Positions 1 to 64,000 of a DNA stretch of 64,000 nt are shown in pieces; the first letter of the stretch is position 1, and every line of letters begins with the position of its first letter. This DNA comes from an uncultured Sphingorhabdus sp. (GTDB taxonomy: Bacteria; Pseudomonadota; Alphaproteobacteria; Sphingomonadales; Sphingomonadaceae). The stretch spans positions 474,578-538,577 of the forward strand of contig CANLOL010000001.1 of the NCBI GenBank assembly GCA_947492905.1, read 5' to 3'. The position numbers and the translations under genes are program-made. The notes under the pieces are model-generated. The model saw only the letters and a list, made by a program, of their open reading frames with translations. It made no database searches and was not told the origin of the DNA.

Positions 1-952
1 CAATAGCGCGATAATAACAGGTCTCAAAATGCAGAAACTCAATATCGCGTTTAGCACCCCAATAGCGGCCATAGAGGCAATTGGGGCCAGCAAAATTAAG
101 CGCACCAGCAACAGGATCATCATCCTGTAGGGCCAAAAATAATATAATCTTATCACCCATAGTGCGCGATATTATCTCGAAAAAAGAGCGCGTTAAATAA
201 GGGCTTCCCCATTTGCGGGCGCTCGTATCCAGATAAAATTCCCAAAATATGTCCCAATGATGCGCTTTGATTTCATCGCCGCGCAAGATTTGGAAATCGA
301 CTTGCTCATTTGCAATACGGCGTTCTTTGCGAATATTTTTACGCTTGCGCGATGATAATTTAGCAAGGAAATCATCAAAGCAGCTATAGCCTTTATTGTG
401 CCAATGAAATTGGCTGTCGTTGCGAATAAGCCAATCATTTTCTTCGAAAAGATCAATCTGCTGTGCATCCACAAAGGTTGCATGGACCGACGAAAGACCA
501 TTGCTTTGCGCTATAGACTCTGCCGCTTGTAGCAATGGCGCCGCATATTTGGGATCGCGCAATAATAATCTCTCGCCTGGTACAGGGGAAAATGGCGCAG
601 CAATCTGCATTTTCGGATAATAGCGGCCACCCGCTCTTTCAAAAGCATCAGCCCACATATGGTCGAAAATATATTCACCCTTGCTGTGGCTTTTCAAATA
701 TGATGGCAAAGCCCCAACCAATGCATCGCCTTGTTTCAGAATGATGGGGGATGGCGCCCACCCTGTCGCCCATCGCTTAGCAGGGTCTTCATCATGGCTT
801 TGGCCTACGCTTTGTGATTCTTCTAATGCTGACAAAAAAGCATGGCTGGTAAAGGGATTATCCCCCGCATTGCAAGCATCCCATTGCTGCGCATCTATAG
901 AAGCAATAGAAGGCGCAAGCTGCGCCGTTAAATTCGCTTCGTCATCATCCAT
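1..952 (-). CDS. FemAB/COG3146-type GNAT acyltransferase, 3' part cut by window edge
   Basis: Reading the minus strand from the ATG at 950-952 gives an open frame of 317 codons that runs off the left edge, so the C-terminus is missing. The start MDDDEANLTAQLAP overlaps the end of the GDPD gene by 8 bases (ATGGATGA), as in a translationally coupled operon. Visible segments are NPFTSHAFLSALEES near residue 32, a basic helix SSRKRKNIRKERR near 200, and HWDIFWEFYLDTSARKWG followed by LNFAGPNCLYGRYWG. These are characteristic of the COG3146 (peptidogalycan biosynthesis / GNAT) family related to FemAB aminoacyltransferases. The substrate is unknown for most members. The family call rests on remembered motifs. 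The other possible label, a generic GNAT protein, describes the same fold. Confidence 0.8.
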   Translation of the reverse strand, partial: MDDDEANLTAQLAPSIASIDAQQWDACNAGDNPFTSHAFLSALEESQSVGQSHDEDPAKRWATGWAPSPIILKQGDALVGALPSYLKSHSKGEYIFDHMWADAFERAGGRYYPKMQIAAPFSPVPGERLLLRDPKYAAPLLQAAESIAQSNGLSSVHATFVDAQQIDLFEENDWLIRNDSQFHWHNKGYSCFDDFLAKLSSRKRKNIRKERRIANEQVDFQILRGDEIKAHHWDIFWEFYLDTSARKWGSPYLTRSFFEIISRTMGDKIILFLALQDDDPVAGALNFAGPNCLYGRYWGAKRDIEFLHFETCYYRAI

Positions 953-1724
953 TGGGTTTTTCAAAAATGAGCCCATCGCTATGCTGATTGGCAACTTCAT
1001 GCTGGCCTTGGGTGCGCACAGTCCAAGTTAAAACTGGAATACCACGCGCGCGCTGATTGCTCGCAAATTTAGAGGGTAAATCCCTTATGTCATAGGCAAG
1101 AAAATCAGGCTTTGCCATCCATAGCGCAGAATGGCGTTTGGCACGGCCTCTTAAATTGCGCGTGCCTTCTTCGGTAATGACCAAACCGCGCACAATGTGC
1201 GGCGAGCTTTTACGGAACCACCGCACAATAGCAGGGTTAAATGACATGATCGCCGCTTTGCCTCGATAGCCCTCTAATGCGCGGCGTACAGAGAGACACA
1301 AAGGCGCAAAATTAGTAACATCGGATTTAATCTCTATCAATATCGGTTGGCGGCTGCCGACCAGATTCAAAAGCTGCTCCAAAGTCGGAATATTACCATT
1401 ATTACCGTTTAGCGGCGTTGCGCGCAAAACATCTAAATTGGTTTCTGAAATTAGACCATCAGCACCGGTTAGGCGATTAAGCTCTTTATCGTGAAACACC
1501 ATTGCGTTGCCTGTGCTTGAAGGCTGAACATCGCACTCCATGCCATAGCCAGCCTGTATAGCGGCCTCAAACGCGCCCAAACTATTTTCCAGAATTGGAC
1601 CATCAAACATTGCGCCATGCAAACCGCGATGCGCGAAATTTTGTTCCGACAAAAAAGCAACGCGCGAAGCTTCTGGCGGACGCGCTCTTATGGCATCAAT
1701 TTTATTCGAAAGAAATGATAGCAT
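945..1724 (-). CDS. Glycerophosphodiester phosphodiesterase family protein
   Basis: A 259-residue GDPD-fold TIM barrel that hydrolyses glycerophosphodiesters to glycerol-3-phosphate and an alcohol. Visible catalytic residues are H32-R33 (AHRG), E46-N47 (LENS), E63 and D65 (MECDVQ), H78 (FHD) and a later LIEIKSD metal-ligand segment. There is no signal peptide, so a cytoplasmic enzyme is expected. The start at 1722-1724 lies 23 bases inside the end of the ridA-type gene, and the stop overlaps the next gene, so this is the middle of a tightly packed minus-strand operon. It could supply glycerol-3-phosphate from phospholipid turnover. A glycerol kinase gene lies 53 kb away in the same window, but no link is implied. 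Confidence 0.9.
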   Translation of the reverse strand: MLSFLSNKIDAIRARPPEASRVAFLSEQNFAHRGLHGAMFDGPILENSLGAFEAAIQAGYGMECDVQPSSTGNAMVFHDKELNRLTGADGLISETNLDVLRATPLNGNNGNIPTLEQLLNLVGSRQPILIEIKSDVTNFAPLCLSVRRALEGYRGKAAIMSFNPAIVRWFRKSSPHIVRGLVITEEGTRNLRGRAKRHSALWMAKPDFLAYDIRDLPSKFASNQRARGIPVLTWTVRTQGQHEVANQHSDGLIFEKPNG

Positions 1725-2160
1725 CTATTTCCACCAAAGCGTTAAGAGGAAGAACAGGAACCGATACCGCGCTGCGTGCATGTTTTCCAGCATCACCAAA
1801 AATATCAACCATTAAATCAGACGCACCATTGGCCACTTTGGGTTGATCGGTAAAGTCAGCAGAAGAAGCCACAAATACGCCCAATTTAACAATGCGCTTT
1901 ACCCGTGACAAATCGCCTAAGGCAGCTTTGATTTGCGCCGCCAACATCAAACCACACGCCCTTGCTGCGGCTTGACCATCGCTTAAATCTCTATCGACGC
2001 CGCATTTTCCCGTTACCAATTCGCCATCGATAAATGGCAATTGCCCGCTAATATGCAGCATATTGCCAACTTCAACAGCGGGAACATAAGAGGCCACTGG
2101 CGCAGCGGCTTTGGGTAAAATTATGCCCAAATCGCTTAATCGTGCTTCGACTTCATTCAT
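1702..2160 (-). CDS. RidA family (YjgF/YER057c/UK114) protein
   Basis: A 152-residue RidA-superfamily protein. RidA proper deaminates reactive enamine/imine intermediates made by PLP enzymes. The substrate-binding Arg is present at R129 (KHARSAVSV), followed by the family's VEIDAI signature. HISGQLPFIDGEL near residue 36 is the usual N-terminal core. The protein is longer than E. coli RidA (128 aa), like the ~150-residue RidA subfamily common in alphaproteobacteria. The frame could be extended 16 codons upstream, but the ATG at 2158-2160 has a good AAGGA ribosome site and the family-like start MNEVEARLSDLG. Activity on imines is inferred from R129 and not certain for this subfamily. Confidence 0.88.
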   Translation of the reverse strand: MNEVEARLSDLGIILPKAAAPVASYVPAVEVGNMLHISGQLPFIDGELVTGKCGVDRDLSDGQAAARACGLMLAAQIKAALGDLSRVKRIVKLGVFVASSADFTDQPKVANGASDLMVDIFGDAGKHARSAVSVPVLPLNALVEIDAIISFE

Positions 2161-2221
2161 AAATATATCCTTTATATTTTCTCTGCCGTAAAATAATATC
2201 GATAGCAATGCTGATATTATA

Positions 2222-2854
2222 TCATAATGCGGGCGCAGTTTTTCCTGAAGTTAAAATATTCTCTATCCATGGTTTTGCTTTTTCCCAATCGTCAATGCGA
2301 TTATGCGCATGCGAGGCAGCCTTTATATGCGGCGCTAATTTGGGTTCTCCGACCATATGAAGCCGCCAAATATCTGGCATGATTTCACCCACTGATTGAT
2401 GGTGATTGGCCAGATCATCAATAAATAATGCGATGCTCGGTTTATATTCTTCTATAATTTTAGCTAGCGCTGGTCCCTTTGGCCCTTGGTTGCAATAAAC
2501 AGAGACGTCTAATCCAAAGCCCGCAAGTTGCTTTTTTCGGGCCTCCATACGATCATCCATCAAATTGGTCAGCACAACAATATCGGCATGTTGGGATAGA
2601 GCATTAATCGATTCTATCGCGCCTTTAATCGGTTTTTGACGATACATTTCGCTATCAAAAAATCCACCAAGCAGCGCCCAAATCTCTTCGGGCTTTAATA
2701 TATCGCCGCTATCTCTATGGTTCAAAGCATGGGTGAAATCAGCACTATCAAGCGCAAAATCAATTGCCTTATCCTCGTCCAACCATTCTTTAAAAGGCAC
2801 GACCATGTGCAACAGCACTTCGTCACAATCGCTAATGATTAAAGGTCGCGTCAT
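2222..2854 (-). CDS. HAD-superfamily hydrolase
   Basis: A 210-residue HAD-fold protein. Motif I is ISDCDEVLLH, with the nucleophile and acid/base aspartates as D-x-D near the N-terminus. Motif II is VVLTNL, and the C-terminal ALFIDDLANH supplies the acidic motif IV, so phosphatase chemistry is plausible. The substrate is unknown. I chose the ATG at 2852-2854 (MTRPLIISD) because GGGA lies about 7 bases before it. An in-frame ATG 12 bases upstream lacks a ribosome site. It sits between the DUF3572 gene (58 bases upstream) and the ridA-type gene (61 bases downstream), probably in one transcript. Its short cap insertion suggests a small phosphorylated metabolite, an inference only. Confidence 0.75.
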   Translation of the reverse strand: MTRPLIISDCDEVLLHMVVPFKEWLDEDKAIDFALDSADFTHALNHRDSGDILKPEEIWALLGGFFDSEMYRQKPIKGAIESINALSQHADIVVLTNLMDDRMEARKKQLAGFGLDVSVYCNQGPKGPALAKIIEEYKPSIALFIDDLANHHQSVGEIMPDIWRLHMVGEPKLAPHIKAASHAHNRIDDWEKAKPWIENILTSGKTAPAL

Positions 2855-2912
2855 CTTTTTTCCCATTCATTAAAAACTATCATCATATCAAAGAGCATCC
2901 AAATTCGCAGGC

Positions 2913-3179
2913 TTAGGCAATATTTTGGGCCAATAAAGATGCGGCCTCGACCAATTGCTGAGGAGCTATCTCTATATCTTTGGCGCATTGGATTAAATCT
3001 GGTTCATAGCCTTCTAAATAGGACAAAGCCGCGCTAAGCAGCCAAGCCTCGCCAAGCGAAGCGCGCATATCATCGGGAGTAATGCCGGTCACCGCAATCA
3101 AGCGTTCGGCCCGATTATCATCTTGCAATATCCAAACCAATACTTGCAAAGCAATGGCTTGCGATGTTTGATTATCCAT
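2913..3179 (-). CDS. DUF3572 family small protein
   Basis: An 88-residue acidic helical protein starting MDNQTSQAIALQVLVWIL and containing the block LSYLEGYEPDL. This fits DUF3572, a small alphaproteobacterial family of unknown function commonly found next to divK. It diverges from divK here, with a 200-base shared upstream region. The frame could start 10 codons earlier, but MDNQTSQ is the usual family beginning. It is the likely first gene of the minus-strand operon leading to the HAD, RidA, GDPD and GNAT genes. There is no signal peptide or membrane segment. The function is unknown, and the neighbour relationship is the only clue toward cell-cycle control. Confidence 0.75.
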   Translation of the reverse strand: MDNQTSQAIALQVLVWILQDDNRAERLIAVTGITPDDMRASLGEAWLLSAALSYLEGYEPDLIQCAKDIEIAPQQLVEAASLLAQNIA

Positions 3180-3379
3180 ATGTTTCACCCATATGCACCC
3201 CTTAGACAAGAGCCCCCCACAAAGCCACTGAAATATAAATATTTGAAATATTTATAATGCATTTTATACCTATGCTTTGATCTCATCAACGCACCCCAAA
3301 GCGCCCTGCTCCGCGCATTCATGTCTAGCTTTTTGTAGATAGGCGATATAGAGCATCATCAAAGGAGATACATAAGATT

Positions 3380-3745
3380 ATGGGCAAAAAAGTCATCATC
3401 GTCGAAGATAATGAGCTGAACCTTAAGCTATTCACCGATCTTTTGCGCGCGCATCAATTCGAAGTGACCGCAAAGCGCGATGGTCGTGATATTATTGAAA
3501 CCGTACAAGATGTAATGCCCGATCTTATCATCATGGATATTCAACTGCCCAATATTTCGGGCCTTGATTTGATTGAAACCATATCCGCCAATGCGCAATT
3601 ATCGCATATCCCCATTTTGGCTGTCACCGCCTATGCTGGCAAAGGCGATGAAGAGCGTATTTTAACCGCAGGGGCGAAAGCCTATCTGTCTAAGCCAGTG
3701 TCTGTAATGAATTTCTTAGAAGCGGTGAATCAAGTCAGCGCATAA
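3380..3745 (+). CDS. divK: DivK-type single-domain response regulator
   Basis: A 121-residue stand-alone receiver domain. The acidic pocket E9-D10, the phosphoacceptor D53 (LIIMDIQLP) and the SKPVS lysine near residue 105 are all present. Length, the start MGKKVIIVEDNELN and the D53 position match Caulobacter DivK, the essential regulator that binds DivL/PleC/DivJ and steers CtrA-dependent cell-cycle asymmetry. The ribosome site AAAGGAG precedes the ATG by about 12 bases. In many alphaproteobacteria pleD follows directly. Here an acyl-CoA dehydrogenase gene follows instead. The role is inferred from orthology. The receiver motifs themselves are directly visible. Confidence 0.9.
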   Translation: MGKKVIIVEDNELNLKLFTDLLRAHQFEVTAKRDGRDIIETVQDVMPDLIIMDIQLPNISGLDLIETISANAQLSHIPILAVTAYAGKGDEERILTAGAKAYLSKPVSVMNFLEAVNQVSA

Positions 3746-3791
3746 GAGCAAATCATTGCTACCATCCCACTAATCGCTTAGCATCTTATTT

Positions 3792-4973
3792 ATGAGCAAA
3801 TATGATGTTATAGATTTCGATAGTCTGCGGCCGCCAAACCCATCCATAGACGAGAGCCATATATTATGGCGAGAGAGCGTGCGCCGCTTTGTCGATAGCG
3901 AAATTATGCCGCATGTCGAAACATGGGAAGAAGCGGGCCGTATCCCCCGCAATCTATATCCCAAAGCTGCTAAGGCTGGATTGCTGGGTTTAAACTATCC
4001 CGAAAATTTAGGCGGCGGCGGTCAAGATAGCGATATATTTCATTCAATCATCAACAGCGAAGAGCTCGCCCGCTGCGGCGCTGGTGGAATCGTCGCAGCA
4101 TTGATGATCCACGGCATAGGATTGCCGCCGATTATGGCATTGGGCAGCGATGCTATGAAACAGAAAATAGCCCCGCAAATCCTATCGGGTGAAAAGCAAA
4201 TCAGCCTTGGCATCACCGAACCATCGGGCGGCTCTGATGTGGCAAAGCTTCAAACCAAAGCTGTACGCGATGGCAATGGCTGGCGTATCAACGGTTCCAA
4301 AACCTATATCACTGGCGGTATGACATCAAAATGGCTCACCACCGCTGTGCGCACTGGCGATAGCGGCATGGGCGGCATATCGCTGATGCTGATTGACTTA
4401 GAAAGCGAAGGGGTCACCCGCACCGAATTGCCCAAAATGGGATGGTGGAGCAGCGACACAGCGACGATCCATTTCGATGATGTATTTGTGCCGGCCGATG
4501 ATATTATCGGCATCGAAAATCAGGGTTTTTACGGCATTATGGCCAATTTCAATAGCGAACGGCTGGGCATGGCAGCGCAAGCGGCCGCCTATGCACGCGT
4601 CTGCACAGAAGAAGCGGCGGCATGGGCGCAGCAGCGCGAAACATTTGGCAAGCGCCTTGCCGATCATCAGGCAATCCGGCATAAAATTGCGAATATGGCG
4701 CAGCGCATATGGGCCACGACCAGTTTTTTGGACAATTGCGCTTGGCGCGTACACAATGGCGAAAGCCCAATAGCGGAGCTTGCCATGCTCAAAGTGCAAG
4801 CCACAGAGACGATGGAATATTGCGCGCGCGAGGCAATGCAAATATTGGGCGGCACTGGTTTTATTCGCGGGCACCGCGTTGAACGTATTTACCGCGAAGT
4901 GCGCGTCATGGCAATCGGTGGCGGTTCAGAGGAGATTATGCGCGATCTCGCCGCACGGCAAATGGGGATTTAG
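3792..4973 (+). CDS. Acyl-CoA dehydrogenase, catalytic Glu in the IVD/LCAD-type position
   Basis: A 393-residue FAD-dependent acyl-CoA dehydrogenase. LGITEPSGGSDVA (139-151) and WRINGSKTYIT are the flavin/substrate signatures, and QRETFGKRLADHQ (281-293) is the second family signature. In medium-chain enzymes the catalytic Glu lies in the C-terminal IYEGT loop. Here that loop reads AIGGGSEE, with Gly at the equivalent place. The alternative base found in isovaleryl-CoA and long-chain enzymes is present as E256 (NFNSERLGM). It should therefore oxidise branched or long acyl-CoAs, with citronellyl-CoA-type enzymes as close lookalikes. It lies between divK and an M28 peptidase gene, and no other beta-oxidation gene is nearby. 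The substrate is unresolved. Confidence 0.88.
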   Translation: MSKYDVIDFDSLRPPNPSIDESHILWRESVRRFVDSEIMPHVETWEEAGRIPRNLYPKAAKAGLLGLNYPENLGGGGQDSDIFHSIINSEELARCGAGGIVAALMIHGIGLPPIMALGSDAMKQKIAPQILSGEKQISLGITEPSGGSDVAKLQTKAVRDGNGWRINGSKTYITGGMTSKWLTTAVRTGDSGMGGISLMLIDLESEGVTRTELPKMGWWSSDTATIHFDDVFVPADDIIGIENQGFYGIMANFNSERLGMAAQAAAYARVCTEEAAAWAQQRETFGKRLADHQAIRHKIANMAQRIWATTSFLDNCAWRVHNGESPIAELAMLKVQATETMEYCAREAMQILGGTGFIRGHRVERIYREVRVMAIGGGSEEIMRDLAARQMGI

Positions 4974-4984
4974 GGGTAAATAAT

Positions 4985-6046
4985 ATGCGATTAAATTTGA
5001 AGATTATATGGCAAAAATATCAAGGGCAAATAATCGCAACAATCGCAGTCACTATTATTTTTTCTGCGCCGGTTATTGCAATATTGTGGATGACGGCAAC
5101 ACCAGGGCAATCATATGAGGGGGCATTACCACCCCTGTCTTTAGAAGAAGCAGAATCTGCTGACCGTATGGGAAAGCATATTGAAATAATCAGCAAAAAA
5201 CCGCGAAATACAATATATATTAATTCACTTGAGGATAGTGCTAATTACATCAAAAATGAATTAGAGCTATTAGGATATGTCGTTAATTTTCAACCTTTCA
5301 ATGTCGATAAACGAACTGTCAATAATATTGAAATAGTTCTTGAACCAAAGGATAAGCATTCAAAAACCCTAATTATTGGTGCACATTATGACAGTTTTTA
5401 CAAAAGCCTTGGAGCAAATGATAATGCCAGCGGTGTTGCAGCAACGATAGAATTAGCAAGGCAGCTCAAAGACTTAAATGGCAAGAGCGCTTTACGAATA
5501 AGATTTGTACTTTTTGTCAATGAAGAACCTCCATATTTTAAGACGCAATATATGGGCAGCGCTGTCTATGCTAATGCTCTTGATGTTAAAAAAGAAGAAT
5601 TCCTTGGAATGTTATCTCTTGAAACTATGGGATATTATAGTAGCAAACCCAATAGTCAGAGATATCCTTTCCCGCTAAATATATTATATCCAGATACAGG
5701 TAATTTTATTGCCTTTGTTGGAGGTACTTCTGCGCGTTCATTTGTCAGGGAAACGATTGGTGCGTTTAGAGAGAAAGCTCAGTTTCCAAGCGAAGGAGGC
5801 ACGGCGCCTTCATTTGTTCAAGGGATTGATTGGTCAGATCATCGATCATTCTCTGCCGTTGGTATACCAGCACTCATGGTAACAGATACAGCTGCTTTTC
5901 GTTATCCCCAATACCATAGTCGCAATGATACATATGATCGGATTGATAGCAGGCAATTGGCACATGTGGTCAGTGGTTTGGAAAAAGTTATTCGTCACTG
6001 GGCTGAAGATAATAATATCTTGCAAACACGAAAAAACCGCCCATAA
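4985..6046 (+). CDS. Membrane-anchored M28-family metallopeptidase
   Basis: A 353-residue protein with one N-terminal membrane segment (about 15-37) and a periplasmic M28 aminopeptidase/glutaminyl-cyclase-like domain. Two-zinc ligands can be read as H134 (GAHYDSF), D146 (GANDNASG), catalytic E180/E181 (VNEEPP), E213 (SLETMG) and H311 (YHSRNDTYD). It starts 11 bases after the acyl-CoA dehydrogenase stop, so it may be co-transcribed, yet its base composition is visibly more AT-rich than its neighbours, suggesting separate acquisition. The last codons overlap the rpmG terminator hairpin on the other strand. Probable activity is removal of N-terminal residues from extracytoplasmic peptides. The substrate is unknown. 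Confidence 0.85.
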   Translation: MRLNLKIIWQKYQGQIIATIAVTIIFSAPVIAILWMTATPGQSYEGALPPLSLEEAESADRMGKHIEIISKKPRNTIYINSLEDSANYIKNELELLGYVVNFQPFNVDKRTVNNIEIVLEPKDKHSKTLIIGAHYDSFYKSLGANDNASGVAATIELARQLKDLNGKSALRIRFVLFVNEEPPYFKTQYMGSAVYANALDVKKEEFLGMLSLETMGYYSSKPNSQRYPFPLNILYPDTGNFIAFVGGTSARSFVRETIGAFREKAQFPSEGGTAPSFVQGIDWSDHRSFSAVGIPALMVTDTAAFRYPQYHSRNDTYDRIDSRQLAHVVSGLEKVIRHWAEDNNILQTRKNRP

Positions 6047-6058
6047 ATATGCGCGGTT
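6031..6058 (-). terminator. Rho-independent terminator, probably for rpmG
   Basis: On the minus strand AACCGC, a 12-base loop and GCGGTT are followed by a run of six T. The stem halves are 6035-6040 and 6053-6058. It lies about 60 bases past the rpmG stop and overlaps the stop codon of the convergent M28 gene, so coding and terminator functions share bases. A second small AGGGT/ACCCT hairpin lies at about 6077-6093. Confidence 0.65.
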
Positions 6059-6119
6059 CCAATATCGTTAAGCTGTGAGGGTCTTAAAACCCTATAGCAT
6101 CAAATCTCGCAAATCATGC

Positions 6120-6287
6120 TTATTTGATTTTAGCTTCTTTAAATTCCACATGCTTGCGCACAACGGGATCATATTTACGCATCACCATTTTTTCGGTGAT
6201 GTTGCGCGGATTTTTCTTGGTGACATAGAAAAATCCAGTATCAGCAGTGCTGAGCAATTTAATTTTGACGTTGGCTGGTTTCGCCAT
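6120..6287 (-). CDS. rpmG: 50S ribosomal protein L33
   Basis: A 55-residue L33 starting [18 protein letters not shown] and ending [13 protein letters not shown]. The block YVTKKNPRN is characteristic. L33 sits near the ribosomal E site. This is the cysteine-free form (no CxxC zinc pairs), as in most alphaproteobacteria. The frame extends 21 codons upstream, but the ATG at 6285-6287 has GAAGGAA 6-7 bases before it and gives the standard length. The gene is monocistronic, with its own terminator at 6031-6058. The 291 bases upstream, up to 6578, hold its promoter region and no gene I can support. Confidence 0.96.
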
Positions 6288-6578
6288 GGCCCGTTCCTTC
6301 TTGAAAATAGAGAAGGCGGCTATGTATGGCCGCCTTGATGCAGCGCTCATTGCCGCGCTTGCCGATGAAAGTCAAGCCCCTAAAGTCAAACTATTGGATG
6401 GCCGCTCCATCAGAAATTGCGCTTCTTATCCATCACTATCATCGCTCTTTACCTCATTTTAACCATGATCTGCGATAGTGATTATAATCTTTGAAGATGA
6501 AAGCGTCTTAATAGCGGCCAAACCATCATCAAATTTTATGATTTTACCGATGAGATGTCATCAGGATGTGAGGCGAGA

Positions 6579-6914
6579 ATGAATTTAGACCATGATCAAT
6601 TTTTACTAGCTCGCGCGCAGCTTTCCGATATTTATGATAGTTTGAAAATCACATCATTCGACAGCAATCCCATGCAATATTTAATGCGGCTCGATAATAT
6701 TCGCACCACAGCCATGACGCATGATTTCATAGCCGTCGCAGAAATAGCCTCTGCTTTTGAAGCGGCGCTGCACAATACCATTAAATATGGTGAGAGCAAA
6801 TCTGTGATTGAGAATTTTCAAGAAATATTAAAAGATGCCATTGGTTGTTCATCAGATAATGGCGAAGTGGTGCAATCTTTATTAGCATCGGTTGCGATTC
6901 GCATTGCCCATTAA
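6579..6914 (+). CDS. Small helical protein of unknown function
   Basis: A 111-residue protein starting MNLDHDQFLLARAQLSDI. I chose the ATG at 6579 because GAGGCGAG lies just upstream. A start 8 codons earlier is possible but lacks a ribosome site. The sequence is predicted almost all helical, with amphipathic stretches such as EIASAFEAALHNTI and ENFQEILKDAI, and has no signal peptide or membrane segment. The helical pattern recalls a histidine-phosphotransfer fold, but the conserved HxxKG motif is absent, so I do not make that call. It lies between rpmG (divergent) and a cation-transporter gene on the same strand, 45 bases away. Confidence 0.6.
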   Translation: MNLDHDQFLLARAQLSDIYDSLKITSFDSNPMQYLMRLDNIRTTAMTHDFIAVAEIASAFEAALHNTIKYGESKSVIENFQEILKDAIGCSSDNGEVVQSLLASVAIRIAH

Positions 6915-6959
6915 TGCAACCATCAGCGTTCATCATTCCAACCGCAGCTTGGCATAATC

Positions 6960-7529
6960 ATGGATAGTTTTCTCATTACATTATTGGTCGTTGCCATCGC
7001 CGAAATGGGTGATCGCTCCCAATTGCTATCGGCGGTTTTGGCGATACGGTTCAAAAATGACAAAATGATCATATTGGGACTATTGCTCGCGACGATAATC
7101 AATTGCGCTTTATCCGCCTATTTGGGGTCAGCGATAAAAAATTGGATCAGCATGGATGCGTTAAAACTCTTTGCTTCTATCGCTTATATTTCTGGCGGTA
7201 TCGGCATGCTATTATGGTATCGGCCTCTGGATATATTGGAAAATTGGAAAATTGGCGCATTCGCAACCAGTTTTTTAGGCATATTAATTTTGCAGATTGG
7301 CGATAAAGGACAATTCATTATTGGCGCCAATGCAGCGCAAGCCGATCATTGGTTATTCCCATTTTTTGGCGCTATAATCGGCATTATGGTTGCCAATATA
7401 CCCGCCGTGGTTTTCAAAGAAGAATTGTCAGATATGATCCCGCTAAAAACCATTCGCAAGATTGGCGGAATCATCATCACATTCTGGGGCATCATTATGG
7501 CGATGCAGGCCTTTCGCATCATTGGATAA
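6960..7529 (+). CDS. TMEM165/GDT1 (UPF0016) family cation transporter
   Basis: A 189-residue membrane protein with about six segments in two halves. The family motif E-x-G-D-(K/R)-(S/T) is visible as AEMGDRSQ near residue 14. In the second half it reads LQIGDKGQF, with Gln in place of the usual Glu. Relatives (MneA, yeast Gdt1, human TMEM165) move Mn2+ or Ca2+ out of the cytoplasm, generally against protons. The ATG at 6960 follows the preceding gene by 45 bases. The next gene is dps, so the pair could both protect against metal or oxidative stress, although an untranslated stretch of 120 bases separates them. The cation is not predictable from sequence. Confidence 0.85.
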   Translation: MDSFLITLLVVAIAEMGDRSQLLSAVLAIRFKNDKMIILGLLLATIINCALSAYLGSAIKNWISMDALKLFASIAYISGGIGMLLWYRPLDILENWKIGAFATSFLGILILQIGDKGQFIIGANAAQADHWLFPFFGAIIGIMVANIPAVVFKEELSDMIPLKTIRKIGGIIITFWGIIMAMQAFRIIG

Positions 7530-7649
7530 ATGACTGATTAACAGACTTATGATTGAATAAATCGATAAGTCCAATTGCGCAAATCAACTTATATAATCTT
7601 CATTATTGCTCTATAAGTGGCACAACATAGATTAATAAGGGGTAATATC

Positions 7650-8111
7650 ATGGTCCAAAGTGGAAATAACAGCAAAACAGCCTTAACAGAGAGTCTGAAT
7701 GGATTGCTCGCAGATTGCTATGCGCTATTTATCAAAACGAAAAATTTTCATTGGCATGTGAGCGGTCCACATTTTCGCGACTATCATCTCTTATTCGATG
7801 ACCATGCCGCAGAGATTTTTGCCATCACTGATTTGATTGCAGAGCGCGTGCGTAAAAATGGGCAAGCATCGCTAACCTCTATTGCGAGCATCGCCGCACA
7901 TCAAAGCATTAGCGATCATGATGATCTTGATATTGATGCTAATCAGATGCTCAAAATATTGGCTGATGATAATAGAAAATTGGTCAACAAAATCCGTGAG
8001 GTTAAAGAATTGGCTGCTGAGGCAGGTGATAATGCCACCGATGGTATAGCCGATGATTGGACCGATCAAGCCGAACAGCGGATATGGTTTTTAACGCAAT
8101 CCGCGGCCTAA
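7650..8111 (+). CDS. dps: Dps/ferritin-like DNA-protecting protein
   Basis: A 153-residue Dps family protein starting MVQSGNNSKTALTESLN. The inter-subunit ferroxidase motif is clear: NFHWHVSGPHF near residue 35, then LLFDDHAAEIFAITD, which supplies the conserved H, D and E ligands. Dps assembles as a 12-mer that stores iron, consumes peroxide and coats DNA in starvation. The start at 7650 has AAGGGG upstream. An 11-codon upstream extension looks spurious. The 120-base leader contains an inverted repeat (GACTTAT at 7544-7550 with ATAAGTC at 7565-7571) about 80 bases before the start, which could be an operator. Transcription ends at the shared hairpin at 8134-8160. Confidence 0.92.
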   Translation: MVQSGNNSKTALTESLNGLLADCYALFIKTKNFHWHVSGPHFRDYHLLFDDHAAEIFAITDLIAERVRKNGQASLTSIASIAAHQSISDHDDLDIDANQMLKILADDNRKLVNKIREVKELAAEAGDNATDGIADDWTDQAEQRIWFLTQSAA

Positions 8112-8133
8112 AATATAATCTATATTCTCAATA

Positions 8134-8160
8134 AAAAAGGGAGCGTAAATGCTCCCTTTT
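8134..8160. terminator. Bidirectional terminator between dps and the cold-shock gene
   Basis: Nine-base perfect stem AAAGGGAGC (8136-8144) and GCTCCCTTT (8151-8159) with a six-base loop. A-rich sequence lies on the left and a T-run on the right, so it can act on both strands for the convergent pair. Confidence 0.85.
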
Positions 8161-8182
8161 CAAATTGCAGAATATGCAAAAA

Positions 8183-8896
8183 TCATTCGTCCAACATGGA
8201 TAGATTCACCGCAGAAAATTTGCCTCGGCGATCAATTTCAATATCAAATTTCAATCTATCGCCTTCATTGACGGTCGAAATACCAGATTTTTCGAGCGAA
8301 GATATATGAACAAAGACATCTGATTCGCCATCATCACGTGCGACAAAACCAAAGCCCTTCATGCTGTTGAAAAATTTAACTGATCCAGTCGCATTCTCAC
8401 CGGTTAATTGACGTTGAGCACCACCACCGGGTGCATCATCGCGCGGCTTAGGGGCGCTGGTAAATGGAACGACATCACCGACAATGACAAGATCGCTTGC
8501 CGACACTTTGCCGCCGCGATCCACAAGGGTGAATTCTAATTCTTGTCCTTCGCCAAGCCCTTCGAGGCCTGCTTGTTCGACTGCGCTAATGTGCACAAAA
8601 ACATCATCGGGACGATCTTCACACGCTACGAAACCAAAGCCTTTGCTAGCGTTGAAGAATTTTACAGTGCCCTTGCCAGAGCCAACCACTTGGGCTGGCA
8701 TGCCACCGCCAGAAGGCCTGGGGGAGGAATAGCCGCCGCGAGAATCGCCACCACTATCTCTATCAAAACTTGGATGTCTGTTGTTATTTGAACCGGAATC
8801 ATATGATGGCGCTTCGCGATACCCATCATAGCTTTCATCACCAAAAGTGTCTCTTTTATCCCGACCACGTCCGCGCCGTTTGCGATCAAAACCCAT
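8183..8896 (-). CDS. Cold-shock protein with two CSD domains and an Arg/Gly-rich N-terminus
   Basis: A 237-residue protein with two cold-shock domains. Each carries RNP-like motifs: [17 protein letters not shown]...DVFVHIS (about 75-105) and [17 protein letters not shown]...DVFVHIS (about 172-200). The N-terminal ~70 residues are basic and low-complexity ([11 protein letters not shown], then Gly/Ser/Asp/Arg), a typical disordered RNA-binding tail. Two-CSD proteins of this kind are common in alphaproteobacteria and act as RNA chaperones. I chose [10 protein letters not shown] (8894-8896) because the family begins that way. A frame start 7 codons upstream has no ribosome site. It is preceded by a long AT-rich leader and ends at the hairpin shared with dps. 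Confidence 0.9.
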
Positions 8897-9244
8897 TTTC
8901 GTTTGTGTAAACCTCATGCTGTCCGATAATTAAAAATCAGATGCGAATGGGACTATTTCGCAAAGATTGTCCAAGGCCCTTTGCCTGTGAAGCGTAACAT
9001 ATAGCAAATTATGCAGAAAAGTCATAGCAATTTATAATATTTTCTCCTTAATAAAATCGAATTAGACAATATTATGCCCTTAATTTTGTTATAAATTATT
9101 TTTTGATTGGGATTGTGAAAGCTCTGACTTGCCTTGTCAGCAAAGCTGGGGCATTAGTGCCGCAACTTAATATTGCATGATAGGGCACGGCATTTTCGGC
9201 CACACTATCAAACCATATTATCATATTGATGAAAGAAATACGCT
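8897..9244. other. AT-rich divergent intergenic region (cold-shock gene / RNase D)
   Basis: 348 bases with no supported gene. The part next to the cold-shock gene is very AT-rich and long enough for the structured 5' leader that cold-shock mRNAs often have. The right part must hold the RNase D promoter. I could not assign convincing -35/-10 boxes. Confidence 0.5.
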
Positions 9245-9865
9245 ATGGCTGTTCACCTCCACCATGAAGATTTACCGCAAGATGTTCTCGCCGATGGCCC
9301 TGTCGCCGTTGATACGGAAACAATGGGTCTTATCACGCCAAGAGATCGTTTGTGTTTGCTGCAAATTTCTGATGGCAATGGCGATGAGCATCTGGTGAAA
9401 TTTGGCGTGAATAGCGATTATGCAGCGCCCAATCTGCGCGCTATATTGGCAGATCCTAATCGCGTTAAACTCTATCATTTTGCGCGTTTTGATCTGGCCG
9501 CAATTGAACATTATATGGGCGTGATGGCTGCCCCTGTTTTTTGCACAAAAATAGCCTCTAAATTAACCCGCACCTATACAGACCGTCATGGCCTAAAAGA
9601 ATTGGTGCGCGAAATGCTCGGCACAGAGATTTCCAAACAACAGCAATCAAGCGATTGGGGCGCGGCCGAACTAACAAAGCCGCAACAAGAATATGCTGCT
9701 AGCGATGTGCGCTATTTGCACCGCCTTCAAACAATGTTCATTGAAAAGTTAGAGCGCGAAGGCCGCACTGAAATTGCGCAAGCTTGCTTTGATTTTCTAC
9801 CCGATCGCGCTAGGCTTGACCTAATGGGTTGGGACGAGCATGATATTTTTTCACACGCTTCATAA
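9245..9865 (+). CDS. RNase D-type DEDDy 3'-5' exoribonuclease
   Basis: A 206-residue exonuclease domain with all DEDDy motifs: D23 and E25 (VDTETMG), D83 (YHFARFDL), and Y150 with D154 (YAASDVRYL). E. coli RNase D (375 aa) adds HRDC domains, which are missing here. This short single-domain form is the usual alphaproteobacterial one and likely trims tRNA or other small RNA 3' ends. The start ATG at 9245 gives MAVHLHHEDLPQDV. It lies 43 bases upstream of lptC on the same strand, an order common in sphingomonads, so it may share the lpt transcript. Confidence 0.9.
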   Translation: MAVHLHHEDLPQDVLADGPVAVDTETMGLITPRDRLCLLQISDGNGDEHLVKFGVNSDYAAPNLRAILADPNRVKLYHFARFDLAAIEHYMGVMAAPVFCTKIASKLTRTYTDRHGLKELVREMLGTEISKQQQSSDWGAAELTKPQQEYAASDVRYLHRLQTMFIEKLEREGRTEIAQACFDFLPDRARLDLMGWDEHDIFSHAS

Positions 9866-9908
9866 TATATTCATCGCCATTTCCGCACTAAAGCGCACGG
9901 TATAAATC

Positions 9909-10622
9909 ATGCAACAACGACAGTATGAAAATCTAACTAAGCTCCAGAAATCAATGCTACCCGGCAGTGCGCATGATTATCTGATAAAAGCTTTGCGGGT
10001 GATATTCCCGATGATCATCGTCGCGCTTATCACATTTTTGATATTAACGCCGCTGACTGTGAATGATGAATTTAGCTTTGTGTTGGACAAAGAAAGTGTC
10101 GATATAGCGCCAGAAAGATTGAAAGTTACTGACGCTTTATATCGCGGCCAAGATGGAAAAGGACGGCCTTTCTCTCTAAAAGCAGGGAGCGCAGTGCAAA
10201 AATCATCGGATGTTCCTGTGCTGGACATGGAAGATTTTGTTGGACGGATCATATTAAACAGCGGCCCTGCGATTTTATCAGGCGCTAGAGGCAGCTATAA
10301 TCTGGATAATGAAGTGATGCGGGTCAATGGCCCGTTGCAATATGAATCGCTCGCGGGCAATGAATTTACCGCTTCCAATGTTGAAATTCGTCTGCGCAAT
10401 CAGAGCTTTGAGAGCTTTGATAAGGTTAAAGGCAAAACAGAATTTGGAACCTTTAATGCGAATAAATTAAAAGGAACATTGGGCGCGCGCAACATAACGC
10501 TCTCTGGCAATGTTTTTGGTTCAACCAAATTTGGCAGCTACCGTGCTGATAAAGTGACGGGGGATCTAAATTCTAGGACTATTGTGTTAGAGGGTAATGC
10601 AAGATTGACGCTCAATCGTTAA
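9909..10622 (+). CDS. lptC: LPS export ABC transporter periplasmic protein LptC
   Basis: A 237-residue bitopic inner-membrane protein. One membrane segment (about 31-52, VIFPMIIVALITFLILTPL) is followed by a periplasmic beta-jellyroll with the repetitive pattern of LptC/OstA folds (NVEIRLRNQSFESFDKVKG, ARNITLSGNVFGS). LptC takes lipopolysaccharide from LptB2FG and hands it to LptA. It is longer than E. coli LptC (191 aa), as usual for this order. lptA and lptB follow on the same strand, which makes the identification firm despite low sequence conservation in the family. Confidence 0.88.
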   Translation: MQQRQYENLTKLQKSMLPGSAHDYLIKALRVIFPMIIVALITFLILTPLTVNDEFSFVLDKESVDIAPERLKVTDALYRGQDGKGRPFSLKAGSAVQKSSDVPVLDMEDFVGRIILNSGPAILSGARGSYNLDNEVMRVNGPLQYESLAGNEFTASNVEIRLRNQSFESFDKVKGKTEFGTFNANKLKGTLGARNITLSGNVFGSTKFGSYRADKVTGDLNSRTIVLEGNARLTLNR

Positions 10623-10696
10623 TGCAATAGGCGTAAGAAAGTGATGGATGCTAAAATGGCCAATGCCAAAGATGGTACCAATTATGGAGAATGCAT

Positions 10697-11227
10697 GTGA
10701 AAATATATATGTTTAGCGCTATAGCGGCCCTTGCATTATTAATGCACAGCGCAGCCCCTGCACAAATCATCCAAAATCACAATAGCAGCGCTCCCGTGAC
10801 ATTCGATGCAGGCCGTATCGAGCTTCAAGACCGCAGTGACCGCGTGTTATTGACGGGCAATGTAATCGTCCAACAAGCAGGGCTTACTCTGCGCGCAGGG
10901 CGATTAACCGCAGCCTATAGTAATGCGCAAAATATTGATGTGAATCGCCTCGATGCTCTGGGCGGAGTGACCATCACCAAAGCAGATTTACGCACGAAAA
11001 GCGATGCCGCTATCTATGATCTAGATCGCAATATAATCACTTTGATTGGCAATGTATCTGTAACGCAAGGAACCAACAAAATTAATGGTGGCCGCATCAT
11101 TATAGATTTGACGCAAAATCGCACAAGCGTTGAAGCGGGTACTACGGCATCAGGACAAAAAGGACGTGTTTCTGGGACATTCACTGTACCGCAGCGATCA
11201 TCCAATGCCAATGAAACCGACAATTAA
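10697..11227 (+). CDS. lptA: LPS transport periplasmic bridge protein LptA (OstA-like)
   Basis: About 176 residues with a signal peptide (core MFSAIAALALLMHSAAPAQ) and an OstA-type beta-jellyroll: RIELQDRSDRVLLTGNVIVQQ, LTLRAGRLTAAY, YDLDRNIITLIGNVSV. It bridges the periplasm between LptC and LptD. Start choice: the ribosome site GGAGA (10686-10690) abuts the ATG at 10691 but is 6 bases from the GTG at 10697, so I favour GTG. The next in-frame ATG is at 10709. The mature protein is unaffected. Position between lptC and lptB supports the call. Confidence 0.88.
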   Translation: MKIYMFSAIAALALLMHSAAPAQIIQNHNSSAPVTFDAGRIELQDRSDRVLLTGNVIVQQAGLTLRAGRLTAAYSNAQNIDVNRLDALGGVTITKADLRTKSDAAIYDLDRNIITLIGNVSVTQGTNKINGGRIIIDLTQNRTSVEAGTTASGQKGRVSGTFTVPQRSSNANETDN

Positions 11228-11397
11228 AATCCTTAAAATTAAGATGTATTTGGTCGATATTTGCGCTCTAAACGCATAAAGATAATTGCAATCAACGCTA
11301 TTTCCATGCACAAAGCTTGCCAAGTGAGTATTTGCTAAGGAAATTTTATATATTCTTATCTATACTCAACATCATAGAGGATAGAAAAGAAGATATT

Positions 11398-12189
11398 ATG
11401 TCGTTGCAAATGCAAGAACCGGTTCTAACCGACAATGAACCCAATGTTACGGAAAATATTGCCGATACAAATGGCTTGGGCGTTATTTCAATAGCCAAAA
11501 GCTATGACAAAAGGGCAGTGTTGACCGATGTATCATTATCGGTAGCACGCGGCGAAGTTGTCGGCCTACTTGGCCCCAATGGCGCTGGTAAAACCACATG
11601 TTTTTATTCGGTCATGGGCCTTGTCAAACCCGATAGCGGACGTGTGATGCTGGCGGGTGAAGATATTACCGGATTGCCCATGTATAGGCGCGCTATATTG
11701 GGCCTTGGTTACCTACCGCAAGAAACATCCATTTTTCGCGGCATGACGGTAGAACAAAATATAAAAGCTGTATTGGAAATGGCCGTTCCAGACAAAGAAA
11801 GACGCGCCGAACGCTTAGAACAATTATTGGGTGAATTTGGTTTAACCGATCTGCGAACGTCCCCCTCTATGGCCCTATCAGGCGGCGAGCGTCGCCGCTG
11901 TGAAATTGCGCGCGCTCTGGCGGCTGATCCTAAAATCATGCTTCTCGATGAGCCATTTGCCGGCATTGACCCTATTTCAATTTCCGACATTAGGGAATTG
12001 GTCAAAGAATTAAAGCAGCGCGATATCGGGGTGCTTATCACCGATCATAATGTGCGCGAAACGCTCGACATTGTGGATCGCGCTTGCATCATTTATGATG
12101 GTCAGGTTCTATTTTCAGGCTCTCCGCAAGACTTAGTCGCTGATGAAAATGTTCGCCGATTATATTTGGGCGAAGGTTTCGCATTATGA
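11398..12189 (+). CDS. lptB: LPS export ABC transporter ATP-binding protein LptB
   Basis: A 263-residue ABC ATPase. Walker A is GPNGAGKTT (59-67), the signature is LSGGERRRCEIARAL (from 160), and Walker B is IMLLDEPFAGIDP with catalytic E185. SIFRGMTVEQNI is the Q-loop region specific for LptB. It powers extraction of lipopolysaccharide with LptF/LptG, which are encoded elsewhere. The frame is open to a TTG at 11317, but the ATG at 11398 preceded by AAGAAG gives the expected protein. The N-terminal ~28 residues (MSLQMQEPVLTDNEP) are extra compared with E. coli LptB (241 aa). rpoN follows 28 bases later, the classical lptB-rpoN order. Confidence 0.94.
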   Translation: MSLQMQEPVLTDNEPNVTENIADTNGLGVISIAKSYDKRAVLTDVSLSVARGEVVGLLGPNGAGKTTCFYSVMGLVKPDSGRVMLAGEDITGLPMYRRAILGLGYLPQETSIFRGMTVEQNIKAVLEMAVPDKERRAERLEQLLGEFGLTDLRTSPSMALSGGERRRCEIARALAADPKIMLLDEPFAGIDPISISDIRELVKELKQRDIGVLITDHNVRETLDIVDRACIIYDGQVLFSGSPQDLVADENVRRLYLGEGFAL

Positions 12190-12217
12190 TGCCATATGTT
12201 CGATTAATAGGATAGAT

Positions 12218-13744
12218 ATGGTGGCTCTTTCTCCTCGCTTAGATTTAAGGCAAAGCCAATCTTTAGTCATGACGCCGCAATTGCAGCAGGCGATCAAACT
12301 ATTGGCTTTATCGAGCTTGGAGGTCGAATCTTTCATCGCCGAAGAAATTGAGAAAAACCCCCTATTAGAGAGCGAGAGCACATCTTTATCCGCGCAAGAC
12401 GCATCGGTTAATAATGATACATCAGACAATGAAAATGGGGACGGCACAACAGAACGTGCCAGCGATGATGTCTTTAGCGACCAAGACTTTAACGGCAGCG
12501 AAGCATTAGACGTCAATATTGACAGCGATACAGTCAACCAAGATTGCGTGGCGGATAAAATATCGCATGATGGAGAGGCGGGATTAAGCGTCTCTGGTGG
12601 CCCCGATAGCAGCGGTTCTTTTGATAGCAATGATGGGCTGGATTTTGATAGTTTTGCCGCGCCAGATATCAGCCTGCGCGATCATCTATTGGTGCAAGCA
12701 GGGGCATCATTTAGCGGTTCAGAATTGCTAATAGCCCAGCAGATTATCGACAAGATAGAAGCCACTGGATATTTAGAATATGAATTGCCATTGCTGGCCT
12801 ATCAAATGGGTGTTGATGCCCAAGATATGGAACGCATATTATTGGTTGTACAAAGATTTGACCCAATCGGAGTTGGCGCCCGCAATTTAAGCGAATGTAT
12901 CGCCATTCAAGCCAAAGAAGCCGATAGATATGACCCCTGCATGGCCAAATTAATCGATAATTTGGATCTGGTGGGCAAGGGGGCTTTTGACCGCCTGCGC
13001 CGCATGTGCAATTGCGATGAAGAAGATTTGCGCGACATGCTGATGGAGCTGCGCGATTATGATCCTAAACCTGGATGCCAATTTTTGCACGATGATAGCG
13101 TTGCCATTACGCCCGATATTTTTGTCACCGCCAAAGGCAAAGGTTGGAGCATTGAGCTGAATAGTGCTAATTTACCAAGGCTATTGGTCAACCGCAGCTA
13201 TTATAGCGAGATGAGCAGCGCTGGCCCTGATAAAGAGACTAAGGCATGGCTGAATGAATGTATTGCCGATGCCAATTGGCTTATCAAGGCTATGGATCAG
13301 CGGCAAAAGACCATTTTGAAAACGGTTAGCGAGATTATTAAACAACAAGATGGGTTTTTCCGTCATGGCGTTTCGCATTTAAAACCGATGACATTGCGCA
13401 TGGTGGCCGAAGCCATTGAAATGCATGAATCCACCGTTAGCCGCGTGACCAGCAATAAATATCTTAGCTGTGATCGGGGTGTATATGAGCTGAAATATTT
13501 CTTTACCAGCGGTGTGCAAAATAGCGATGGTAGCGAGGGCATATCAGCCGAAGCGGTGAAAAACGCCATCAAAGAATTGATTGATAATGAGGGTAAGAAA
13601 ATCTTATCCGATGATAAATTGGTAGAACTGCTGCGTGCCAAAGATTTTGATATCGCGCGCAGAACAGTGGCAAAATATCGCGAAGCCATGGGCATTGGTT
13701 CATCGGTTCAACGGCGGCGCGAAATGAAGATGACCGGCGGTTGA
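12218..13744 (+). CDS. rpoN: RNA polymerase sigma-54 factor
   Basis: A 508-residue sigma-54. Region I is the Gln/Leu-rich start (LDLRQSQSLVMTPQLQQAIK), followed by an acidic, poorly conserved region II (about 55-150), the core-binding region, the HTH (MVAEAIEMHESTVSRVTSNKY) and the RpoN box ARRTVAKYRE near the C-terminus. It directs transcription from -24/-12 promoters with AAA+ activators. The ATG at 12218, preceded by AGGAT, is the right start. The open frame further upstream overlaps lptB. hpf and ptsN, which often follow rpoN, are absent. The stop codon abuts the stop of a convergent small gene with no base between. Confidence 0.95.
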   Translation: MVALSPRLDLRQSQSLVMTPQLQQAIKLLALSSLEVESFIAEEIEKNPLLESESTSLSAQDASVNNDTSDNENGDGTTERASDDVFSDQDFNGSEALDVNIDSDTVNQDCVADKISHDGEAGLSVSGGPDSSGSFDSNDGLDFDSFAAPDISLRDHLLVQAGASFSGSELLIAQQIIDKIEATGYLEYELPLLAYQMGVDAQDMERILLVVQRFDPIGVGARNLSECIAIQAKEADRYDPCMAKLIDNLDLVGKGAFDRLRRMCNCDEEDLRDMLMELRDYDPKPGCQFLHDDSVAITPDIFVTAKGKGWSIELNSANLPRLLVNRSYYSEMSSAGPDKETKAWLNECIADANWLIKAMDQRQKTILKTVSEIIKQQDGFFRHGVSHLKPMTLRMVAEAIEMHESTVSRVTSNKYLSCDRGVYELKYFFTSGVQNSDGSEGISAEAVKNAIKELIDNEGKKILSDDKLVELLRAKDFDIARRTVAKYREAMGIGSSVQRRREMKMTGG

Positions 13745-13963
13745 TTAAAATTCGGGTGTTGGATGACTATCATCCAATCGCACACCTTCGGCTATGATGA
13801 TGTCATCGCCCTCTGTTTCACCAGCCTCTAATTCCCCTGTAACAATGACATTTTTCTCAACGGCATCAATGGGCATGCGTTGCATGATGATGCGATAATT
13901 TCTATCGCGCGCCTGCAAATATAAGCCGCTATTATCGCGCTTTAATACCCCCAAATATTGCAC
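13745..13963 (-). CDS. Small protein of unknown function (DUF5818-like)
   Basis: A 72-residue protein, mostly beta with an acidic C-terminal half (GELEAGETEGDDIIIAEGVRL). The layout, a short YLGVLKRDNSGLYLQ strand pair followed by a V-x-G-E-L core, resembles the small DUF5818 proteins of sphingomonads, but I am not certain. I chose GTG at 13961-13963 because AGGAGG sits 6-7 bases before it. An in-frame TTG two codons earlier is too close to that site. Its stop codon touches the rpoN stop, so the two transcripts must run into each other unless a terminator lies inside a coding region. Confidence 0.6.
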   Translation of the reverse strand: MQYLGVLKRDNSGLYLQARDRNYRIIMQRMPIDAVEKNVIVTGELEAGETEGDDIIIAEGVRLDDSHPTPEF

Positions 13964-14102
13964 TGCCAACCCTCCTTAATACCTTGATAGATTATAACCA
14001 TCCAAATTGGCGATAAATATTAACTATTATATAATAAATGTAAAATCGCTTATCCAATCATAAATATAAAATGATAATATAGCGCATAAGGGGAGAATAT
14101 TG

Positions 14103-15023
14103 ATGGATACTATATTAGATAATCTACTCGTCAATATGTCGGGCCCTATTGTTGAATTTGCGATGGTTAAGCCTGGCCATCATCATAAAATACACTCTTA
14201 TAAAAAATATAATGCTAAAGACTTTGTTACGGCAACCGATGCTTTTAACAATTATGGTCATGAATTTGGCATCGGCATGAAAGGGCGCACCTGTGCCATC
14301 GCGGTTAGCGCCGCCGTTACAAGTGATGCTATCAAAATCATGCGCGGCAATTGGACTTTCTCTATATTGGGATTTAGCCATATGTTTGGTCGCAAACCGA
14401 TTGTAATCAATGATACCTCGGCTTTATCTTGGGCGAATTTATCTGGATCAGAAATCACGCATAAACCTATTGGGTTTCTTGGGGACAGAGATTTTAATAA
14501 GGCTGGAAAATATCTTACTATTCAAATGATGGATGGCGTTGGATTATCGGCATTAATCATAACGCCAAATGGACAGCGCATTGTGTCCGACAGCGAGCAT
14601 GCCCATACAGGCATGCATCCTGAAAATGATTTAGAAAATCGCATATTACAATTTATGAAAATGGGTAAATATCAAGTCAGCTGGGAAGATATATTATGTC
14701 TGGCGGATAATGATCCCCTATGGAAGAAGCCAGAAATCAATCTGTCCCTATCGCAAATTAGCGATCTAAAATCCTCATTATTAGGGGCATTAGCCGGAGA
14801 CGCGACTCTGTCTCAAACCGCATGGAACGGCGTCTTTCTCTATGGTGATTGCGCCCATTATTTAAACTCTCCCGAACGCATAGCCATGTTCCAAAAACGG
14901 TTCGAACAAAAAAATAATTACCGCATGAATTTACAAAATACACCAAGGTGGCTGGTCAATATGGACCATAGAGCCTTAGTGGGCTGCGCAGCTATGTTGG
15001 CCCATAATCATTCTGAAATCTAA
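14103..15023 (+). CDS. Glucokinase-fold protein with degenerate ATP-binding loops (probable pseudokinase)
   Basis: A 306-residue protein that aligns end to end with the bacterial Glk family (PF02685 type). CAIAVSAAVTSDAIKI and NWTFSI match the Glk block [21 protein letters not shown] in layout. The glucose-binding pair N103-D104 (VINDTSALSWA) and the E165/H168 pair (SEHAH for the usual EGGH) appear retained. The nucleotide-binding elements are not: the N-terminal DIGGT loop reads NMSGPIVEFAM, GPGTGLG reads MDGVGLS, and the C-terminal GGG loop reads YGDCAHY. I infer a sugar-binding or regulatory protein that cannot phosphorylate efficiently. The ATG at 14103 has GGGGAG 7 bases upstream. A TTG directly before it is the alternative. 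No sugar genes adjoin. Confidence 0.65.
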   Translation: MDTILDNLLVNMSGPIVEFAMVKPGHHHKIHSYKKYNAKDFVTATDAFNNYGHEFGIGMKGRTCAIAVSAAVTSDAIKIMRGNWTFSILGFSHMFGRKPIVINDTSALSWANLSGSEITHKPIGFLGDRDFNKAGKYLTIQMMDGVGLSALIITPNGQRIVSDSEHAHTGMHPENDLENRILQFMKMGKYQVSWEDILCLADNDPLWKKPEINLSLSQISDLKSSLLGALAGDATLSQTAWNGVFLYGDCAHYLNSPERIAMFQKRFEQKNNYRMNLQNTPRWLVNMDHRALVGCAAMLAHNHSEI

Positions 15024-15279
15024 TTCAGCATTTCCTCTGACATGCTCATAGCCGCTGTGCACTTTTCGCATCAATCGCATGCGGCCGCACACCAAAATAG
15101 CTAGAATCATCCGCAAGCAATAATTCTGCAACATCACAATCCTCGCAATATTACTCCCCCATATTTTGTGCGTAAGCGAGGTCGCTGCCCATAATATTGC
15201 TGTGCAACCTTGGCGGGGTATTTTGAACACTTTGGTTGCCGCTTCAGACATTATGCCATCAGGCTTCATCCAATATCGC

Positions 15280-16455
15280 TCATGGGGCTGCATCCTTTTT
15301 CACTCTGATAGGGACAGGAATATTGCAGATATCCGCACCCCCAGCTGGCACATTGAAAAATGGATCGCGGCGATTGGCCCTAGCGTTAGTATATTTCGCG
15401 AAACTCAGAGTTCTAGTATCTAAATATTCAAACGATGGTACATCACTAACTTCATACCCCATACGCACAGAGGTGATTTTGGTGCGCTCTTCGGGCGTTT
15501 CATAAAAACCCAAATCCCCCGTGCCGCGCGGTAAGCTGCTCATATGTTCCATGCCCGAAATGATACGCCCCACAAGCGCGATATTGCGGTCCAAATGGCG
15601 CGGCGCATGACCAATCACCGTATAGAGCGATGAACCATCGCCCGTATTGGGCGATAAATCACGTCCTACACCAACCATGCCATAACAGTGAACGGGCCAA
15701 AATTTAGCTTCATCATCTACGCCAATATTACCCAACGCCCAACCTCTATAAATCTCGACCCATTCTGTAAAGCTATCTCTATTATGCCATCCATATGGAG
15801 CTTTTGCGCTTTTGGTCCCCCTAGTAGAGATAAAATAAATAGCATCATCCTGCGCTCTTTTTATCTCTATTTCCTTTAATGCATCATCTAATTCATCTAA
15901 CATAACATTTAAATCATCTGAAGATAGCTCTTCATTGTCGATTACATTATGCTTTCCTTCAGATCGTTGGATATTACTATTACTCTCAGCCTCACGCTCT
16001 GTTGTAGCTAACTCCCCCTCTACTTCAGATAATATATCACCATCTACATAATATTCGCTCTCAGGTATAATTTCCAAATCATCGGGCAATGGCTTTGCAC
16101 CCTCTTCACCGCTATTGGGATCACCCCATTGGGTGACATAATTGTCCTGCACACGGATGATTGCTGTATCATCCCAATATCTCGCCGCAGCCAGCTTGCG
16201 GATATTTCTTATCCAACCTTGGCTAAATGGCTCTGGCATGAGCTGAATAATCACGCGGCGCTTTTTACCATCGCGATCAGGCGCCAAATCCATCACCATT
16301 AAATCAGATTGTTTAATCGCAATCCATTCTGATGCTGGGGCTGTATCGACTATCGCATTGGGGCTAGGGAATGGCGCAGCCTCTTTTTCATTTTGCGCCA
16401 TAGCTATGCTGCTTATTCCGCTCAATAATGCCACTGCGATGATATATTTTCGCAT
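15280..16455 (-). CDS. Periplasmic cyclophilin-type peptidyl-prolyl isomerase with acidic insertion
   Basis: A 391-residue exported protein. A signal peptide (KYIIAVALLSGISSIAMAQ) precedes a divergent cyclophilin fold: RVIIQLMPEPFSQGWIRNIRKLAAARYWDDTAIIRVQDNYVTQWGDP in pieces, later WPVHCYGMVGVGRD and SLYTVIGHAPRHLDRNIALVGRIISGMEHM. These are the usual cyclophilin strands (RVIxxFMxQxGD, GxVxxGMxxV). Between them, about 120-190, lies an acidic low-complexity insertion (SEVEGELATTEREAES, DDLNVMLDELDDALKEI). It probably assists folding of periplasmic proline-containing proteins. I chose MRKYIIAV (16453-16455). A start five codons earlier is possible. It converges with the glucokinase-like gene, with 256 bases between them holding nothing I recognise. 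Confidence 0.8.
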   Translation of the reverse strand: MRKYIIAVALLSGISSIAMAQNEKEAAPFPSPNAIVDTAPASEWIAIKQSDLMVMDLAPDRDGKKRRVIIQLMPEPFSQGWIRNIRKLAAARYWDDTAIIRVQDNYVTQWGDPNSGEEGAKPLPDDLEIIPESEYYVDGDILSEVEGELATTEREAESNSNIQRSEGKHNVIDNEELSSDDLNVMLDELDDALKEIEIKRAQDDAIYFISTRGTKSAKAPYGWHNRDSFTEWVEIYRGWALGNIGVDDEAKFWPVHCYGMVGVGRDLSPNTGDGSSLYTVIGHAPRHLDRNIALVGRIISGMEHMSSLPRGTGDLGFYETPEERTKITSVRMGYEVSDVPSFEYLDTRTLSFAKYTNARANRRDPFFNVPAGGADICNIPVPIRVKKDAAP

Positions 16456-16591
16456 CCCTAATTCTCCCATTTATAAAGCAACAGACTGCCAGAATGATAG
16501 ATATATGCAAGGGCGATAATGAGACGCTTGCAAAAGCTGAGCTGCGCCTATAGAGCAGCTGCAATCTATTGGGTGATCCCAACAGATCTGC

Positions 16592-16681
16592 GGACACGTG
16601 GCCGAGTGGTCGAAGGCGCACGCCTGGAAAGTGTGTAAAGGGGCAACTCTTTCGTGGGTTCGAATCCCACCGTGTCCGCCA
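16592..16681 (+). tRNA. tRNA-Ser (anticodon GGA)
   Basis: Seven-base acceptor stem GGACACG/CGTGTCC, class II long variable arm, D-loop GCCGAGTGG, anticodon loop with GGA (reads UCC/UCU), T-arm GGGTTCGAATCCC, discriminator G and an encoded CCA at 16679-16681. It stands alone. A weak hairpin (AAGCGG at 16725-16730, CCGCTT at 16743-16748) lies downstream. Confidence 0.96.
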
Positions 16682-16816
16682 TTATTTAACATCAATCTAT
16701 TGTTTTAATTAGATAAAGTCTATTAAGCGGCTGCCACTGTCACCGCTTTAGTCACCATTAAACTAAATTTATGATTTAAATACCCTTTGCAGGTCATCAT
16801 TCATAGATATTATAGA

Positions 16817-19111
16817 TTAATTTTGGCGGATTTTGGACTGCATAGCATTGAAATTATCCTCAATATCAGAAGCGATATTTTTCAAAACACTCGCAGTTTC
16901 ACCAAGGTTTTCAGCCGATGTTGCGGTTGAACCAATTTGTTCAGCAACAAGATCAACATTATGTCCAGCGCGCACTGATAATTCAGTAGCGCCTTTTACC
17001 AATTGGCCCAATTGATCGCCTTTAGAGGCTTGCTGAGACGCAGATTTTTGCGCCTCTGAAGTGATAGCCGTCAGACCGTTAATTTCTTCATCAATGACCC
17101 TGAAACGAGCAACAGCTTCGCCAATTAAGCCAGAGATATTACCGATAATATCCTGAATCTCTATTGAAACGCCGCTGGTTTGCTGTGCCAATGTGCGAAT
17201 TTCATTTGCCACCACGCCAAAGCTCTCACCATGTTCACCCGCATGGGCCGCTTCTATCGTTGCATTCAACGCCAATATATTGGTGCGGCGCATGATATAA
17301 TTGATAGACGCCACCAATTTCCCAATATCCTCAGCACCTTTTTCCAATGAGCTGACGGCGTTCCTGCCTTTGATACTAGCTTGTGCTGCTGTTTGCACAG
17401 ATTGATTGGCGCTGCCCATATCGAACGACATATCGCGCAGAGTCGCGGCCAATTCATTGGTGGATTCTGAAACGCGCTGAGCAATCTCTACGGCTTCGCA
17501 TGCTATGGAATTTGCGTCAGAAGCTTTAACTTCTGATGTATCAGATTGCACCATCAATTGTTCGGATTGCGAAGCCAATTGCAGAGCCTGATTTTGTAAT
17601 TGATGAACTTGATTTTCAAATGCTGATTGGAACCGCGCCAGAGTAGCATTAATTTCTTCTGCTCTTTCGCGTTCTTGATCGCCCACTTTTACCAAAATAT
17701 CGCGCTCTATTTTCTCATTTGCAGCCTGTTCAGCCAATAATTTTTCACGTGCTAATCTCTCTGATTTTTCTACGCGGGCCAAAAAATCATTAAATCCATG
17801 CGCCAATTCTGCGCCTTCATCAAATGGGTCAAAATCAACGCGCGCTGACAAATCAATATCGCCCTCATTTAAGCGCTTTAATACTGTCTCTAAGCTAGCT
17901 GTACCCAATACTGTGCCATGTTCAACAATGTTTAGGCCCATAACTTCTTCATCTTCGGTGACGCGCAGCAAAGACAATCTGTTTAATGTATAGGCCGCTG
18001 CATAAACAGTCGCAAATGCAAAGCCAGCAGCAAGCAAAGTACCCATAGTCTGAATTGTCAAATGCTCAAATAATGGCATTTCAAACGTTCCGGGCCGTGC
18101 TACCAAAGGCACAGCGATCGTGCCCATTACACCAGCCGCCCCATGCGTAGAAAATGCATGGACGCTGTCGTCCAATTTTAATTTCTTTTCGACAAATTCT
18201 GCACATAGCAAACTGAATAAAGCAGCGCCAATACCCAATAATAGCGCCATTATGGGCATTGTATAAGGTGCGCTAGCCGTAACGGCGACTAGGCCGGATA
18301 ATAAACCATTGATCATATATTCCGTGCGAAACACACCCGAGCGCAAATATCCCAGAAAAGTAGCTGCTAATGTTGCTGCGCATGCTGCTATAACTGTGTT
18401 TAACAATGCGTAAGAAAACTCTGCGCTTCTAGGGTCTAAACCCCCTGTATTAAAACCAAGCCAGCCCGTGAATAATATCATTGCGCCTGCTGCTGCTAAA
18501 ACTGGGCTATATCCCTGTATATGCTGTGAGTCCCCTGTGTCCTTGGCATAGCGGCCAACGCGCGGACCAAGCACCATTATTGCTGCTAATGCTGCGAAAC
18601 CACCAGTGACATGGACAACGGTAGCGCCTGCGGAATCCACAAAGCCCTGAAGCTGTAACCAACCAGCGGCTTTTTCACCCATTAATATATCGCCCCATAT
18701 CCAATGGCCAACCACTGGGTAAACTGCGACGCTGACAACAACAGCGATAAGCAAATAGCCGGGAAAACGAATGCGTTCAGCTACCGCGCCCGATAATATG
18801 GTAGCCGCAGTACCGCAGAACATAGCCTGAAATACTAACATGGGAATTATGTCGGGTGATATGGAATTAAGGCCCAGTAAATTGCTATCCCAGCCGATAA
18901 AACCCGAACCTGAATAACCAAACATTAAAGCCGCGCCCACCAATATAAAGGCTAAGAAAGCAATCGAAAAATCGATTACATTTTTCATCGCAACATTGAT
19001 GCTATTTTTAGATCGCACAAAGCCTGCTTCGACAAACATAAAGCCGATTTGCATAGAGGCGACCAAAATCGCAGCAACGCAGAGCCATATTAATGTGGGC
19101 ATATTTTCCAT
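16817..19111 (-). CDS. Ammonium channel (Amt) fused to HAMP-like and chemoreceptor signalling domains
   Basis: A 764-residue fusion. Residues 1-400 form an Amt/Mep channel: D159 and H167 ([14 protein letters not shown]), H323 (STHGAAGV), GWLGFNTGG, and the Amt C-terminal tail ending [10 protein letters not shown]. The twin-histidine pore is intact. Residues about 405-450 ([20 protein letters not shown]) look like a HAMP relay. A coiled coil (450-520) leads to a methyl-accepting signalling domain with the hairpin tip [17 protein letters not shown] (610-626). Compared with E. coli Tsr the tip has R608 for F373 and H623 for R388, both trimer contacts. No che or flagellar gene is in the window. 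Likely an ammonium sensor. The output is unknown. Confidence 0.9.
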
Positions 19112-19350
19112 AAACGACCTTTCTCAAAAAAAGGCCTATGGTATTATGGTTAAAAATTTATTAACGAGATTAGAGCCAGTCGAAAAAATACGCATATTTA
19201 TAATGGCTTGCAAGACTATTGTTAAAGTCTTGTAACATTATGTTTCATAAATGTTAGCGCTGCACATGTGCTGAGGGTTTACGCTATTAGCCCTAGCCTA
19301 TTAGAATGCAATTTTATCCGCTGAAAAATGCTATTATTTTTTTCGAAAAA

Positions 19351-20325
19351 TTATTTCGCGGCCGTAACTTCGGCCTTTTTAGGCGGAGACTTCAGTTGAT
19401 ATATGCGCACATAATCTATTTCCATACGCGCAGGAAATGCATCACCGCTTATCCCTTTTTGGCCACCCCAATCACCGCCAACGGCGATATTAAGGAGCAA
19501 ATGATGCTCATTGTCAAAGGGCCAGCGCGCCTTTGCCTTATTATTGGTTTTGCCCTTAGTTTCATTTTTATACAGATATTTAGGGGCATCATTCATACCA
19601 AATAATATAAAATCTGGTGTCCACAACATTTGATATCTATGCATAGTATCGCATGCATCAGGCACATCAAATTTATTGGTTTTTTCTGTATTTTTACTAT
19701 GGTTGTAGGCTTTTGTATGGATCGTTTGATGGATGACGCCTGGGTCAAAACCAACATGTTCCATAATATCTATCTCGCCGCCATTGGGCCAAATTACATC
19801 CGGATCTTCTGGTAAAGTCCATATCGCAGGCCATGTCCCTCGGCCGCATGGTAATTTTGCTTTAATTTCAAAAAAGCCATATTTCCAAGCTGCTTTGCCG
19901 CGCGTTAATATACGGGCGGATGTATATTTTTGTCCTGACCAATCTGGATATTCTTCTTTATCAAGCTGCTCCGCATGCGCTTCTATGATGAGGCTGCCAT
20001 CTTCAATACGGGAGTTTTTAGAGCGTGCGCGGGAATAATATTGCTTTTCATTATTATACCAGCCTTCTTGATTGCGCTCAGTCGCATAATCCCATTTGCT
20101 CTCATCCAGCATAGCGCCATTGGAAAACTCATCCTGAAATACCAATTCATAGCCCTTAGGCGCATGATGAACTTCTACTCTTTTTTCTGGTTCTGCATCA
20201 GGCCTCTGCTGGTTGGCAGAGGGTGCGCCATTGGTTGGCTGCGCAGTATCTTTTAAAATAGCATCGCCGCTTTGGTTGACGGCCAATACCATCAATATCG
20301 AAGAAAATGTTAATTTAGCAGCCAT
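19351..20325 (-). CDS. GH16 family glycoside hydrolase (beta-glucanase/laminarinase type)
   Basis: A 324-residue secreted enzyme. An N-terminal signal-like segment and a low-complexity linker (to about 55) precede a GH16 jellyroll: FQDEFSNGAMLDESKWDY, WYNNEKQYYS, YGFFEIKAKLPCGRGTWPAIWTLP. The catalytic motif E-x-D-x-x-E is E184-I-D186-I-M-E189, with nucleophile E184 and acid/base E189. The active-site type fits endo-beta-1,3- or 1,3(4)-glucanase. The gene lies downstream of a TonB-dependent receptor on the same strand, but a strong terminator (20344-20387) separates them. It likely cuts laminarin-like glucans for uptake by that receptor. Other GH16 substrates (agar, carrageenan, own polymer) are not excluded. 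Confidence 0.9.
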   Translation of the reverse strand: MAAKLTFSSILMVLAVNQSGDAILKDTAQPTNGAPSANQQRPDAEPEKRVEVHHAPKGYELVFQDEFSNGAMLDESKWDYATERNQEGWYNNEKQYYSRARSKNSRIEDGSLIIEAHAEQLDKEEYPDWSGQKYTSARILTRGKAAWKYGFFEIKAKLPCGRGTWPAIWTLPEDPDVIWPNGGEIDIMEHVGFDPGVIHQTIHTKAYNHSKNTEKTNKFDVPDACDTMHRYQMLWTPDFILFGMNDAPKYLYKNETKGKTNNKAKARWPFDNEHHLLLNIAVGGDWGGQKGISGDAFPARMEIDYVRIYQLKSPPKKAEVTAAK

Positions 20326-20343
20326 GACATCACCTTTTTAGTC

Positions 20344-20387
20344 AAAAAAATGCCACCCCCAAGTGTACGCTACTATTCAGGGGTGGC
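20344..20387 (-). terminator. Terminator after the TonB-dependent receptor gene
   Basis: Eight-base stem GCCACCCC (20352-20359) with GGGGTGGC (20380-20387), followed on the minus strand by a run of seven T. It lies between the receptor gene and the GH16 start, so GH16 expression needs read-through or its own promoter. Confidence 0.85.
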
Positions 20388-20432
20388 AAAGAGTGTTTCC
20401 AGTTCATTAGGAGGCCGGAAACTTTGCTTAAA

Positions 20433-23210
20433 TTAGAAGCGAACTCTTATGCGGCCACCGTAAGTACGTGGGCGGTTAAAGAATCGCGTATTATCAAATT
20501 GGGTAATGATAATCGCTGCTGCATTTACCGAATTTGTTATATTATTGGCATATGCTTCAAAACGATATTTACCTTCGGAATCCAGCGTAAAGCCTGCACC
20601 CACATCCAATGTGAAAAAGCCATCAATCCGATCAAATAAACGGCCATTGGTTACTTCAACACTCTCTGCTGATACAGTATCCATCATGCTTTCTGGCGTA
20701 TTGATAAATTCTTGGCTGTTAAAGATAGTGTGGAATTGTGAAGAGCGATATCCAGCAGAAATCACATAATCAAATTGACCATCACCTACATCAAAGGCTT
20801 GCGATAATTTCGCATTAAGCTGCCAACGCGGTGTTCGCGGTAAACGACGATCCGTAATGGGACGGAATACAGCGTTTACGGAATCAACATCAGCTTGGAA
20901 ACGGAAATCCTGAATAGGTTCCGCATCACGAATTTGAGCTTCCAAATATAGAGCACTAAAGTCCAATTTAATATTGGCTGGCAAATCAAATCCGCCATCA
21001 ATTTGCGCACCATAAATATCGGAATCCGCAGCATTGAAACTGAATGACACAACCAATGCAGTGCTGGTGCCGTCTGGAACCGTAATATTTTGCCCGCCAA
21101 ATGAATTTGCGAAATTAAGCGCTTGCTCAACCGACAATAATGAAGTGAACACTTGGTCTTCATAATCATTATAGAAGATTGATGCATTAAGACGTGTTTT
21201 AACACTGCCTAAGAAAAATTCATTCTTGGTACCAAATTCATACAAAATCACTGATTCTGTATCAAATGTAGGGGCAACACCCAAATCGCCAAGGTTATCG
21301 TTGAAACCACCAGATTTATGGCCATTGGCAACCAAGGCATAAACAAGATGATCATCGCTAATGTCATATTCTGCACGAACGCGCCAATCAACAAAGCTCT
21401 CATTCACACGGCCATCTTGCTGAAAGATTTGGCCCTGGAACGGTACAGAGAATGTGAATTGTGTTGTTGCGGCAAAACCATCACAGGTTAGGCCATCACC
21501 AAAATTAGTGTCTAAGCATGGAACACCATTGGGAACATCAAAGAAGTGGCCTTCAATTGGACCCGCTGATAAAATCTCACCCAAATTGTCGCGTGCGCCA
21601 AATTGAGCAACGCCATCTAATTGAAATTCAAATACTTCGGCATCGCTGATAGTGCCATCACCATTGGTATCGGGATTAAAGATTGTGCGATCACGCGCCG
21701 CAAATTCAAATCCTTCGGTACCAACACGTACACCCAAACAACAGTTGAAATTATCATCGCCAAGCGCAAGGCCATAACGTGCTGCTACACCAGTGCGCTC
21801 TTTACGATCGCCTGTATAACGCAAACCGCCGGTTAGACGGAATTTATCGGTTACGGAATAGGTTAAGTCACCATAAGCAGCCAAAGAGTCCGTATCAACA
21901 TTGGTGTTAAATTCAACGCCTTGGAAGAATGGATTTCTGTCGCCTGTTGAACCCAAGAATGAGAATTGATCTTCGCGAATATATTGGGCGCCCAAGCTCC
22001 AGATTAATGGCCCTTCGCTGTTGAAAAAACGCAATTCATGGAAGTGTGAGCGTGAGTCCGAGATAGAACGGAAACGTGAAAAATTATCCAATGATTCTGC
22101 TAGGATAATATCGGCATTAGGATTGCCAGCACCACCAGATAATGCGTCAATAACACCTGGGAAAGCTGGCGATAGTGGCGTTGTGGCTTCATAATCATAA
22201 ACCGCATCACGATAGCTACCAATATATTCAATAGTGAATGGATCAGCTTCATAAGTGATAGTGGTTCTTACGCCCCAATGGTCTGTATTTTGAATGGGCG
22301 TGATACCACGTGCAATAACATCACGTGGGTTAATATCATCAAATTGCTCTTGGGTAATATTGCCATCGGCAAGCTCACCCAATGCCAAAGCGAAGTTAGA
22401 CCCTGTAAAACCTGTGCCGCCCTCGGAAATATAATCACCAGCTATCAAAATTGACAGACGATCTGTTGGCTTGAACAAAATTTGTGCGCGGCCAGAATAA
22501 TTCTCCTGCGCTTCGGCAACGTCAATGCCGGTATTGGGGCCAACATTATTGAAATAGCTGTCATTTTGGAGATATAGGCCCGCAAAACGCACAGCAACTT
22601 TATCGCCCAATGGAATATTTAATGCACCGCGCAATGAACGCGTGTTGAAATTACCATATTCAGCTTCGAGCGATGCATCAAAGATACCAAGACCTGGCTT
22701 GAATGTGATGGCGTTAACAGAACCTGCCGTAGCATTACGTCCGCGCAACGTACCTTGTGGACCAACATTGACCTCGACGCGCTCAATATCATAAAATGCG
22801 CTACCAATGCCTGATGGACGCGGAATATTAACACCGTCAAAATGGAATGACGCTGCTGGATCGCCTAATTCTGTGTTATTGGTGCTACCAATACCACGAA
22901 TGAAAACCTCTACATTGCCGCCATTATTGGCAACGGATAGACCCGGGATGCTTTGCTGCAAATCTACTATGTTTTGCGCGCCAATTTTCAATAAATCGTC
23001 GCCAGAAACCGTAAATGCCGTCCCTGCAAAATCTTGCAAAGATTGTTCACGGCGATCCGCCGTAACAATGATAACATCTTCGTCTTCAACTTCCGCTGCA
23101 TCATCTTCTGCAGCAGGAGCTTCTTGCGCCATAGCAGGCATTGCACACAAACCAGCAATCGCCGTTGTGCTCAACATAATTTTGCGAACATAAATATTAG
23201 TTTTTTTCAT
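20433..23210 (-). CDS. TonB-dependent receptor
   Basis: A 925-residue outer-membrane receptor. The signal peptide (MLSTTAIAGLCAMPAMAQ) is followed by an acidic linker and the TonB-box-like DVIIVTADRREQSLQDFAG. The plug domain contains LQQSIPGLSVANNGGNVEVFIRG and RVEVNVGPQGTLRGRNATAGSVN. A 22-strand barrel is inferred from length and alternating pattern, and the C-terminus GGRIRVRF ends in Phe as outer-membrane proteins do. It is a typical sphingomonad receptor of the class that imports oligosaccharides or other large nutrients with TonB/ExbBD energy. Proximity to the GH16 gene suggests a glucan fragment as substrate. The LytS/LytTR pair upstream on the same strand may control it, which is an inference. 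Confidence 0.93.
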   Translation of the reverse strand: MKKTNIYVRKIMLSTTAIAGLCAMPAMAQEAPAAEDDAAEVEDEDVIIVTADRREQSLQDFAGTAFTVSGDDLLKIGAQNIVDLQQSIPGLSVANNGGNVEVFIRGIGSTNNTELGDPAASFHFDGVNIPRPSGIGSAFYDIERVEVNVGPQGTLRGRNATAGSVNAITFKPGLGIFDASLEAEYGNFNTRSLRGALNIPLGDKVAVRFAGLYLQNDSYFNNVGPNTGIDVAEAQENYSGRAQILFKPTDRLSILIAGDYISEGGTGFTGSNFALALGELADGNITQEQFDDINPRDVIARGITPIQNTDHWGVRTTITYEADPFTIEYIGSYRDAVYDYEATTPLSPAFPGVIDALSGGAGNPNADIILAESLDNFSRFRSISDSRSHFHELRFFNSEGPLIWSLGAQYIREDQFSFLGSTGDRNPFFQGVEFNTNVDTDSLAAYGDLTYSVTDKFRLTGGLRYTGDRKERTGVAARYGLALGDDNFNCCLGVRVGTEGFEFAARDRTIFNPDTNGDGTISDAEVFEFQLDGVAQFGARDNLGEILSAGPIEGHFFDVPNGVPCLDTNFGDGLTCDGFAATTQFTFSVPFQGQIFQQDGRVNESFVDWRVRAEYDISDDHLVYALVANGHKSGGFNDNLGDLGVAPTFDTESVILYEFGTKNEFFLGSVKTRLNASIFYNDYEDQVFTSLLSVEQALNFANSFGGQNITVPDGTSTALVVSFSFNAADSDIYGAQIDGGFDLPANIKLDFSALYLEAQIRDAEPIQDFRFQADVDSVNAVFRPITDRRLPRTPRWQLNAKLSQAFDVGDGQFDYVISAGYRSSQFHTIFNSQEFINTPESMMDTVSAESVEVTNGRLFDRIDGFFTLDVGAGFTLDSEGKYRFEAYANNITNSVNAAAIIITQFDNTRFFNRPRTYGGRIRVRF

Positions 23211-23364
23211 TATACCCTCCTAGTATTGTCTCTCAGATGATTACGTTGCCATCAAAGAATATTGAGCCTCCCAGACTCAATGAACGGCTATATTCATATA
23301 CTATTAATGACGGGCAATGAATTTGATGCAAAAGGGATGAATCTTGCTGTAAGCGGTCAGAAGG

Positions 23365-24087
23365 TCACAGCATATCGGGCAATAATTTGACCAATCCGGA
23401 TCTATATCTTCTGCTTACTGGAATCTCTTTTCCTGATTTCAACACAGCAATTGCACTGCCATTGCTGTTATTTTTAACCGAGCTAATATTATCTATATTT
23501 ATCAAATAGGAACGATGGGTTTGATAAAATCGCGATTTTAATTTTTCGGTATAATCCCGTAATGCTCCGCGCAGCATCAATTTGCGATCGGTACTATATA
23601 TATAAATATAGTCTCCGCTTGCCTCCATCGCATCAATATTAGCGGTATTGATAAATTCCGCGCCATCGCGCGTTGGCACTTTAATAACTTGATCTTCATC
23701 GGCTGCAATTTGCGACTTAACGGCCTTATGAATTGCTTTAATCACCCGATCATTGGAAAGAGGCTTTAGCAAATAATCAGCAGCATCAACATCAAAAGCG
23801 CGCACCGCAAAGCGCGAATGCGCGGTAGTGAATATAATTGCTGGCATAGTATGGGATGATTGTTCCAAAGCCGTGACTACGCTGAAACCATCGCCTTGCG
23901 GCATATTAATATCCAAAAATAATATATCGGGCTGATGTTCTTTTATGGCCGCAATAGTTTCTTCGCCAGAGTGGCAAATGCTTACAACTTCAATTGTTCC
24001 AACAGAGTCGCTAACCTCTGACAATATTTTTTCCAATAATATTGCGCTTAAATTTTCATCTTCCGCAATCACTACGCGATAGCTCAT
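23365..24087 (-). CDS. LytTR-type response regulator
   Basis: A 240-residue transcription regulator. The receiver domain (1-120) has acidic E9/D10, phosphoacceptor D59 (LFLDINMPQGDG) and the LLKPLS lysine. A LytTR DNA-binding domain follows (about 135-240: DAMEASGDYIYIYSTDRK, FYQTHRSYLINIDNISSV, EIPVSRRYRSGL). LytTR proteins bind direct repeats about one helical turn apart. It lies 46 bases downstream of its partner sensor kinase gene and 154 bases upstream of the TonB-dependent receptor gene, all on the minus strand. I could not identify its binding sites. Confidence 0.92.
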   Translation of the reverse strand: MSYRVVIAEDENLSAILLEKILSEVSDSVGTIEVVSICHSGEETIAAIKEHQPDILFLDINMPQGDGFSVVTALEQSSHTMPAIIFTTAHSRFAVRAFDVDAADYLLKPLSNDRVIKAIHKAVKSQIAADEDQVIKVPTRDGAEFINTANIDAMEASGDYIYIYSTDRKLMLRGALRDYTEKLKSRFYQTHRSYLINIDNISSVKNNSNGSAIAVLKSGKEIPVSRRYRSGLVKLLPDML

Positions 24088-24133
24088 GGGTTATACCGCC
24101 GCTTCACAAGCGTTATAATAGGATAAATCCAAA

Positions 24134-25252
24134 TCATGATATGCCCCTATCAATGCTTAAGGGTATAGAAATAAGGGCGGTGACGGTCTTTTCATCGCTT
24201 TGTTCAAGCGTGAAAATATAATCTCCGTCATAGACCGTATCGAGCCGCGATCTTACATTTTGAAGGCCTACTCCGCCTTCTTTACGGCCATTGGGTTTAT
24301 CAATTGCATCGGCTATTTTTAACGGCGGGCCATTGTTAGAAACTCTCAATATTAATCTGTCATCCTCTGATTGAGCTGTCACTCTAATCAAGCAGGATTT
24401 GCGCTGCCCCTCTACGCCATGGCGCACTGCATTCTCAACAATGGGCTGTAAAATTAAACTGGGTACCATAATATCTGATAGATGCGGCGGAATATCAATT
24501 TTCATTTGCAAACGTTCATGAAAGCGCATCTTTTCAACCGATAAATAACCTTCAATCGCATCAATTTCTTCGTCCAACTGCACGAATAAATTTTTATCAC
24601 CCTCTAAGGTAATCCGTAAAAAGCTGCTAAATTGATTGATCATTTCACGGGCTTCTTTGGATCGGTCGGTTGCTACCAATGCATTAATACTATTCATCGT
24701 ATTAAATATGAAATGCGGGTTTATTTGATAGCGGAGCATTTGAAGTTGAGAATCGCGTGAAAGGCTCTCTGCTGTAATACGGCGGAGTTTTTCATTCATA
24801 GCGCGTTCTTGTTCCGCAGCGACAGCCGAATAAGCCCTAATGCTATAATATAATGTCGTCCATAGCGCAAAAATTAAGAAAGACGCAAAATACCAGCCGC
24901 CAAATTCTTGCCAAATATTTGATCCTGGAAATAATGTTGCGAACATATACATGCGCATCACATTCCAGACAAACGCCGTAATAGCGACGATCAATAAATG
25001 CATAATCAGGCGCGCAGCTATAGAACCGCGCGCTGCATATTTTATCGAAAGACCAAGAGGCACGGTCAATGCCGCCCCTAAAAAAGCTTCTGCCGATATT
25101 TGCACAACATGCAGCCATTGCGGATCGCCATACCATAAGGTCAGCGATAGGAATGTAACAACGCAATAAAGCATCCAACCCAACAGCTGAACCGCCCACC
25201 AAGGCAATAGCACAGCTTGCGGCCGAATAGCTTTAGGTTGAACAATCTCCAT
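24134..25252 (-). CDS. LytS-like sensor histidine kinase
   Basis: A 372-residue membrane kinase of the His_kinase (PF06580) family. Four membrane segments lie within residues 18-138, followed by a coiled coil, the phosphoacceptor H180 (LRYQINPHFIFNTMNSI), the N-box region PIVENAVRHGVEG, and a glycine-rich EGGVGLQNVRSRL. It lacks a separate periplasmic sensing domain, so the signal is probably membrane-borne. It partners the LytTR regulator 46 bases downstream. The start at 25252 faces the exopolysaccharide locus across a 310-base divergent region, so it could in principle control that locus as well. Confidence 0.92.
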   Translation of the reverse strand: MEIVQPKAIRPQAVLLPWWAVQLLGWMLYCVVTFLSLTLWYGDPQWLHVVQISAEAFLGAALTVPLGLSIKYAARGSIAARLIMHLLIVAITAFVWNVMRMYMFATLFPGSNIWQEFGGWYFASFLIFALWTTLYYSIRAYSAVAAEQERAMNEKLRRITAESLSRDSQLQMLRYQINPHFIFNTMNSINALVATDRSKEAREMINQFSSFLRITLEGDKNLFVQLDEEIDAIEGYLSVEKMRFHERLQMKIDIPPHLSDIMVPSLILQPIVENAVRHGVEGQRKSCLIRVTAQSEDDRLILRVSNNGPPLKIADAIDKPNGRKEGGVGLQNVRSRLDTVYDGDYIFTLEQSDEKTVTALISIPLSIDRGIS

Positions 25253-25562
25253 CCCACATGAGTATGGCGATGGTCCTATGTTGACAAGAAAAACTTATAA
25301 AATATTGATAAGTGAGAACTAAACCCTGCGTTGCGTTGTTGCATCAAAAAAAAGAAATAATTATACTTATGTCACTTTTTTCTAGCTCTTAATGCGAGTT
25401 AGTAGTAACGAATTTACATTATACAGTATTATTTTACGTTAAACATATTGTTCATTCATAATAGGTTTTTTCAGCAAAACTAAAGTGGCCCTATATGATT
25501 AATAATACACCTCATTCTATTCCACACTATATAGTTCCATATTTTTCAAAGGTTGCGACATA
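25253..25562. other. Divergent intergenic region before the exopolysaccharide locus
   Basis: 310 very AT-rich bases with no supported gene, between the sensor kinase gene and the first exopolysaccharide gene. It must carry both promoters. A TTGACA at about 25278 has no well-spaced -10 box, so I do not call it. AAAGG about 10 bases before 25563 is a usable ribosome site. Confidence 0.5.
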
Positions 25563-26936
25563 ATGAATTCCCTAGCCGCAACAGAAGATATAATCGCTAT
25601 ATCGCGCAAAAAATTTCTTCGGCGTTGGCTTGCGCTCGGACTCGCCATCAATGACATATTATGTATTTGCATAGCATTCACCCTCGCTGGTATTTTCCGC
25701 TTGGGTTTTATGATGAGCGAAAGCCAACTAACCGATATATTAGCCGTCAGCCTACCTATATATGTCGGCATAGCCATTAACACCCGCGCTTATGGTACAA
25801 CCGCGCTGTCAACATTTTGGGTCAGCTATAGCCGCAGTGCCGCTGCTTTTATCTTTGCCATGGGTGCTGTTCTACTGACCGCCTTCTTTTTGAAAGCGAG
25901 CGCTGATTTCTCAAGGGTGATTTTTGCAACTGGCGTTGTTTTGGCTTTATTATTCCTCTTTATTGGCCGAGGAATACTCTCGCATCTTTCTAAAAAATTA
26001 CTCAATAATCAACCTATGGCAGAAGTAATAATTGTCGATGAAATAAAAGTTGAAAAATTAAGCGACACTCCCATCATTGATGCTGTTGCAGAGAATCTGA
26101 AACCGGACTTAACCAATGCTGATATTATTCAGCGCCTTGGCCTTATCACACAAGATATGGATCGCGTTATCGTCCATTGCAAACCTGAAAACCGCCAAGC
26201 ATGGGCCTTCACGCTAAAAGCTCTCGACGTTAATGCCGAGATCGTCACACCTGAGCTAAGCGATTTAGCGCCCATCGCTCTTAATAGGCGCGATGGCCAT
26301 ATCGCCTTAATGGTATCTCAAGGCCCATTAAGGCTAAGCGAACGGGCCATTAAGCGCGCCTTTGATATTATATGCGCTTTAATTGCCATACCCTTGCTCA
26401 TCATCCCGATGATAATCACCGCCATCGCTATTCGTATTGAATCTCCAGGGGCTGTAATATTCTCTCAGCAACGTATCGGCCTTGGGAATATTAGCTTTAA
26501 AATATATAAATTCCGTTCAATGCGTATCGAAACTTCTGATTCCAAGGGAGATCGCTCTACTAGCAGAGACGATGACCGCATTACCCGCGTCGGCGCCTTT
26601 ATTCGCAAAACCAGTATCGATGAATTGCCGCAAATATTTAATGTCTTGCTGGGAACGATGAGCATGGTAGGGCCGCGGCCACATGCCATAGGGTCACGGG
26701 CAGAAAATATGCTCTTTTGGGACATTGATGTACGCTATTGGCATCGCCATGCGATTAAACCCGGTTTAACCGGCCTTGCGCAAGTACGCGGTTTTCGAGG
26801 GGCAACCGAAAAGCGCGAAGATTTAGAAGAAAGATTGCAATCCGATTTAGACTATCGGGCCAATTGGTCCCTCTGGAGCGACATTAAAATCATATTGATG
26901 ACATTTCGTGTATTAATTCACCGCAATGCCTATTAA
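25563..26936 (+). CDS. Polyprenyl-phosphate glycosyl-1-phosphate transferase (chain initiation)
   Basis: A 457-residue PHPT of the WcaJ/WbaP type. The N-terminal half has about four membrane segments (20-140) and a degenerate nucleotide-binding-like region. From about 260 comes the catalytic bacterial sugar transferase domain: [16 protein letters not shown], then [28 protein letters not shown] in pieces, [21 protein letters not shown], and [12 protein letters not shown]. It moves a sugar-1-phosphate from a nucleotide sugar to undecaprenyl phosphate, the first step of repeat-unit assembly. The acyltransferase gene starts 9 bases later. The sugar is probably glucose or galactose, not resolvable here. 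Confidence 0.92.
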
Positions 26937-26945
26937 GCTATTGTA

Positions 26946-28079
26946 ATGGGGGCTTCAAACACTACACCTAAATATATGACCTTAGAGTCGCTTAGGGGCG
27001 TTGCTGCTTTATTTGTGACTTTGTTTCATTTTAACTTTGTCGCAGGCAATAGCAAATTACCTATCATTGCCGAAGGTGACATATTTGTAGATTTTTTCTT
27101 TGTGTTGTCGGGCTTTGTTATCGCCCACGCTTATCAAAATAAGATTCAGAATAATTTATCTTTTCATGATTTTTTCATTTTAAGAGTCGTACGAATTTAC
27201 CCATTACATTTATTCATGCTCTTCATTTGGTTGCTCTATATATTAGCAAAATATTTCGTCCATATCGCATATGGATTAGGCTCAGACCCAACCGAGCATA
27301 GCAATTTATATTCCTTCATCCTCAATCTTTTCCTACTCCATTCAATAGGTCTATTAGATAGCTTGTCATGGAATGCACCGTCATGGAGCATAAGTGTAGA
27401 GTTATTTGCCTATTTAATCTTTTTCGGGATTGTTGCATTATTCCGCAAGGCGACAGGGAAAATCTTATTCATTACATTAGCCGCTATTTCATACATCTTA
27501 TTAATCAGTTTTGCTGGTGAGACTCTTCTGCGGACCTTTGATTATGGATTATTACGTTGTTTAGGAAGTTTCTTTGTTGGTGCGGCTTTGCGTTCTTGGA
27601 CGCGCAATATATCTTATAATTCTCTTACAAAAAACAATGGTGTTTTAGAAGTTACATCACTCATGATCATGTTCTTTTGCGTATCACAAATTAGGGGATC
27701 CATATTATTTGAATTTTTAAGCTTCATGAGTTTTGGGCTAGTCATATTTATCTTCTCAATCCAAGAAAGAGGCGTCGTAAGCAAATTACTAAGAAGCAGA
27801 TTTTTGATCTTTTTAGGTGAAATATCTTATTCAATATATATGGTACATGCAATCATTGCATTTTCAGCATTTGATGCAGCAATTTATATCTTGAAAATGC
27901 CAGTTATTGAAACAGCGAGTGGTGGTAAATTAGTATATACAACATTCGCCCCTCTTTACATGATATTATATGTAGCTATTGTTATCTTAATATCTAAATA
28001 TACTTATAGTTGGATTGAAAAACCACTGCGCGATAAAGCAAAAACTTGGCTAATTGCTAAAAAGCAATCAGCGATATAA
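26946..28079 (+). CDS. Acyltransferase-3 family membrane protein
   Basis: A 377-residue integral membrane O-acyltransferase. The N-terminal signature YMTLESLRGVAALFVTLFHF (R-G and H in the first membrane segment) and FFVLSGFVIAHAY are typical, followed by about ten membrane segments and the C-terminal FLGEISYSIYMVHAI. Such proteins put acetyl or similar groups on surface sugars. It directly follows the initiating transferase, so it probably decorates the polymer repeat unit. Base composition is noticeably more AT-rich than the flanking genes. The acyl group and sugar position cannot be told. Confidence 0.9.
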   Translation: MGASNTTPKYMTLESLRGVAALFVTLFHFNFVAGNSKLPIIAEGDIFVDFFFVLSGFVIAHAYQNKIQNNLSFHDFFILRVVRIYPLHLFMLFIWLLYILAKYFVHIAYGLGSDPTEHSNLYSFILNLFLLHSIGLLDSLSWNAPSWSISVELFAYLIFFGIVALFRKATGKILFITLAAISYILLISFAGETLLRTFDYGLLRCLGSFFVGAALRSWTRNISYNSLTKNNGVLEVTSLMIMFFCVSQIRGSILFEFLSFMSFGLVIFIFSIQERGVVSKLLRSRFLIFLGEISYSIYMVHAIIAFSAFDAAIYILKMPVIETASGGKLVYTTFAPLYMILYVAIVILISKYTYSWIEKPLRDKAKTWLIAKKQSAI

Positions 28080-28115
28080 TGGAACCGTCATGACAAGAAT
28101 TTTAAAAGCGTAATC

Positions 28116-29444
28116 ATGACCTCTAGGATATCTTCATCTCAATCAGCACAATTGCGAAACTTAGCACCATCCAAGGCTAAGAAATCTTCCAACCCTGTCA
28201 TTGAGACTCTCAGCCTATTAGCGCTACCACCTGTTTTTATTTTTTACGCCTTTCTATTACCGCCCGAATTTGAAGTATATTTTGGCCCCGTAAGATTCAT
28301 GGCTTATCGCATAGCATTATTCGCTAGCATCCCATGGATTATCATTGGGTTAATCAATGGCAGGTTCAAACCGCATATCATTGATCTATTTGTCCTAACT
28401 TCGGCAATATGGCCATTATTTGCTTGGGGCCACCACAAAGATTTCTTTGGTGGTCTAGAGACAGGCGGCGCTACATTTTCTGATTTGGTTCTAACATGGA
28501 TGGTTGCGCGCATATCCTTTTCTGATCCCCATATTCTTGGAAAAATTTTACGCGCTATATTACCAGCAGTCATTTTCATTGCATGCGTTTTTTTTGTTGA
28601 GAGCCTTGGTGGGCGTCTGATCTATCGAGAAACATTCCAAGCACTATTAGGATCATCAGCCGAGCGCGGTGGAGCACTTAGCTATGAAGAACGGTTAGGG
28701 CTATTGCGTGCTTTTGGACCATTTGCTCACCCCATTCATGCTGGGATTTTAATCGCATCCTTTGCTCCGCTCTATTTGCCGCGTATCACCAAAAAATGGT
28801 CTTCTTTTAGCGGATTATTATCTTCTATTGGCGCGATCTTCACAGTCAGCTCTGGAGCTATATTATCTCTAATAATCGGTATAACCTTCTCTGCCTATCA
28901 AATGTTACAATTGCGCATAAACCAATTATCTTGGCGCCTTTTTGGTGTGTCATTATTTTTGTTTTTGCTATTTTTGCAACTTGTCTCACAAAATGGCGTA
29001 TTATCAATCATTGTTCGTTATTTGGCCTTTGGCGGTTCTGGTTATTTTAGACTTCTTATTTGGGAGTATTGCTTGATTGAAGTGAAAAACTTCCCGCTAT
29101 TTGGTATTGGTTCACGGCCATGGAGCAGACCATTATGGCTTGGTAGTACAGACACAATAGATGCCCATTACTTAGCATGGGCTACAACAATGGGATTATT
29201 AGCGGCAATCCCATTATTAATCGCAGCATTATATATCAATATTCGTCTATTTGGCTTGGGTGGCAAGAATAAAGATCGCTACACGATAGCAACCGTAATT
29301 CCGATAGCAATTGCCATAACCCTATTTAACATCAGCGCCTTTTTAGTTGCCTATTGGACGGTTTTATTGGTTTGGTATATATTTTTACTCGGCGCAGGCC
29401 TCACTATCATCCAAATGCAAAGCCAGAGAAAATTACCTCATTAA
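28116..29444 (+). CDS. Wzy/O-antigen-ligase-like membrane protein
   Basis: A 442-residue multi-spanning protein with about 10-12 predicted membrane segments and a large periplasmic loop rich in Gly and Arg (LLGSSAERGGALSYEERLGLLRAFGPFAHPIHAG). FPLFGIGSRPWSRP followed by DAHYLAWATTMGLL matches the pattern of the Wzy/WaaL family, where GxG and H residues face the periplasm. It is most likely the polymerase for this polysaccharide. A second family member occurs at 38956-40347. Which of them polymerises and which might ligate or terminate is unknown. The ribosome site is weak. Confidence 0.75.
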   Translation: MTSRISSSQSAQLRNLAPSKAKKSSNPVIETLSLLALPPVFIFYAFLLPPEFEVYFGPVRFMAYRIALFASIPWIIIGLINGRFKPHIIDLFVLTSAIWPLFAWGHHKDFFGGLETGGATFSDLVLTWMVARISFSDPHILGKILRAILPAVIFIACVFFVESLGGRLIYRETFQALLGSSAERGGALSYEERLGLLRAFGPFAHPIHAGILIASFAPLYLPRITKKWSSFSGLLSSIGAIFTVSSGAILSLIIGITFSAYQMLQLRINQLSWRLFGVSLFLFLLFLQLVSQNGVLSIIVRYLAFGGSGYFRLLIWEYCLIEVKNFPLFGIGSRPWSRPLWLGSTDTIDAHYLAWATTMGLLAAIPLLIAALYINIRLFGLGGKNKDRYTIATVIPIAIAITLFNISAFLVAYWTVLLVWYIFLLGAGLTIIQMQSQRKLPH

Positions 29445-29475
29445 TAATATTTTTCACCTTCCAAATCGGTATATA

Positions 29476-30207
29476 ATGATAAAACAACTAATTAGATCCC
29501 TAACACCCAAATTTATTCAAAATTCATATAGTGACTATATTCACAGCAGTTTTAACAAGCGCATGAAAGATAAAGATACGGGTGAGATATTTAACCACAT
29601 CTATCTGGAAAAAAGATGGGGTGCTGCCGATGATGAAGGATTTTCTTCAGGGTCAGGATCACGAGAAAAACATATTACAGAACCCTATGTAGAGGCCGTT
29701 ACTACCCTGCTGCAAAGCTATGATAAAAAACCAAATGTGGTAGATTTAGGTTGCGGTGATTTTGCAATAGGTTCGCGTTTGCGTCCTTTTTGCAACCAAT
29801 ATATTGGTTGCGATGTTGCGTCATCGGTGATTGAGCGCAATCAAAAAAGATTTGCCGATATGGATGTGACCTTCATGGTCAAAAACCTAGCAACCGATGC
29901 ATTGCCAGAGGGTGATATTGTTTTCATTCGCCAAGTATTACAACATCTATCGAATGACTTAATTTCTAAAGGGTTAGAAACAATTACCGCTACCTATCCT
30001 TATCTATTGTTAACCGAAGATATACCAATCGGCGAATTTAACCCCAATAAAGATATTCCTACGGGAGCAGATATCCGTCTGCGGCATAGCAGCGGCATTG
30101 ATATTACCAAAGCTCCATTCAATGTGAAGCCTCTTGAAACAGGGCAAATCTGCGATGTTATTCTCGAAGACAGCCGTATCGTATCAACGCTCTATCGTTT
30201 CAAATAA
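29476..30207 (+). CDS. Class I SAM-dependent methyltransferase
   Basis: A 243-residue Rossmann methyltransferase. Motif I VVDLGCGDFAIGSRL (about 91-105) and YIGCDVASSVIERN bind SAM, and VFIRQVLQHLSND is the post-motif helix. The start ATG at 29476 gives MIKQLIRSLTPKF. The longer frame overlaps the upstream membrane-protein gene. It follows that gene by 31 bases and is part of the same plus-strand run, meeting the convergent FkbM-type gene 3 bases after its stop. A sugar or glycolipid substrate in polymer synthesis is inferred from location only. Confidence 0.82.
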   Translation: MIKQLIRSLTPKFIQNSYSDYIHSSFNKRMKDKDTGEIFNHIYLEKRWGAADDEGFSSGSGSREKHITEPYVEAVTTLLQSYDKKPNVVDLGCGDFAIGSRLRPFCNQYIGCDVASSVIERNQKRFADMDVTFMVKNLATDALPEGDIVFIRQVLQHLSNDLISKGLETITATYPYLLLTEDIPIGEFNPNKDIPTGADIRLRHSSGIDITKAPFNVKPLETGQICDVILEDSRIVSTLYRFK

Positions 30208-30210
30208 ATA

Positions 30211-31005
30211 TCAATCTGCCCGCCAATATTTAGGTAATATAACATCGGGTAGATGAGGTGCATTAATTTGATCTAATGGATGCGGGAATTGAGTCGCATA
30301 ACCCTTGGCTTCCGCTCTATCTTTGCGAATTAACGTCATTTCTAATGCGCGCGGAATTTCAAATTCACCCGTGTCCACTTTACCGCCATAATTATTAGGG
30401 TGATTGTGCACGACATGGAAATGCTCGGTTAAGCGCGAGAAAACAGCGCTCATAATTTGAAACGCATGTTTGTCCATTAACCGTTCCATATCATGCAGCT
30501 CTAATAATATGATGCGAAAGCGCTTTAAGTTGCGCTCGGAAATATTGAGCAAAGTTGTCCACTCCGCGCCTTCAATATCCATTTGCAGCAATAAATCATC
30601 ATCACCCGGTTCATTTTCATCAATCCATGTATCTGACGTGATAAATAGATCATCATTCACAACACCCAGAAATTTCTTAATAAAATGCCCATCTTTATGA
30701 TCAACCGGATTCACATCAACCGTTGCATCGGCCATATAACATGGGATACCGCGGTTAATGAGTTCCATCTCAAACGTGGCGCGGTCATCGACTCCAGGAG
30801 AGAAACACGCCTTTATCCCCTCTAAATCATCGGGCAGCGCATAACCACCATCGCCTTCTATGCCCAGACGGATGAATGGCATGTCTATTTTTACGGGCCA
30901 TAATGTCTTCAACAGGGATTTAACGGCATCACTATCGCTTTTCATAGCCACTGTGACGCCAGCCTTTATCGCAAGTGATGAAATCAAATATTTTAATTTT
31001 GGCAC
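30211..31005 (-). CDS. FkbM-like methyltransferase
   Basis: A 264-residue protein with the FkbM-type layout: GIEGDGGYALPDD near residue 48, an acidic CFSPGVDDRATFE motif I region, and LLLQMDIEGAEWTTLLNI followed by RIILLELHDM, where MDIEGAE is the family hallmark. These enzymes O-methylate sugars or polyketides. It starts with GTG at 31003-31005, preceded by GAGGGA about 11 bases away. The gene lies 16 bases after a DUF6492 gene on the same strand and points against the plus-strand run, so the locus is built from several blocks. Confidence 0.75.
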   Translation of the reverse strand: MPKLKYLISSLAIKAGVTVAMKSDSDAVKSLLKTLWPVKIDMPFIRLGIEGDGGYALPDDLEGIKACFSPGVDDRATFEMELINRGIPCYMADATVDVNPVDHKDGHFIKKFLGVVNDDLFITSDTWIDENEPGDDDLLLQMDIEGAEWTTLLNISERNLKRFRIILLELHDMERLMDKHAFQIMSAVFSRLTEHFHVVHNHPNNYGGKVDTGEFEIPRALEMTLIRKDRAEAKGYATQFPHPLDQINAPHLPDVILPKYWRAD

Positions 31006-31021
31006 TATTTTATGTCCCTCT

Positions 31022-31882
31022 TCATATGAAACGATTATATATTTTGTCAGTATCTTCTTCGCTCATCCCCAGATTGGATTGAACCAAAACCGCACTATGA
31101 TGATCTTGGAGATCATCAACAAATTTATCAACTTGTTTGCTGTCTGTTAAATCATAATGCCATGAACAATGGCATAATTCGTCCGTGGTACGCTGTAAAT
31201 GATCCTGATGGCTGCCACTAACGTCACTGTTGAAAACACCGTAAATAATATATTCTGAAAAACGAAAATAGGATGCCAATACCGCATACCAAGGGCGCCA
31301 ATGTTGGCCATCAATATGATCTATCATCATCTGCACCACTTCGGGTTTCCATGGCACGGCAGTAGAAATATAGTCGCTACCAAAATAGTTTTTAACCGGA
31401 ATATTTAATGCCTTTGCCGCAGCTATATGCCATTTTTGATGCGTTGCTTTATTGGCTGCTCCTGGTGCATTATAGAGTATGGCTTTACCGTCTCGATAAA
31501 GCGTATCAGAAGTAATCGGTTTAATAAAAATAGCATCGCTATCAACAATAATGGCCATATCTTCGCGTAAAGACGCCGTGAATTTTATTTTGATAAGCTG
31601 CTGAAATATCCATGGGCGCACAATCGCACCCCAAAGCGAGAGCCAATAACGTTTGCCGCGAAAGGAAAAATATTTTAGCTGCGGCAGCAATTGATCAGTG
31701 GTTATTATCTGGCGTTTTTCACGCGCCAAATAGGCAAAATCATCATAATCAACTCTATCGATCAAAACATAATGCACCACATCGGGCATCACCTTGTCGA
31801 TGGAATCGCACAGCCTTTTAAAGCGCTCTAAATCCCCTGTATAAGTAACAGTAACAAGGCAAAATTTCTGATCTGTGGTCAT
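31022..31882 (-). CDS. DUF6492-type putative glycosyltransferase
   Basis: A 286-residue protein with a GT-A-like start (FCLVTVTYTGDLERFKRL) and a D-x-D candidate at MAIIVDSDAIFIKP, the metal/nucleotide-sugar site in GT-A enzymes. The repeated Trp/Tyr-rich block RGKRYWLSLWGAIVRPWIFQQ and YFGSDYISTAVPWK match the uncharacterised DUF6492 family often found in polysaccharide loci. It has no membrane segment. Together with the GT4 gene upstream and the FkbM-like gene downstream it forms a minus-strand block. Transferase activity is an inference from the fold. Confidence 0.7.
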   Translation of the reverse strand: MTTDQKFCLVTVTYTGDLERFKRLCDSIDKVMPDVVHYVLIDRVDYDDFAYLAREKRQIITTDQLLPQLKYFSFRGKRYWLSLWGAIVRPWIFQQLIKIKFTASLREDMAIIVDSDAIFIKPITSDTLYRDGKAILYNAPGAANKATHQKWHIAAAKALNIPVKNYFGSDYISTAVPWKPEVVQMMIDHIDGQHWRPWYAVLASYFRFSEYIIYGVFNSDVSGSHQDHLQRTTDELCHCSWHYDLTDSKQVDKFVDDLQDHHSAVLVQSNLGMSEEDTDKIYNRFI

Positions 31883-31952
31883 ATTATGAGAATTTTTCTG
31901 CGTGTTTTAAACTATATTAGTGTCATTAGCGCAAAGCGCAGCATAAATATAT

Positions 31953-33149
31953 CTAATTTACCGATAAAGCGCTGTGCAGCCCGTCACGATATTTATTTAC
32001 GATTGTATTGCGCTGAAAATTGAGCGGCGCATCCGATATTTGCCAAGCTCGCAAATCATCTTTCATCTGCTTTTGATCCCGAATAGATTTTTGCATTGCA
32101 TGGGCAATAGCGTCAACATCATCCGCAGGGACCGCTTGGGCAAAACTATGCCCATCAAAATAACCATCAACGGCTGCATCTTTAGGATAAATAATAGGAC
32201 ATCCTGCCAATAGGCTCTCAGCAAAGACCATACCATAGCTTTCTTTGTTCGATACCATAGCAAAAGCAGCGGAATTGTTCATTCTTTCCTGAATTGCCGA
32301 TGGTTCAAGCGGACCGTGCAAATATATATTATCCATAGCCTCTATGCGTTTCTCCAACATAGCAACCAATGCATCATCGCCGCCGCCATATATATCGAGC
32401 GATAGCTGCTTTACATCCTCTGCCCCACCGCCAATTTCAAAAGTCGCAGCCTTTTGCGCAGCCTGCGCTAATCTGTCAAAATTCTTAAGCTTCCAATGCC
32501 GCAAGTGAAAAGCGCTCATAATCTGAGCATCATGATTGATCTTAGGAGCAATAATATCCTCTGACCCACTGATGCAAGGCAGCATGATAGTCTTGCCTGC
32601 TCTTTTGCCCAAAACTTTTTCGCAATAATCCAATGCCCAAGGCGCAAAAGGAAATATTACCGCTGCATCATGAAAGATGGTGCGGTAAATCGGCCATAAA
32701 TCGCGGCGTATATTCAATATACTCCTATCACTATTGCCTTGGATGGAAATGGCAAAGGGTATATTGAAATTTTGTGCAATTTTCTGCGCAATCAGACCCT
32801 CTATGCTCAATTTATGACCTTGGATAAGCGCAGGTTTTATACCCTTTTTCACAATATCCTCTGATAATCTATCCGCTAAGGCATAGAGTGAGGATTTCAT
32901 GAATAGGCCGCGCGATGGGGCATGATAGCCCCAATCCGAAGAAGCGAGCGCGCCATCAAATTCTATGATAGGCCAGCCGCCGCTTATCCAATTTTTCAAT
33001 CCATTTAGTGGCAATAATGGCAATCGATTGAGCGAATAAACATGATGATCAAAGTCAGCATTGGTGGCTTCAACTAGATTCGCAATGGCCCGCGTTTTAG
33101 CGGAAATATGACTATCGGGGTAATCGCATGAGATGTGAATGATAGTCAT
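31953..33149 (-). CDS. GT4 family glycosyltransferase
   Basis: A 398-residue GT-B glycosyltransferase. The start MTIIHISCDYPDSH is followed by an acceptor domain with HKLSIEGLIAQKIA and a donor domain with IYGGGDD, NIYLHGPLEP, and the E-x7-E region SNKESYGMVFAESLLAGCPII, which holds the nucleotide-sugar-binding glutamates. A frame start 8 codons upstream exists but gives an unusual N-terminus. It is the first gene of the minus-strand block with DUF6492 and FkbM-like genes and diverges from a GT2 gene. It probably adds one sugar of the repeat unit. Donor and linkage are unknown. Confidence 0.85.
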   Translation of the reverse strand: MTIIHISCDYPDSHISAKTRAIANLVEATNADFDHHVYSLNRLPLLPLNGLKNWISGGWPIIEFDGALASSDWGYHAPSRGLFMKSSLYALADRLSEDIVKKGIKPALIQGHKLSIEGLIAQKIAQNFNIPFAISIQGNSDRSILNIRRDLWPIYRTIFHDAAVIFPFAPWALDYCEKVLGKRAGKTIMLPCISGSEDIIAPKINHDAQIMSAFHLRHWKLKNFDRLAQAAQKAATFEIGGGAEDVKQLSLDIYGGGDDALVAMLEKRIEAMDNIYLHGPLEPSAIQERMNNSAAFAMVSNKESYGMVFAESLLAGCPIIYPKDAAVDGYFDGHSFAQAVPADDVDAIAHAMQKSIRDQKQMKDDLRAWQISDAPLNFQRNTIVNKYRDGLHSALSVN

Positions 33150-33264
33150 ATTTGAATCCGTGATTTTAATCATAATATTATTATAAAATTTAACATTATG
33201 AATTCGTAATGTTCGATGATAATATCTAATTTATAACAAAGCAAAAATATAGATAGCCAGAAAT

Positions 33265-34245
33265 TTGTCCAAAACCATATTATATGACCTCTCGATAGTT
33301 ATCGTCAATTATAACACATGCGAAGTCACGGCCGCGTGCATAGAATCCATCCTGCAAGATACGGCAGGCTTAAAGATAGAAATCATCATTGTTGACAATC
33401 AATCATCCGATAATAGCGTTCCATATTTGCGCGATAAATATCCAATGATAAAAATCATACAAAGCCCAATAAATGGCGGCTTTGGTTATGGTAATAATAT
33501 AGGGTTTCGCCAGTGTCAGGGCGAATATATTTTGGCCCTAAATTCCGACACAGAAGTCAGTGGCGCGATATTAAGGCAAGCCATAGACTATATGCGCGTG
33601 AATCCTCAAATCGGTATCTTGGGTCCTAAAATAGTCTATAATGATGGACGTTTGCAAAATAGCACATTGCGCCATATCAGCTTGGTTACATTATTCTGGC
33701 TTATCTTTCTACCTGGTCCAATGGTCGTACATAATAGATTTATGGGCGATCATCGTTATGGGCGATTACAGCATGATCAAGTGCAGAGCGTTGAAGCCGT
33801 CATGGGCAGCTTTATGATGATGCCGCGCTCTATCATAGAAGCAACTGGCGGATTTGATATGCGTTTTTTCATGTATAGCGAAGAGGCTGAACTCGCCCAT
33901 CGTGTCCTTAAATTGGGCAAAGAGGTTATTTACTATCCGCATATTACCATAATGCACCATAGCGGATATAGCACCAAAGGCATGTCCGAATGGCAAGCAG
34001 TGGAAATGGCCAAAAGCATCATCATATTCCTGCGTCTGACGCGCAGTCCATTAGCAGCATGGATAGGGACGGCTTTCATGCTATGCAAAGATATTTTGCG
34101 ATTACCTTATTATCTTGGATTAAAGATATTAAAATCAAAAAATACGCATAAATTTAGGCCAGGCCTTAGCCGAATGAAGTTTTTACTTTCTGCGATATTC
34201 AAACAACCAAAGGGTCAGAATATTAGTTTGCCAGAGGGCATATAG
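33265..34245 (+). CDS. GT2 family glycosyltransferase
   Basis: A 326-residue GT-A family 2 enzyme of the rhamnosyltransferase-like type. LSIVIVNYNTCEVTAACIESI at the N-terminus is the nucleotide-binding strand, IIIVDNQSSDNS the conserved D, ILALNSDTEVSG the D-x-D-like motif, and MGSFMMMPRSIIEATGGFD with FFMYSEEAELAHRV the catalytic region. The only in-frame start near the domain is TTG at 33265, with a poor ribosome site, so translation may be low. A C-terminal hydrophobic helix may associate with the membrane. Probably adds a sugar to the lipid-linked repeat unit. Confidence 0.88.
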   Translation: MSKTILYDLSIVIVNYNTCEVTAACIESILQDTAGLKIEIIIVDNQSSDNSVPYLRDKYPMIKIIQSPINGGFGYGNNIGFRQCQGEYILALNSDTEVSGAILRQAIDYMRVNPQIGILGPKIVYNDGRLQNSTLRHISLVTLFWLIFLPGPMVVHNRFMGDHRYGRLQHDQVQSVEAVMGSFMMMPRSIIEATGGFDMRFFMYSEEAELAHRVLKLGKEVIYYPHITIMHHSGYSTKGMSEWQAVEMAKSIIIFLRLTRSPLAAWIGTAFMLCKDILRLPYYLGLKILKSKNTHKFRPGLSRMKFLLSAIFKQPKGQNISLPEGI

Positions 34246-34326
34246 ATGCTAAACACCCACCAAATCAGCTACTGGCAGAATATGGTATACATTATTCACC
34301 TAGATTATTTTTGAACAGGCTTATCT

Positions 34327-35013
34327 ATGATTCATAAAACCATGTTATATCTCTCGTCTGTTTTTCGAAAAGGCAGAGCAAAACATATCAAGCGGATAAT
34401 TGATGGACTCTATGATGGTGGTCAATTTAGTGCCGACAAACCAATGAAGGTGATAGATGTTGGCGGGGCAGCGCACTATTGGGAAAATATTGGATTAGAA
34501 TATTTACGTTCGCGCCATGTCCATATCACATTGGTGAATTTGGGCGATGTTCCAGATAGTTCATCCGATATTTTCACCTATGTTAGTGCATCGGGCTGCG
34601 ACCTATCGCTTTATGATGATAATAGTTTTGATCTTGCCCATTCCAATTCTGTGATTGAACATGTTGGCGATTGGTCAGAAATCACCAAATTTGCATCTGA
34701 AATGCGCCGCGTCGCACCGCATTATTTCATGCAAACGCCTTATTTTTGGTTTCCAATAGATCCGCATTATTATCTCATGCCCTTTTTTCATTGGTATCCT
34801 CGGCAAATCAGGGTTTGGTTGCTGCAACATATCCCAACGCGCGCCATTGGCAGAATAAAGGATTTTCATGAGGCCAATTTGTCCGTCGATAGCGTTAACC
34901 TGCTGGATGGCAAACAAACACGTTACCTTTATGATGATGGTAAATTAAGCTATGAGCGCATATTGTTGATTTTGCCCAAATCAATTATCACCAGCAATTA
35001 TAAACAAAGCTAG
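34327..35013 (+). CDS. Methyltransferase-like protein (class I, divergent)
   Basis: A 228-residue protein with a SAM-methyltransferase layout: KVIDVGGAAHYWENIG (weak motif I, GG instead of GxGxG), HITLVNLGD, then YDDNSFDLAHSNSVIEHVGDW, the usual motif before the fourth strand. The C-terminal half is aromatic and His-rich (YFWFPIDPHYYLMPFFHWYP), seen in methyltransferases of sugar or lipid loci. It is the first of three methyltransferase genes in a row on the plus strand. Substrate unknown. Confidence 0.75.
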   Translation: MIHKTMLYLSSVFRKGRAKHIKRIIDGLYDGGQFSADKPMKVIDVGGAAHYWENIGLEYLRSRHVHITLVNLGDVPDSSSDIFTYVSASGCDLSLYDDNSFDLAHSNSVIEHVGDWSEITKFASEMRRVAPHYFMQTPYFWFPIDPHYYLMPFFHWYPRQIRVWLLQHIPTRAIGRIKDFHEANLSVDSVNLLDGKQTRYLYDDGKLSYERILLILPKSIITSNYKQS

Positions 35014-35061
35014 AGAAATAAGCTGCTCTAAGATTTTGATAGTGCAGATTTAAGGAAATTT

Positions 35062-35721
35062 ATGTCTTCATTGCCCACCAAAGAATTTCGAACATCCTAT
35101 CATGACCATATTCGCCATGACGTTGTACCGCACATCCCAAAAAGCGGCGGGCAATTGCTCGATCTTGGAGGCGGTATAGGGGCGACTGCTGCTGAAGTTC
35201 GCCGATTGGGCTTAGTCGATCAAGCAGGCGTTGCCGATATGATTGATAACAGTATAGAAGACACAAAGTTAGATTTCACCTTTCAGGGCAATTTCGAAGA
35301 CCCCTCATTTTTAGATAATATCGTCGCACAACGCGGCAAATTTCAGATGATATTAGCACTCGATATTTTAGAACATTTGTTAGACCCTTGGACCATGGCT
35401 AAGCGTTTGGCCGACTCCCTAGATGAAGGCGGTTATATGGTGGTGAGCATCCCCAATGTTAGAAATTTTAGGGCATCGGTCCCATTATTGTTGCAGAATA
35501 AATGGGATTATCAAGATGATGGCATATTAGACCGCACCCATTTGCGCTTTTTTGTGCGCTCAACCGCTATTGATTTAATGGAACAAACAGGGTTAAAGAT
35601 TACAAAAGTAACGCCCTCTGCATCGGGCGGCCGAGCGGTGAGATTATTCCGAGCCTTAACATTTGGCCTGCTCAATAGCCTTACCGATCGTCAATATATC
35701 ATTGTCGCGCAAAAAATATAA
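35062..35721 (+). CDS. Class I SAM-dependent methyltransferase
   Basis: A 219-residue methyltransferase. LLDLGGGIGATAAEV (about 30-44) is the SAM-binding motif, ALDILEHLLDPWTMAKRL and GGYMVVSIPNVRNF follow, and DRTHLRFF is the C-terminal family block. It resembles the gene directly downstream (shared LEHL-DPW, S-PN and D-THLR-F pattern), suggesting an old paralogous pair with different acceptor sugars. A ribosome site AAGGAAA precedes the ATG. Location implies a role in methylating the polymer or its lipid carrier end. Confidence 0.85.
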   Translation: MSSLPTKEFRTSYHDHIRHDVVPHIPKSGGQLLDLGGGIGATAAEVRRLGLVDQAGVADMIDNSIEDTKLDFTFQGNFEDPSFLDNIVAQRGKFQMILALDILEHLLDPWTMAKRLADSLDEGGYMVVSIPNVRNFRASVPLLLQNKWDYQDDGILDRTHLRFFVRSTAIDLMEQTGLKITKVTPSASGGRAVRLFRALTFGLLNSLTDRQYIIVAQKI

Positions 35722-35780
35722 ACATGGGCTATGTTTATTAATAGTTGCAATTATCATTCAAATATTAGGATTAATTTAGA

Positions 35781-36470
35781 ATGGCTGATCAAACTCCTGT
35801 GAAAAACAAAAGTTCATCCGACTTAGAAAGCAGTTATGAGATAAAAACAGAACATTATTTCGCAGGTGTTCGTAATGATATGCTTGATTTAATTCACGAA
35901 AAATCCCTCAATATCCTTGAAATTGGCTGTGGTAGAGGTGCTACTGGAAAATCTGCTATGGAAAGAAACATAGCAAAGCATTATATTGGCATTGAGTTGA
36001 TGAAAGATGCGGCGCATGAAGCTAAAAAATGGCTTTCACATGTAGAGGTAGGTGATGTTGAAAAAATGGACCTCAATCGATTAGATGGTCCATTTGATGT
36101 CATTATATGTAGCGAAGTATTAGAGCATCTTCATGATCCATGGATAATGGTAGAAAAGTTATCTCAGCTGTTAAAAAAGGGTGGTATTATCATTGCAAGT
36201 TCACCCAATATTGCGAGCAAACCCATCATTACGGCTTTGTTAAAAGGTAATTTTGAATATACTGAATTTGGAATTATGGATCAGACGCATCTGCGTTGGT
36301 TTGCGCCCCAAAATTATCGTAAAATGTTTACCGATGCAGGATTACAGATAGAAGTCTACCAGCCCGTAAGAGAAATAAGTTGGAAAGCAAAATTGATCAA
36401 TGGGTTGAGCTTTAACAAATTTGATCATTTATTTTGGAACCAAACAATGATTAAAGCCAAGAGAGTATGA
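35781..36470 (+). CDS. Class I SAM-dependent methyltransferase (paralog of preceding gene)
   Basis: A 229-residue methyltransferase. ILEIGCGRGATGKSA (motif I), HYIGIELMKDAAHEA, VIICSEVLEHLHDPWIM, SSPNIASKP and DQTHLRWFAPQNY are visible. It shares motif order with the upstream paralog, but its DNA is much more AT-rich and it uses different codons, so the two were probably brought together, not duplicated in place. It lies 59 bases after that gene and converges with a glycosyltransferase gene 4 bases past its stop. Confidence 0.85.
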   Translation: MADQTPVKNKSSSDLESSYEIKTEHYFAGVRNDMLDLIHEKSLNILEIGCGRGATGKSAMERNIAKHYIGIELMKDAAHEAKKWLSHVEVGDVEKMDLNRLDGPFDVIICSEVLEHLHDPWIMVEKLSQLLKKGGIIIASSPNIASKPIITALLKGNFEYTEFGIMDQTHLRWFAPQNYRKMFTDAGLQIEVYQPVREISWKAKLINGLSFNKFDHLFWNQTMIKAKRV

Positions 36471-36474
36471 ACCA

Positions 36475-37248
36475 TTATTGATAGTCAAGATCTATAGCCT
36501 TTTGAATTGGGTCAGATAGCATCTCTCCGCGATTGTTTTTAAAACCATGCTTACGCCTAATTTGCAAATAACGGCGCCACAATGCAAAACGATTTTTCGT
36601 AATAGGGCAAACCAAATTATATAATGGTAAATCTTGTGCCCATTTTTTTTGCATATATAACCATGCCGAGCGATAATATTTATCCAAGGTAACAACGCGG
36701 CGGCTGTTATGTACGACCGGCACTTCAACCACCCAGCAACTCAAACCTATTTTTTGAGCTTCTTTGCAAATATCAGTTCCGAAAAGATGAAACCCCGGCA
36801 AATCTGTGTCAAATGAGAGTTTCTTATCGGTTCTTACTAAGATAAAATATTCATCTAATGTATTGATTTTTGTTGGCGTATTCAAATTCCCAACCAATTG
36901 CTGTCCATTAGCAGAACACCATACGCGTCCAGCATGCCGATTTCGCGAAACCCCGCCGAAAAACCCCACAATTGCGGCCGTATCATCTTGTTGTTGCAAG
37001 GACTCTAATTGCGATGTTAAGATTTTCAAAAATCCAGACGGCAAATATACATCCTGATGGACAAATCCTATCCAATCGCATTGATCATCTAATTCAGATA
37101 TGGCTTGGTTATATGCCGCAGCGGCTGATTTATAACTGCGATAAGTGTGTAATTTTAATGCTCCAGACTGAATATCATCAGAAGCAAGCAGATTATTTTC
37201 TAATACATCTTCATCATTTACAGCTGCAGCTAATATTATACGCGCCAT
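36475..37248 (-). CDS. StrF-like family glycosyltransferase
   Basis: A 257-residue protein with a GT-A-like N-terminal part: TYRSYKSAAAAYNQAIS, then WIGFVHQDVYLPSGFL. The HQDVYLP motif is the hallmark of the StrF-related group of family-2-like transferases (Glyco_tranf_2_5). GFHLFGTDICKEAQKIGL and VVHNSRR are further conserved points. It has no membrane segment. It lies 47 bases downstream of the flippase gene on the minus strand, probably in one transcript with it. Donor sugar unknown. Confidence 0.75.
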   Translation of the reverse strand: MARIILAAAVNDEDVLENNLLASDDIQSGALKLHTYRSYKSAAAAYNQAISELDDQCDWIGFVHQDVYLPSGFLKILTSQLESLQQQDDTAAIVGFFGGVSRNRHAGRVWCSANGQQLVGNLNTPTKINTLDEYFILVRTDKKLSFDTDLPGFHLFGTDICKEAQKIGLSCWVVEVPVVHNSRRVVTLDKYYRSAWLYMQKKWAQDLPLYNLVCPITKNRFALWRRYLQIRRKHGFKNNRGEMLSDPIQKAIDLDYQ

Positions 37249-37295
37249 TATAAATATCCGATCATTCTAATATTAATTAAATTCTATTAAAAATA

Positions 37296-38732
37296 TTACA
37301 GCCCTGTAATACTTAATGCTTTATCTTTTATTTGCTTTGGCATGACATAATATGAAAAGATCATCGAAATTACTAATCCAAAAACCATCAAAATCAACCA
37401 TAAATTGAAATTCGATTGATAATATTGCGCCACAAATATCGCTGCAATAGACAATGTATAGGATAATAAACTTAGATATTTGACGGGAAAAAATCCTGCT
37501 ATTGCGGATAATAATATAGCATCAATTGTACAACGAAAAGCAAAGGCTGCCGCCGCGCCAAGAAGCCCGTAATTTTCTATGCCATACCATAATGCAGCAA
37601 TATATAGAGGCGTTTCAATCATATAAGCTATGAGTGGTTTTTTGGGTTGCGCCCGTGAATGCAAAACTGTCAGCGGTATTAAAGCTATTCCTAAACCCCA
37701 AGAGCTAATCAACAATATTTGTCCAACCAAATAAGCTTCTTGCGCGATTTCCTTGCCTATCCACAATTCCAATAACCATTGCATATTGAAAATTAATCCC
37801 ACTATTATGGGCGTCATAATTGCCAGCGTCATTTTTGTTGATGCTATCCAAATATTCCTTTCCTGCTCCTTATTTGAAGAGGACATTCTTGGAAAAACTG
37901 CATTATTGAGAGCAATTGGTATGATGGATAATCGCGATGATATTTGATAAGGTATTACATAAATAGCCACCACTGCTGCGCCAAGCATAGCCGAAATCAC
38001 AAATCTATCGATCATGTAAATAATAGGCGCAACAATGCCCGTTAATGTCATCCAACCGCCAAAACTGAGCAGATTTGATGCTGTTTTTTTGCTAATCTTG
38101 GGTTTGCCAAGGTGTAGCATTTTACGCCATAGTAGAAATTTAAGGTATAAAAATGCTATTAAGCGGGCCACGCCAGCAGCGATAATAAGCAGATAAAGTT
38201 CAGTGCCGATATACCAAGCTGTTAATAAGGGTAGTAATTGGAATAAGGTAGAGCCTAACATTATACCCAAATTATAATCTACAAAATATTCTCTGCCTTG
38301 CAGGGCCCCCGTTGCGACACTAGAGGCTGTCACAATTGGTAACATGAGCCCCAAATAGGGCAATGACTCCATTACTTCTGCTGATATAGCGGCACTGGCT
38401 TGGAAATATTTTTCAATGAATATATAGCCGACACCCCATATGAATAATGCGCCTATGAGGCCTACGAAAAAACTAATTGTTATCGCAGTCCAATATATTT
38501 CGCTGCGTTTGGCATGTGTGTCATCTCTAGCCGCAGCAATTTTTTGTGCGGCAGCACGTCCTAACCCTAAATCAAAAAGACCAAAATATCCTAATATCAA
38601 CCAAGCAATAGCCAAAGCGCCATAGCGCTCTGTGCCTACTGCATTAAGGTAAAGCGGCACGGTAGCCAATGCTAAAATAAGCGGTACAATAGAACCCGCC
38701 ATATTATACATGCTGTTACGGGCTATGCTCAA
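37296..38732 (-). CDS. Wzx-type lipid-linked oligosaccharide flippase
   Basis: A 478-residue protein with 12-14 predicted membrane segments, starting MSIARNSMYNMAGSIVPLIL and containing LGYFGLFDLGLGRAAAQKIA, the N-terminal pattern of the MATE/MVF-type polysaccharide transporters. It should move undecaprenyl-diphosphate-linked repeat units to the periplasm for Wzy polymerisation. It is transcribed on the minus strand with the StrF-like gene and diverges from the ligase-like gene at 38956 across 223 AT-rich bases. Its presence together with Wzy-, Wza- and Wzc-like proteins defines a Wzx/Wzy-dependent route. Confidence 0.88.
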   Translation of the reverse strand: MSIARNSMYNMAGSIVPLILALATVPLYLNAVGTERYGALAIAWLILGYFGLFDLGLGRAAAQKIAAARDDTHAKRSEIYWTAITISFFVGLIGALFIWGVGYIFIEKYFQASAAISAEVMESLPYLGLMLPIVTASSVATGALQGREYFVDYNLGIMLGSTLFQLLPLLTAWYIGTELYLLIIAAGVARLIAFLYLKFLLWRKMLHLGKPKISKKTASNLLSFGGWMTLTGIVAPIIYMIDRFVISAMLGAAVVAIYVIPYQISSRLSIIPIALNNAVFPRMSSSNKEQERNIWIASTKMTLAIMTPIIVGLIFNMQWLLELWIGKEIAQEAYLVGQILLISSWGLGIALIPLTVLHSRAQPKKPLIAYMIETPLYIAALWYGIENYGLLGAAAAFAFRCTIDAILLSAIAGFFPVKYLSLLSYTLSIAAIFVAQYYQSNFNLWLILMVFGLVISMIFSYYVMPKQIKDKALSITGL

Positions 38733-38955
38733 AAATCATTACCTTATTTTTTATTCTTAATATTACATCACACATTCAACGCAAAGAATTGCTATCTTAT
38801 TTTACGTCTTATCGCACAAGAAAAATCTCAATTATTATAATGCGCTTATCTATTTACAGAGCATAGCGCAAAGGTTATCAGATGTTTTAGTTTTCAATAC
38901 AAGCTACACAAGAGCTTATAATTTAACTGCCCATAGGGCTCGATTAAGGCGCATA

Positions 38956-40347
38956 ATGTCACATTCACCGCCAATCTCTCAACATAATGACAAAACCAAA
39001 TATAGCGCCGCATTCATTGCTATCGGCTTCCTACTAACTAGCGCAATATTATTTGGCGGTGGTGGCTCGCGCTTTCCTGCAACCGAGATATTTATTCAAT
39101 TAGCGGCATTGCCCGCTTTATTTATTGGTGTGCGCAATCTGAATATCGCAAATTTATCGCGCGATGAGAAATTTATAGGATTGCTCTTAATAGCCTCTCT
39201 AGCGCTCATCATATTGCAAATCATACCCTTGCCACCTTTTATCTGGCAATCCCTGCCAGGTCGAGACCTTCTGGTGGACTTAGCCAATGTAATTGGCCGC
39301 GATAATGCTTGGTATAGCCTATCCATTGACCCCAGCATGACTATCGACTCTGGTTTGTCGCTTGTCATATTTGCGGCGATCATATTGGCTGGCTATCATA
39401 TCAACACTTCTGAACGCATCAAATTATTCAAACTGATTTTGGGTTTAGCTGGCGTACATTTGTTCATCGCATTGATGCAAATGGCATCAGGCGGAGAAAA
39501 TTTTTATTTTTACGCTACTTCGCATAAAGGGCTGCCCGTAGGATTATTTGCCAATCGCAATCATATGGGCACGTTGATGATTTTATCCATCATGGTTTGC
39601 GCTGCTTTATACCACTATCAACGCGTTGAGCCGCGCAATAATGGTATTAAAAAATCAGATATTTCTATGGCTATGATTATATATGGCAGCGCAGCCGCAT
39701 TGTTCACACTGGGTGTTTTAATCACCAACAGCCGCACAGCAACAGCATTATTATTCATAGCTTTTCTACTTATCATCTTCCTTGCTATTCCTAAAAAACA
39801 CAGCCGTTTGGCTATGCCATTCACCATAGGGGGGGCTATCATCATCGGAGGGGGAGCGCTTTTACTATATTATACAAACCGTTTCGAAGTGTTAAACAGG
39901 CTTTTGGAGAGGTTTGAGCAAAATGACGATCAGCGCTTTGAATTTTGGCCCAATATATGGCAAGCATTGCAAAATTACATGCCTTTTGGCAGCGGCCTGG
40001 GAACCTTTGATATTGGCTTTAGAGCCAATGAAGACCTAGAAATTGTCGGCAGCCATTTTGTGAATAATGCGCATAATGAATATCTTGAATTGGCCTTAGA
40101 AACTGGGGTTTTTGGACCCTTAATCACTATTGTAGCTTTGCTGTGGTTACTGCGAAAAATATTACGCCTTATTAAGGACAGATTTAATATGGGATCACAA
40201 GATTTAACGGCACTATATTTATCCATCGGTGTTGGCCTTATAGCCCTGCATTCTCTCACCGATTATCCCATGCGGCGTTTTACAATTTTAGCAATTTGTG
40301 CCTTTTTTGTGTCAAGCATCACACACAAGCGCAAATCAATAGGCTAA
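38956..40347 (+). CDS. O-antigen ligase / polymerase family membrane protein
   Basis: A 463-residue protein with about 12 membrane segments. It has the Wzy_C/WaaL family core: GLFANRNHMGTLMIL, GVLITNSRTATALLF (a conserved Arg near the large loop), a periplasmic loop with EVLNRLLERFEQNDDQRFEFW, PFGSGLGTFDIGF and HFVNNAHNEYLELALETGVFG. The NAHNEYLE motif is typical of the ligase/polymerase family. It is the second such protein in the locus. Being beside the export genes, this may be the main polymerase. The start has AAGG upstream. Confidence 0.87.
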   Translation: MSHSPPISQHNDKTKYSAAFIAIGFLLTSAILFGGGGSRFPATEIFIQLAALPALFIGVRNLNIANLSRDEKFIGLLLIASLALIILQIIPLPPFIWQSLPGRDLLVDLANVIGRDNAWYSLSIDPSMTIDSGLSLVIFAAIILAGYHINTSERIKLFKLILGLAGVHLFIALMQMASGGENFYFYATSHKGLPVGLFANRNHMGTLMILSIMVCAALYHYQRVEPRNNGIKKSDISMAMIIYGSAAALFTLGVLITNSRTATALLFIAFLLIIFLAIPKKHSRLAMPFTIGGAIIIGGGALLLYYTNRFEVLNRLLERFEQNDDQRFEFWPNIWQALQNYMPFGSGLGTFDIGFRANEDLEIVGSHFVNNAHNEYLELALETGVFGPLITIVALLWLLRKILRLIKDRFNMGSQDLTALYLSIGVGLIALHSLTDYPMRRFTILAICAFFVSSITHKRKSIG

Positions 40348-40443
40348 ATTAGAAAATCTCTCTTCCCTTAATAGCAGACTAAGGTTAGAGAAGTCTTTTA
40401 CATTAAGTCATAATCACGATTATAGATTATTAAGGTCTAAACG

Positions 40444-41157
40444 ATGAATATTGTTTCAAAATTTCTTCCAATTATTCTGATTTCAACTCTGATATCAGCA
40501 TGCCAAGGAAGTCGAGATATCGCCGTTGGAGATATCCCAGCGCCAGTTCCGACTGCAATTGATATACCATCGAAGATCCCAACCAGTAGCGATGATGTAG
40601 CGGAAAGCTATATTTTAGGGCCTAATGATGTCATTAATGTCAATGTTTTCCGCGAACCAGATTTAACACTAGGCAATTTGCGCCTTGATTCGACTGGACG
40701 ATTTGAAATGCCCTTAATCGGCCGCATTGATGCCAACAATAAGAATATTGATGTGCTTTCAGAAGAAATTACCGAACGATATGGGCGCGATTTTCTTGTT
40801 AACCCGCAAGTCAGTATCAATATTGTAGAGGTAAATAGCAAACGCCTTACAATAGAAGGGGCTGTTGAAAGACCAGGTGTATACATCCAAGCTGGGCCAA
40901 CTAATTTATTAAGTGCTATCGCCATTGGCGGAGGCCCAAATGATGTAGCAAAGTTAAGTGAGATAGCTGTGTTTAGAGTGATAGATGGTGAAAATAGAGT
41001 GGCTGCTTTTGATATAAAGCGCATTCGCTCTGGCGAACTTCCTAATCCTGTAATCTACCCCGGTGATATCATCGTTGTAGGCTTTGATGGCTTTAGAACC
41101 ACTCTAAGAGATATATTGCAAGCTGCGCCTTTCATCACCATTTTTCAAAGATTTTAA
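40444..41157 (+). CDS. Wza-like polysaccharide export lipoprotein
   Basis: A 237-residue outer-membrane export protein. A lipoprotein signal peptide ends in LISAC with lipidated C20. The polysaccharide export domain (about 55-130: YILGPNDVINVNVFREPDL, DSTGRFEMPLIGRIDA) is followed by one SLBB domain (LTIEGAVERPGVYIQAG). It is shorter than E. coli Wza (379 aa), lacking the extra SLBB and the membrane helix, as in many alphaproteobacterial exporters. It precedes the Wzc-like gene by 20 bases. The C-terminal helix FRTTLRDILQAAPFI may insert in the membrane. Confidence 0.92.
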   Translation: MNIVSKFLPIILISTLISACQGSRDIAVGDIPAPVPTAIDIPSKIPTSSDDVAESYILGPNDVINVNVFREPDLTLGNLRLDSTGRFEMPLIGRIDANNKNIDVLSEEITERYGRDFLVNPQVSINIVEVNSKRLTIEGAVERPGVYIQAGPTNLLSAIAIGGGPNDVAKLSEIAVFRVIDGENRVAAFDIKRIRSGELPNPVIYPGDIIVVGFDGFRTTLRDILQAAPFITIFQRF

Positions 41158-41177
41158 TTTAAGGTTTAATAAATATT

Positions 41178-43352
41178 ATGGAGCAAGCAGAATCCAAATA
41201 TTCTGGTTATTTTGACTTTGATGCCAATAACTCAAATGACTTTATGGCGAATTTTGTTCGCTTAAAAGCCATGATTTATCGTCAAAGATTTATCATCATT
41301 GGGATTATGGCGCTAGCATTAATAATTACTGCAATAGCCACATTTTTGACCACACCCATTTATCAAGCTGAATCCCGTGTGCAAATTCAGAGTGATACCA
41401 ATCAAATTTTACGAAACGGAGAAATTGCAAGCGATAATAATGGTCGCCAACTTCAAATGTTCCTTAATGGGCAAGTAGAGATATTAAATAGCCGCAAAAT
41501 GGCAACGCGCATTACCGATAAATTGCGATTATCATCAAATGAAAAATTCTTTGAAGCCATGAATGTTGAACCTGTCATTGAAACACAGGCGGGTCAAAAT
41601 CTTCAAGCTGCCAGACGCTCGCAAGCGATTGCACTTCTAAAATCTAATATTGCTGTGCAATTGCCACTGGGTGGTAATATCGCATCCGTATATTTTAATA
41701 GTCCAGACAAAGCTACTGCAATTAAAATCGTCAATGCTTATTCCGAAGAATTAATTAGGGTCAATATTGAAAAAAGATTTGAGACCACGTCTTACGCACG
41801 CGAATTTCTAGAAGAAGAAATCACGGTTGCCAAAAAACAATTGGAAGAGGCGGAGAGAGAAGCGCTTAATTTCGCACGCAATTCGCAAATCATCGATGCA
41901 AGCGACGGTGTTTCAACATCTGATGGTGAAAGTTCACCGAAATCAATAACAACCGCCAATTTAGTCCAAGCTAATGCTGACCTTGGCGTGGCTCGTACAG
42001 AGAGAGTGAAAGCACAAAGCCGCTGGAACCAGGCTGCTGTAACGCCTTTATTTAGCCTACCAGAAGTATTATCAAATAGCGCCATTCAATCGCTGCAGGC
42101 CAGTCGAGCAGAAGCAGAAACAGAACTTAATGGGCTAAGCGATGTCTATAAACCGCAGCATCCAGCTTATCAAAAAGTAGAAGGTAGAATCTCACTAATT
42201 GATGGCCAGATGCGCAATTTAGCTACCAATATCCGCAATTCTATTCGCGCTGAATATCAAACAGCCTTGCAGCAAGAACAATCTTTGAAAGAGCAATTGG
42301 CTAATTTCAAAACTGATACGCTAGATGAACAAAATAAACGTGTCGCATTAAACTTATTAAGCCGTGATTTGGATACTGAGCGTTCACAATATCAAGCTCT
42401 ATTAGAACGGTTTAGTGAAGTGAATTCAGCATCCGAAGTTGTTACCAATAATATTAGCATTATCGATAAAGCCGAATTTGGATATAAAATATCTCCTAAT
42501 CTATTGATTAACCTCATTATAGGTGGTTTTTTGGGTATGACGCTAGCAGCCGTTATTGCATTTGCCCGTGAAATACTGAACGATGTTATTAGGGCGCCTG
42601 ATGATATTGCTTCTAAGCTAAGAATGCCATTACTAGGCGTTACACCCTACACTGTGTTTAATCGCGGATTGATGGAAGAAATTAGCGATAGAAAGTCGCC
42701 TATATCTGAATCCTATACGTCCATAAGATCAGCACTAGAGTTTAGCACCTCAAATGGTGCGCCCAAAACGATGCTCGTTACCAGTTCACAGCCAAGCGAG
42801 GGTAAATCAACAACATCTGTTGCATTGGCCATTAGCTTTAGCAAGGCTGGTAAGAAAGTATTGTTGATAGATTCTGACTTACGCAATCCATCGCTGCATA
42901 AATATATAATGCAGAAAAATAATGATGGGTTTGCAAGTGTACTAACCAAAAACAGAAAATTTTCGGATCAGGTGGAAAAAATTCAAGATACGAATATAGA
43001 CTTTATTCCAGCGGGTAATGCACCCCCTAATCCTGCTGAAATCTTAATAGCGCACAATATCGAAGAATTTTTAGACAGCGTTAAAGATCATTATGATCAT
43101 ATCATCATGGATGGTCCGCCCATCATGGGGTTAGCCGATTCTCCGCAAATCAGTAGCGTTGTTGAAGGCACTATATTAATTGCCAGAACAGGGGTTGTAC
43201 GAGGTCGTCAAGCGCAAAATGCCCTTACGCGATTGCAGGCGGCCAATGCAAAAGTCGTTGGTGTTATCCTATGCCAATATGACAGCAATACACAAGGTTA
43301 TGGCTATGATTATGAATATAGTTATGAATATGGAAATAGTGCTAAAGCATAA
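41178..43352 (+). CDS. Wzc-like chain-length regulator and tyrosine autokinase
   Basis: A 724-residue bacterial tyrosine kinase. An N-terminal Wzz domain has two membrane segments (about 38-60 and 440-460) and long periplasmic coiled coils. The cytoplasmic BY-kinase has Walker A SSQPSEGKSTTS, Walker A' LLIDSDLRNPS and Walker B HIIMDGPPIMGLADS. The C-terminus is a tyrosine cluster with about eight Tyr in the last 25 residues (from YDSNTQGYGYDY), the autophosphorylation tail. Cycling of phosphorylation controls chain length. It works with the Wza-like lipoprotein directly upstream. No separate phosphotyrosine phosphatase is seen in the window. Confidence 0.94.
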   Translation: MEQAESKYSGYFDFDANNSNDFMANFVRLKAMIYRQRFIIIGIMALALIITAIATFLTTPIYQAESRVQIQSDTNQILRNGEIASDNNGRQLQMFLNGQVEILNSRKMATRITDKLRLSSNEKFFEAMNVEPVIETQAGQNLQAARRSQAIALLKSNIAVQLPLGGNIASVYFNSPDKATAIKIVNAYSEELIRVNIEKRFETTSYAREFLEEEITVAKKQLEEAEREALNFARNSQIIDASDGVSTSDGESSPKSITTANLVQANADLGVARTERVKAQSRWNQAAVTPLFSLPEVLSNSAIQSLQASRAEAETELNGLSDVYKPQHPAYQKVEGRISLIDGQMRNLATNIRNSIRAEYQTALQQEQSLKEQLANFKTDTLDEQNKRVALNLLSRDLDTERSQYQALLERFSEVNSASEVVTNNISIIDKAEFGYKISPNLLINLIIGGFLGMTLAAVIAFAREILNDVIRAPDDIASKLRMPLLGVTPYTVFNRGLMEEISDRKSPISESYTSIRSALEFSTSNGAPKTMLVTSSQPSEGKSTTSVALAISFSKAGKKVLLIDSDLRNPSLHKYIMQKNNDGFASVLTKNRKFSDQVEKIQDTNIDFIPAGNAPPNPAEILIAHNIEEFLDSVKDHYDHIIMDGPPIMGLADSPQISSVVEGTILIARTGVVRGRQAQNALTRLQAANAKVVGVILCQYDSNTQGYGYDYEYSYEYGNSAKA

Positions 43353-43391
43353 AGCCTATCAACTTATGCCCAATATAAAGTAGGCACCTAC

Positions 43392-44618
43392 ATGCAAACC
43401 AATAGAGCAGAGCAGAAATCAACTCAAAGTCCTAATAAGAAAAATGGATATTGGGCAATGCTCGCTCTATTCATCGCTTTGGTACTAATAATCATCAGCG
43501 CAATTTCGCGTATCGCTATCGATAGAAAAATCCCGGCCTCTCCATCACTCAGCAACAGCCGTGCGCTTGCTTTATATGCAGAAGGAGCCGTACGGCAAAC
43601 ACAGAGCCAGCAAGCCACATTATTGTCCATCAAAGCCCTATCGAAATCACTCGCCAATAACCGTGCTATTCGTACTTTGGCGCAAAGCTACGCACAACAA
43701 GGACGCAATGATGAAGCATTAGCATTATTTAAAATAGGCGGTGCATTAAGCTGGCGCGACAGCGAAACACAATTGGCCCTGTTTGAAACAGCGATCAAAA
43801 ATGCAGATATCAAAAGTGGATTGGATAATATGGACGCATTATTACGCCGTAATGTTGCGCCCGATGAGATATTATCAATCTATTTATTAGGCGGACAAGA
43901 AAATGATATTGCTAAATTAATTGCTGGAAAATTGGCGCAAAACCCAACTTGGAGAGAGCGTTTCTTCACCTTCACTAAGTGGGAGGGTATAGAAAATATG
44001 AACAGCTATGAGCAAATCATCTCGCATTTAAATCAAACGAAGTCGCCGCCAAAGGTTGATGAAATCAATAGCTATGCATCAACGCTATTCGCAAAAACAT
44101 CACGGTCTCGTGCGCTTCGTTTCTGGAATGAACAGTCCCAACAATTTCCATCTGTACTGAACAATAATAGCAAAGTCACATTAAATTGGGCACATTCTAA
44201 TCGCAGCGAAGATCGATTCATATCAGATTGGACTATGACCAACATTGAAGATGTATTTCCTTATTTCGAAGATAATGAAGATGGCCAAACATCCATTGCT
44301 AATTTCGATATGAAAAAGCGAGCCAATGGCTTGATGGCTTATAGGGCAATCATATTACCGCCTACTAATATTCAGCTGGCTGTCAAATCGCCTAATCAGA
44401 ATAAGGAACTTTCTTCTTCTTTGCGCTGGATTGTGAAATGTATTGATAGCCGTGAAGAGATGATATTAGATGCAGTGCCTCTCCGAGATAAATTATGGGC
44501 AGCTAACATTAGTGCTTTACCCTGCGATGCCCATTATTTACAATTGCATGTAAATCCAGCGGGGCTGCGCAAAGATGTTGAGATTAGGCTGGATAATATT
44601 ACCCTATCATCGGGCTGA
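43392..44618 (+). CDS. Membrane-anchored TPR-like protein of the exopolysaccharide operon
   Basis: A 408-residue protein with one membrane segment (about 20-42, AMLALFIALVLIIISAISRIA). The periplasmic part has helical repeat-like stretches (YAEGAVRQTQSQQATLLSIKAL, LAQSYAQQGRNDEALALFKIG in pieces), the latter close to a TPR. The last ~150 residues look beta-rich (MAYRAIILPPTNIQLAVK, LQLHVNPAGLRKDVEIRLDNI), like a carbohydrate-binding sandwich. No specific family is recognised. It follows the Wzc-like gene by 39 bases and ends the plus-strand export block. Its 3' end overlaps the convergent EEP gene by 12 bases. A scaffold or polymer-binding role in export is inferred. Confidence 0.7.
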   Translation: MQTNRAEQKSTQSPNKKNGYWAMLALFIALVLIIISAISRIAIDRKIPASPSLSNSRALALYAEGAVRQTQSQQATLLSIKALSKSLANNRAIRTLAQSYAQQGRNDEALALFKIGGALSWRDSETQLALFETAIKNADIKSGLDNMDALLRRNVAPDEILSIYLLGGQENDIAKLIAGKLAQNPTWRERFFTFTKWEGIENMNSYEQIISHLNQTKSPPKVDEINSYASTLFAKTSRSRALRFWNEQSQQFPSVLNNNSKVTLNWAHSNRSEDRFISDWTMTNIEDVFPYFEDNEDGQTSIANFDMKKRANGLMAYRAIILPPTNIQLAVKSPNQNKELSSSLRWIVKCIDSREEMILDAVPLRDKLWAANISALPCDAHYLQLHVNPAGLRKDVEIRLDNITLSSG

Positions 44619-45596
44619 TATTTCAATATCCGCAATCACCGGATGATGGTCTGAACCTATGCTAGCCTCTCCAGTAAATGCATTAACTGCTCTATATTTG
44701 GGCTTTACAAAAATATGGTCTATACGACTGAATGCCCCTAATAATCCTATGGAACGGCCACGCGCAGGGAATGATGCGCCAGGGCCTAATCCCGCGACTT
44801 GATGCGCATTGGTCATTTTCTTATTGATTAAGTGATAGCCATAATTCCAGGGGGTTGCGTTAAAATCTCCCAATATAATATCAGGGTTTTTAATATTAAG
44901 ATCATCCAGCAGATTGACATAAAAGGATCGATTAGCCGCAGGGCGGCCAAAGTTTTTTGCTGCATGGATATTCCAAATGACCAACGAGCCTTTAGGCGTT
45001 TCGACTTTTGCACTGTTCCAATATTTGCTGTCACCCGCATCAATGATTGTCGGGAATTTAGAGATGATAGCATAAGTATTTTCACGGGCACTATACCATT
45101 TCACATCAGTGATAGCGTTTAGTTTTTTCATGAAAGCTGGGAAATCTGAAATTTCTTGAATTGCGATAATATCGCCATCATACCCAGCAATCCGCTGCGC
45201 CGCCGCATCCATATTTTTGTTTAAACCGCGCAAAGAAGCGGATACGATACGTATATCGCCAGCTTTTACCTCTGATGAAGCGCTGAAATTAAAACCGCTT
45301 CCCATGGCAAAGATAAGACAGAAAAAAACCGCTCCTGCTGTTGCCCAAATATAGCTGCGCCAAAATAATAAAGCCAAAGCGGATATGGCCGCGCCAACAG
45401 CAATGGGAATAGCACCAGCATTAATATAACCCAAATTGGGCAAGCCATCGCCAAATGCGGCCCATATTAGTAACCATATATAGCAAAGCATAATAGCCGA
45501 TCGCACTGCCCATAAACTTAAAAACTTCGCCGAAAACATGCTATTCTTGCTATGATTCTTAGTCTTATGCCTGCGACGGGGTTCGGGATTATGCAT
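44607..45596 (-). CDS. Endonuclease/exonuclease/phosphatase (EEP) family membrane protein
   Basis: A 329-residue protein with three N-terminal membrane segments (about 30-100), then an EEP domain: RIVSASLRGLNKN, IIAIQEISDF (metal-binding E), NIHAAKN, DIILGDFNATPW (catalytic D and N) and IGSDHHPVIADIE (catalytic D-H). Topology places the catalytic domain outside the cytoplasm. Related proteins cleave phosphodiesters in DNA, sphingolipids or phosphoinositides. Here it is translationally coupled to the GT4 gene (8-base overlap), which links it to polysaccharide assembly, perhaps as a lipid-carrier or phosphodiester hydrolase. That role is an inference. Confidence 0.83.
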   Translation of the reverse strand: MHNPEPRRRHKTKNHSKNSMFSAKFLSLWAVRSAIMLCYIWLLIWAAFGDGLPNLGYINAGAIPIAVGAAISALALLFWRSYIWATAGAVFFCLIFAMGSGFNFSASSEVKAGDIRIVSASLRGLNKNMDAAAQRIAGYDGDIIAIQEISDFPAFMKKLNAITDVKWYSARENTYAIISKFPTIIDAGDSKYWNSAKVETPKGSLVIWNIHAAKNFGRPAANRSFYVNLLDDLNIKNPDIILGDFNATPWNYGYHLINKKMTNAHQVAGLGPGASFPARGRSIGLLGAFSRIDHIFVKPKYRAVNAFTGEASIGSDHHPVIADIEISAR

Positions 45597-46938
45597 TATC
45601 AGTCTCTGATAGATTATCCTCTATTGGACTTTGGTCAAATAAACGGCGGTAGGCATTGATAAGCGGTTTAATTTGCTGTTGCCAACTCAATTGTTCGCGC
45701 ACACGTTTGTTTCCAAAATCAGCCATTTTTTTGCGTAATTTCTCATCCGCCAACAAATCTAAAATCTTGTCAGCCATATCAATGGGGTCATTAGCCTTAG
45801 CATAGAGCGAAGCCTCACGCGCCGAAAAACGCCCCTCGCGCACTTCAAATTGTACGATTGGTTTGCCCATGGCCATATATTCCATAATCTTATTCATAGT
45901 CGAAAGATCATTCATGGGATTCACTTTATCTGGATTAACGCATAAATCCGATGTGCATAATATTTCAAACAAATCAGCATCGGGGGCGCGGCCCGTAAAA
46001 GTCACATAATCGGCAATATTAAACTCTTTCGCCATATCTTTGAGCATATCTAGCGCAGGGCCACCGCCTACCAAACACATTTGAACATCATGCCGTCCCA
46101 ATTTATGAACGATATGATGCATAGATTCTAATAATAGGTCTAATCCCTCTTGCTGGCCCATCACGCCAACATAACCAACCATATATTGGCGTCCATTGCG
46201 CCACATATCATTGGGAGGCACTTGTTTTACGCGGCTCAAATCGGGCCCAGAGCGCACGACAAATACATCATCCGGATCTTTACGGCCGCGCGTTACGGCT
46301 ATATTTTTATAGCTTTCATTGGTTGCTATCGACACTTTGGCCATGCGAAATGTCACCCGTTCAAACAGGTTCATCAATTTCCAGAAAAAGCCTTTTTTAT
46401 CATATTTAGCTTCGAATAATTCGGGGTTTATATCATGATGGTCGAATAAATATTTCACACCAAATAGACGAAATTGAACAGCCACTAAAAATATTAAATC
46501 GGGCGGATTACATCCGTGAATAGCATTTAGGCCATGCTTAAAATATATTTTCCATGCTAGCCAGCTCTCCCAAAATAGAGCTGCTCCATATTCCACCAAA
46601 AACCCTATGGGACCATCAGCTTCCAAAGGCAGATCATGTCGGTACACATGGATGCCTTCTAAATATTCATAGCGTTCATTATAATCTTTGCCGGTTGGGC
46701 AAATTACGAATATTTCCGCACCCGCAGCGCGTAATGTACGGGCTTCTAACCATACCCGACGATCAAAAGGAACGGGCAGATTCTCTACAATAATGAGAAT
46801 TTTTTTGCCCGCGAGTGGCTGTTGCTGCAATATAACACTGGTATCGCGCAAATAGGCGATAGTCTCTGGTAAATCAGCCTCTTTGATAATTGCCGATGCT
46901 TGGGTCGCCGGTGCTTGTGTCATTGGTGCATGGGTCAT
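45589..46938 (-). CDS. GT4 family glycosyltransferase
   Basis: A glycosyltransferase of about 449 residues (GT-B). KILIIVENLPVPFDRRVWLEARTL is the N-terminal block of the WbuB/GumH-like group, then FDHHDINPELFEAKY, VGYVGVMGQQEGLDLLLE and the nucleotide-sugar site PMNDLSTMNKIMEYMAMGKP. The N-terminal ~45 residues are variable and include three near-identical pentapeptides. Start choice is uncertain. I give the ATG at 46938. A TTG at 46953 overlapping the upstream stop (TTGA), or the ATG at 46923, are alternatives. It is sandwiched and coupled between the dehydrogenase and EEP genes, so the three are co-expressed. Confidence 0.85.
   Translation of the reverse strand: MTHAPMTQAPATQASAIIKEADLPETIAYLRDTSVILQQQPLAGKKILIIVENLPVPFDRRVWLEARTLRAAGAEIFVICPTGKDYNERYEYLEGIHVYRHDLPLEADGPIGFLVEYGAALFWESWLAWKIYFKHGLNAIHGCNPPDLIFLVAVQFRLFGVKYLFDHHDINPELFEAKYDKKGFFWKLMNLFERVTFRMAKVSIATNESYKNIAVTRGRKDPDDVFVVRSGPDLSRVKQVPPNDMWRNGRQYMVGYVGVMGQQEGLDLLLESMHHIVHKLGRHDVQMCLVGGGPALDMLKDMAKEFNIADYVTFTGRAPDADLFEILCTSDLCVNPDKVNPMNDLSTMNKIMEYMAMGKPIVQFEVREGRFSAREASLYAKANDPIDMADKILDLLADEKLRKKMADFGNKRVREQLSWQQQIKPLINAYRRLFDQSPIEDNLSETDNA
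46894..46938 (-). repeat. Three tandem 15-base units at the start of the GT4 gene
   Basis: On the minus strand three imperfect 15-base copies encode MTHAP, MTQAP and ATQAS. Two begin with ATG, so the repeat also multiplies possible start codons. Confidence 0.7.
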
Positions 46939-46949
46939 CGTAGCTAGGG

Positions 46950-48215
46950 TCAATCCATACTATCAAGGTCTATGACCTGCGTATCCGCCAGATCAAGCTG
47001 GTCAAAGGTGCGATTGGCCTTAATCACCAAATCAAATTTACCATTTTGAACATCATCTTTGCTAATCAATAATTGGCGCAAAGACGGCAAGTTGGAATAA
47101 GCATATCCTAGATTTTGTCCGACCAATTTTTCGGCCGCAATCGCAGGATCAAAAATGGCCAATTCATAACCTGCTTCCAATAATTTACGGGCCAAATCAA
47201 CATTGGGACTTTCGCGCAAATCGTCAGTATCAGCTTTAAAGGCTAGCCCAGCGAGAAGTATCTTGCCGCCCTCAGGCAATAGAGCTTTCACACGATCAGC
47301 TTGAAAATGTTTATGCGCATCATTGGATCGCATCAACATATCTATCATTGGTGTATTGGCACCCAAATCGCTCGACATATATTGTAATGCGCGCACATCT
47401 TTGGGCAAACAAGACCCGCCAAATGGGCCACCAGGGCGGGTATAATAAGCTGATAGGTTTAATTTGGTATCTGATTTGAAAATATCATGCACTGTGCGCG
47501 GATCAATATTTTGTTTCTGGCAAATACGGCCAATCTCATTGGCAAAACCAACCTTTACCGCATGCCAAGTATTATCAACAAATTTGGTAATTTCTGCTTC
47601 GCGATATTTAACATGGAAAATAGGAGCATCAATACCATCATGCAATGCATCCATATTCTGGCTTGGGCCTCCATCATGCGTGCCGATAACGATCTTTGGT
47701 GGTTCAAAATAATCTTGAATAGCGCTGGATTCGCGCAAAAATTCAGGGTTATAAACCAATTCTACATTTGATTTTGCACTATAGCTTAACGCGCCTTCAA
47801 TCACTGGACCAACAAGATCCTCCATCGTGCCAGGACGCATGGTAGAGCGATAGGCTATCGTCAGCACCTTCGCCCGATCATCATCAAGCGCGCGCGCAAT
47901 ATCGTTGGTCACGCTGATAATATAGCGCATATCATGTGCGCCATCAGCCGCACTGGGCGTGCCAACACAAACAATGGCTACATCCGCATCATCGAGCGCA
48001 TCACCAATAGAGGTTCTGGCTTCTAATAAGCCTTCGTCACGAGCAGCCTTTATCAAATCCCCAAGTCCAGGCTCCTCAATTGGGCTTTGACCTGCGTTAA
48101 TTATGTCTACCTTATCTTGGGCAACGTCGATTCCGACAACATGATGCCCCTGTTTGGTGATACAGGCAGCCGCCGTACAGCCCACATAACCCAAACCAAA
48201 TATTAATATCTTCAA
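46950..48215 (-). CDS. AlgD/UDP-glucose-dehydrogenase family nucleotide-sugar 6-dehydrogenase
   Basis: A 421-residue NAD-dependent four-electron dehydrogenase. The Rossmann start is MKILIFGLGYVGCTAAACI, VCVGTPS and YNPEFLRESSAIQDY follow, and the catalytic Cys is in GGPFGGSCLPKDVRAL. KLNLSAYYTRPG and the FGGSCLPKDVRAL wording are those of GDP-mannose dehydrogenase (AlgD), whereas UDP-glucose enzymes usually read YGGSCFPKDT. I therefore favour a GDP-mannuronate or related product, without excluding UDP-glucuronate. GGAGG lies 5 bases before the TTG at 48213-48215, which gives the standard start. An in-frame ATG four codons upstream overlaps that ribosome site. It leads the coupled trio with GT4 and EEP. 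Confidence 0.88.
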   Translation of the reverse strand: MKILIFGLGYVGCTAAACITKQGHHVVGIDVAQDKVDIINAGQSPIEEPGLGDLIKAARDEGLLEARTSIGDALDDADVAIVCVGTPSAADGAHDMRYIISVTNDIARALDDDRAKVLTIAYRSTMRPGTMEDLVGPVIEGALSYSAKSNVELVYNPEFLRESSAIQDYFEPPKIVIGTHDGGPSQNMDALHDGIDAPIFHVKYREAEITKFVDNTWHAVKVGFANEIGRICQKQNIDPRTVHDIFKSDTKLNLSAYYTRPGGPFGGSCLPKDVRALQYMSSDLGANTPMIDMLMRSNDAHKHFQADRVKALLPEGGKILLAGLAFKADTDDLRESPNVDLARKLLEAGYELAIFDPAIAAEKLVGQNLGYAYSNLPSLRQLLISKDDVQNGKFDLVIKANRTFDQLDLADTQVIDLDSMD

Positions 48216-48377
48216 TGCTGCCTCCATTTAGCAGAAATTTATCGCTCTAATGCCATGCCAAGTGCGGATTGGCTATATTTTTCTTATATCGCGAAAATGA
48301 CAGAGTAAATTTATATTTTCTGAGCAATAGATCACAGTTGGGCGCTGTTTTTAGATAGAATTATACCAGCAAGATAT

Positions 48378-49424
48378 TTATTTGGCGCGTTCCAACATGC
48401 CGAACAAATCACGCGGATCATCAGGATCGGCTAGCATATCCAATTCGATATAATAATCGCTATTTTGGATCATTTTATGGATATAGCAAAGCGCACTAAA
48501 ATCTTCGATGGCAAATCCCACGCTATCAAATAATGTGATTTGATTATCGCTGGTGCGTCCCGCTGTTTTACCAGCAATAACTTGCCATAATTCGGTGACG
48601 TCATGATTGCTATCGAGCTGCTGAATCTCTCCCTCTACACGGGTTTGCGGGGTATATTCGACGAAAATGTCGCTGCGAAGCAATATATCTTTATGCAGCT
48701 CTGTCTTGCCTGGGCAATCGCCGCCAATCGCATTAATATGCACACCGGGGCCCACCATATTATCGGTCAATATTGTCGCATATTGTTTGTCCGCGGTGCA
48801 GGTGGTGATAATTTGCGCACCTTCTATAGCTTCTTCGCTGCTGCTGCACTGCGTAATATTAAGGCCGCTTGCAGCCAAATTTGCCGCGCATTTCTTTGTA
48901 GCATTGCTATCGGTATCAAATAGACGAATATTCTCTATACCAAGCAGAGCCTTAAACGCTGTGCATTGAAACTCGCTTTGTGCTCCATTCCCAATCATCG
49001 CCATAGTTTTAGCATTTTTGGGTGCCAAATTCTGAGCCGCTAAAGCAGACATAGCTGCAGTGCGCAGTGCGGTCAGCATCGTCATTTCACTCAGCAATAT
49101 TGGATAACCCGTTTGTACATCCGCCAATAGGCCAAAGGCGGTAACGGTTTGCAGACCCTGCTTCGTATTGCTGGGGTGGCCATTAACATATTTAAAGCCA
49201 TAATGCGTACCATCGGATGCTGGCATTAATTCTATGACGCCGACATCGCTATGCGATGCTACGCGCGGGGTTTTATCGAACAATTCCCAGCGCTTATAAT
49301 CATTTTCTAGCGCTGCGGCTATATCGCGCAATACAGTCTCTAAACCGATATGATGCACAAGCTTCATCATATTATCGACCGACACAAATGGAACCATAGC
49401 GAGATGAGAGGGCAAAAGTGACAT
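48378..49424 (-). CDS. Ornithine cyclodeaminase
   Basis: A 348-residue enzyme of the ornithine cyclodeaminase/mu-crystallin family. MTMLTALRTAAMSALAAQNL (substrate-contacting TxxRTAA), a Rossmann motif MAMIGNGAQSEFQ and INAIGGDCPGKTEL, with the catalytic Asp in GGD, are visible. It converts L-ornithine to proline and ammonia with bound NAD. The family includes alanine dehydrogenases, but GGDCPGKTEL and the length fit true Ocd. The CtlX gene at 54041 and an Lrp/AsnC regulator suggest an arginine/citrulline-to-proline route split over 6 kb. The 177-base divergent region to thioredoxin holds a paired repeat at 49470-49498. Confidence 0.9.
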   Translation of the reverse strand: MSLLPSHLAMVPFVSVDNMMKLVHHIGLETVLRDIAAALENDYKRWELFDKTPRVASHSDVGVIELMPASDGTHYGFKYVNGHPSNTKQGLQTVTAFGLLADVQTGYPILLSEMTMLTALRTAAMSALAAQNLAPKNAKTMAMIGNGAQSEFQCTAFKALLGIENIRLFDTDSNATKKCAANLAASGLNITQCSSSEEAIEGAQIITTCTADKQYATILTDNMVGPGVHINAIGGDCPGKTELHKDILLRSDIFVEYTPQTRVEGEIQQLDSNHDVTELWQVIAGKTAGRTSDNQITLFDSVGFAIEDFSALCYIHKMIQNSDYYIELDMLADPDDPRDLFGMLERAK

Positions 49425-49469
49425 AGATTTCCTATAGGGTTATCAGGGCTGAACCATTATCAGATAGGG

Positions 49470-49498
49470 TGTTGTAATGAAATTAGCAAATGTTGTAA
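49470..49498. repeat. Direct repeat TGTTGTAA, two copies 21 bases apart
   Basis: TGTTGTAA at 49470-49477 and 49491-49498 lie upstream of the ornithine cyclodeaminase start. Spacing of two helical turns suits a regulator dimer. Function is not known. Confidence 0.45.
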
Positions 49499-49601
49499 CA
49501 ATCTATCTATCGTATCGCTTGAAGATTATGTGTAACGAAATAGAGTAAATCACAGAAACATGAGCAACAAAGTGACACAAGCATGACCAAAGGACAAAGA
49601 C

Positions 49602-49967
49602 ATGGCCCTCAGCCCTACAGACAAACAAGCCATACAAAGCTTTCAAGAGCGCGTTGTTATCCCATCACAGAGCAAATTGATAATCTTAGATTTTTTTGCT
49701 GAATGGTGCGGCCCATGCAAACAATTAACGCCTGTATTAGAGGAAATAGCCGATCAATATGCGAAACGCGGCGTGGAATTGGTGAAAGTGGATGTCGATA
49801 AAGAGGAATTTATTTCGCAACAATATCAAATCAGATCTATGCCGACTGTCTATGTCATCCACGGCGGCAAACCTATTGCCAATATGACCAATATTCGCAC
49901 GGTTCCGCAAATATCATCCGTGCTCGATGATCTTATCAAGACTCATGGTATAAACGCAGCTGCATAA
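49602..49967 (+). CDS. Thioredoxin family protein
   Basis: A 121-residue thioredoxin with an active site at C36/C39 (FFAEWCGPCKQL), VKVDVDKEEFISQQYQIRSMPTVYV with the cis-Pro loop (SMPT), and no signal peptide, so cytoplasmic. It is slightly longer than E. coli TrxA (109) through an N-terminal extension. It reduces protein disulfides together with thioredoxin reductase, encoded elsewhere. The start has AAAGGACA upstream. It diverges from the ornithine cyclodeaminase gene and precedes a membrane/SRPBCC gene by 45 bases. Confidence 0.93.
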   Translation: MALSPTDKQAIQSFQERVVIPSQSKLIILDFFAEWCGPCKQLTPVLEEIADQYAKRGVELVKVDVDKEEFISQQYQIRSMPTVYVIHGGKPIANMTNIRTVPQISSVLDDLIKTHGINAAA

Positions 49968-50012
49968 TATTAAATATGTGACTTCATTTATCAATATTGC
50001 TATCTAGGGTGC

Positions 50013-51026
50013 ATGAATAGCGATGGAGAAATAATAGATCATTACCCCGCTTCGTCCGCATGGATCCGCATAGGCGGGGCTATATTTGCACTGGCGTGCG
50101 CCTTCGCCGCCATGTTGGGAATATATTATCTGCTCGAAAGCGTAAATAATAGCGGCACTATCACCGTCACTTTTTTGATTATCACCCCCATCTGTATTTC
50201 ATCATTTATCGCTTATGTTACGGACCCTTTGTTCAAAAAAGGGTTTAAAGCCTATGTCATAACACCCATACTCTTCATTATAGCTGTGTCATTTGTATCT
50301 GCTTTCATATTGAAAGAAGGCCTCGTCTGCATCCTCATGCTTTTGCCCTTCTGGGTTTTGCTCAGTTTTATAGGATCATTCATTACCTATAGAATACGTA
50401 ACGCCATCAAATTATCGCGCGTGCAATGTTGTGCATTATTATTAATTCCCTTCATCGCTATACCCATAGAAAATAGCATCCCCATTAATGAACGGATCGA
50501 GAATGTTTCACGTGAAATAATTATAAATGCTTCGCCAGAGACTATTTGGCCTTTGCTGCGCGGTGTTGAAACCGTTGCACCCAATGAGGGGCAATGGAAT
50601 ATTACACAGGATATTATCGAAGTACCCCGCCCAATAGGGGCCAAATTAGTCGGTGATGGCATAGGGGCGCAGCGCTATGCCAAATGGGATAAAAATATCA
50701 GCTTCAAAGAAGAAATCACCCAATGGAAAAAATATGAACGCATTGGATGGAAGTTCAAATTTGATGATACTGAAAATTGGGAATTTGATGACAAACATTT
50801 AATGCCTGATAGCAATTATTTCAAAGTCATATCGGGCGGTTATAGCATGGAAAGGCTGAATGATGGCCGCACCAAAGTTTCGCTCGATACGCAATATTGG
50901 ATGCAAGTGCCGCTGAGCGGTTATGCTGCATTATGGGGCGAACATATGCTCGGTGATATTCATGATAATCTGTTGAATATGATTAAAGATCGAGCAGAAT
51001 CTAAATCCGAAACCTTAAAGCCATGA
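50013..51026 (+). CDS. Four-helix membrane protein with C-terminal SRPBCC/START-like domain
   Basis: A 337-residue protein. About four to five membrane segments lie within residues 17-155. From about 165 an SRPBCC (polyketide cyclase/START-like) domain begins: VSREIIINASPETIWPLLRGVE, GAQRYAKWDKNISFKEEITQW, YSMERLNDGRTKVSLDTQYW and a C-terminal helix HDNLLNMIKDRAE. Such domains bind hydrophobic ligands. The start is the ATG at 50013, with AGGGTG before it. The spermidine-synthase-like gene starts 12 bases after its stop, so the two are probably co-expressed. A near-perfect parS lies inside the coding sequence (50504-50519). The function is unknown. Confidence 0.78.
   Translation: MNSDGEIIDHYPASSAWIRIGGAIFALACAFAAMLGIYYLLESVNNSGTITVTFLIITPICISSFIAYVTDPLFKKGFKAYVITPILFIIAVSFVSAFILKEGLVCILMLLPFWVLLSFIGSFITYRIRNAIKLSRVQCCALLLIPFIAIPIENSIPINERIENVSREIIINASPETIWPLLRGVETVAPNEGQWNITQDIIEVPRPIGAKLVGDGIGAQRYAKWDKNISFKEEITQWKKYERIGWKFKFDDTENWEFDDKHLMPDSNYFKVISGGYSMERLNDGRTKVSLDTQYWMQVPLSGYAALWGEHMLGDIHDNLLNMIKDRAESKSETLKP
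50504..50519. other. parS-like site, one mismatch (TGTTTCACGTGAAATA)
   Basis: Matches the 16-base parS consensus TGTTTCACGTGAAACA at 15 of 16 positions and lies about 13 kb from the perfect parS in rsmG. It encodes part of ENVSREI in the SRPBCC gene. It is likely a second ParB nucleation site. Confidence 0.75.
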
Positions 51027-51038
51027 TAGGCTAAATCT

Positions 51039-51740
51039 ATGATAGCACGCGAACTACTCGCCACCGCCAATATACCAGCCGCCATAGATTTAGCAGGCGA
51101 TACCGAAGGCGCATTGCAATTATATCGGCGCGGCGATGATTTTATGATTACCATTGGTAATAATGAGCTGATGAACAGCCGCGTCTATGGCTCTGAACAA
51201 GCATTGGCTGAATTAAGCTGCGCCGCGATTAAAAATATATCATCCCCGCATATCTTAATTGGCGGCTATGGCATGGGTTTTACGCTTCGTAGCGCATTAG
51301 ATGCTCTAGGCGAAGATGCGCATATCATAATCGCAGAATTAATCCCCGATATTATAGAATGGGCCAAGGGTCCGATGAAATTATTAACGCGAAGCGCCTT
51401 AGATGATAATCGTGTCAGTCTGCGAATAGCTGATGTGAGAGAATTGATTATCCAAGGAAAAGAGGGTGCCCGATATGATGCAATATTACTCGATGTTGAT
51501 AATGGCCCCGATGGTTTAACCAAGGCCGATAATGATAGCCTCTATAGCGAAAGCGGTTTGATGACAGCGAAATCTGCGCTCAATAGCGGCGGTATATTGG
51601 CGATTTGGTCCGCGCATCCTTCGTCCAAATTCACCAAACGGCTAAAGCAATGCGGTTTTGAAACACACGAGCATATTGTAAGAGCACGCACGAATGGTAA
51701 AGGCGCGTGTCATACAATATGGATTGCTAAGAAGCATTGA
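51039..51740 (+). CDS. Spermidine-synthase-like (SpeE fold) methyltransferase-family protein
   Basis: A 233-residue Rossmann protein of the spermidine synthase family. ILIGGYGMGFTLRSALDAL corresponds to the GGGDGG aminopropyl-donor loop, AELIPDIIEWAKG the acidic D/E after strand 2, and YDAILLDVDNGPDGL the motif around the catalytic Asp. It lacks the N-terminal beta-hairpin tetramerisation domain of SpeE and the GGGDGG is degenerate (GGYGMG), so it may not make spermidine. Similar short proteins are widespread in sphingomonads as spermine/spermidine synthase-like proteins. It follows the SRPBCC gene by 12 bases and converges with the DUF389 gene. Confidence 0.8.
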   Translation: MIARELLATANIPAAIDLAGDTEGALQLYRRGDDFMITIGNNELMNSRVYGSEQALAELSCAAIKNISSPHILIGGYGMGFTLRSALDALGEDAHIIIAELIPDIIEWAKGPMKLLTRSALDDNRVSLRIADVRELIIQGKEGARYDAILLDVDNGPDGLTKADNDSLYSESGLMTAKSALNSGGILAIWSAHPSSKFTKRLKQCGFETHEHIVRARTNGKGACHTIWIAKKH

Positions 51741-51782
51741 TATTCAATATCTTATTTTAGTATCTTGGCGTCACGACAGCAT

Positions 51783-53429
51783 TTAACGTTCAGATGGTTT
51801 TAGCCCATATGTAATTATCGATACAATCGATTCCTCTGATAATGCATCATTATCCTGAAAGGCTGAGCTGATACCAGCCGCATCTAAGCGCTTAGCCAAT
51901 TGCAATCTTGCATCCGCCACTTTTGCTTGCTCATCTGTTAATGGTGCATCTCCATTTTGCGGGCTGGGGCGTTCAATTAATATATTGCGCAATCCCCAAC
52001 GCTCAATCGCCCATATCGCCAAAGATGGGCTAATCCCATTATCGGCAGAAATGGTATCGGCATTGTCCTCTTGCGGCGCTTCATCCTCTTGACGGGGCTG
52101 TTCTGCTTGTAGCGCTGATAGTTGGGCCATATTTACACGCAGTCTTTGTTGTGATGGCGGAATGATTCGAACTTTCCACCCGCCTGCGCTCTCTTGCGCC
52201 AGAGCCTCAGCGTCAAAATAATCCTGAAGCGACCAACCATCGACAATTATGGGCACAATATCGACAATACGTTCGGAACGGTTGGGCCATATCGATTGCA
52301 CAGGAACTCCTATCGCCCCGCGAATTTCATCAAAGGGCGGAACATCCCTAATGAGACTAGCACTTGTGCGATCCATAGCCGCATCGACAATAGCGCGCGT
52401 TTGCGATTCAATATCGGCCGCGATAATCTGTTGTAAATTCACCTTAGGGGCCTCGCCAATTCTTTTCGTCAGCTCCCGCAATACAGACTCTTGCCCATCT
52501 TCGCTAAATTTAGGGGCGATAACAATGGCATCAACTTCGGGGCCACCCGTCAGCGGCCAAGAAACATCCAATTGGCTGATACTGCGCTGATTGATATTAA
52601 GCTCGCTGGTCAAAACCGCCTGACTTGCACTGCGCAGGCCAGCTTCGTTCGACAATCTCGCTAAAGTTAACCCAAGAGGCGCCGCTAAGCTTAAGAAGGC
52701 CAATATACCGGCAATAAGAAAATAGGGGTTTTTCTCTACATGCGATAAAGGCCGCGCCGCACCGCTTAAGCGTGCCACTACGGTAATGGCAAATGCAATC
52801 GCGGCTAAGTTGGTGAGAAATAACAATAATGCACCGCCTGCGAAATCAAGACGCCAAATGGCCAATCCATAGCCTATTGTGGCAATCGGCGGCATCAACG
52901 CCGTAGCAATAGCCACGCCAATGGCCGTTGCGCCCAAACGTTTTACAACGGCATAGCCCCCCGCTACACCCGATAATAAAGCAACCAATAAGTCCAACAG
53001 ACTAGGCTCTGTGCGGTTTATAATTTCTGGCGTTGCATTGCGTATCGGACTTAATCCTGTCAGCAATACCGCCACTATTATCCCAATGGCCGCGCCTACC
53101 ATGACAACGCGAGCAGCATCTTTAATTCGTTTGCCGTCCAAGGATGCAAATCCAAATCCCAAAGCCACAATTGGCGACATTAGCGGCGATACCAACATTG
53201 CGCCGATCACAACGGCTACGCTGCCCTGTAAAAGCCCAAGCATAGCAATACCCGCAGAAATACCGCACATTAGCATATAGCCTGGTGTAGATTTTCCATC
53301 AGATTGCACTTGTTCGCGCAACTCTTTGCCAGTTTGACCCGCCAAATCCGGTAATAATAAATAATGGCCTATCTGTTCACGCCAATGTTGCAATTTTAGC
53401 TTCCAGCTGGATTCTTCTGCATTTTCCAT
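51783..53429 (-). CDS. DUF389 family membrane protein
   Basis: A 548-residue protein. About eight membrane segments lie in residues 50-265, with MLMCGISAGIAMLGLLQGSV, AMLVSPLMSPIVALGFG and IGVAIATALMPPIATIGYG, the repeated P-L-M-x-P type signature of DUF389 (TIGR00341/TIGR00271). A long soluble C-terminal part (about 270-548) has no family I recognise and is rich in Gln/Glu/Asp stretches. The transported or sensed compound is unknown. It is minus-strand, 77 bases after the start of the Lrp-type regulator region, but in its own transcription unit as far as visible. Confidence 0.82.
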   Translation of the reverse strand: MENAEESSWKLKLQHWREQIGHYLLLPDLAGQTGKELREQVQSDGKSTPGYMLMCGISAGIAMLGLLQGSVAVVIGAMLVSPLMSPIVALGFGFASLDGKRIKDAARVVMVGAAIGIIVAVLLTGLSPIRNATPEIINRTEPSLLDLLVALLSGVAGGYAVVKRLGATAIGVAIATALMPPIATIGYGLAIWRLDFAGGALLLFLTNLAAIAFAITVVARLSGAARPLSHVEKNPYFLIAGILAFLSLAAPLGLTLARLSNEAGLRSASQAVLTSELNINQRSISQLDVSWPLTGGPEVDAIVIAPKFSEDGQESVLRELTKRIGEAPKVNLQQIIAADIESQTRAIVDAAMDRTSASLIRDVPPFDEIRGAIGVPVQSIWPNRSERIVDIVPIIVDGWSLQDYFDAEALAQESAGGWKVRIIPPSQQRLRVNMAQLSALQAEQPRQEDEAPQEDNADTISADNGISPSLAIWAIERWGLRNILIERPSPQNGDAPLTDEQAKVADARLQLAKRLDAAGISSAFQDNDALSEESIVSIITYGLKPSER

Positions 53430-53506
53430 TACTTTATAACCTGATAATATATTGATATATAATGTTTAACTTTAATATGACGTCTTATATGTCATAACGC
53501 CAACTT

Positions 53507-53926
53507 CTATTTTTTGGACAATAATATATTGCTCTCTGTCAGCGATATGCCTTCTATCATCCTAATTTGCCGCAAAACCTCGTCAAAAGACGGCAGATCG
53601 AGCGTCTCTATTTGCGCTATAAAGTCCCAACGGCCATTGGTGCTATATAAATCACGAACTGCATCAACTTTTTGCAAATGCCCTGCCACTTTGTCAGCAT
53701 ACATGCCCTGTACCTCTATTTGAACAATAGCTTTTACAGTTCTTTGCCGCGTTTCCATACCCTTAATTATGGTAAAACCTTCTATAATATTGCGTTTCAA
53801 CAAACGATCGATCCGCGCTTTAATAGTAGCGCGCGATACGCCCATTTGCGCGGCAATATTAGCGACAGATTCGCGTGCATTGCGCTCTAACAAGGTCAAT
53901 AATTTATCATCCAACGCATCTAGCAA
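53507..53926 (-). CDS. Lrp/AsnC family transcriptional regulator
   Basis: A 139-residue Lrp/AsnC regulator. The N-terminal HTH (LDDKLLTLLERNARESVANIA, then MGVSRATIKARIDRLLKRN) is followed by a RAM ligand domain (VKAIVQIEVQ, DLYSTNGRWDFIAQIETLD, EGISLTESNILLSKK). The start is TTG at 53924-53926, with AGGTG 5-6 bases upstream. No ATG fits. It diverges from the CtlX gene across 114 bases that contain two ATTATGyATAAT palindromes, so it most likely controls that gene, and perhaps ornithine cyclodeaminase, in response to an amino acid such as arginine or ornithine. The ligand is inferred. Confidence 0.9.
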   Translation of the reverse strand: MLDALDDKLLTLLERNARESVANIAAQMGVSRATIKARIDRLLKRNIIEGFTIIKGMETRQRTVKAIVQIEVQGMYADKVAGHLQKVDAVRDLYSTNGRWDFIAQIETLDLPSFDEVLRQIRMIEGISLTESNILLSKK

Positions 53927-53943
53927 TTTTGCACCTATATCCC

Positions 53944-53977
53944 ATTATGTATAATCACACTTATCATTATGCATAAT
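53944..53977. promoter_or_regulatory. Two palindromes ATTATGyATAAT, candidate Lrp/AsnC operator
   Basis: ATTATGTATAAT (53944-53955) and ATTATGCATAAT (53966-53977) are 22 bases apart centre to centre in the divergent region between the regulator and the CtlX gene. The spacing fits cooperative binding of an octameric Lrp-type protein on one DNA face. Confidence 0.65.
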
Positions 53978-54040
53978 TTAACTAATCATTTTGTCAATTA
54001 GCTAAGTTTACGCTAAACGCTGCTTTATGCATATTAGGCT

Positions 54041-54985
54041 ATGTTCATTGATATTCACGGCATAAATAAATCTATACAGGCACCTCATACTGTTATCATG
54101 GTGCGGCCTCATAATTTTCACCCCAATCCTATGAGCGCCCAAGATAATGGCTTTCAAAAAAAGCCATCCCATGATGATTATGATGAAATAGCGAAATCCG
54201 CCTATAAAGAAGTTAGCCAAGCCGCAGAAATATTAGAAGCCTTGGGCATCACCGTTCATATATTTGAAGATACAGGGTCCAAAACACCCGATTCCGTCTT
54301 TCCTAACAATTGGTTTTCAACCCATGATGACGGTAAAATTGTGACATACCCTATGTTTGTCCCAAATCGCCGCAATGAAAGGCGCAAAGATATAATCGCA
54401 GCGCTGAAAAGCAATTATGAAGTTCACAAAATAATCGATTATAGCGCAATGGAGCAGCAAAATATCTTCTTAGAGGGTACAGGGGCAATGGTGTTGGATC
54501 ATGCAAACCGCATAGCTTATGCTGCGCGATCAAAACGTGCCAATCCATCAGCATTTCAGCAATTTTGCACCGACCTAAACTATCAACCCATAATGTTTGA
54601 TGCCCAAGATAAGCATGGCACAGCCGTTTATCATACCAATGTGATGATGTGCATCGCCAATGATTTTGTGCTAATTGCACCCGATATGCTACCGAATGAG
54701 AAAGAGCGTAAAGAGGTTCTTGCTTCATTAGAAAACTCTGGGAAAGAGATTATCACTCTATCTGAGGAACAAATTTTTCAATTTTCGGGCAATGCTATTG
54801 AATTAACCGGAACTAATGGGCCCAATCTAATATTGTCGCAAACCAGTTATGAAGCGCTTCATAATGATCAATTAGAGCGAATATCGGCGCATGCACATCT
54901 GCAACCTATTGATGTGAAAACCATAGAGATGGCTGGCGGGAGTATTAGATGCATGATTGCCGCTATTCATCTTAGAGCGCGATAA
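54041..54985 (+). CDS. ctlX: CtlX-type citrulline/arginine hydrolase (amidinotransferase fold)
   Basis: A 314-residue member of the guanidino-group modifying superfamily (citrulline utilisation hydrolase CtlX). MVRPHNFHPNP, PDSVFPNNWFSTH, FLEGTGAMVLDH, YHTNVMMCI (catalytic His) and the C-terminal GGSIRCMIAAIH with catalytic C304 are all present. It removes the ureido or guanidino group from citrulline or arginine to give ornithine, feeding ornithine cyclodeaminase (48378-49424). It diverges from the Lrp-type regulator and the shared region contains two palindromic operator candidates. glpK follows 83 bases later, a separate pathway. Confidence 0.88.
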   Translation: MFIDIHGINKSIQAPHTVIMVRPHNFHPNPMSAQDNGFQKKPSHDDYDEIAKSAYKEVSQAAEILEALGITVHIFEDTGSKTPDSVFPNNWFSTHDDGKIVTYPMFVPNRRNERRKDIIAALKSNYEVHKIIDYSAMEQQNIFLEGTGAMVLDHANRIAYAARSKRANPSAFQQFCTDLNYQPIMFDAQDKHGTAVYHTNVMMCIANDFVLIAPDMLPNEKERKEVLASLENSGKEIITLSEEQIFQFSGNAIELTGTNGPNLILSQTSYEALHNDQLERISAHAHLQPIDVKTIEMAGGSIRCMIAAIHLRAR

Positions 54986-55068
54986 CTCCTTGCTTGATAT
55001 ATTATCATAAACGCGCATAAATACGCCCTAAGGAAAAAACTTCCTCCATTGGGATAAGGGATGAGAAA

Positions 55069-56535
55069 TTGAGCAAATTTATCTTGGTCATTGACGAAGG
55101 AACCACCTCCACACGGGCCATGCTTTTTACCCCTGATGGAGGATGCACAGACAGCAAGCAATTACCGCTCACCCAATATTATCCAGAGCCAGGCCATGTT
55201 GAGCATGATGCCGAAGAAATATGGCAAAATAGCCTAGACTGTACCAAAGCTATGATTGAAAAAGCCGGTGGCGGCGCGAATATCATCAGTATCGGCATCA
55301 CCAATCAACGTGAGACTATAATATTCTGGGATAAACGGACGGGTAAACCGCTCAGCAAAGCAATCGTCTGGCAAGATCGTCGCACGAGCGATATTTGTGA
55401 TACACTCAAAAATGAAGGCCGCGAAGATTGGCTGCATAATCGCACTGGACTTCGGCTTGATCCCTATTTTTCTGGCAGTAAAATTGGATGGGCCTTAAAA
55501 CATTGGCCCCAGCTTAATGATATTGGTGAACATCTGGCCGTTGGTACGGTTGAGAGCTATTTGATTTTCCGTTTAACCAATGGAACGCATATCAGCGATG
55601 CTTCAAACGCATCGCGCACGGCCTTGATGGACATAGAGCATGGTCAATGGGATGGCGAATTATGCGATATGTTTAATGTCCCCATGGCAATATTACCGCA
55701 AATAACCGACTGCGCTGGAGAATTAGGGATTTGTGATCCCAATGTCGTGGGTCATCCCATTTTAATAAGCGGATGCGCTGGCGATCAGCAAGCCGCAACC
55801 ATAGGGCAAGCCTGCTTAAATCCTGGGCAAAGCAAAGCAACTTTTGGAACAGGGGCTTTCATTCTTACCAATACAGGGCGCGAATTTTATCGATCAAAAA
55901 ATCGTTTATTATCGACCATCGCATGGCAAATAGGCGGGGTACGTCATTATGCTATCGAAGGATCAATATTTGTTGCTGGCAGCTTAATCCAATGGTTGCG
56001 CGATGATATAAAATTGATCGAACATGCGCATGAAAGCGAAGAAATAGCCAAATCATTAAAGGATAATGGCGGTGTTTATATTGTGCCGGCCTTATCAGGG
56101 CTGGGCGCGCCGCATTGGAAAGCCGATGCCCGTGCTATGATATGCGGCCTAAGTTTTGCGAGCGGAAAAGACCATATCATTCGCGCCGCATTAGAATCGA
56201 TGGCCTATCAATGTTATGATTTACAATCCGCCTTTGCCCAAGATGGCGCTGCATGGAGCGAATTGCGCGTCGATGGTGCAATGGTCAACAATGGCTGGAT
56301 GGTTCAGCATTTGGCCAATATCCTCAATGTACGCATCGATAGGCCCGATTTTGTTGAGACGACAGCTCTTGGTGCTGCCATGTTGGCCGCTATAGGGGCT
56401 GGCATTTATCCCGATCTTGAATCGGCAAGCGCTATGATTGGCGATGTTCAGAGCTTTACCTGTGCTATGGATGAGAATGAACGTAACCCTCTTTTACAGG
56501 AATGGCAAAAAGCCGTAGACTTTGTAACGGGCTAA
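55069..56535 (+). CDS. glpK: Glycerol kinase
   Basis: A 488-residue FGGY kinase. The start SKFILVIDEGTTSTRAMLF carries the phosphate-1 loop, and IGITNQRETIIFWDKRTGKP with IVWQDRRT are the glycerol-site blocks. SGCAGDQQAATIGQACLNPGQ includes the catalytic Asp (GDQQ), and FGTGAFILTNTG and VDGAMVNNGWMVQ are also typical. It phosphorylates glycerol to sn-glycerol-3-phosphate. The initiation codon is TTG at 55069, with AAGGGATGAG just upstream. An ATG in that stretch is out of frame. No glpF or glpD gene adjoins. The PTS-regulated IIA site of enteric GlpK is not recognisable. Confidence 0.93.
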   Translation: MSKFILVIDEGTTSTRAMLFTPDGGCTDSKQLPLTQYYPEPGHVEHDAEEIWQNSLDCTKAMIEKAGGGANIISIGITNQRETIIFWDKRTGKPLSKAIVWQDRRTSDICDTLKNEGREDWLHNRTGLRLDPYFSGSKIGWALKHWPQLNDIGEHLAVGTVESYLIFRLTNGTHISDASNASRTALMDIEHGQWDGELCDMFNVPMAILPQITDCAGELGICDPNVVGHPILISGCAGDQQAATIGQACLNPGQSKATFGTGAFILTNTGREFYRSKNRLLSTIAWQIGGVRHYAIEGSIFVAGSLIQWLRDDIKLIEHAHESEEIAKSLKDNGGVYIVPALSGLGAPHWKADARAMICGLSFASGKDHIIRAALESMAYQCYDLQSAFAQDGAAWSELRVDGAMVNNGWMVQHLANILNVRIDRPDFVETTALGAAMLAAIGAGIYPDLESASAMIGDVQSFTCAMDENERNPLLQEWQKAVDFVTG

Positions 56536-56553
56536 TAGCCCTATACGTCATGA

Positions 56554-59310
56554 TTATAAGCCGCCACCCGCTGCTTCTTGCGCTTCTTCTTCGCTGCTTG
56601 CCTTATCGGCGCTAGCGATTCTTATTTTCGGTGATACTGGCAAAGAGCCAAAGTCAAAAATCGGATTATCCGCATTCAATATTGCTTTCTCTTCTATCTG
56701 AGATTGAACGCCGATAATATCCGCAACGAGCGGATTCACTCTGATACTATATTCACCATAGGCAACGCTCTCGAATAAGAAGAAACCATCAAATTCGCTG
56801 CGTGTCTTCTTTATGACAATGCCATTTTTATCGATTAATTCCAGATCAACGCCTGTGTAGAGGCCTCCGCCTTCTTTTACGAGCGTCCCAGATACCTCAC
56901 CAGCCGATACCAAGGGCAATGCTATTTCAAATGCAACGCCCGGACGCGGCGTAATCACAACACCGCTATTGGCTGGCTGTACAAATGGATCGGGTAATGT
57001 CGAAGAATCAATACCGATTAATATAGGCTCAAAAGGTTGCAGCCCATCTATGATCGTTTCGCCATTTTCATCGGTTGGATTTGAGCTTCCAGACACACCC
57101 GTAGTAAGCTCAACATCTTTTTCTATTCTCTCATTATCCTGCCTAATGCCATCACCATTATCATCATGGAAAACCGTTGCAAATGCTTGTCCAGTCACTG
57201 CAAGCTTGTTCGAGGTAAGCCGGATACCGCGCCCGTTGGGCTTTGGTCCAAGGCTGAAAGATAGATTTATCCCCGCCGCCACAGAACCATCACTTGCGGC
57301 TTCCACTTGGCCGGTGAGAGCAACATTTTTGAAATTACGCGTATATCCTAGAGCCACACGTGCACGGCGCGATACAGCCTGATAGCCCAGTTCAGCGCGG
57401 AAAGCAGAATTTTCCCCGCTACGCCAATCAGCCGTTATCTGCGATTCGCTAAAGCCCGTGCCATTAATTCCGCCATTGAGAATGAAACTCGCCTCCCCGC
57501 GCAATCGAACGCGGCCAAGACGTCCACTGAGACGGACTCTATTTTCTAGTAAATCGGGTGGGTCCAAACCATTTGCAGTTTTGGTTTTTTCCCAAGCCAA
57601 TTCATTGGTTATACCCAACTTATTGATATTGAATGTTATTCTCTGCAATGCTTCCCAATTAACCGTGTCATTACTATCCTTGCTATAGCTGGTTTCAAAA
57701 TGGAGCGGCAGGAAATTATTACCAATAGCTATATTTTGATCTAAAGTTGCGCGGACCAACTCTCTGACATTGGCATTATAGCGTTCTGATCGGAAACCAT
57801 CATCCAATATTGCTGCCTCTAGCTGGAATAATGTCTTGCCAAATTGACCCAATACCTGCGCTCTAAACGCATTACTAGAGCCAAAATCATTGGCCGCCGA
57901 TAGCTCCACCAGAGTTGGCCCAATCGCTCTACGAATAGAGGCTTCTATTTGATTTTGCCGTTCGTTAAGCGAGCGCAAAGAGAAAACAGAAGCTGCAACA
58001 GATGTTTTTGCATTAATTCCGCGTTCAAAACCAAATCCGCCGCGCAGCCCCTGCGAGCTACTGCTACCAACATCGTTAAAGTTAAACAAATCACGGCCAC
58101 TATCTTGTACAGTGGCCCAATAATATGTTTCCTTAGGCGGAATAGAATCTAGCCCAACAGGTATCAACTTCACCTCTTTTTTAACCTGGCCTTGCGGTCC
58201 ATATAAAATCACTTCAAATTTATTCTGACCATAGAGCAATGCCACATCGATAAATTCATACCGCCCATCACCACGGCTTGTCACAAATGCTATTAATTCA
58301 CCATTGCGATAGAGTTCAGCATCCCATCCATCGGGCAATTCTCCACGAAATGTAGTGCGGTCAAAATTAGCAGGACGTTCAACAGGCCGGTTGGTAATAA
58401 ACGCTCCGCGCCCAGCAGTGTTTTGCGCTCCCAATGCAGTAGATACAGTCGAGACATCCCCTACTGCCACATGCGTTGCAGAGAGCGGGCCCAATAATTC
58501 ACCCTTAGGGTCGGTCCGATACAGGCGAATCCGTGCAGCGCTAGGAACGCCCTGATTATCAGAGGATATACGCGCATCAAAAGAAGCTTTGGCCACCTCT
58601 CCGCTTGCAAAAATCTCATAACGTGCATCGGCGCTAGTTCCGCCAATCGCATCATTTTGTACCCCTGCTGACGCCACGACGTCAACAGATGGGGTGCGCC
58701 ATAAACGATAAGGGTCTTTGGCTTGGGGTAATTTGCTAATATCAAAATTACTTCTAGGCCTTACGCGGCCAGCTCTTTCTTTGCGTTCCTCAGCCAATTC
58801 AAAAGGCAATTTATTCTCTGACTTTAATATCAGCAATGCATTGGAGAGATCAGCAGTGAGCTCAACATCTAACCAGCTGGCCAATTTATCAACATTGATG
58901 CACCAGCCTTCAGGAACATCATAAATATCACTATTGGATAATTTGCTTGTTTTGTTCACGATTTGTACTATACTTTGATCGCGGTCAATCACTATTGTGC
59001 GCGCCTCACTAAATAACCAACCGGTTGCGCGGCGCGACTTTTTATCCAATCTGATCGGAAGATCCATCGCCAATATAGTATCAGCGAAATCAATGCATAT
59101 GCCCGTACTGGTTTGATATCCGCGAACGCCATCGCCTAAGCGATATTTGCCCGAACGAATATCAAATAATAGGGCATCATCATCATTTGCAACCCAAGCC
59201 GCTTCTGCATTGTCTTGCGCATAAGCAGCAGCGGCCGGAAGCATATAAGCTCCAGCCGCAATCGCAAATGCTTTCAAAGCATTAGAAAAGAGGGATTGGG
59301 TTTTTTTCAT
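56554..59310 (-). CDS. Outer-membrane usher-like protein of a DUF4402 pilus system
   Basis: A 918-residue exported protein (signal MLPAAAAYAQ). An N-terminal periplasmic region (35-210) is followed by beta-barrel-like sequence with usher features (QGVPSAARIRLYRTDPKG, THVAVGDVSTVS, FRGELPDGWDAELYRNGELI in pieces, YEFIDVALLYGQNKFEVILYGPQG in pieces). These match alternative chaperone-usher (TcfC/EcpC-like) proteins, not classical PapC. The C-terminal ~230 residues have SdrD/carboxypeptidase-regulatory-like repeats (VFHDDNGDGIRQDNE, GTLVKEGGGLYTGV, SEFDGFFLFESVAYGEYSI). Gene order pilin-chaperone-usher supports it. It starts 16 bases after the chaperone stop, with a weak ribosome site. Confidence 0.75.
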   Translation of the reverse strand: MKKTQSLFSNALKAFAIAAGAYMLPAAAAYAQDNAEAAWVANDDDALLFDIRSGKYRLGDGVRGYQTSTGICIDFADTILAMDLPIRLDKKSRRATGWLFSEARTIVIDRDQSIVQIVNKTSKLSNSDIYDVPEGWCINVDKLASWLDVELTADLSNALLILKSENKLPFELAEERKERAGRVRPRSNFDISKLPQAKDPYRLWRTPSVDVVASAGVQNDAIGGTSADARYEIFASGEVAKASFDARISSDNQGVPSAARIRLYRTDPKGELLGPLSATHVAVGDVSTVSTALGAQNTAGRGAFITNRPVERPANFDRTTFRGELPDGWDAELYRNGELIAFVTSRGDGRYEFIDVALLYGQNKFEVILYGPQGQVKKEVKLIPVGLDSIPPKETYYWATVQDSGRDLFNFNDVGSSSSQGLRGGFGFERGINAKTSVAASVFSLRSLNERQNQIEASIRRAIGPTLVELSAANDFGSSNAFRAQVLGQFGKTLFQLEAAILDDGFRSERYNANVRELVRATLDQNIAIGNNFLPLHFETSYSKDSNDTVNWEALQRITFNINKLGITNELAWEKTKTANGLDPPDLLENRVRLSGRLGRVRLRGEASFILNGGINGTGFSESQITADWRSGENSAFRAELGYQAVSRRARVALGYTRNFKNVALTGQVEAASDGSVAAGINLSFSLGPKPNGRGIRLTSNKLAVTGQAFATVFHDDNGDGIRQDNERIEKDVELTTGVSGSSNPTDENGETIIDGLQPFEPILIGIDSSTLPDPFVQPANSGVVITPRPGVAFEIALPLVSAGEVSGTLVKEGGGLYTGVDLELIDKNGIVIKKTRSEFDGFFLFESVAYGEYSIRVNPLVADIIGVQSQIEEKAILNADNPIFDFGSLPVSPKIRIASADKASSEEEAQEAAGGGL

Positions 59311-59326
59311 AAGATGAAATAAGAAA

Positions 59327-60166
59327 TTATCTTATAACGCCTCTGGTTTGGCTAATAAGCTTACCGCCAGCATTTTCAGCTTCATAATAAGAAACAACCA
59401 CTTCGCCTTTAAAGGCTGGAATCATTTTTGGATCGATCGGAATACGAACCAAACGCTCTTGAACCTCTGGGTAAATGGCGATGCCTTTTGCAATCATAAC
59501 AGGCTCTTTAACGCCAGGCTTAGTAACGCGAATTTCACCATAAACCGAACGATCGCCCGTGCGCGACATATTCAATTGAAAGCTGCTACCGCCTTCATCT
59601 GTCACAACGCGTGGATTTGCTATCGCCGCAGTCGCTTCTAAGACGCCTTTGCGCACGATAATAGGAATAGAAATACCATAAATTGGGATTAATCTGATTT
59701 GCAATCCTTCGTTACCCGCAGCCACTTCAGCCGCAGATTCGGTTTTTGGAATTGCACGGAACAACATATGGGCTCTATATTCACCATCTTCGAGATCCGC
59801 TGGCAATATAGGTTTCAGCCGAATGGATTGCGGTTGATTGGGCAATAATGTCACGCGGCGCGGCGCGTAACGCACCAATGAAAGCGCTTTATCCTCTGCA
59901 TCGGTTGCATCAGTTTTTTCAATATCTTCCAATTTTCCAATTTCATTCATTCGGCGCAACACCAAAGAAACACGATAGGTAGATTCTTCACTGCCGATAT
60001 TGCTAAGAATGACCTCTGCCCCGCGCCGGCTATCCAAAATAACGCGCGTAGGCGCCACCAACAAATCACCCGCTGCGAAAACTGGTGATTGAAAAGCCAT
60101 TAGTGATGTAAGAGCAATTGCCCCCCTTTTCACCCATGAAGATAGTTGCGATCCCAATATTGTCAT
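59327..60166 (-). CDS. Pilus periplasmic chaperone (PapD-like fold)
   Basis: A 279-residue secreted protein with a signal peptide (GAIALTSLMAFQSPVFAAG). The two-Ig chaperone layout reads DLLVAPTRVILDSRRGAEVILSNIG, SLVRYAPRRVTLLPNQPQSIRLKP and GEYRAHMLFRAIP. The first strands with alternating hydrophobic residues and conserved Arg are the subunit-binding site of this fold. It lies between the DUF4402 pilin gene (upstream, past a terminator) and the usher gene. I chose MTILGSQLSSW (60164-60166). A start 8 codons earlier is possible. It should hold the pilin in the periplasm and deliver it to the usher. Confidence 0.8.
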   Translation of the reverse strand: MTILGSQLSSWVKRGAIALTSLMAFQSPVFAAGDLLVAPTRVILDSRRGAEVILSNIGSEESTYRVSLVLRRMNEIGKLEDIEKTDATDAEDKALSLVRYAPRRVTLLPNQPQSIRLKPILPADLEDGEYRAHMLFRAIPKTESAAEVAAGNEGLQIRLIPIYGISIPIIVRKGVLEATAAIANPRVVTDEGGSSFQLNMSRTGDRSVYGEIRVTKPGVKEPVMIAKGIAIYPEVQERLVRIPIDPKMIPAFKGEVVVSYYEAENAGGKLISQTRGVIR

Positions 60167-60288
60167 ACTCAATTCTCCGAAAATTTGCACATGATTAGAA
60201 GCTTTTAAAAGCCACTAATCCTATATTTCAGATTTTACATTAGGCACATATGGTTACTATTTTCCTAATAGAGCGGGATATAAGACAT

Positions 60289-60319
60289 AAAAAACCCCAG
60301 CTATTTTCATAGCCGGGGT
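60289..60319 (-). terminator. Intercistronic terminator/attenuator after the pilin gene
   Basis: ACCCC-A-GCTAT (60294-60304), loop TTTC and ATAGC-C-GGGGT (60309-60319) form an 11-base stem with one mismatch, followed on the minus strand by a run of T. A smaller CTGCT/AGCAG hairpin lies at 60334-60347, just past the pilin stop. The pair likely caps most transcripts after the pilin and stabilises its mRNA. Confidence 0.8.
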
Positions 60320-60355
60320 ATAAGGTTTATTAGCTGCTATTTAGCAGTTATTATA

Positions 60356-60853
60356 TTACTGATAATCAGCAGAAACGCTGTAAGTACCGGTGTAAACGCC
60401 AGCTGCTTGTGAAGCACCCACTGCCAATTCACCACCAACAAATACTGTTTCAAGATTTGCTGAGTCAAAAGTGATTGAAGTTGTTGAAGGTGTCAAAGTA
60501 AGAAGCATATCAGCGCCTGCACCTGTCAAAGTTGTTGAAGCGTCAACGGTAAGTGCAACTACTAGGCCATCAGCAGCATTTGTAACTTGGAAGCTACCGC
60601 GCGTTGAACCGCCAACGCAAGTTAACTCAGCTGAACATGTACGTGTGCCAGAAACTTCGTCTAGAGTTACTGTACCGCCAGCAGCACCAACAGCTACTAG
60701 ACCAAGATCAAGATCAGCTACTGGAGAAAGCTCAACAGCGGCAATGATTTCAGCTTCAGCAGAAGCGGTTTCGGTTGCTGCATGAGCAGCATTTGACATC
60801 ATAGCAGCTGCGATTACAGAAGCGCCGATTACGGTTTTAAACTTGTTCAACAT
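60356..60853 (-). CDS. DUF4402 family secreted pilin-like protein
   Basis: A 165-residue secreted protein with a signal peptide (VIGASVIAAAMMSNAAHA). The mature part is Gly/Thr/Ala-rich beta sequence: VAVGAAGGTVTLDEVSGTRTCSAELTCVGG with one Cys pair, then SFQVTNAADGLVVAL, and the end AGVYTGTYSVSADYQ, the strand motif common to DUF4402 (PF14352) and usher-secreted subunits. I chose the ATG at 60851-60853 because AAAGGA lies about 9 bases before it. Longer frames are spurious. It is the only subunit-like gene before the chaperone and usher genes, so it probably forms the fibre. No tip adhesin is recognised. Confidence 0.75.
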   Translation of the reverse strand: MLNKFKTVIGASVIAAAMMSNAAHAATETASAEAEIIAAVELSPVADLDLGLVAVGAAGGTVTLDEVSGTRTCSAELTCVGGSTRGSFQVTNAADGLVVALTVDASTTLTGAGADMLLTLTPSTTSITFDSANLETVFVGGELAVGASQAAGVYTGTYSVSADYQ

Positions 60854-61165
60854 AATATTTAGTCCTTTAAATTTGAGCATCACAAAGCTGCGATACATAT
60901 TTGCAATTTTGGAATGCCCCACTGCATCCTGTGGACTGTTATGCGGTTAGAATCATAAGATATTATGTGTTTTAATAGTTAACATAATTTTTTCTTCACA
61001 ACTAAAAATCAAACCAAATAATTGTTATTGGACAATTAATTTAGTTAATGCTGTAAAAATTAAAAATAAAATATTTAATATTATTGCACTTTTTCCGTGC
61101 CCAAGAGCTTATTCTATAAGCCCTATTGCAGAATGAAAATAAAGCGTAGCAATGTGCAAAAAGCC
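60854..61165. other. AT-rich region between parB and the pilin operon
   Basis: 312 bases with no supported gene, extremely AT-rich in the middle. It contains the pilin promoter region and the 3' side of parB. I see a short hairpin GCTTA/TAAGC at about 61107 without a T-run, and no DnaA-box cluster, so I do not call an origin here. Confidence 0.5.
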
Positions 61166-62113
61166 TTAAAAAGACTCGCCTGTTAAACGCTGACACAACA
61201 TATCAAGCTGATCGAGGCTTTTATATTCAAAGGCAACAACGCCGCTGCCGCCTTCCCTCTGATCAATTTTTACTTTTAAGCCCAATAGATCGCCCAAATG
61301 ATTCTCTATTGCTGCAACGTCAGCAGAGGATTCTTGATTGCCCAACACGACCGGCTTCAAATTTTTGCGCTTTGGTTTGCCTTTTCTGGCAAGAGCTTCA
61401 ACCTGACGAACAGATAAGCCCTGCTTAACAGCCTGCCGAGCAAGATGTGTCATATTCTCGCTCTTTAATAGAGCCCGTGCATGGCCCATGCTTAAATCAC
61501 CATCAATCACCATTGAACGGACATCATCATCCAGATCAACCAAGCGCAACATATTGGTGATATGGCTGCGTGACTTATCGACTAATTTTGCCAGCTCATT
61601 ATGATTATAGCCAAATTCATCGCCAAGTTTCTTATAAGCCTCGGCTTCTTCTATAGGGTTTAGATCTTCGCGCTGAATATTTTCAATCAGCGCAATTTCC
61701 ACTGTTTCCTTATTCGTGAAAGGCCGAACAACCGCGGGCACTTCATGCAATCGCGCTCTTTGCGCAGCACGCCAACGCCTCTCACCCGCGACCAGTTGAT
61801 ATTTTCCTTGGAAAGGACGCAATACAATCGGCTGAATAACACCATGTTGCGCTATACTATGCGCAAGCTCATTCAACTGATCTTCTTTGAATTGACGACG
61901 GGGCTGATCTGGGTGCGGGCTAATATCTGCTATCGCCACCATAGAAATATTGCTTTTGTTTAGCTGATTATCGCCGCGCTCATTAGGGCTATTAGAGGAT
62001 TCATCTCTCGGTTTATCATTTATCGCTTCGCCCAATAAAGCATCCAAACCGCGGCCTAATCCGGTTTTGCGGCGAACAACATTCGATTTTTTCGGAGATT
62101 CACTATTCTTCAT
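61166..62113 (-). CDS. parB: Chromosome partitioning protein ParB
   Basis: A 315-residue ParB. The N-terminal GLGRGLDALLG contacts ParA, the CTPase/ParB-N domain has IQPIVLRPF and GERRWRAAQRA, and the HTH (GYNHNELAKLVDKSRSHITN, MGHARALL) binds parS. A C-terminal dimer domain ends QLDMLCQRLTGESF. ParB loads at parS and spreads as a CTP-dependent clamp. Its ATG overlaps the parA stop (ATGA). A perfect parS (63479-63494) is 1.4 kb upstream in the same operon. Confidence 0.96.
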   Translation of the reverse strand: MKNSESPKKSNVVRRKTGLGRGLDALLGEAINDKPRDESSNSPNERGDNQLNKSNISMVAIADISPHPDQPRRQFKEDQLNELAHSIAQHGVIQPIVLRPFQGKYQLVAGERRWRAAQRARLHEVPAVVRPFTNKETVEIALIENIQREDLNPIEEAEAYKKLGDEFGYNHNELAKLVDKSRSHITNMLRLVDLDDDVRSMVIDGDLSMGHARALLKSENMTHLARQAVKQGLSVRQVEALARKGKPKRKNLKPVVLGNQESSADVAAIENHLGDLLGLKVKIDQREGGSGVVAFEYKSLDQLDMLCQRLTGESF

Positions 62114-62892
62114 GCGACCATTTCTTTTTCTGGTAAGCGGGCTATTAATTCACGGGCAAGGCTAATATAAGCTTCTGATCCTGCACAACGATGATCATAA
62201 ACAAGCGCTGGCATCCCATGGCTTGGCGCTTCTGATAGGCGAACATTGCGCGGTATGACAGTTTCAAACACAAGGCCGCCCAAACAAGACCGCACATCGT
62301 CGGCCACTTGATCGGTTAATCGGGCACGCCTGTCATACATAGTCAGCGCCACCCCTAATATAGATAGATCGGGGTTGAACCTCTGTTGGATGCGATCCAC
62401 CGTCTGCAATAATTGGCTTAAGCCTTCTAATGCAAAAAATTCACATTGCAGCGGAACCACGATTGAATCCACGGCCACCAATGCATTTATAGTTAATAAT
62501 CCTAGCGATGGTGGACAGTCTATTATGCATATATCCCATTGCTGAGCATCGGTTGCGTCCAGAACAGTTTGCAAACGATGTGTCCGGTTTTGGAAATCAA
62601 CCAATTCCACCTCAGCACCCGACAGATTAACCGTTGCTGGAATAATATCTAGCCCAGGGACATTGGTTTCACTGTAAGATTCAACTAAACTTGTATTACT
62701 TATCAAGAGTTTATAGCTATTATTCTCACGTTCTGACTGCTTGACGCCAAGGCCTGTTGAAGCATTACCCTGCGGATCTAAATCGATCAATAATGTGCGC
62801 CATCCGCTCGCGGCTAAGGCGGTGGCAATATTTATAGCTGTGGTGGTTTTGCCAACACCGCCTTTTTGATTTGCTATAGCTATCTTAATCAT
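62110..62892 (-). CDS. parA: Chromosome partitioning ATPase ParA
   Basis: A 260-residue Walker-type partition ATPase. The deviant Walker A IANQKGGVGKTTTAINIA (K-G-G-V-G-K-T-T), the switch IIDCPPSLGLLTINAL and the DLDPQGNAS Walker A' are all present. ATP-ParA dimers bind DNA nonspecifically and pull ParB-parS complexes. Start ATG at 62892. Its first 8 bases overlap the end of rsmG and its stop overlaps parB, so the cluster is translationally coupled. Confidence 0.96.
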   Translation of the reverse strand: MIKIAIANQKGGVGKTTTAINIATALAASGWRTLLIDLDPQGNASTGLGVKQSERENNSYKLLISNTSLVESYSETNVPGLDIIPATVNLSGAEVELVDFQNRTHRLQTVLDATDAQQWDICIIDCPPSLGLLTINALVAVDSIVVPLQCEFFALEGLSQLLQTVDRIQQRFNPDLSILGVALTMYDRRARLTDQVADDVRSCLGGLVFETVIPRNVRLSEAPSHGMPALVYDHRCAGSEAYISLARELIARLPEKEMVA

Positions 62893-63538
62893 GTTGTTTA
62901 ACCGTTCCCACCAAGATTCCTGCTTCGCTATCTGTCATGCTAGGGATGACTTTCATCTTTGTGGACCATTTTTTCCTGACTTCCAACAATTCATTTTCAG
63001 CATTACGCCCTTTTGGGAGCAAATATTGCGTTTTTCTTGTGGAAAAAGGAGATGCCAATCGTAATAATTTGGGCAATGGAGCAAACGCCCGTGCGCTAAT
63101 AACAGAGAATTTATCTCCATCATAAGTTTCCGCCCTTGCGCAAGCGACGCTGGTATCCAAATCAAGTGCATCAATAACAGATTGTAAAAACGCAGCCCTT
63201 CGTGTCCGCGATTCGAGCAAAGTCACATTCCAATTGCTCATAATAGCTATAATGATACCTGGGAATCCTGCACCGCTACCCATGTCCAACCAACTGGCCC
63301 CCGTGCCGCTTGACTGCAATCCTTTGGCCTTTTCTGCTGGAAAAATATCAGCATGTAATAGCTGGGCACTATCCAAAATGTGGCGAACCCATATATGGTC
63401 CAAACTGGCAGCAGATATTAAATTCTGATTTTGCATTTCCTTTTTAAGCATCTCTATATAGAGATTAATCTTCTCCAGTGTTTCACGTGAAACATTGAAC
63501 TCATTAGACAATATTGCTTTCGCTTCATCTTCCGTCAT
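62885..63538 (-). CDS. rsmG: 16S rRNA (guanine527-N7)-methyltransferase RsmG (GidB)
   Basis: A 217-residue class I methyltransferase. WLDMGSGAGFPGIIIAI is the SAM motif and VTLLESRTRRAAFLQSVID plus ARAFAPLPKLL the RsmG-specific blocks. It methylates G527 of 16S rRNA. Loss of the enzyme gives low-level streptomycin resistance in other bacteria. The 4-base ATGA overlap with mnmG and overlap with parA show a tight operon. The coding sequence carries parS at 63479-63494, whose sequence encodes part of NVSRETLEK near residue 17. Confidence 0.95.
   Translation of the reverse strand: MTEDEAKAILSNEFNVSRETLEKINLYIEMLKKEMQNQNLISAASLDHIWVRHILDSAQLLHADIFPAEKAKGLQSSGTGASWLDMGSGAGFPGIIIAIMSNWNVTLLESRTRRAAFLQSVIDALDLDTSVACARAETYDGDKFSVISARAFAPLPKLLRLASPFSTRKTQYLLPKGRNAENELLEVRKKWSTKMKVIPSMTDSEAGILVGTVKQHD
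63479..63494. other. parS centromere site, perfect 16-base match
   Basis: TGTTTCACGTGAAACA matches the bacterial chromosomal parS consensus exactly and is palindromic. It lies inside the rsmG coding sequence, next to the parAB genes. Confidence 0.95.
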
Positions 63539-64000
63539 GCAGCCTCACTGGCACGCTTAGCATGCACCAAAATCGCTGCCAAAGCTGCTGGCGTAACACC
63601 GCGCACCCTTGCGGCAGCCCCTAATGTCTCTGGACGTGCCTTAGATAATCTCTCGGTCATTTCATTGGATAGTCCTGCGATATTTTCATAGATTAAAGTA
63701 TCAGGAATAGACAACCTCTCATTCATAGCCACATCTTTAATCTCAGCGTCTTGCCGCTTTAAATAGGGTGCATAGCGGCCATCTTGCTCTATTTCCCCCA
63801 ATAGCATTTTGTCGAGCTCTGTTACTTCGGGAATGAAACGCTCTAATTTTGCCAATTCAACCGCTGGGAAACGCAACCACTCTTTCAGGGACATTTTACC
63901 TGCATCGCGTTTTATCTCAAATTCGCTTAATTGCTCTGCGCCAACCTCCTGCGTAAGAGCTGTCTCAATTTTATGTTTTAGGGATATGTGTATATCAAAA
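63535..64000 (-). CDS. mnmG: tRNA uridine-5-carboxymethylaminomethyl enzyme MnmG (GidA), C-terminal part
   Basis: About 155 C-terminal residues of MnmG, running out of the window at the right edge. Readable pieces are MSLKEWLRFP, QDGRYAPYLKRQDAEIKDV and LPxxTLxYE-like SIPDTLIYENIAGLSNEMTERLSKARPETLGAAARVRGVTPAALAAILVHAKR in pieces, the helical C-terminal domain that binds tRNA and MnmE. With MnmE it makes the cmnm5/mnm5 modification at U34. The 4-base overlap with rsmG (ATGA) and the order mnmG-rsmG-parA-parB are classic for alphaproteobacteria. Confidence 0.94.
   Translation of the reverse strand, partial: FDIHISLKHKIETALTQEVGAEQLSEFEIKRDAGKMSLKEWLRFPAVELAKLERFIPEVTELDKMLLGEIEQDGRYAPYLKRQDAEIKDVAMNERLSIPDTLIYENIAGLSNEMTERLSKARPETLGAAARVRGVTPAALAAILVHAKRASEAA

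Follow-up and report, generated by a model that had tools for sequence, protein, structure and literature searches.

The window, by which we mean the whole 64,000-nucleotide stretch of Sphingorhabdus DNA analysed here, carries on its minus strand a single continuous frame of 764 codons that joins an ammonium transporter (Amt) domain, a HAMP-like relay and the signalling hairpin of a methyl-accepting chemotaxis protein (MCP), as listed in Table 1. Its coordinates are as the original prediction gave them. A Pfam scan of the protein matched PF00909 (Amt) at residues 9-400 with 311.7 bits (cut-off 23.2) and PF00015 (MCPsignal) at a score well over its cut-off of 34.6, and it found no HisKA or HATPase domain. 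The predicted monomer model (mean pLDDT 83.9, pTM 0.62) shows the Amt helix bundle with two short tail helices (386-391 and 393-398), a short helix (405-415) leading through a loop into a long one (434-484), and two hairpin helices (501-623 and 625-763), with low confidence at residues 476-508 and 754-764.

Table 1 Features of the Amt-MCP locus (positions in the window)
Feature	Position	Strand	Basis
Amt-MCP fusion gene, 764 aa	16817..19111	-	Unbroken frame; G404 orthologue with identical junction
Ammonium transporter domain, residues 9-400	17912..19087	-	
Amt cytoplasmic tail, residues 383-399	17915..17965	-	R383, E389, G392, L393, N394, E397 and H398 each in 120/120 Amt-MCPs
HAMP-like relay, residues 405-450	17762..17899	-	PF00672 13.9 bits; profile-profile comparison with MCP HAMPs 91.9% over 41 columns; structure model
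MCP antiparallel hairpin, residues 501-763	16823..17611	-	PF00015 71.7 bits at 583-697; model helices
Hairpin tip, residues 603-634, including R608, R609 and H623	17210..17305	-	Residue counts; dN/dS 0.009 over 596-655
Glycoside hydrolase family 16, upstream neighbour	19351..20325	-	PF00722 74.1 bits; same order in G404; not part of the receptor

A second genome of the genus, G404, encodes an uninterrupted Amt-MCP frame of 780 codons with the same junction (L106:5811-8120), in which 683 of 764 residues (89%) are identical. Between the two genes dN/dS is 0.065 overall, with 0.076 in the Amt domain, 0.043 in the tail and HAMP-like part, 0.081 in the coil and 0.05 in the hairpin; the tip region is the most constrained segment of all. 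This substitution pattern indicates that the fusion is a gene under strong purifying selection. Because G404 has the same junction and dN/dS is low, the fusion is no product of a frameshift or an assembly join, two artefacts that the original prediction had considered at residues 400-450 along with absence from relatives; with the single frame, chance is ruled out as well. The Pfam domains and the conserved same-genus orthologue thus uphold the protein as a candidate receptor of the order Amt, HAMP-like, MCP.

The window and G404 share the gene order LytS-like kinase, LytTR-like regulator, TonB-receptor-like protein, glycoside hydrolase family 16 and Amt-MCP, the LytS-like and LytTR-like names being assigned by eye. 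Inspection by eye placed genes for an LptB-like ATPase and RpoN (sigma-54) at 11317-13744, some 3 kb away from the fusion gene. Sigma-54 sites showed no excess in the window (48 observed vs. 44.3 expected); promoter-like sites numbered 9 against 6.4 expected and terminator-like sites 7 against 3.4.

We analyzed residue conservation in a set of 120 Amt-MCPs, namely the listed database matches with the window protein replacing its near-copy P0002. Both domains were present in all 120 listed of 2430 matches. In the fusion, the pore residues F98, W139, D159, H167, F220 and H323, comprising the Phe gate, Trp, Asp and twin His, are kept, in agreement with the earlier statement that D159, H167 and H323 are intact. 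At the position of AmtB S219 it has G224, and glycine stands there in 25 of the 120. The regulatory tail is likewise retained (R383, E389, G392-L393, H398), as predicted, but it reads GLN, not GLD. The asparagine responsible (residue 394, window 17930-17932) is invariant across the set.

The accessible part of the Ks-Amt5 report lists Q24, E31, N47, D50, T51, T109 and T112 as NH4+ ligands (PMC5764959). Six of these seven have equivalents in the fusion, Q21, E28, N44, D47, T104 and S107, which are kept in 118, 120, 120, 120, 120 and 117 of the 120 Amt-MCPs, respectively; the seventh, T51, corresponds to F48, and threonine occurs there in none of them. At these six sites the two other transporters of the same genome have AENLSS and TYCVAV, and neither Q at the first site nor D at the fourth occurs in any of 31 Amts from relatives and from this genome. 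We then considered the 120 proteins most closely related to the Amt part, 63 of which are at most 480 aa long and lack a second Pfam domain, while 57 are longer or fused. The motif QENDTS is present in 57/57 of the longer or fused relatives and in 59/63 of the short ones, some of which are labelled partial (P0247, P0265) and could be fragments of longer proteins. The intramembrane ammonium site is therefore ruled out as a mark of sensors only; it marks a clade and is no proof of sensing. At the tail position, 41 of the 63 short relatives have aspartate (GLD), compared with a single one of the 57 longer or fused proteins; on these counts GLN may distinguish Amts that serve as sensors. F24 occupies the place of one of three bulky plug residues of Ks-Amt5, but phenylalanine is also found there in 4 of the 31 ordinary Amts and in the short relatives, so it is no proof of a closed pore.

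The segment between the two domains matched PF00672 (HAMP) with a score below the cut-off of 25, at residues 407-448, and for this reason we call it HAMP-like only. A relative (L111) scores 29.8 bits at the equivalent place, and PF00672 stands in the precomputed domain list of 26 of the 120 Amt-MCPs among the matches listed. When the Amt-MCP linker profile was compared with a profile of 79 MCP HAMPs, the two aligned in register. A small-profile comparison built on three sequences gave a probability of 6.9% over 39 columns, and an HMM of HAMPs from other MCPs detected a HAMP after the Amt domain in just 2 of the 120 Amt-MCPs, the fusion under study not among them. By these profiles, the linker is best described as HAMP-like rather than HAMP proper.

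No gap interrupts the alignment of the hairpin (residues 494-759) with either of the two other MCPs encoded in the genome, consistent with a single mixed array. At the candidate methylation pairs, as aligned by eye, the fusion reads NE and SQQ and the 585-aa MCP of its own genome EQ and EEQ. R608 and H623 are indeed present at the tip, and we take them to correspond to F373 and R388 in Tsr numbering. The original prediction raised, along with these exchanges, the possibility of a non-standard or distant CheA/CheW array. We counted residues in the 120 Amt-MCPs and in 114 other MCPs (P0008-P0121), which were chosen by words shared with the fusion protein and so are not a random sample. The Tsr-373 position tolerates many different residues (S, E, Q, K, D, G and more): among the Amt-MCPs it holds K in 29, D in 24, E in 12, R in 10, S in 10, A in 9, F in 6, G in 6, L in 4 and other residues in 10, and F stands there in 2/114 other MCPs. 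At Tsr-388, arginine prevails (107/120 Amt-MCPs and 105/114 other MCPs) and histidine is an uncommon natural variant (6/120 and 8/114). Arginine at the Tsr-Q374 position, R609 here, occurs in 11/120 and 2/114. The near-invariant tip residues N616, E620, F631 and V633 are all present in the fusion; the equivalents of N381 (N616) and F396 (F631) are found in 120/120 Amt-MCPs and that of E385 (E620) in 118/120. Of the other two MCPs in this genome, one carries K and one carries G at the 373 position, and both carry R at 388. A second count by pattern in 29 Sphingomonadaceae MCP loci recovered tips in 12 only (E in 10, K in 1 and R in 1 at the 373 equivalent; R in 12/12 and no histidine at 388) and carries little weight because 17 loci were missed. 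With the residue counts in Amt-MCPs and other MCPs, the altered tip is weak evidence for a non-standard array, and we reject that as the main reading: position 373 is variable, histidine at 388 is an uncommon natural variant, the key residues are kept and dN/dS is at its minimum here.

Next, we examined how widely the fusion occurs. A PF00909 survey found it in 2 of 25 genus genomes, the present one (G000) and G404; a third candidate, in G412, was ruled out as an ordinary Amt cut by a contig end. Among 397 family genomes, a set that did not include G404, only the genome under study matched residues 376-764 over their full length. In the class, at least 5 of 385 genomes carry the fusion (G000, G552, G717, G463 and G638), a lower bound because at most two candidates were scored per genome; the domains were confirmed in G552, G717 and G463, and G638 was assigned by frame only. 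Other matches of the class survey with frames of more than 700 codons include Amt-histidine kinases (3/3 checked). A further 10 loci comprised six Amt-MCPs (L045, by frame, and L046, L047, L048, L051 and L052), with Spirochaetes and Methylococcaceae MAGs among their sources, three Amt-kinases (L050, with weak kinase scores, L053 and L054) and one Amt alone (L049). Fusions also occur in a Planctomycete (P0316) and on Phaeobacter and Tritonibacter plasmids. On the Phaeobacter inhibens plasmid pP88_b, typed as conjugative, the Amt-MCP gene (L092:5944-8409) adjoins a recombinase gene and has an IS481 transposase nearby, a context that may allow transfer of this receptor from cell to cell. The Amt-MCP architecture is thinly spread but recurs: it is little studied, as the original prediction held, but wider than was thought there, with both domains in every listed match, though sparse in each group.

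The same Amt module bears histidine kinase, GGDEF, PAS or MCP outputs in relatives, the Amt-GGDEF proteins being found in Vibrio and Pseudoalteromonas. Additional domains were seen within this Amt clade (P0240, P0254, P0260, P0266 and P0309), namely PAS and, in P0309, PF00211 (class 3 cyclase); outputs are thus widely swapped. In a tree of the Amt part (90 selected rows, quick search, SH-aLRT support only), the window protein falls inside a group of 15 Amt-MCPs with an SH-aLRT support of 100%. On this tree the MCP label must change 6 times, and well-supported branches force at least 4 of these changes; MCP outputs were thus acquired or exchanged on more than one occasion.

No che or flagellar genes had been seen near the fusion gene, and this holds; the distant CheA and CheW that the original prediction proposed to look for were found in the genome. 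A complete set of CheA, CheW, CheY, CheB and CheR genes follows a ChpT-like gene at about 1812-1818 kb of contig C1, some 1.3 Mb from the receptor gene at 491-494 kb. Together with the ChpT-like gene the cluster spans L009:7567-13556 (1811.6-1817.6 kb of C1). The ChpT-like gene scored 197.9 and 169.3 bits, both under the cut-offs of 240 and 225. CheA (816 aa, L009:8336-10786) has Hpt, dimerisation, HATPase and CheW domains; the approximately 250 residues past its CheW domain have no Pfam match at E 0.01 and by eye look like another CheW-like segment and a degenerate receiver. The genome, rated 100% complete, holds three MCPs, the fusion included. It gave no match to FlhA, FliG_C reached 13.6 bits against a cut-off of 23.3, and PilT reached 65.7 bits against the 319 needed, with a match that by eye looks like a CpaF/TadA ATPase. 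The FlhA search exceeded its cut-off in 4 of 14 control genomes (E. coli, B. subtilis, C. vibrioides and T. maritima). Across 28 genus genomes, 16 have a CheW domain and 12 have FlhA (8 genomes have the two together, 8 have CheW alone, 4 have FlhA alone and 8 lack both), and the two genus genomes with an Amt-MCP, G000 and G404, have CheW and no FlhA. A CheW domain was found in 6/6 Amt-MCP genomes checked, a weak test since 16/28 genus genomes have CheW anyway.

On balance, we consider it probable that the gene product is an ammonium receptor resembling the sensor Amts Ks-Amt5 and Sd-Amt1 and that it feeds a CheA pathway with a non-flagellar output. Support comes from the domains, the conserved orthologue with its dN/dS, the full che cluster, CheW in the Amt-MCP genomes and the gap-free hairpin, as well as from the Ks-Amt5 site residues, the nearest folds and the swapped outputs of the same Amt module. 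Against a receptor count the occurrence of the site residues in short relatives, the glycine in place of the outer serine, the sub-threshold HAMP score, and R609 and H623, which are uncommon among MCPs. We infer ligand, coupling and output as follows. Ammonium would enter the outer vestibule and occupy the intramembrane site formed by Q21, E28, N44, D47, T104 and S107; its occupancy would shift the Amt tail, the HAMP-like relay would hand this shift on to the hairpin, and the hairpin would alter CheA activity within a mixed array shared with the two remaining MCPs, with CheY and CheB output aimed at something besides a flagellum. Amt proteins are trimeric and MCP rods dimeric, so the chains of neighbouring Amt trimers should pair; the six chains of two Amt trimers might then supply one trimer of MCP dimers. 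More tentatively, we envisage a motor-less, ammonium-gated array in which Amt trimers joined by MCP dimers form a lattice that drives CheA in flagellum-less Sphingomonadaceae, with a developmental or surface-attachment output. Such an output is suggested by the ChpT-like gene adjoining CheA and by the CpaF/TadA-like pilus ATPase in the genome.

The protein could instead be chiefly a transporter, a transceptor whose MCP part reads ammonium flux, its signal being tied to transport with no need of a membrane binding site. Retention of the Phe gate, twin His, W139 and D159 suits this reading, as does the distribution of phenylalanine at F24, which leaves a closed pore unproven. However, the genome already has two other Amts, one of them right after a PII-like gene (L013:6252-6593 and 6639-7967, by eye), the outer serine is replaced by glycine, and loss of transport is reported for Ks-Amt5 in the available part of its description (PMC5764959). 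We regard a transceptor as unlikely.

The altered tip could instead exclude the receptor from the CheA/CheW array, leaving it to signal elsewhere or act as a decoy. M607, R608, R609 and H623 do deviate from the common tip, and the equivalents of N376, A387 and E391 are looser in Amt-MCPs than in the 114 other MCPs, but a tip that is the most constrained segment of the protein, N616 and E620 conserved almost throughout and CheW in each Amt-MCP genome checked make such exclusion rather improbable. Least credible of all, and in our judgement very unlikely, is ordinary ammonium chemotaxis by swimming; the original prediction had proposed a deletion test for ammonium taxis. An MCP fold, a che cluster and the joint presence of CheW and FlhA in 8 of the 28 genus genomes would be in keeping with it; yet this genome, rated 100% complete, has no FlhA match and only sub-threshold FliG_C and PilT scores, the identical FlhA search exceeds its cut-off in four flagellated control genomes, and G404, the second genus genome with an Amt-MCP, also lacks an FlhA match.

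Database Amt-MCPs are named merely ammonium transporter or methyl-accepting chemotaxis protein, and we found no functional study of one among the titles and abstract beginnings of the open-licence literature, a collection mostly without subscription papers. The available main text of a 2023 review (PMC10433425) contains none of the terms chemotaxis, fused and GGDEF, and in the available part of PMC10883770 the letters cheA occur only within cheater and cheating. The nearest solved folds are Ks-Amt5 (PDB 6eu6) and the Sd-Amt1 receptor in its ON and OFF states (PDB 8qj3, 8qj4 and 8qpf); for the Sd-Amt1 structures the open-licence literature yielded no accompanying paper.

Sensors in which an Amt carries a fused output are already known, and the motor-less setting is the freshest part of the present case. 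The fusion would provide a specific input for the che pathways retained in flagellum-less genomes, and with three MCPs and one che cluster the system is small enough for testing. A channel fold as chemoreceptor input would also reveal by what means a dimeric rod is driven from a trimeric transporter, a symmetry problem posed by Ks-Amt5, where histidine kinase modules on a trimeric core are called unprecedented in the accessible part of the report (PMC5764959). Ks-Amt5 of Kuenenia stuttgartiensis has equivalents in the fusion for six of its seven NH4+ site residues, but its output is a histidine kinase rather than an MCP hairpin. Sd-Amt1 of Shewanella denitrificans, which its PDB entry titles label a receptor and assign to ON and OFF states, is nearest by sequence, with an alignment that extends through the HAMP-like part to residue 453. 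The same domain order is found in Sphingorhabdus arenilitoris (P0006, 50% identity) and in Phaeobacter inhibens (WP_102884552.1, 34% identity), there encoded on the conjugative-typed plasmid. With Tsr-type classical MCPs the protein has the hairpin and the most conserved tip residues in common. The sensor of a classical MCP is a periplasmic domain between two helices, whereas that of the fusion is an 11-helix channel fold.
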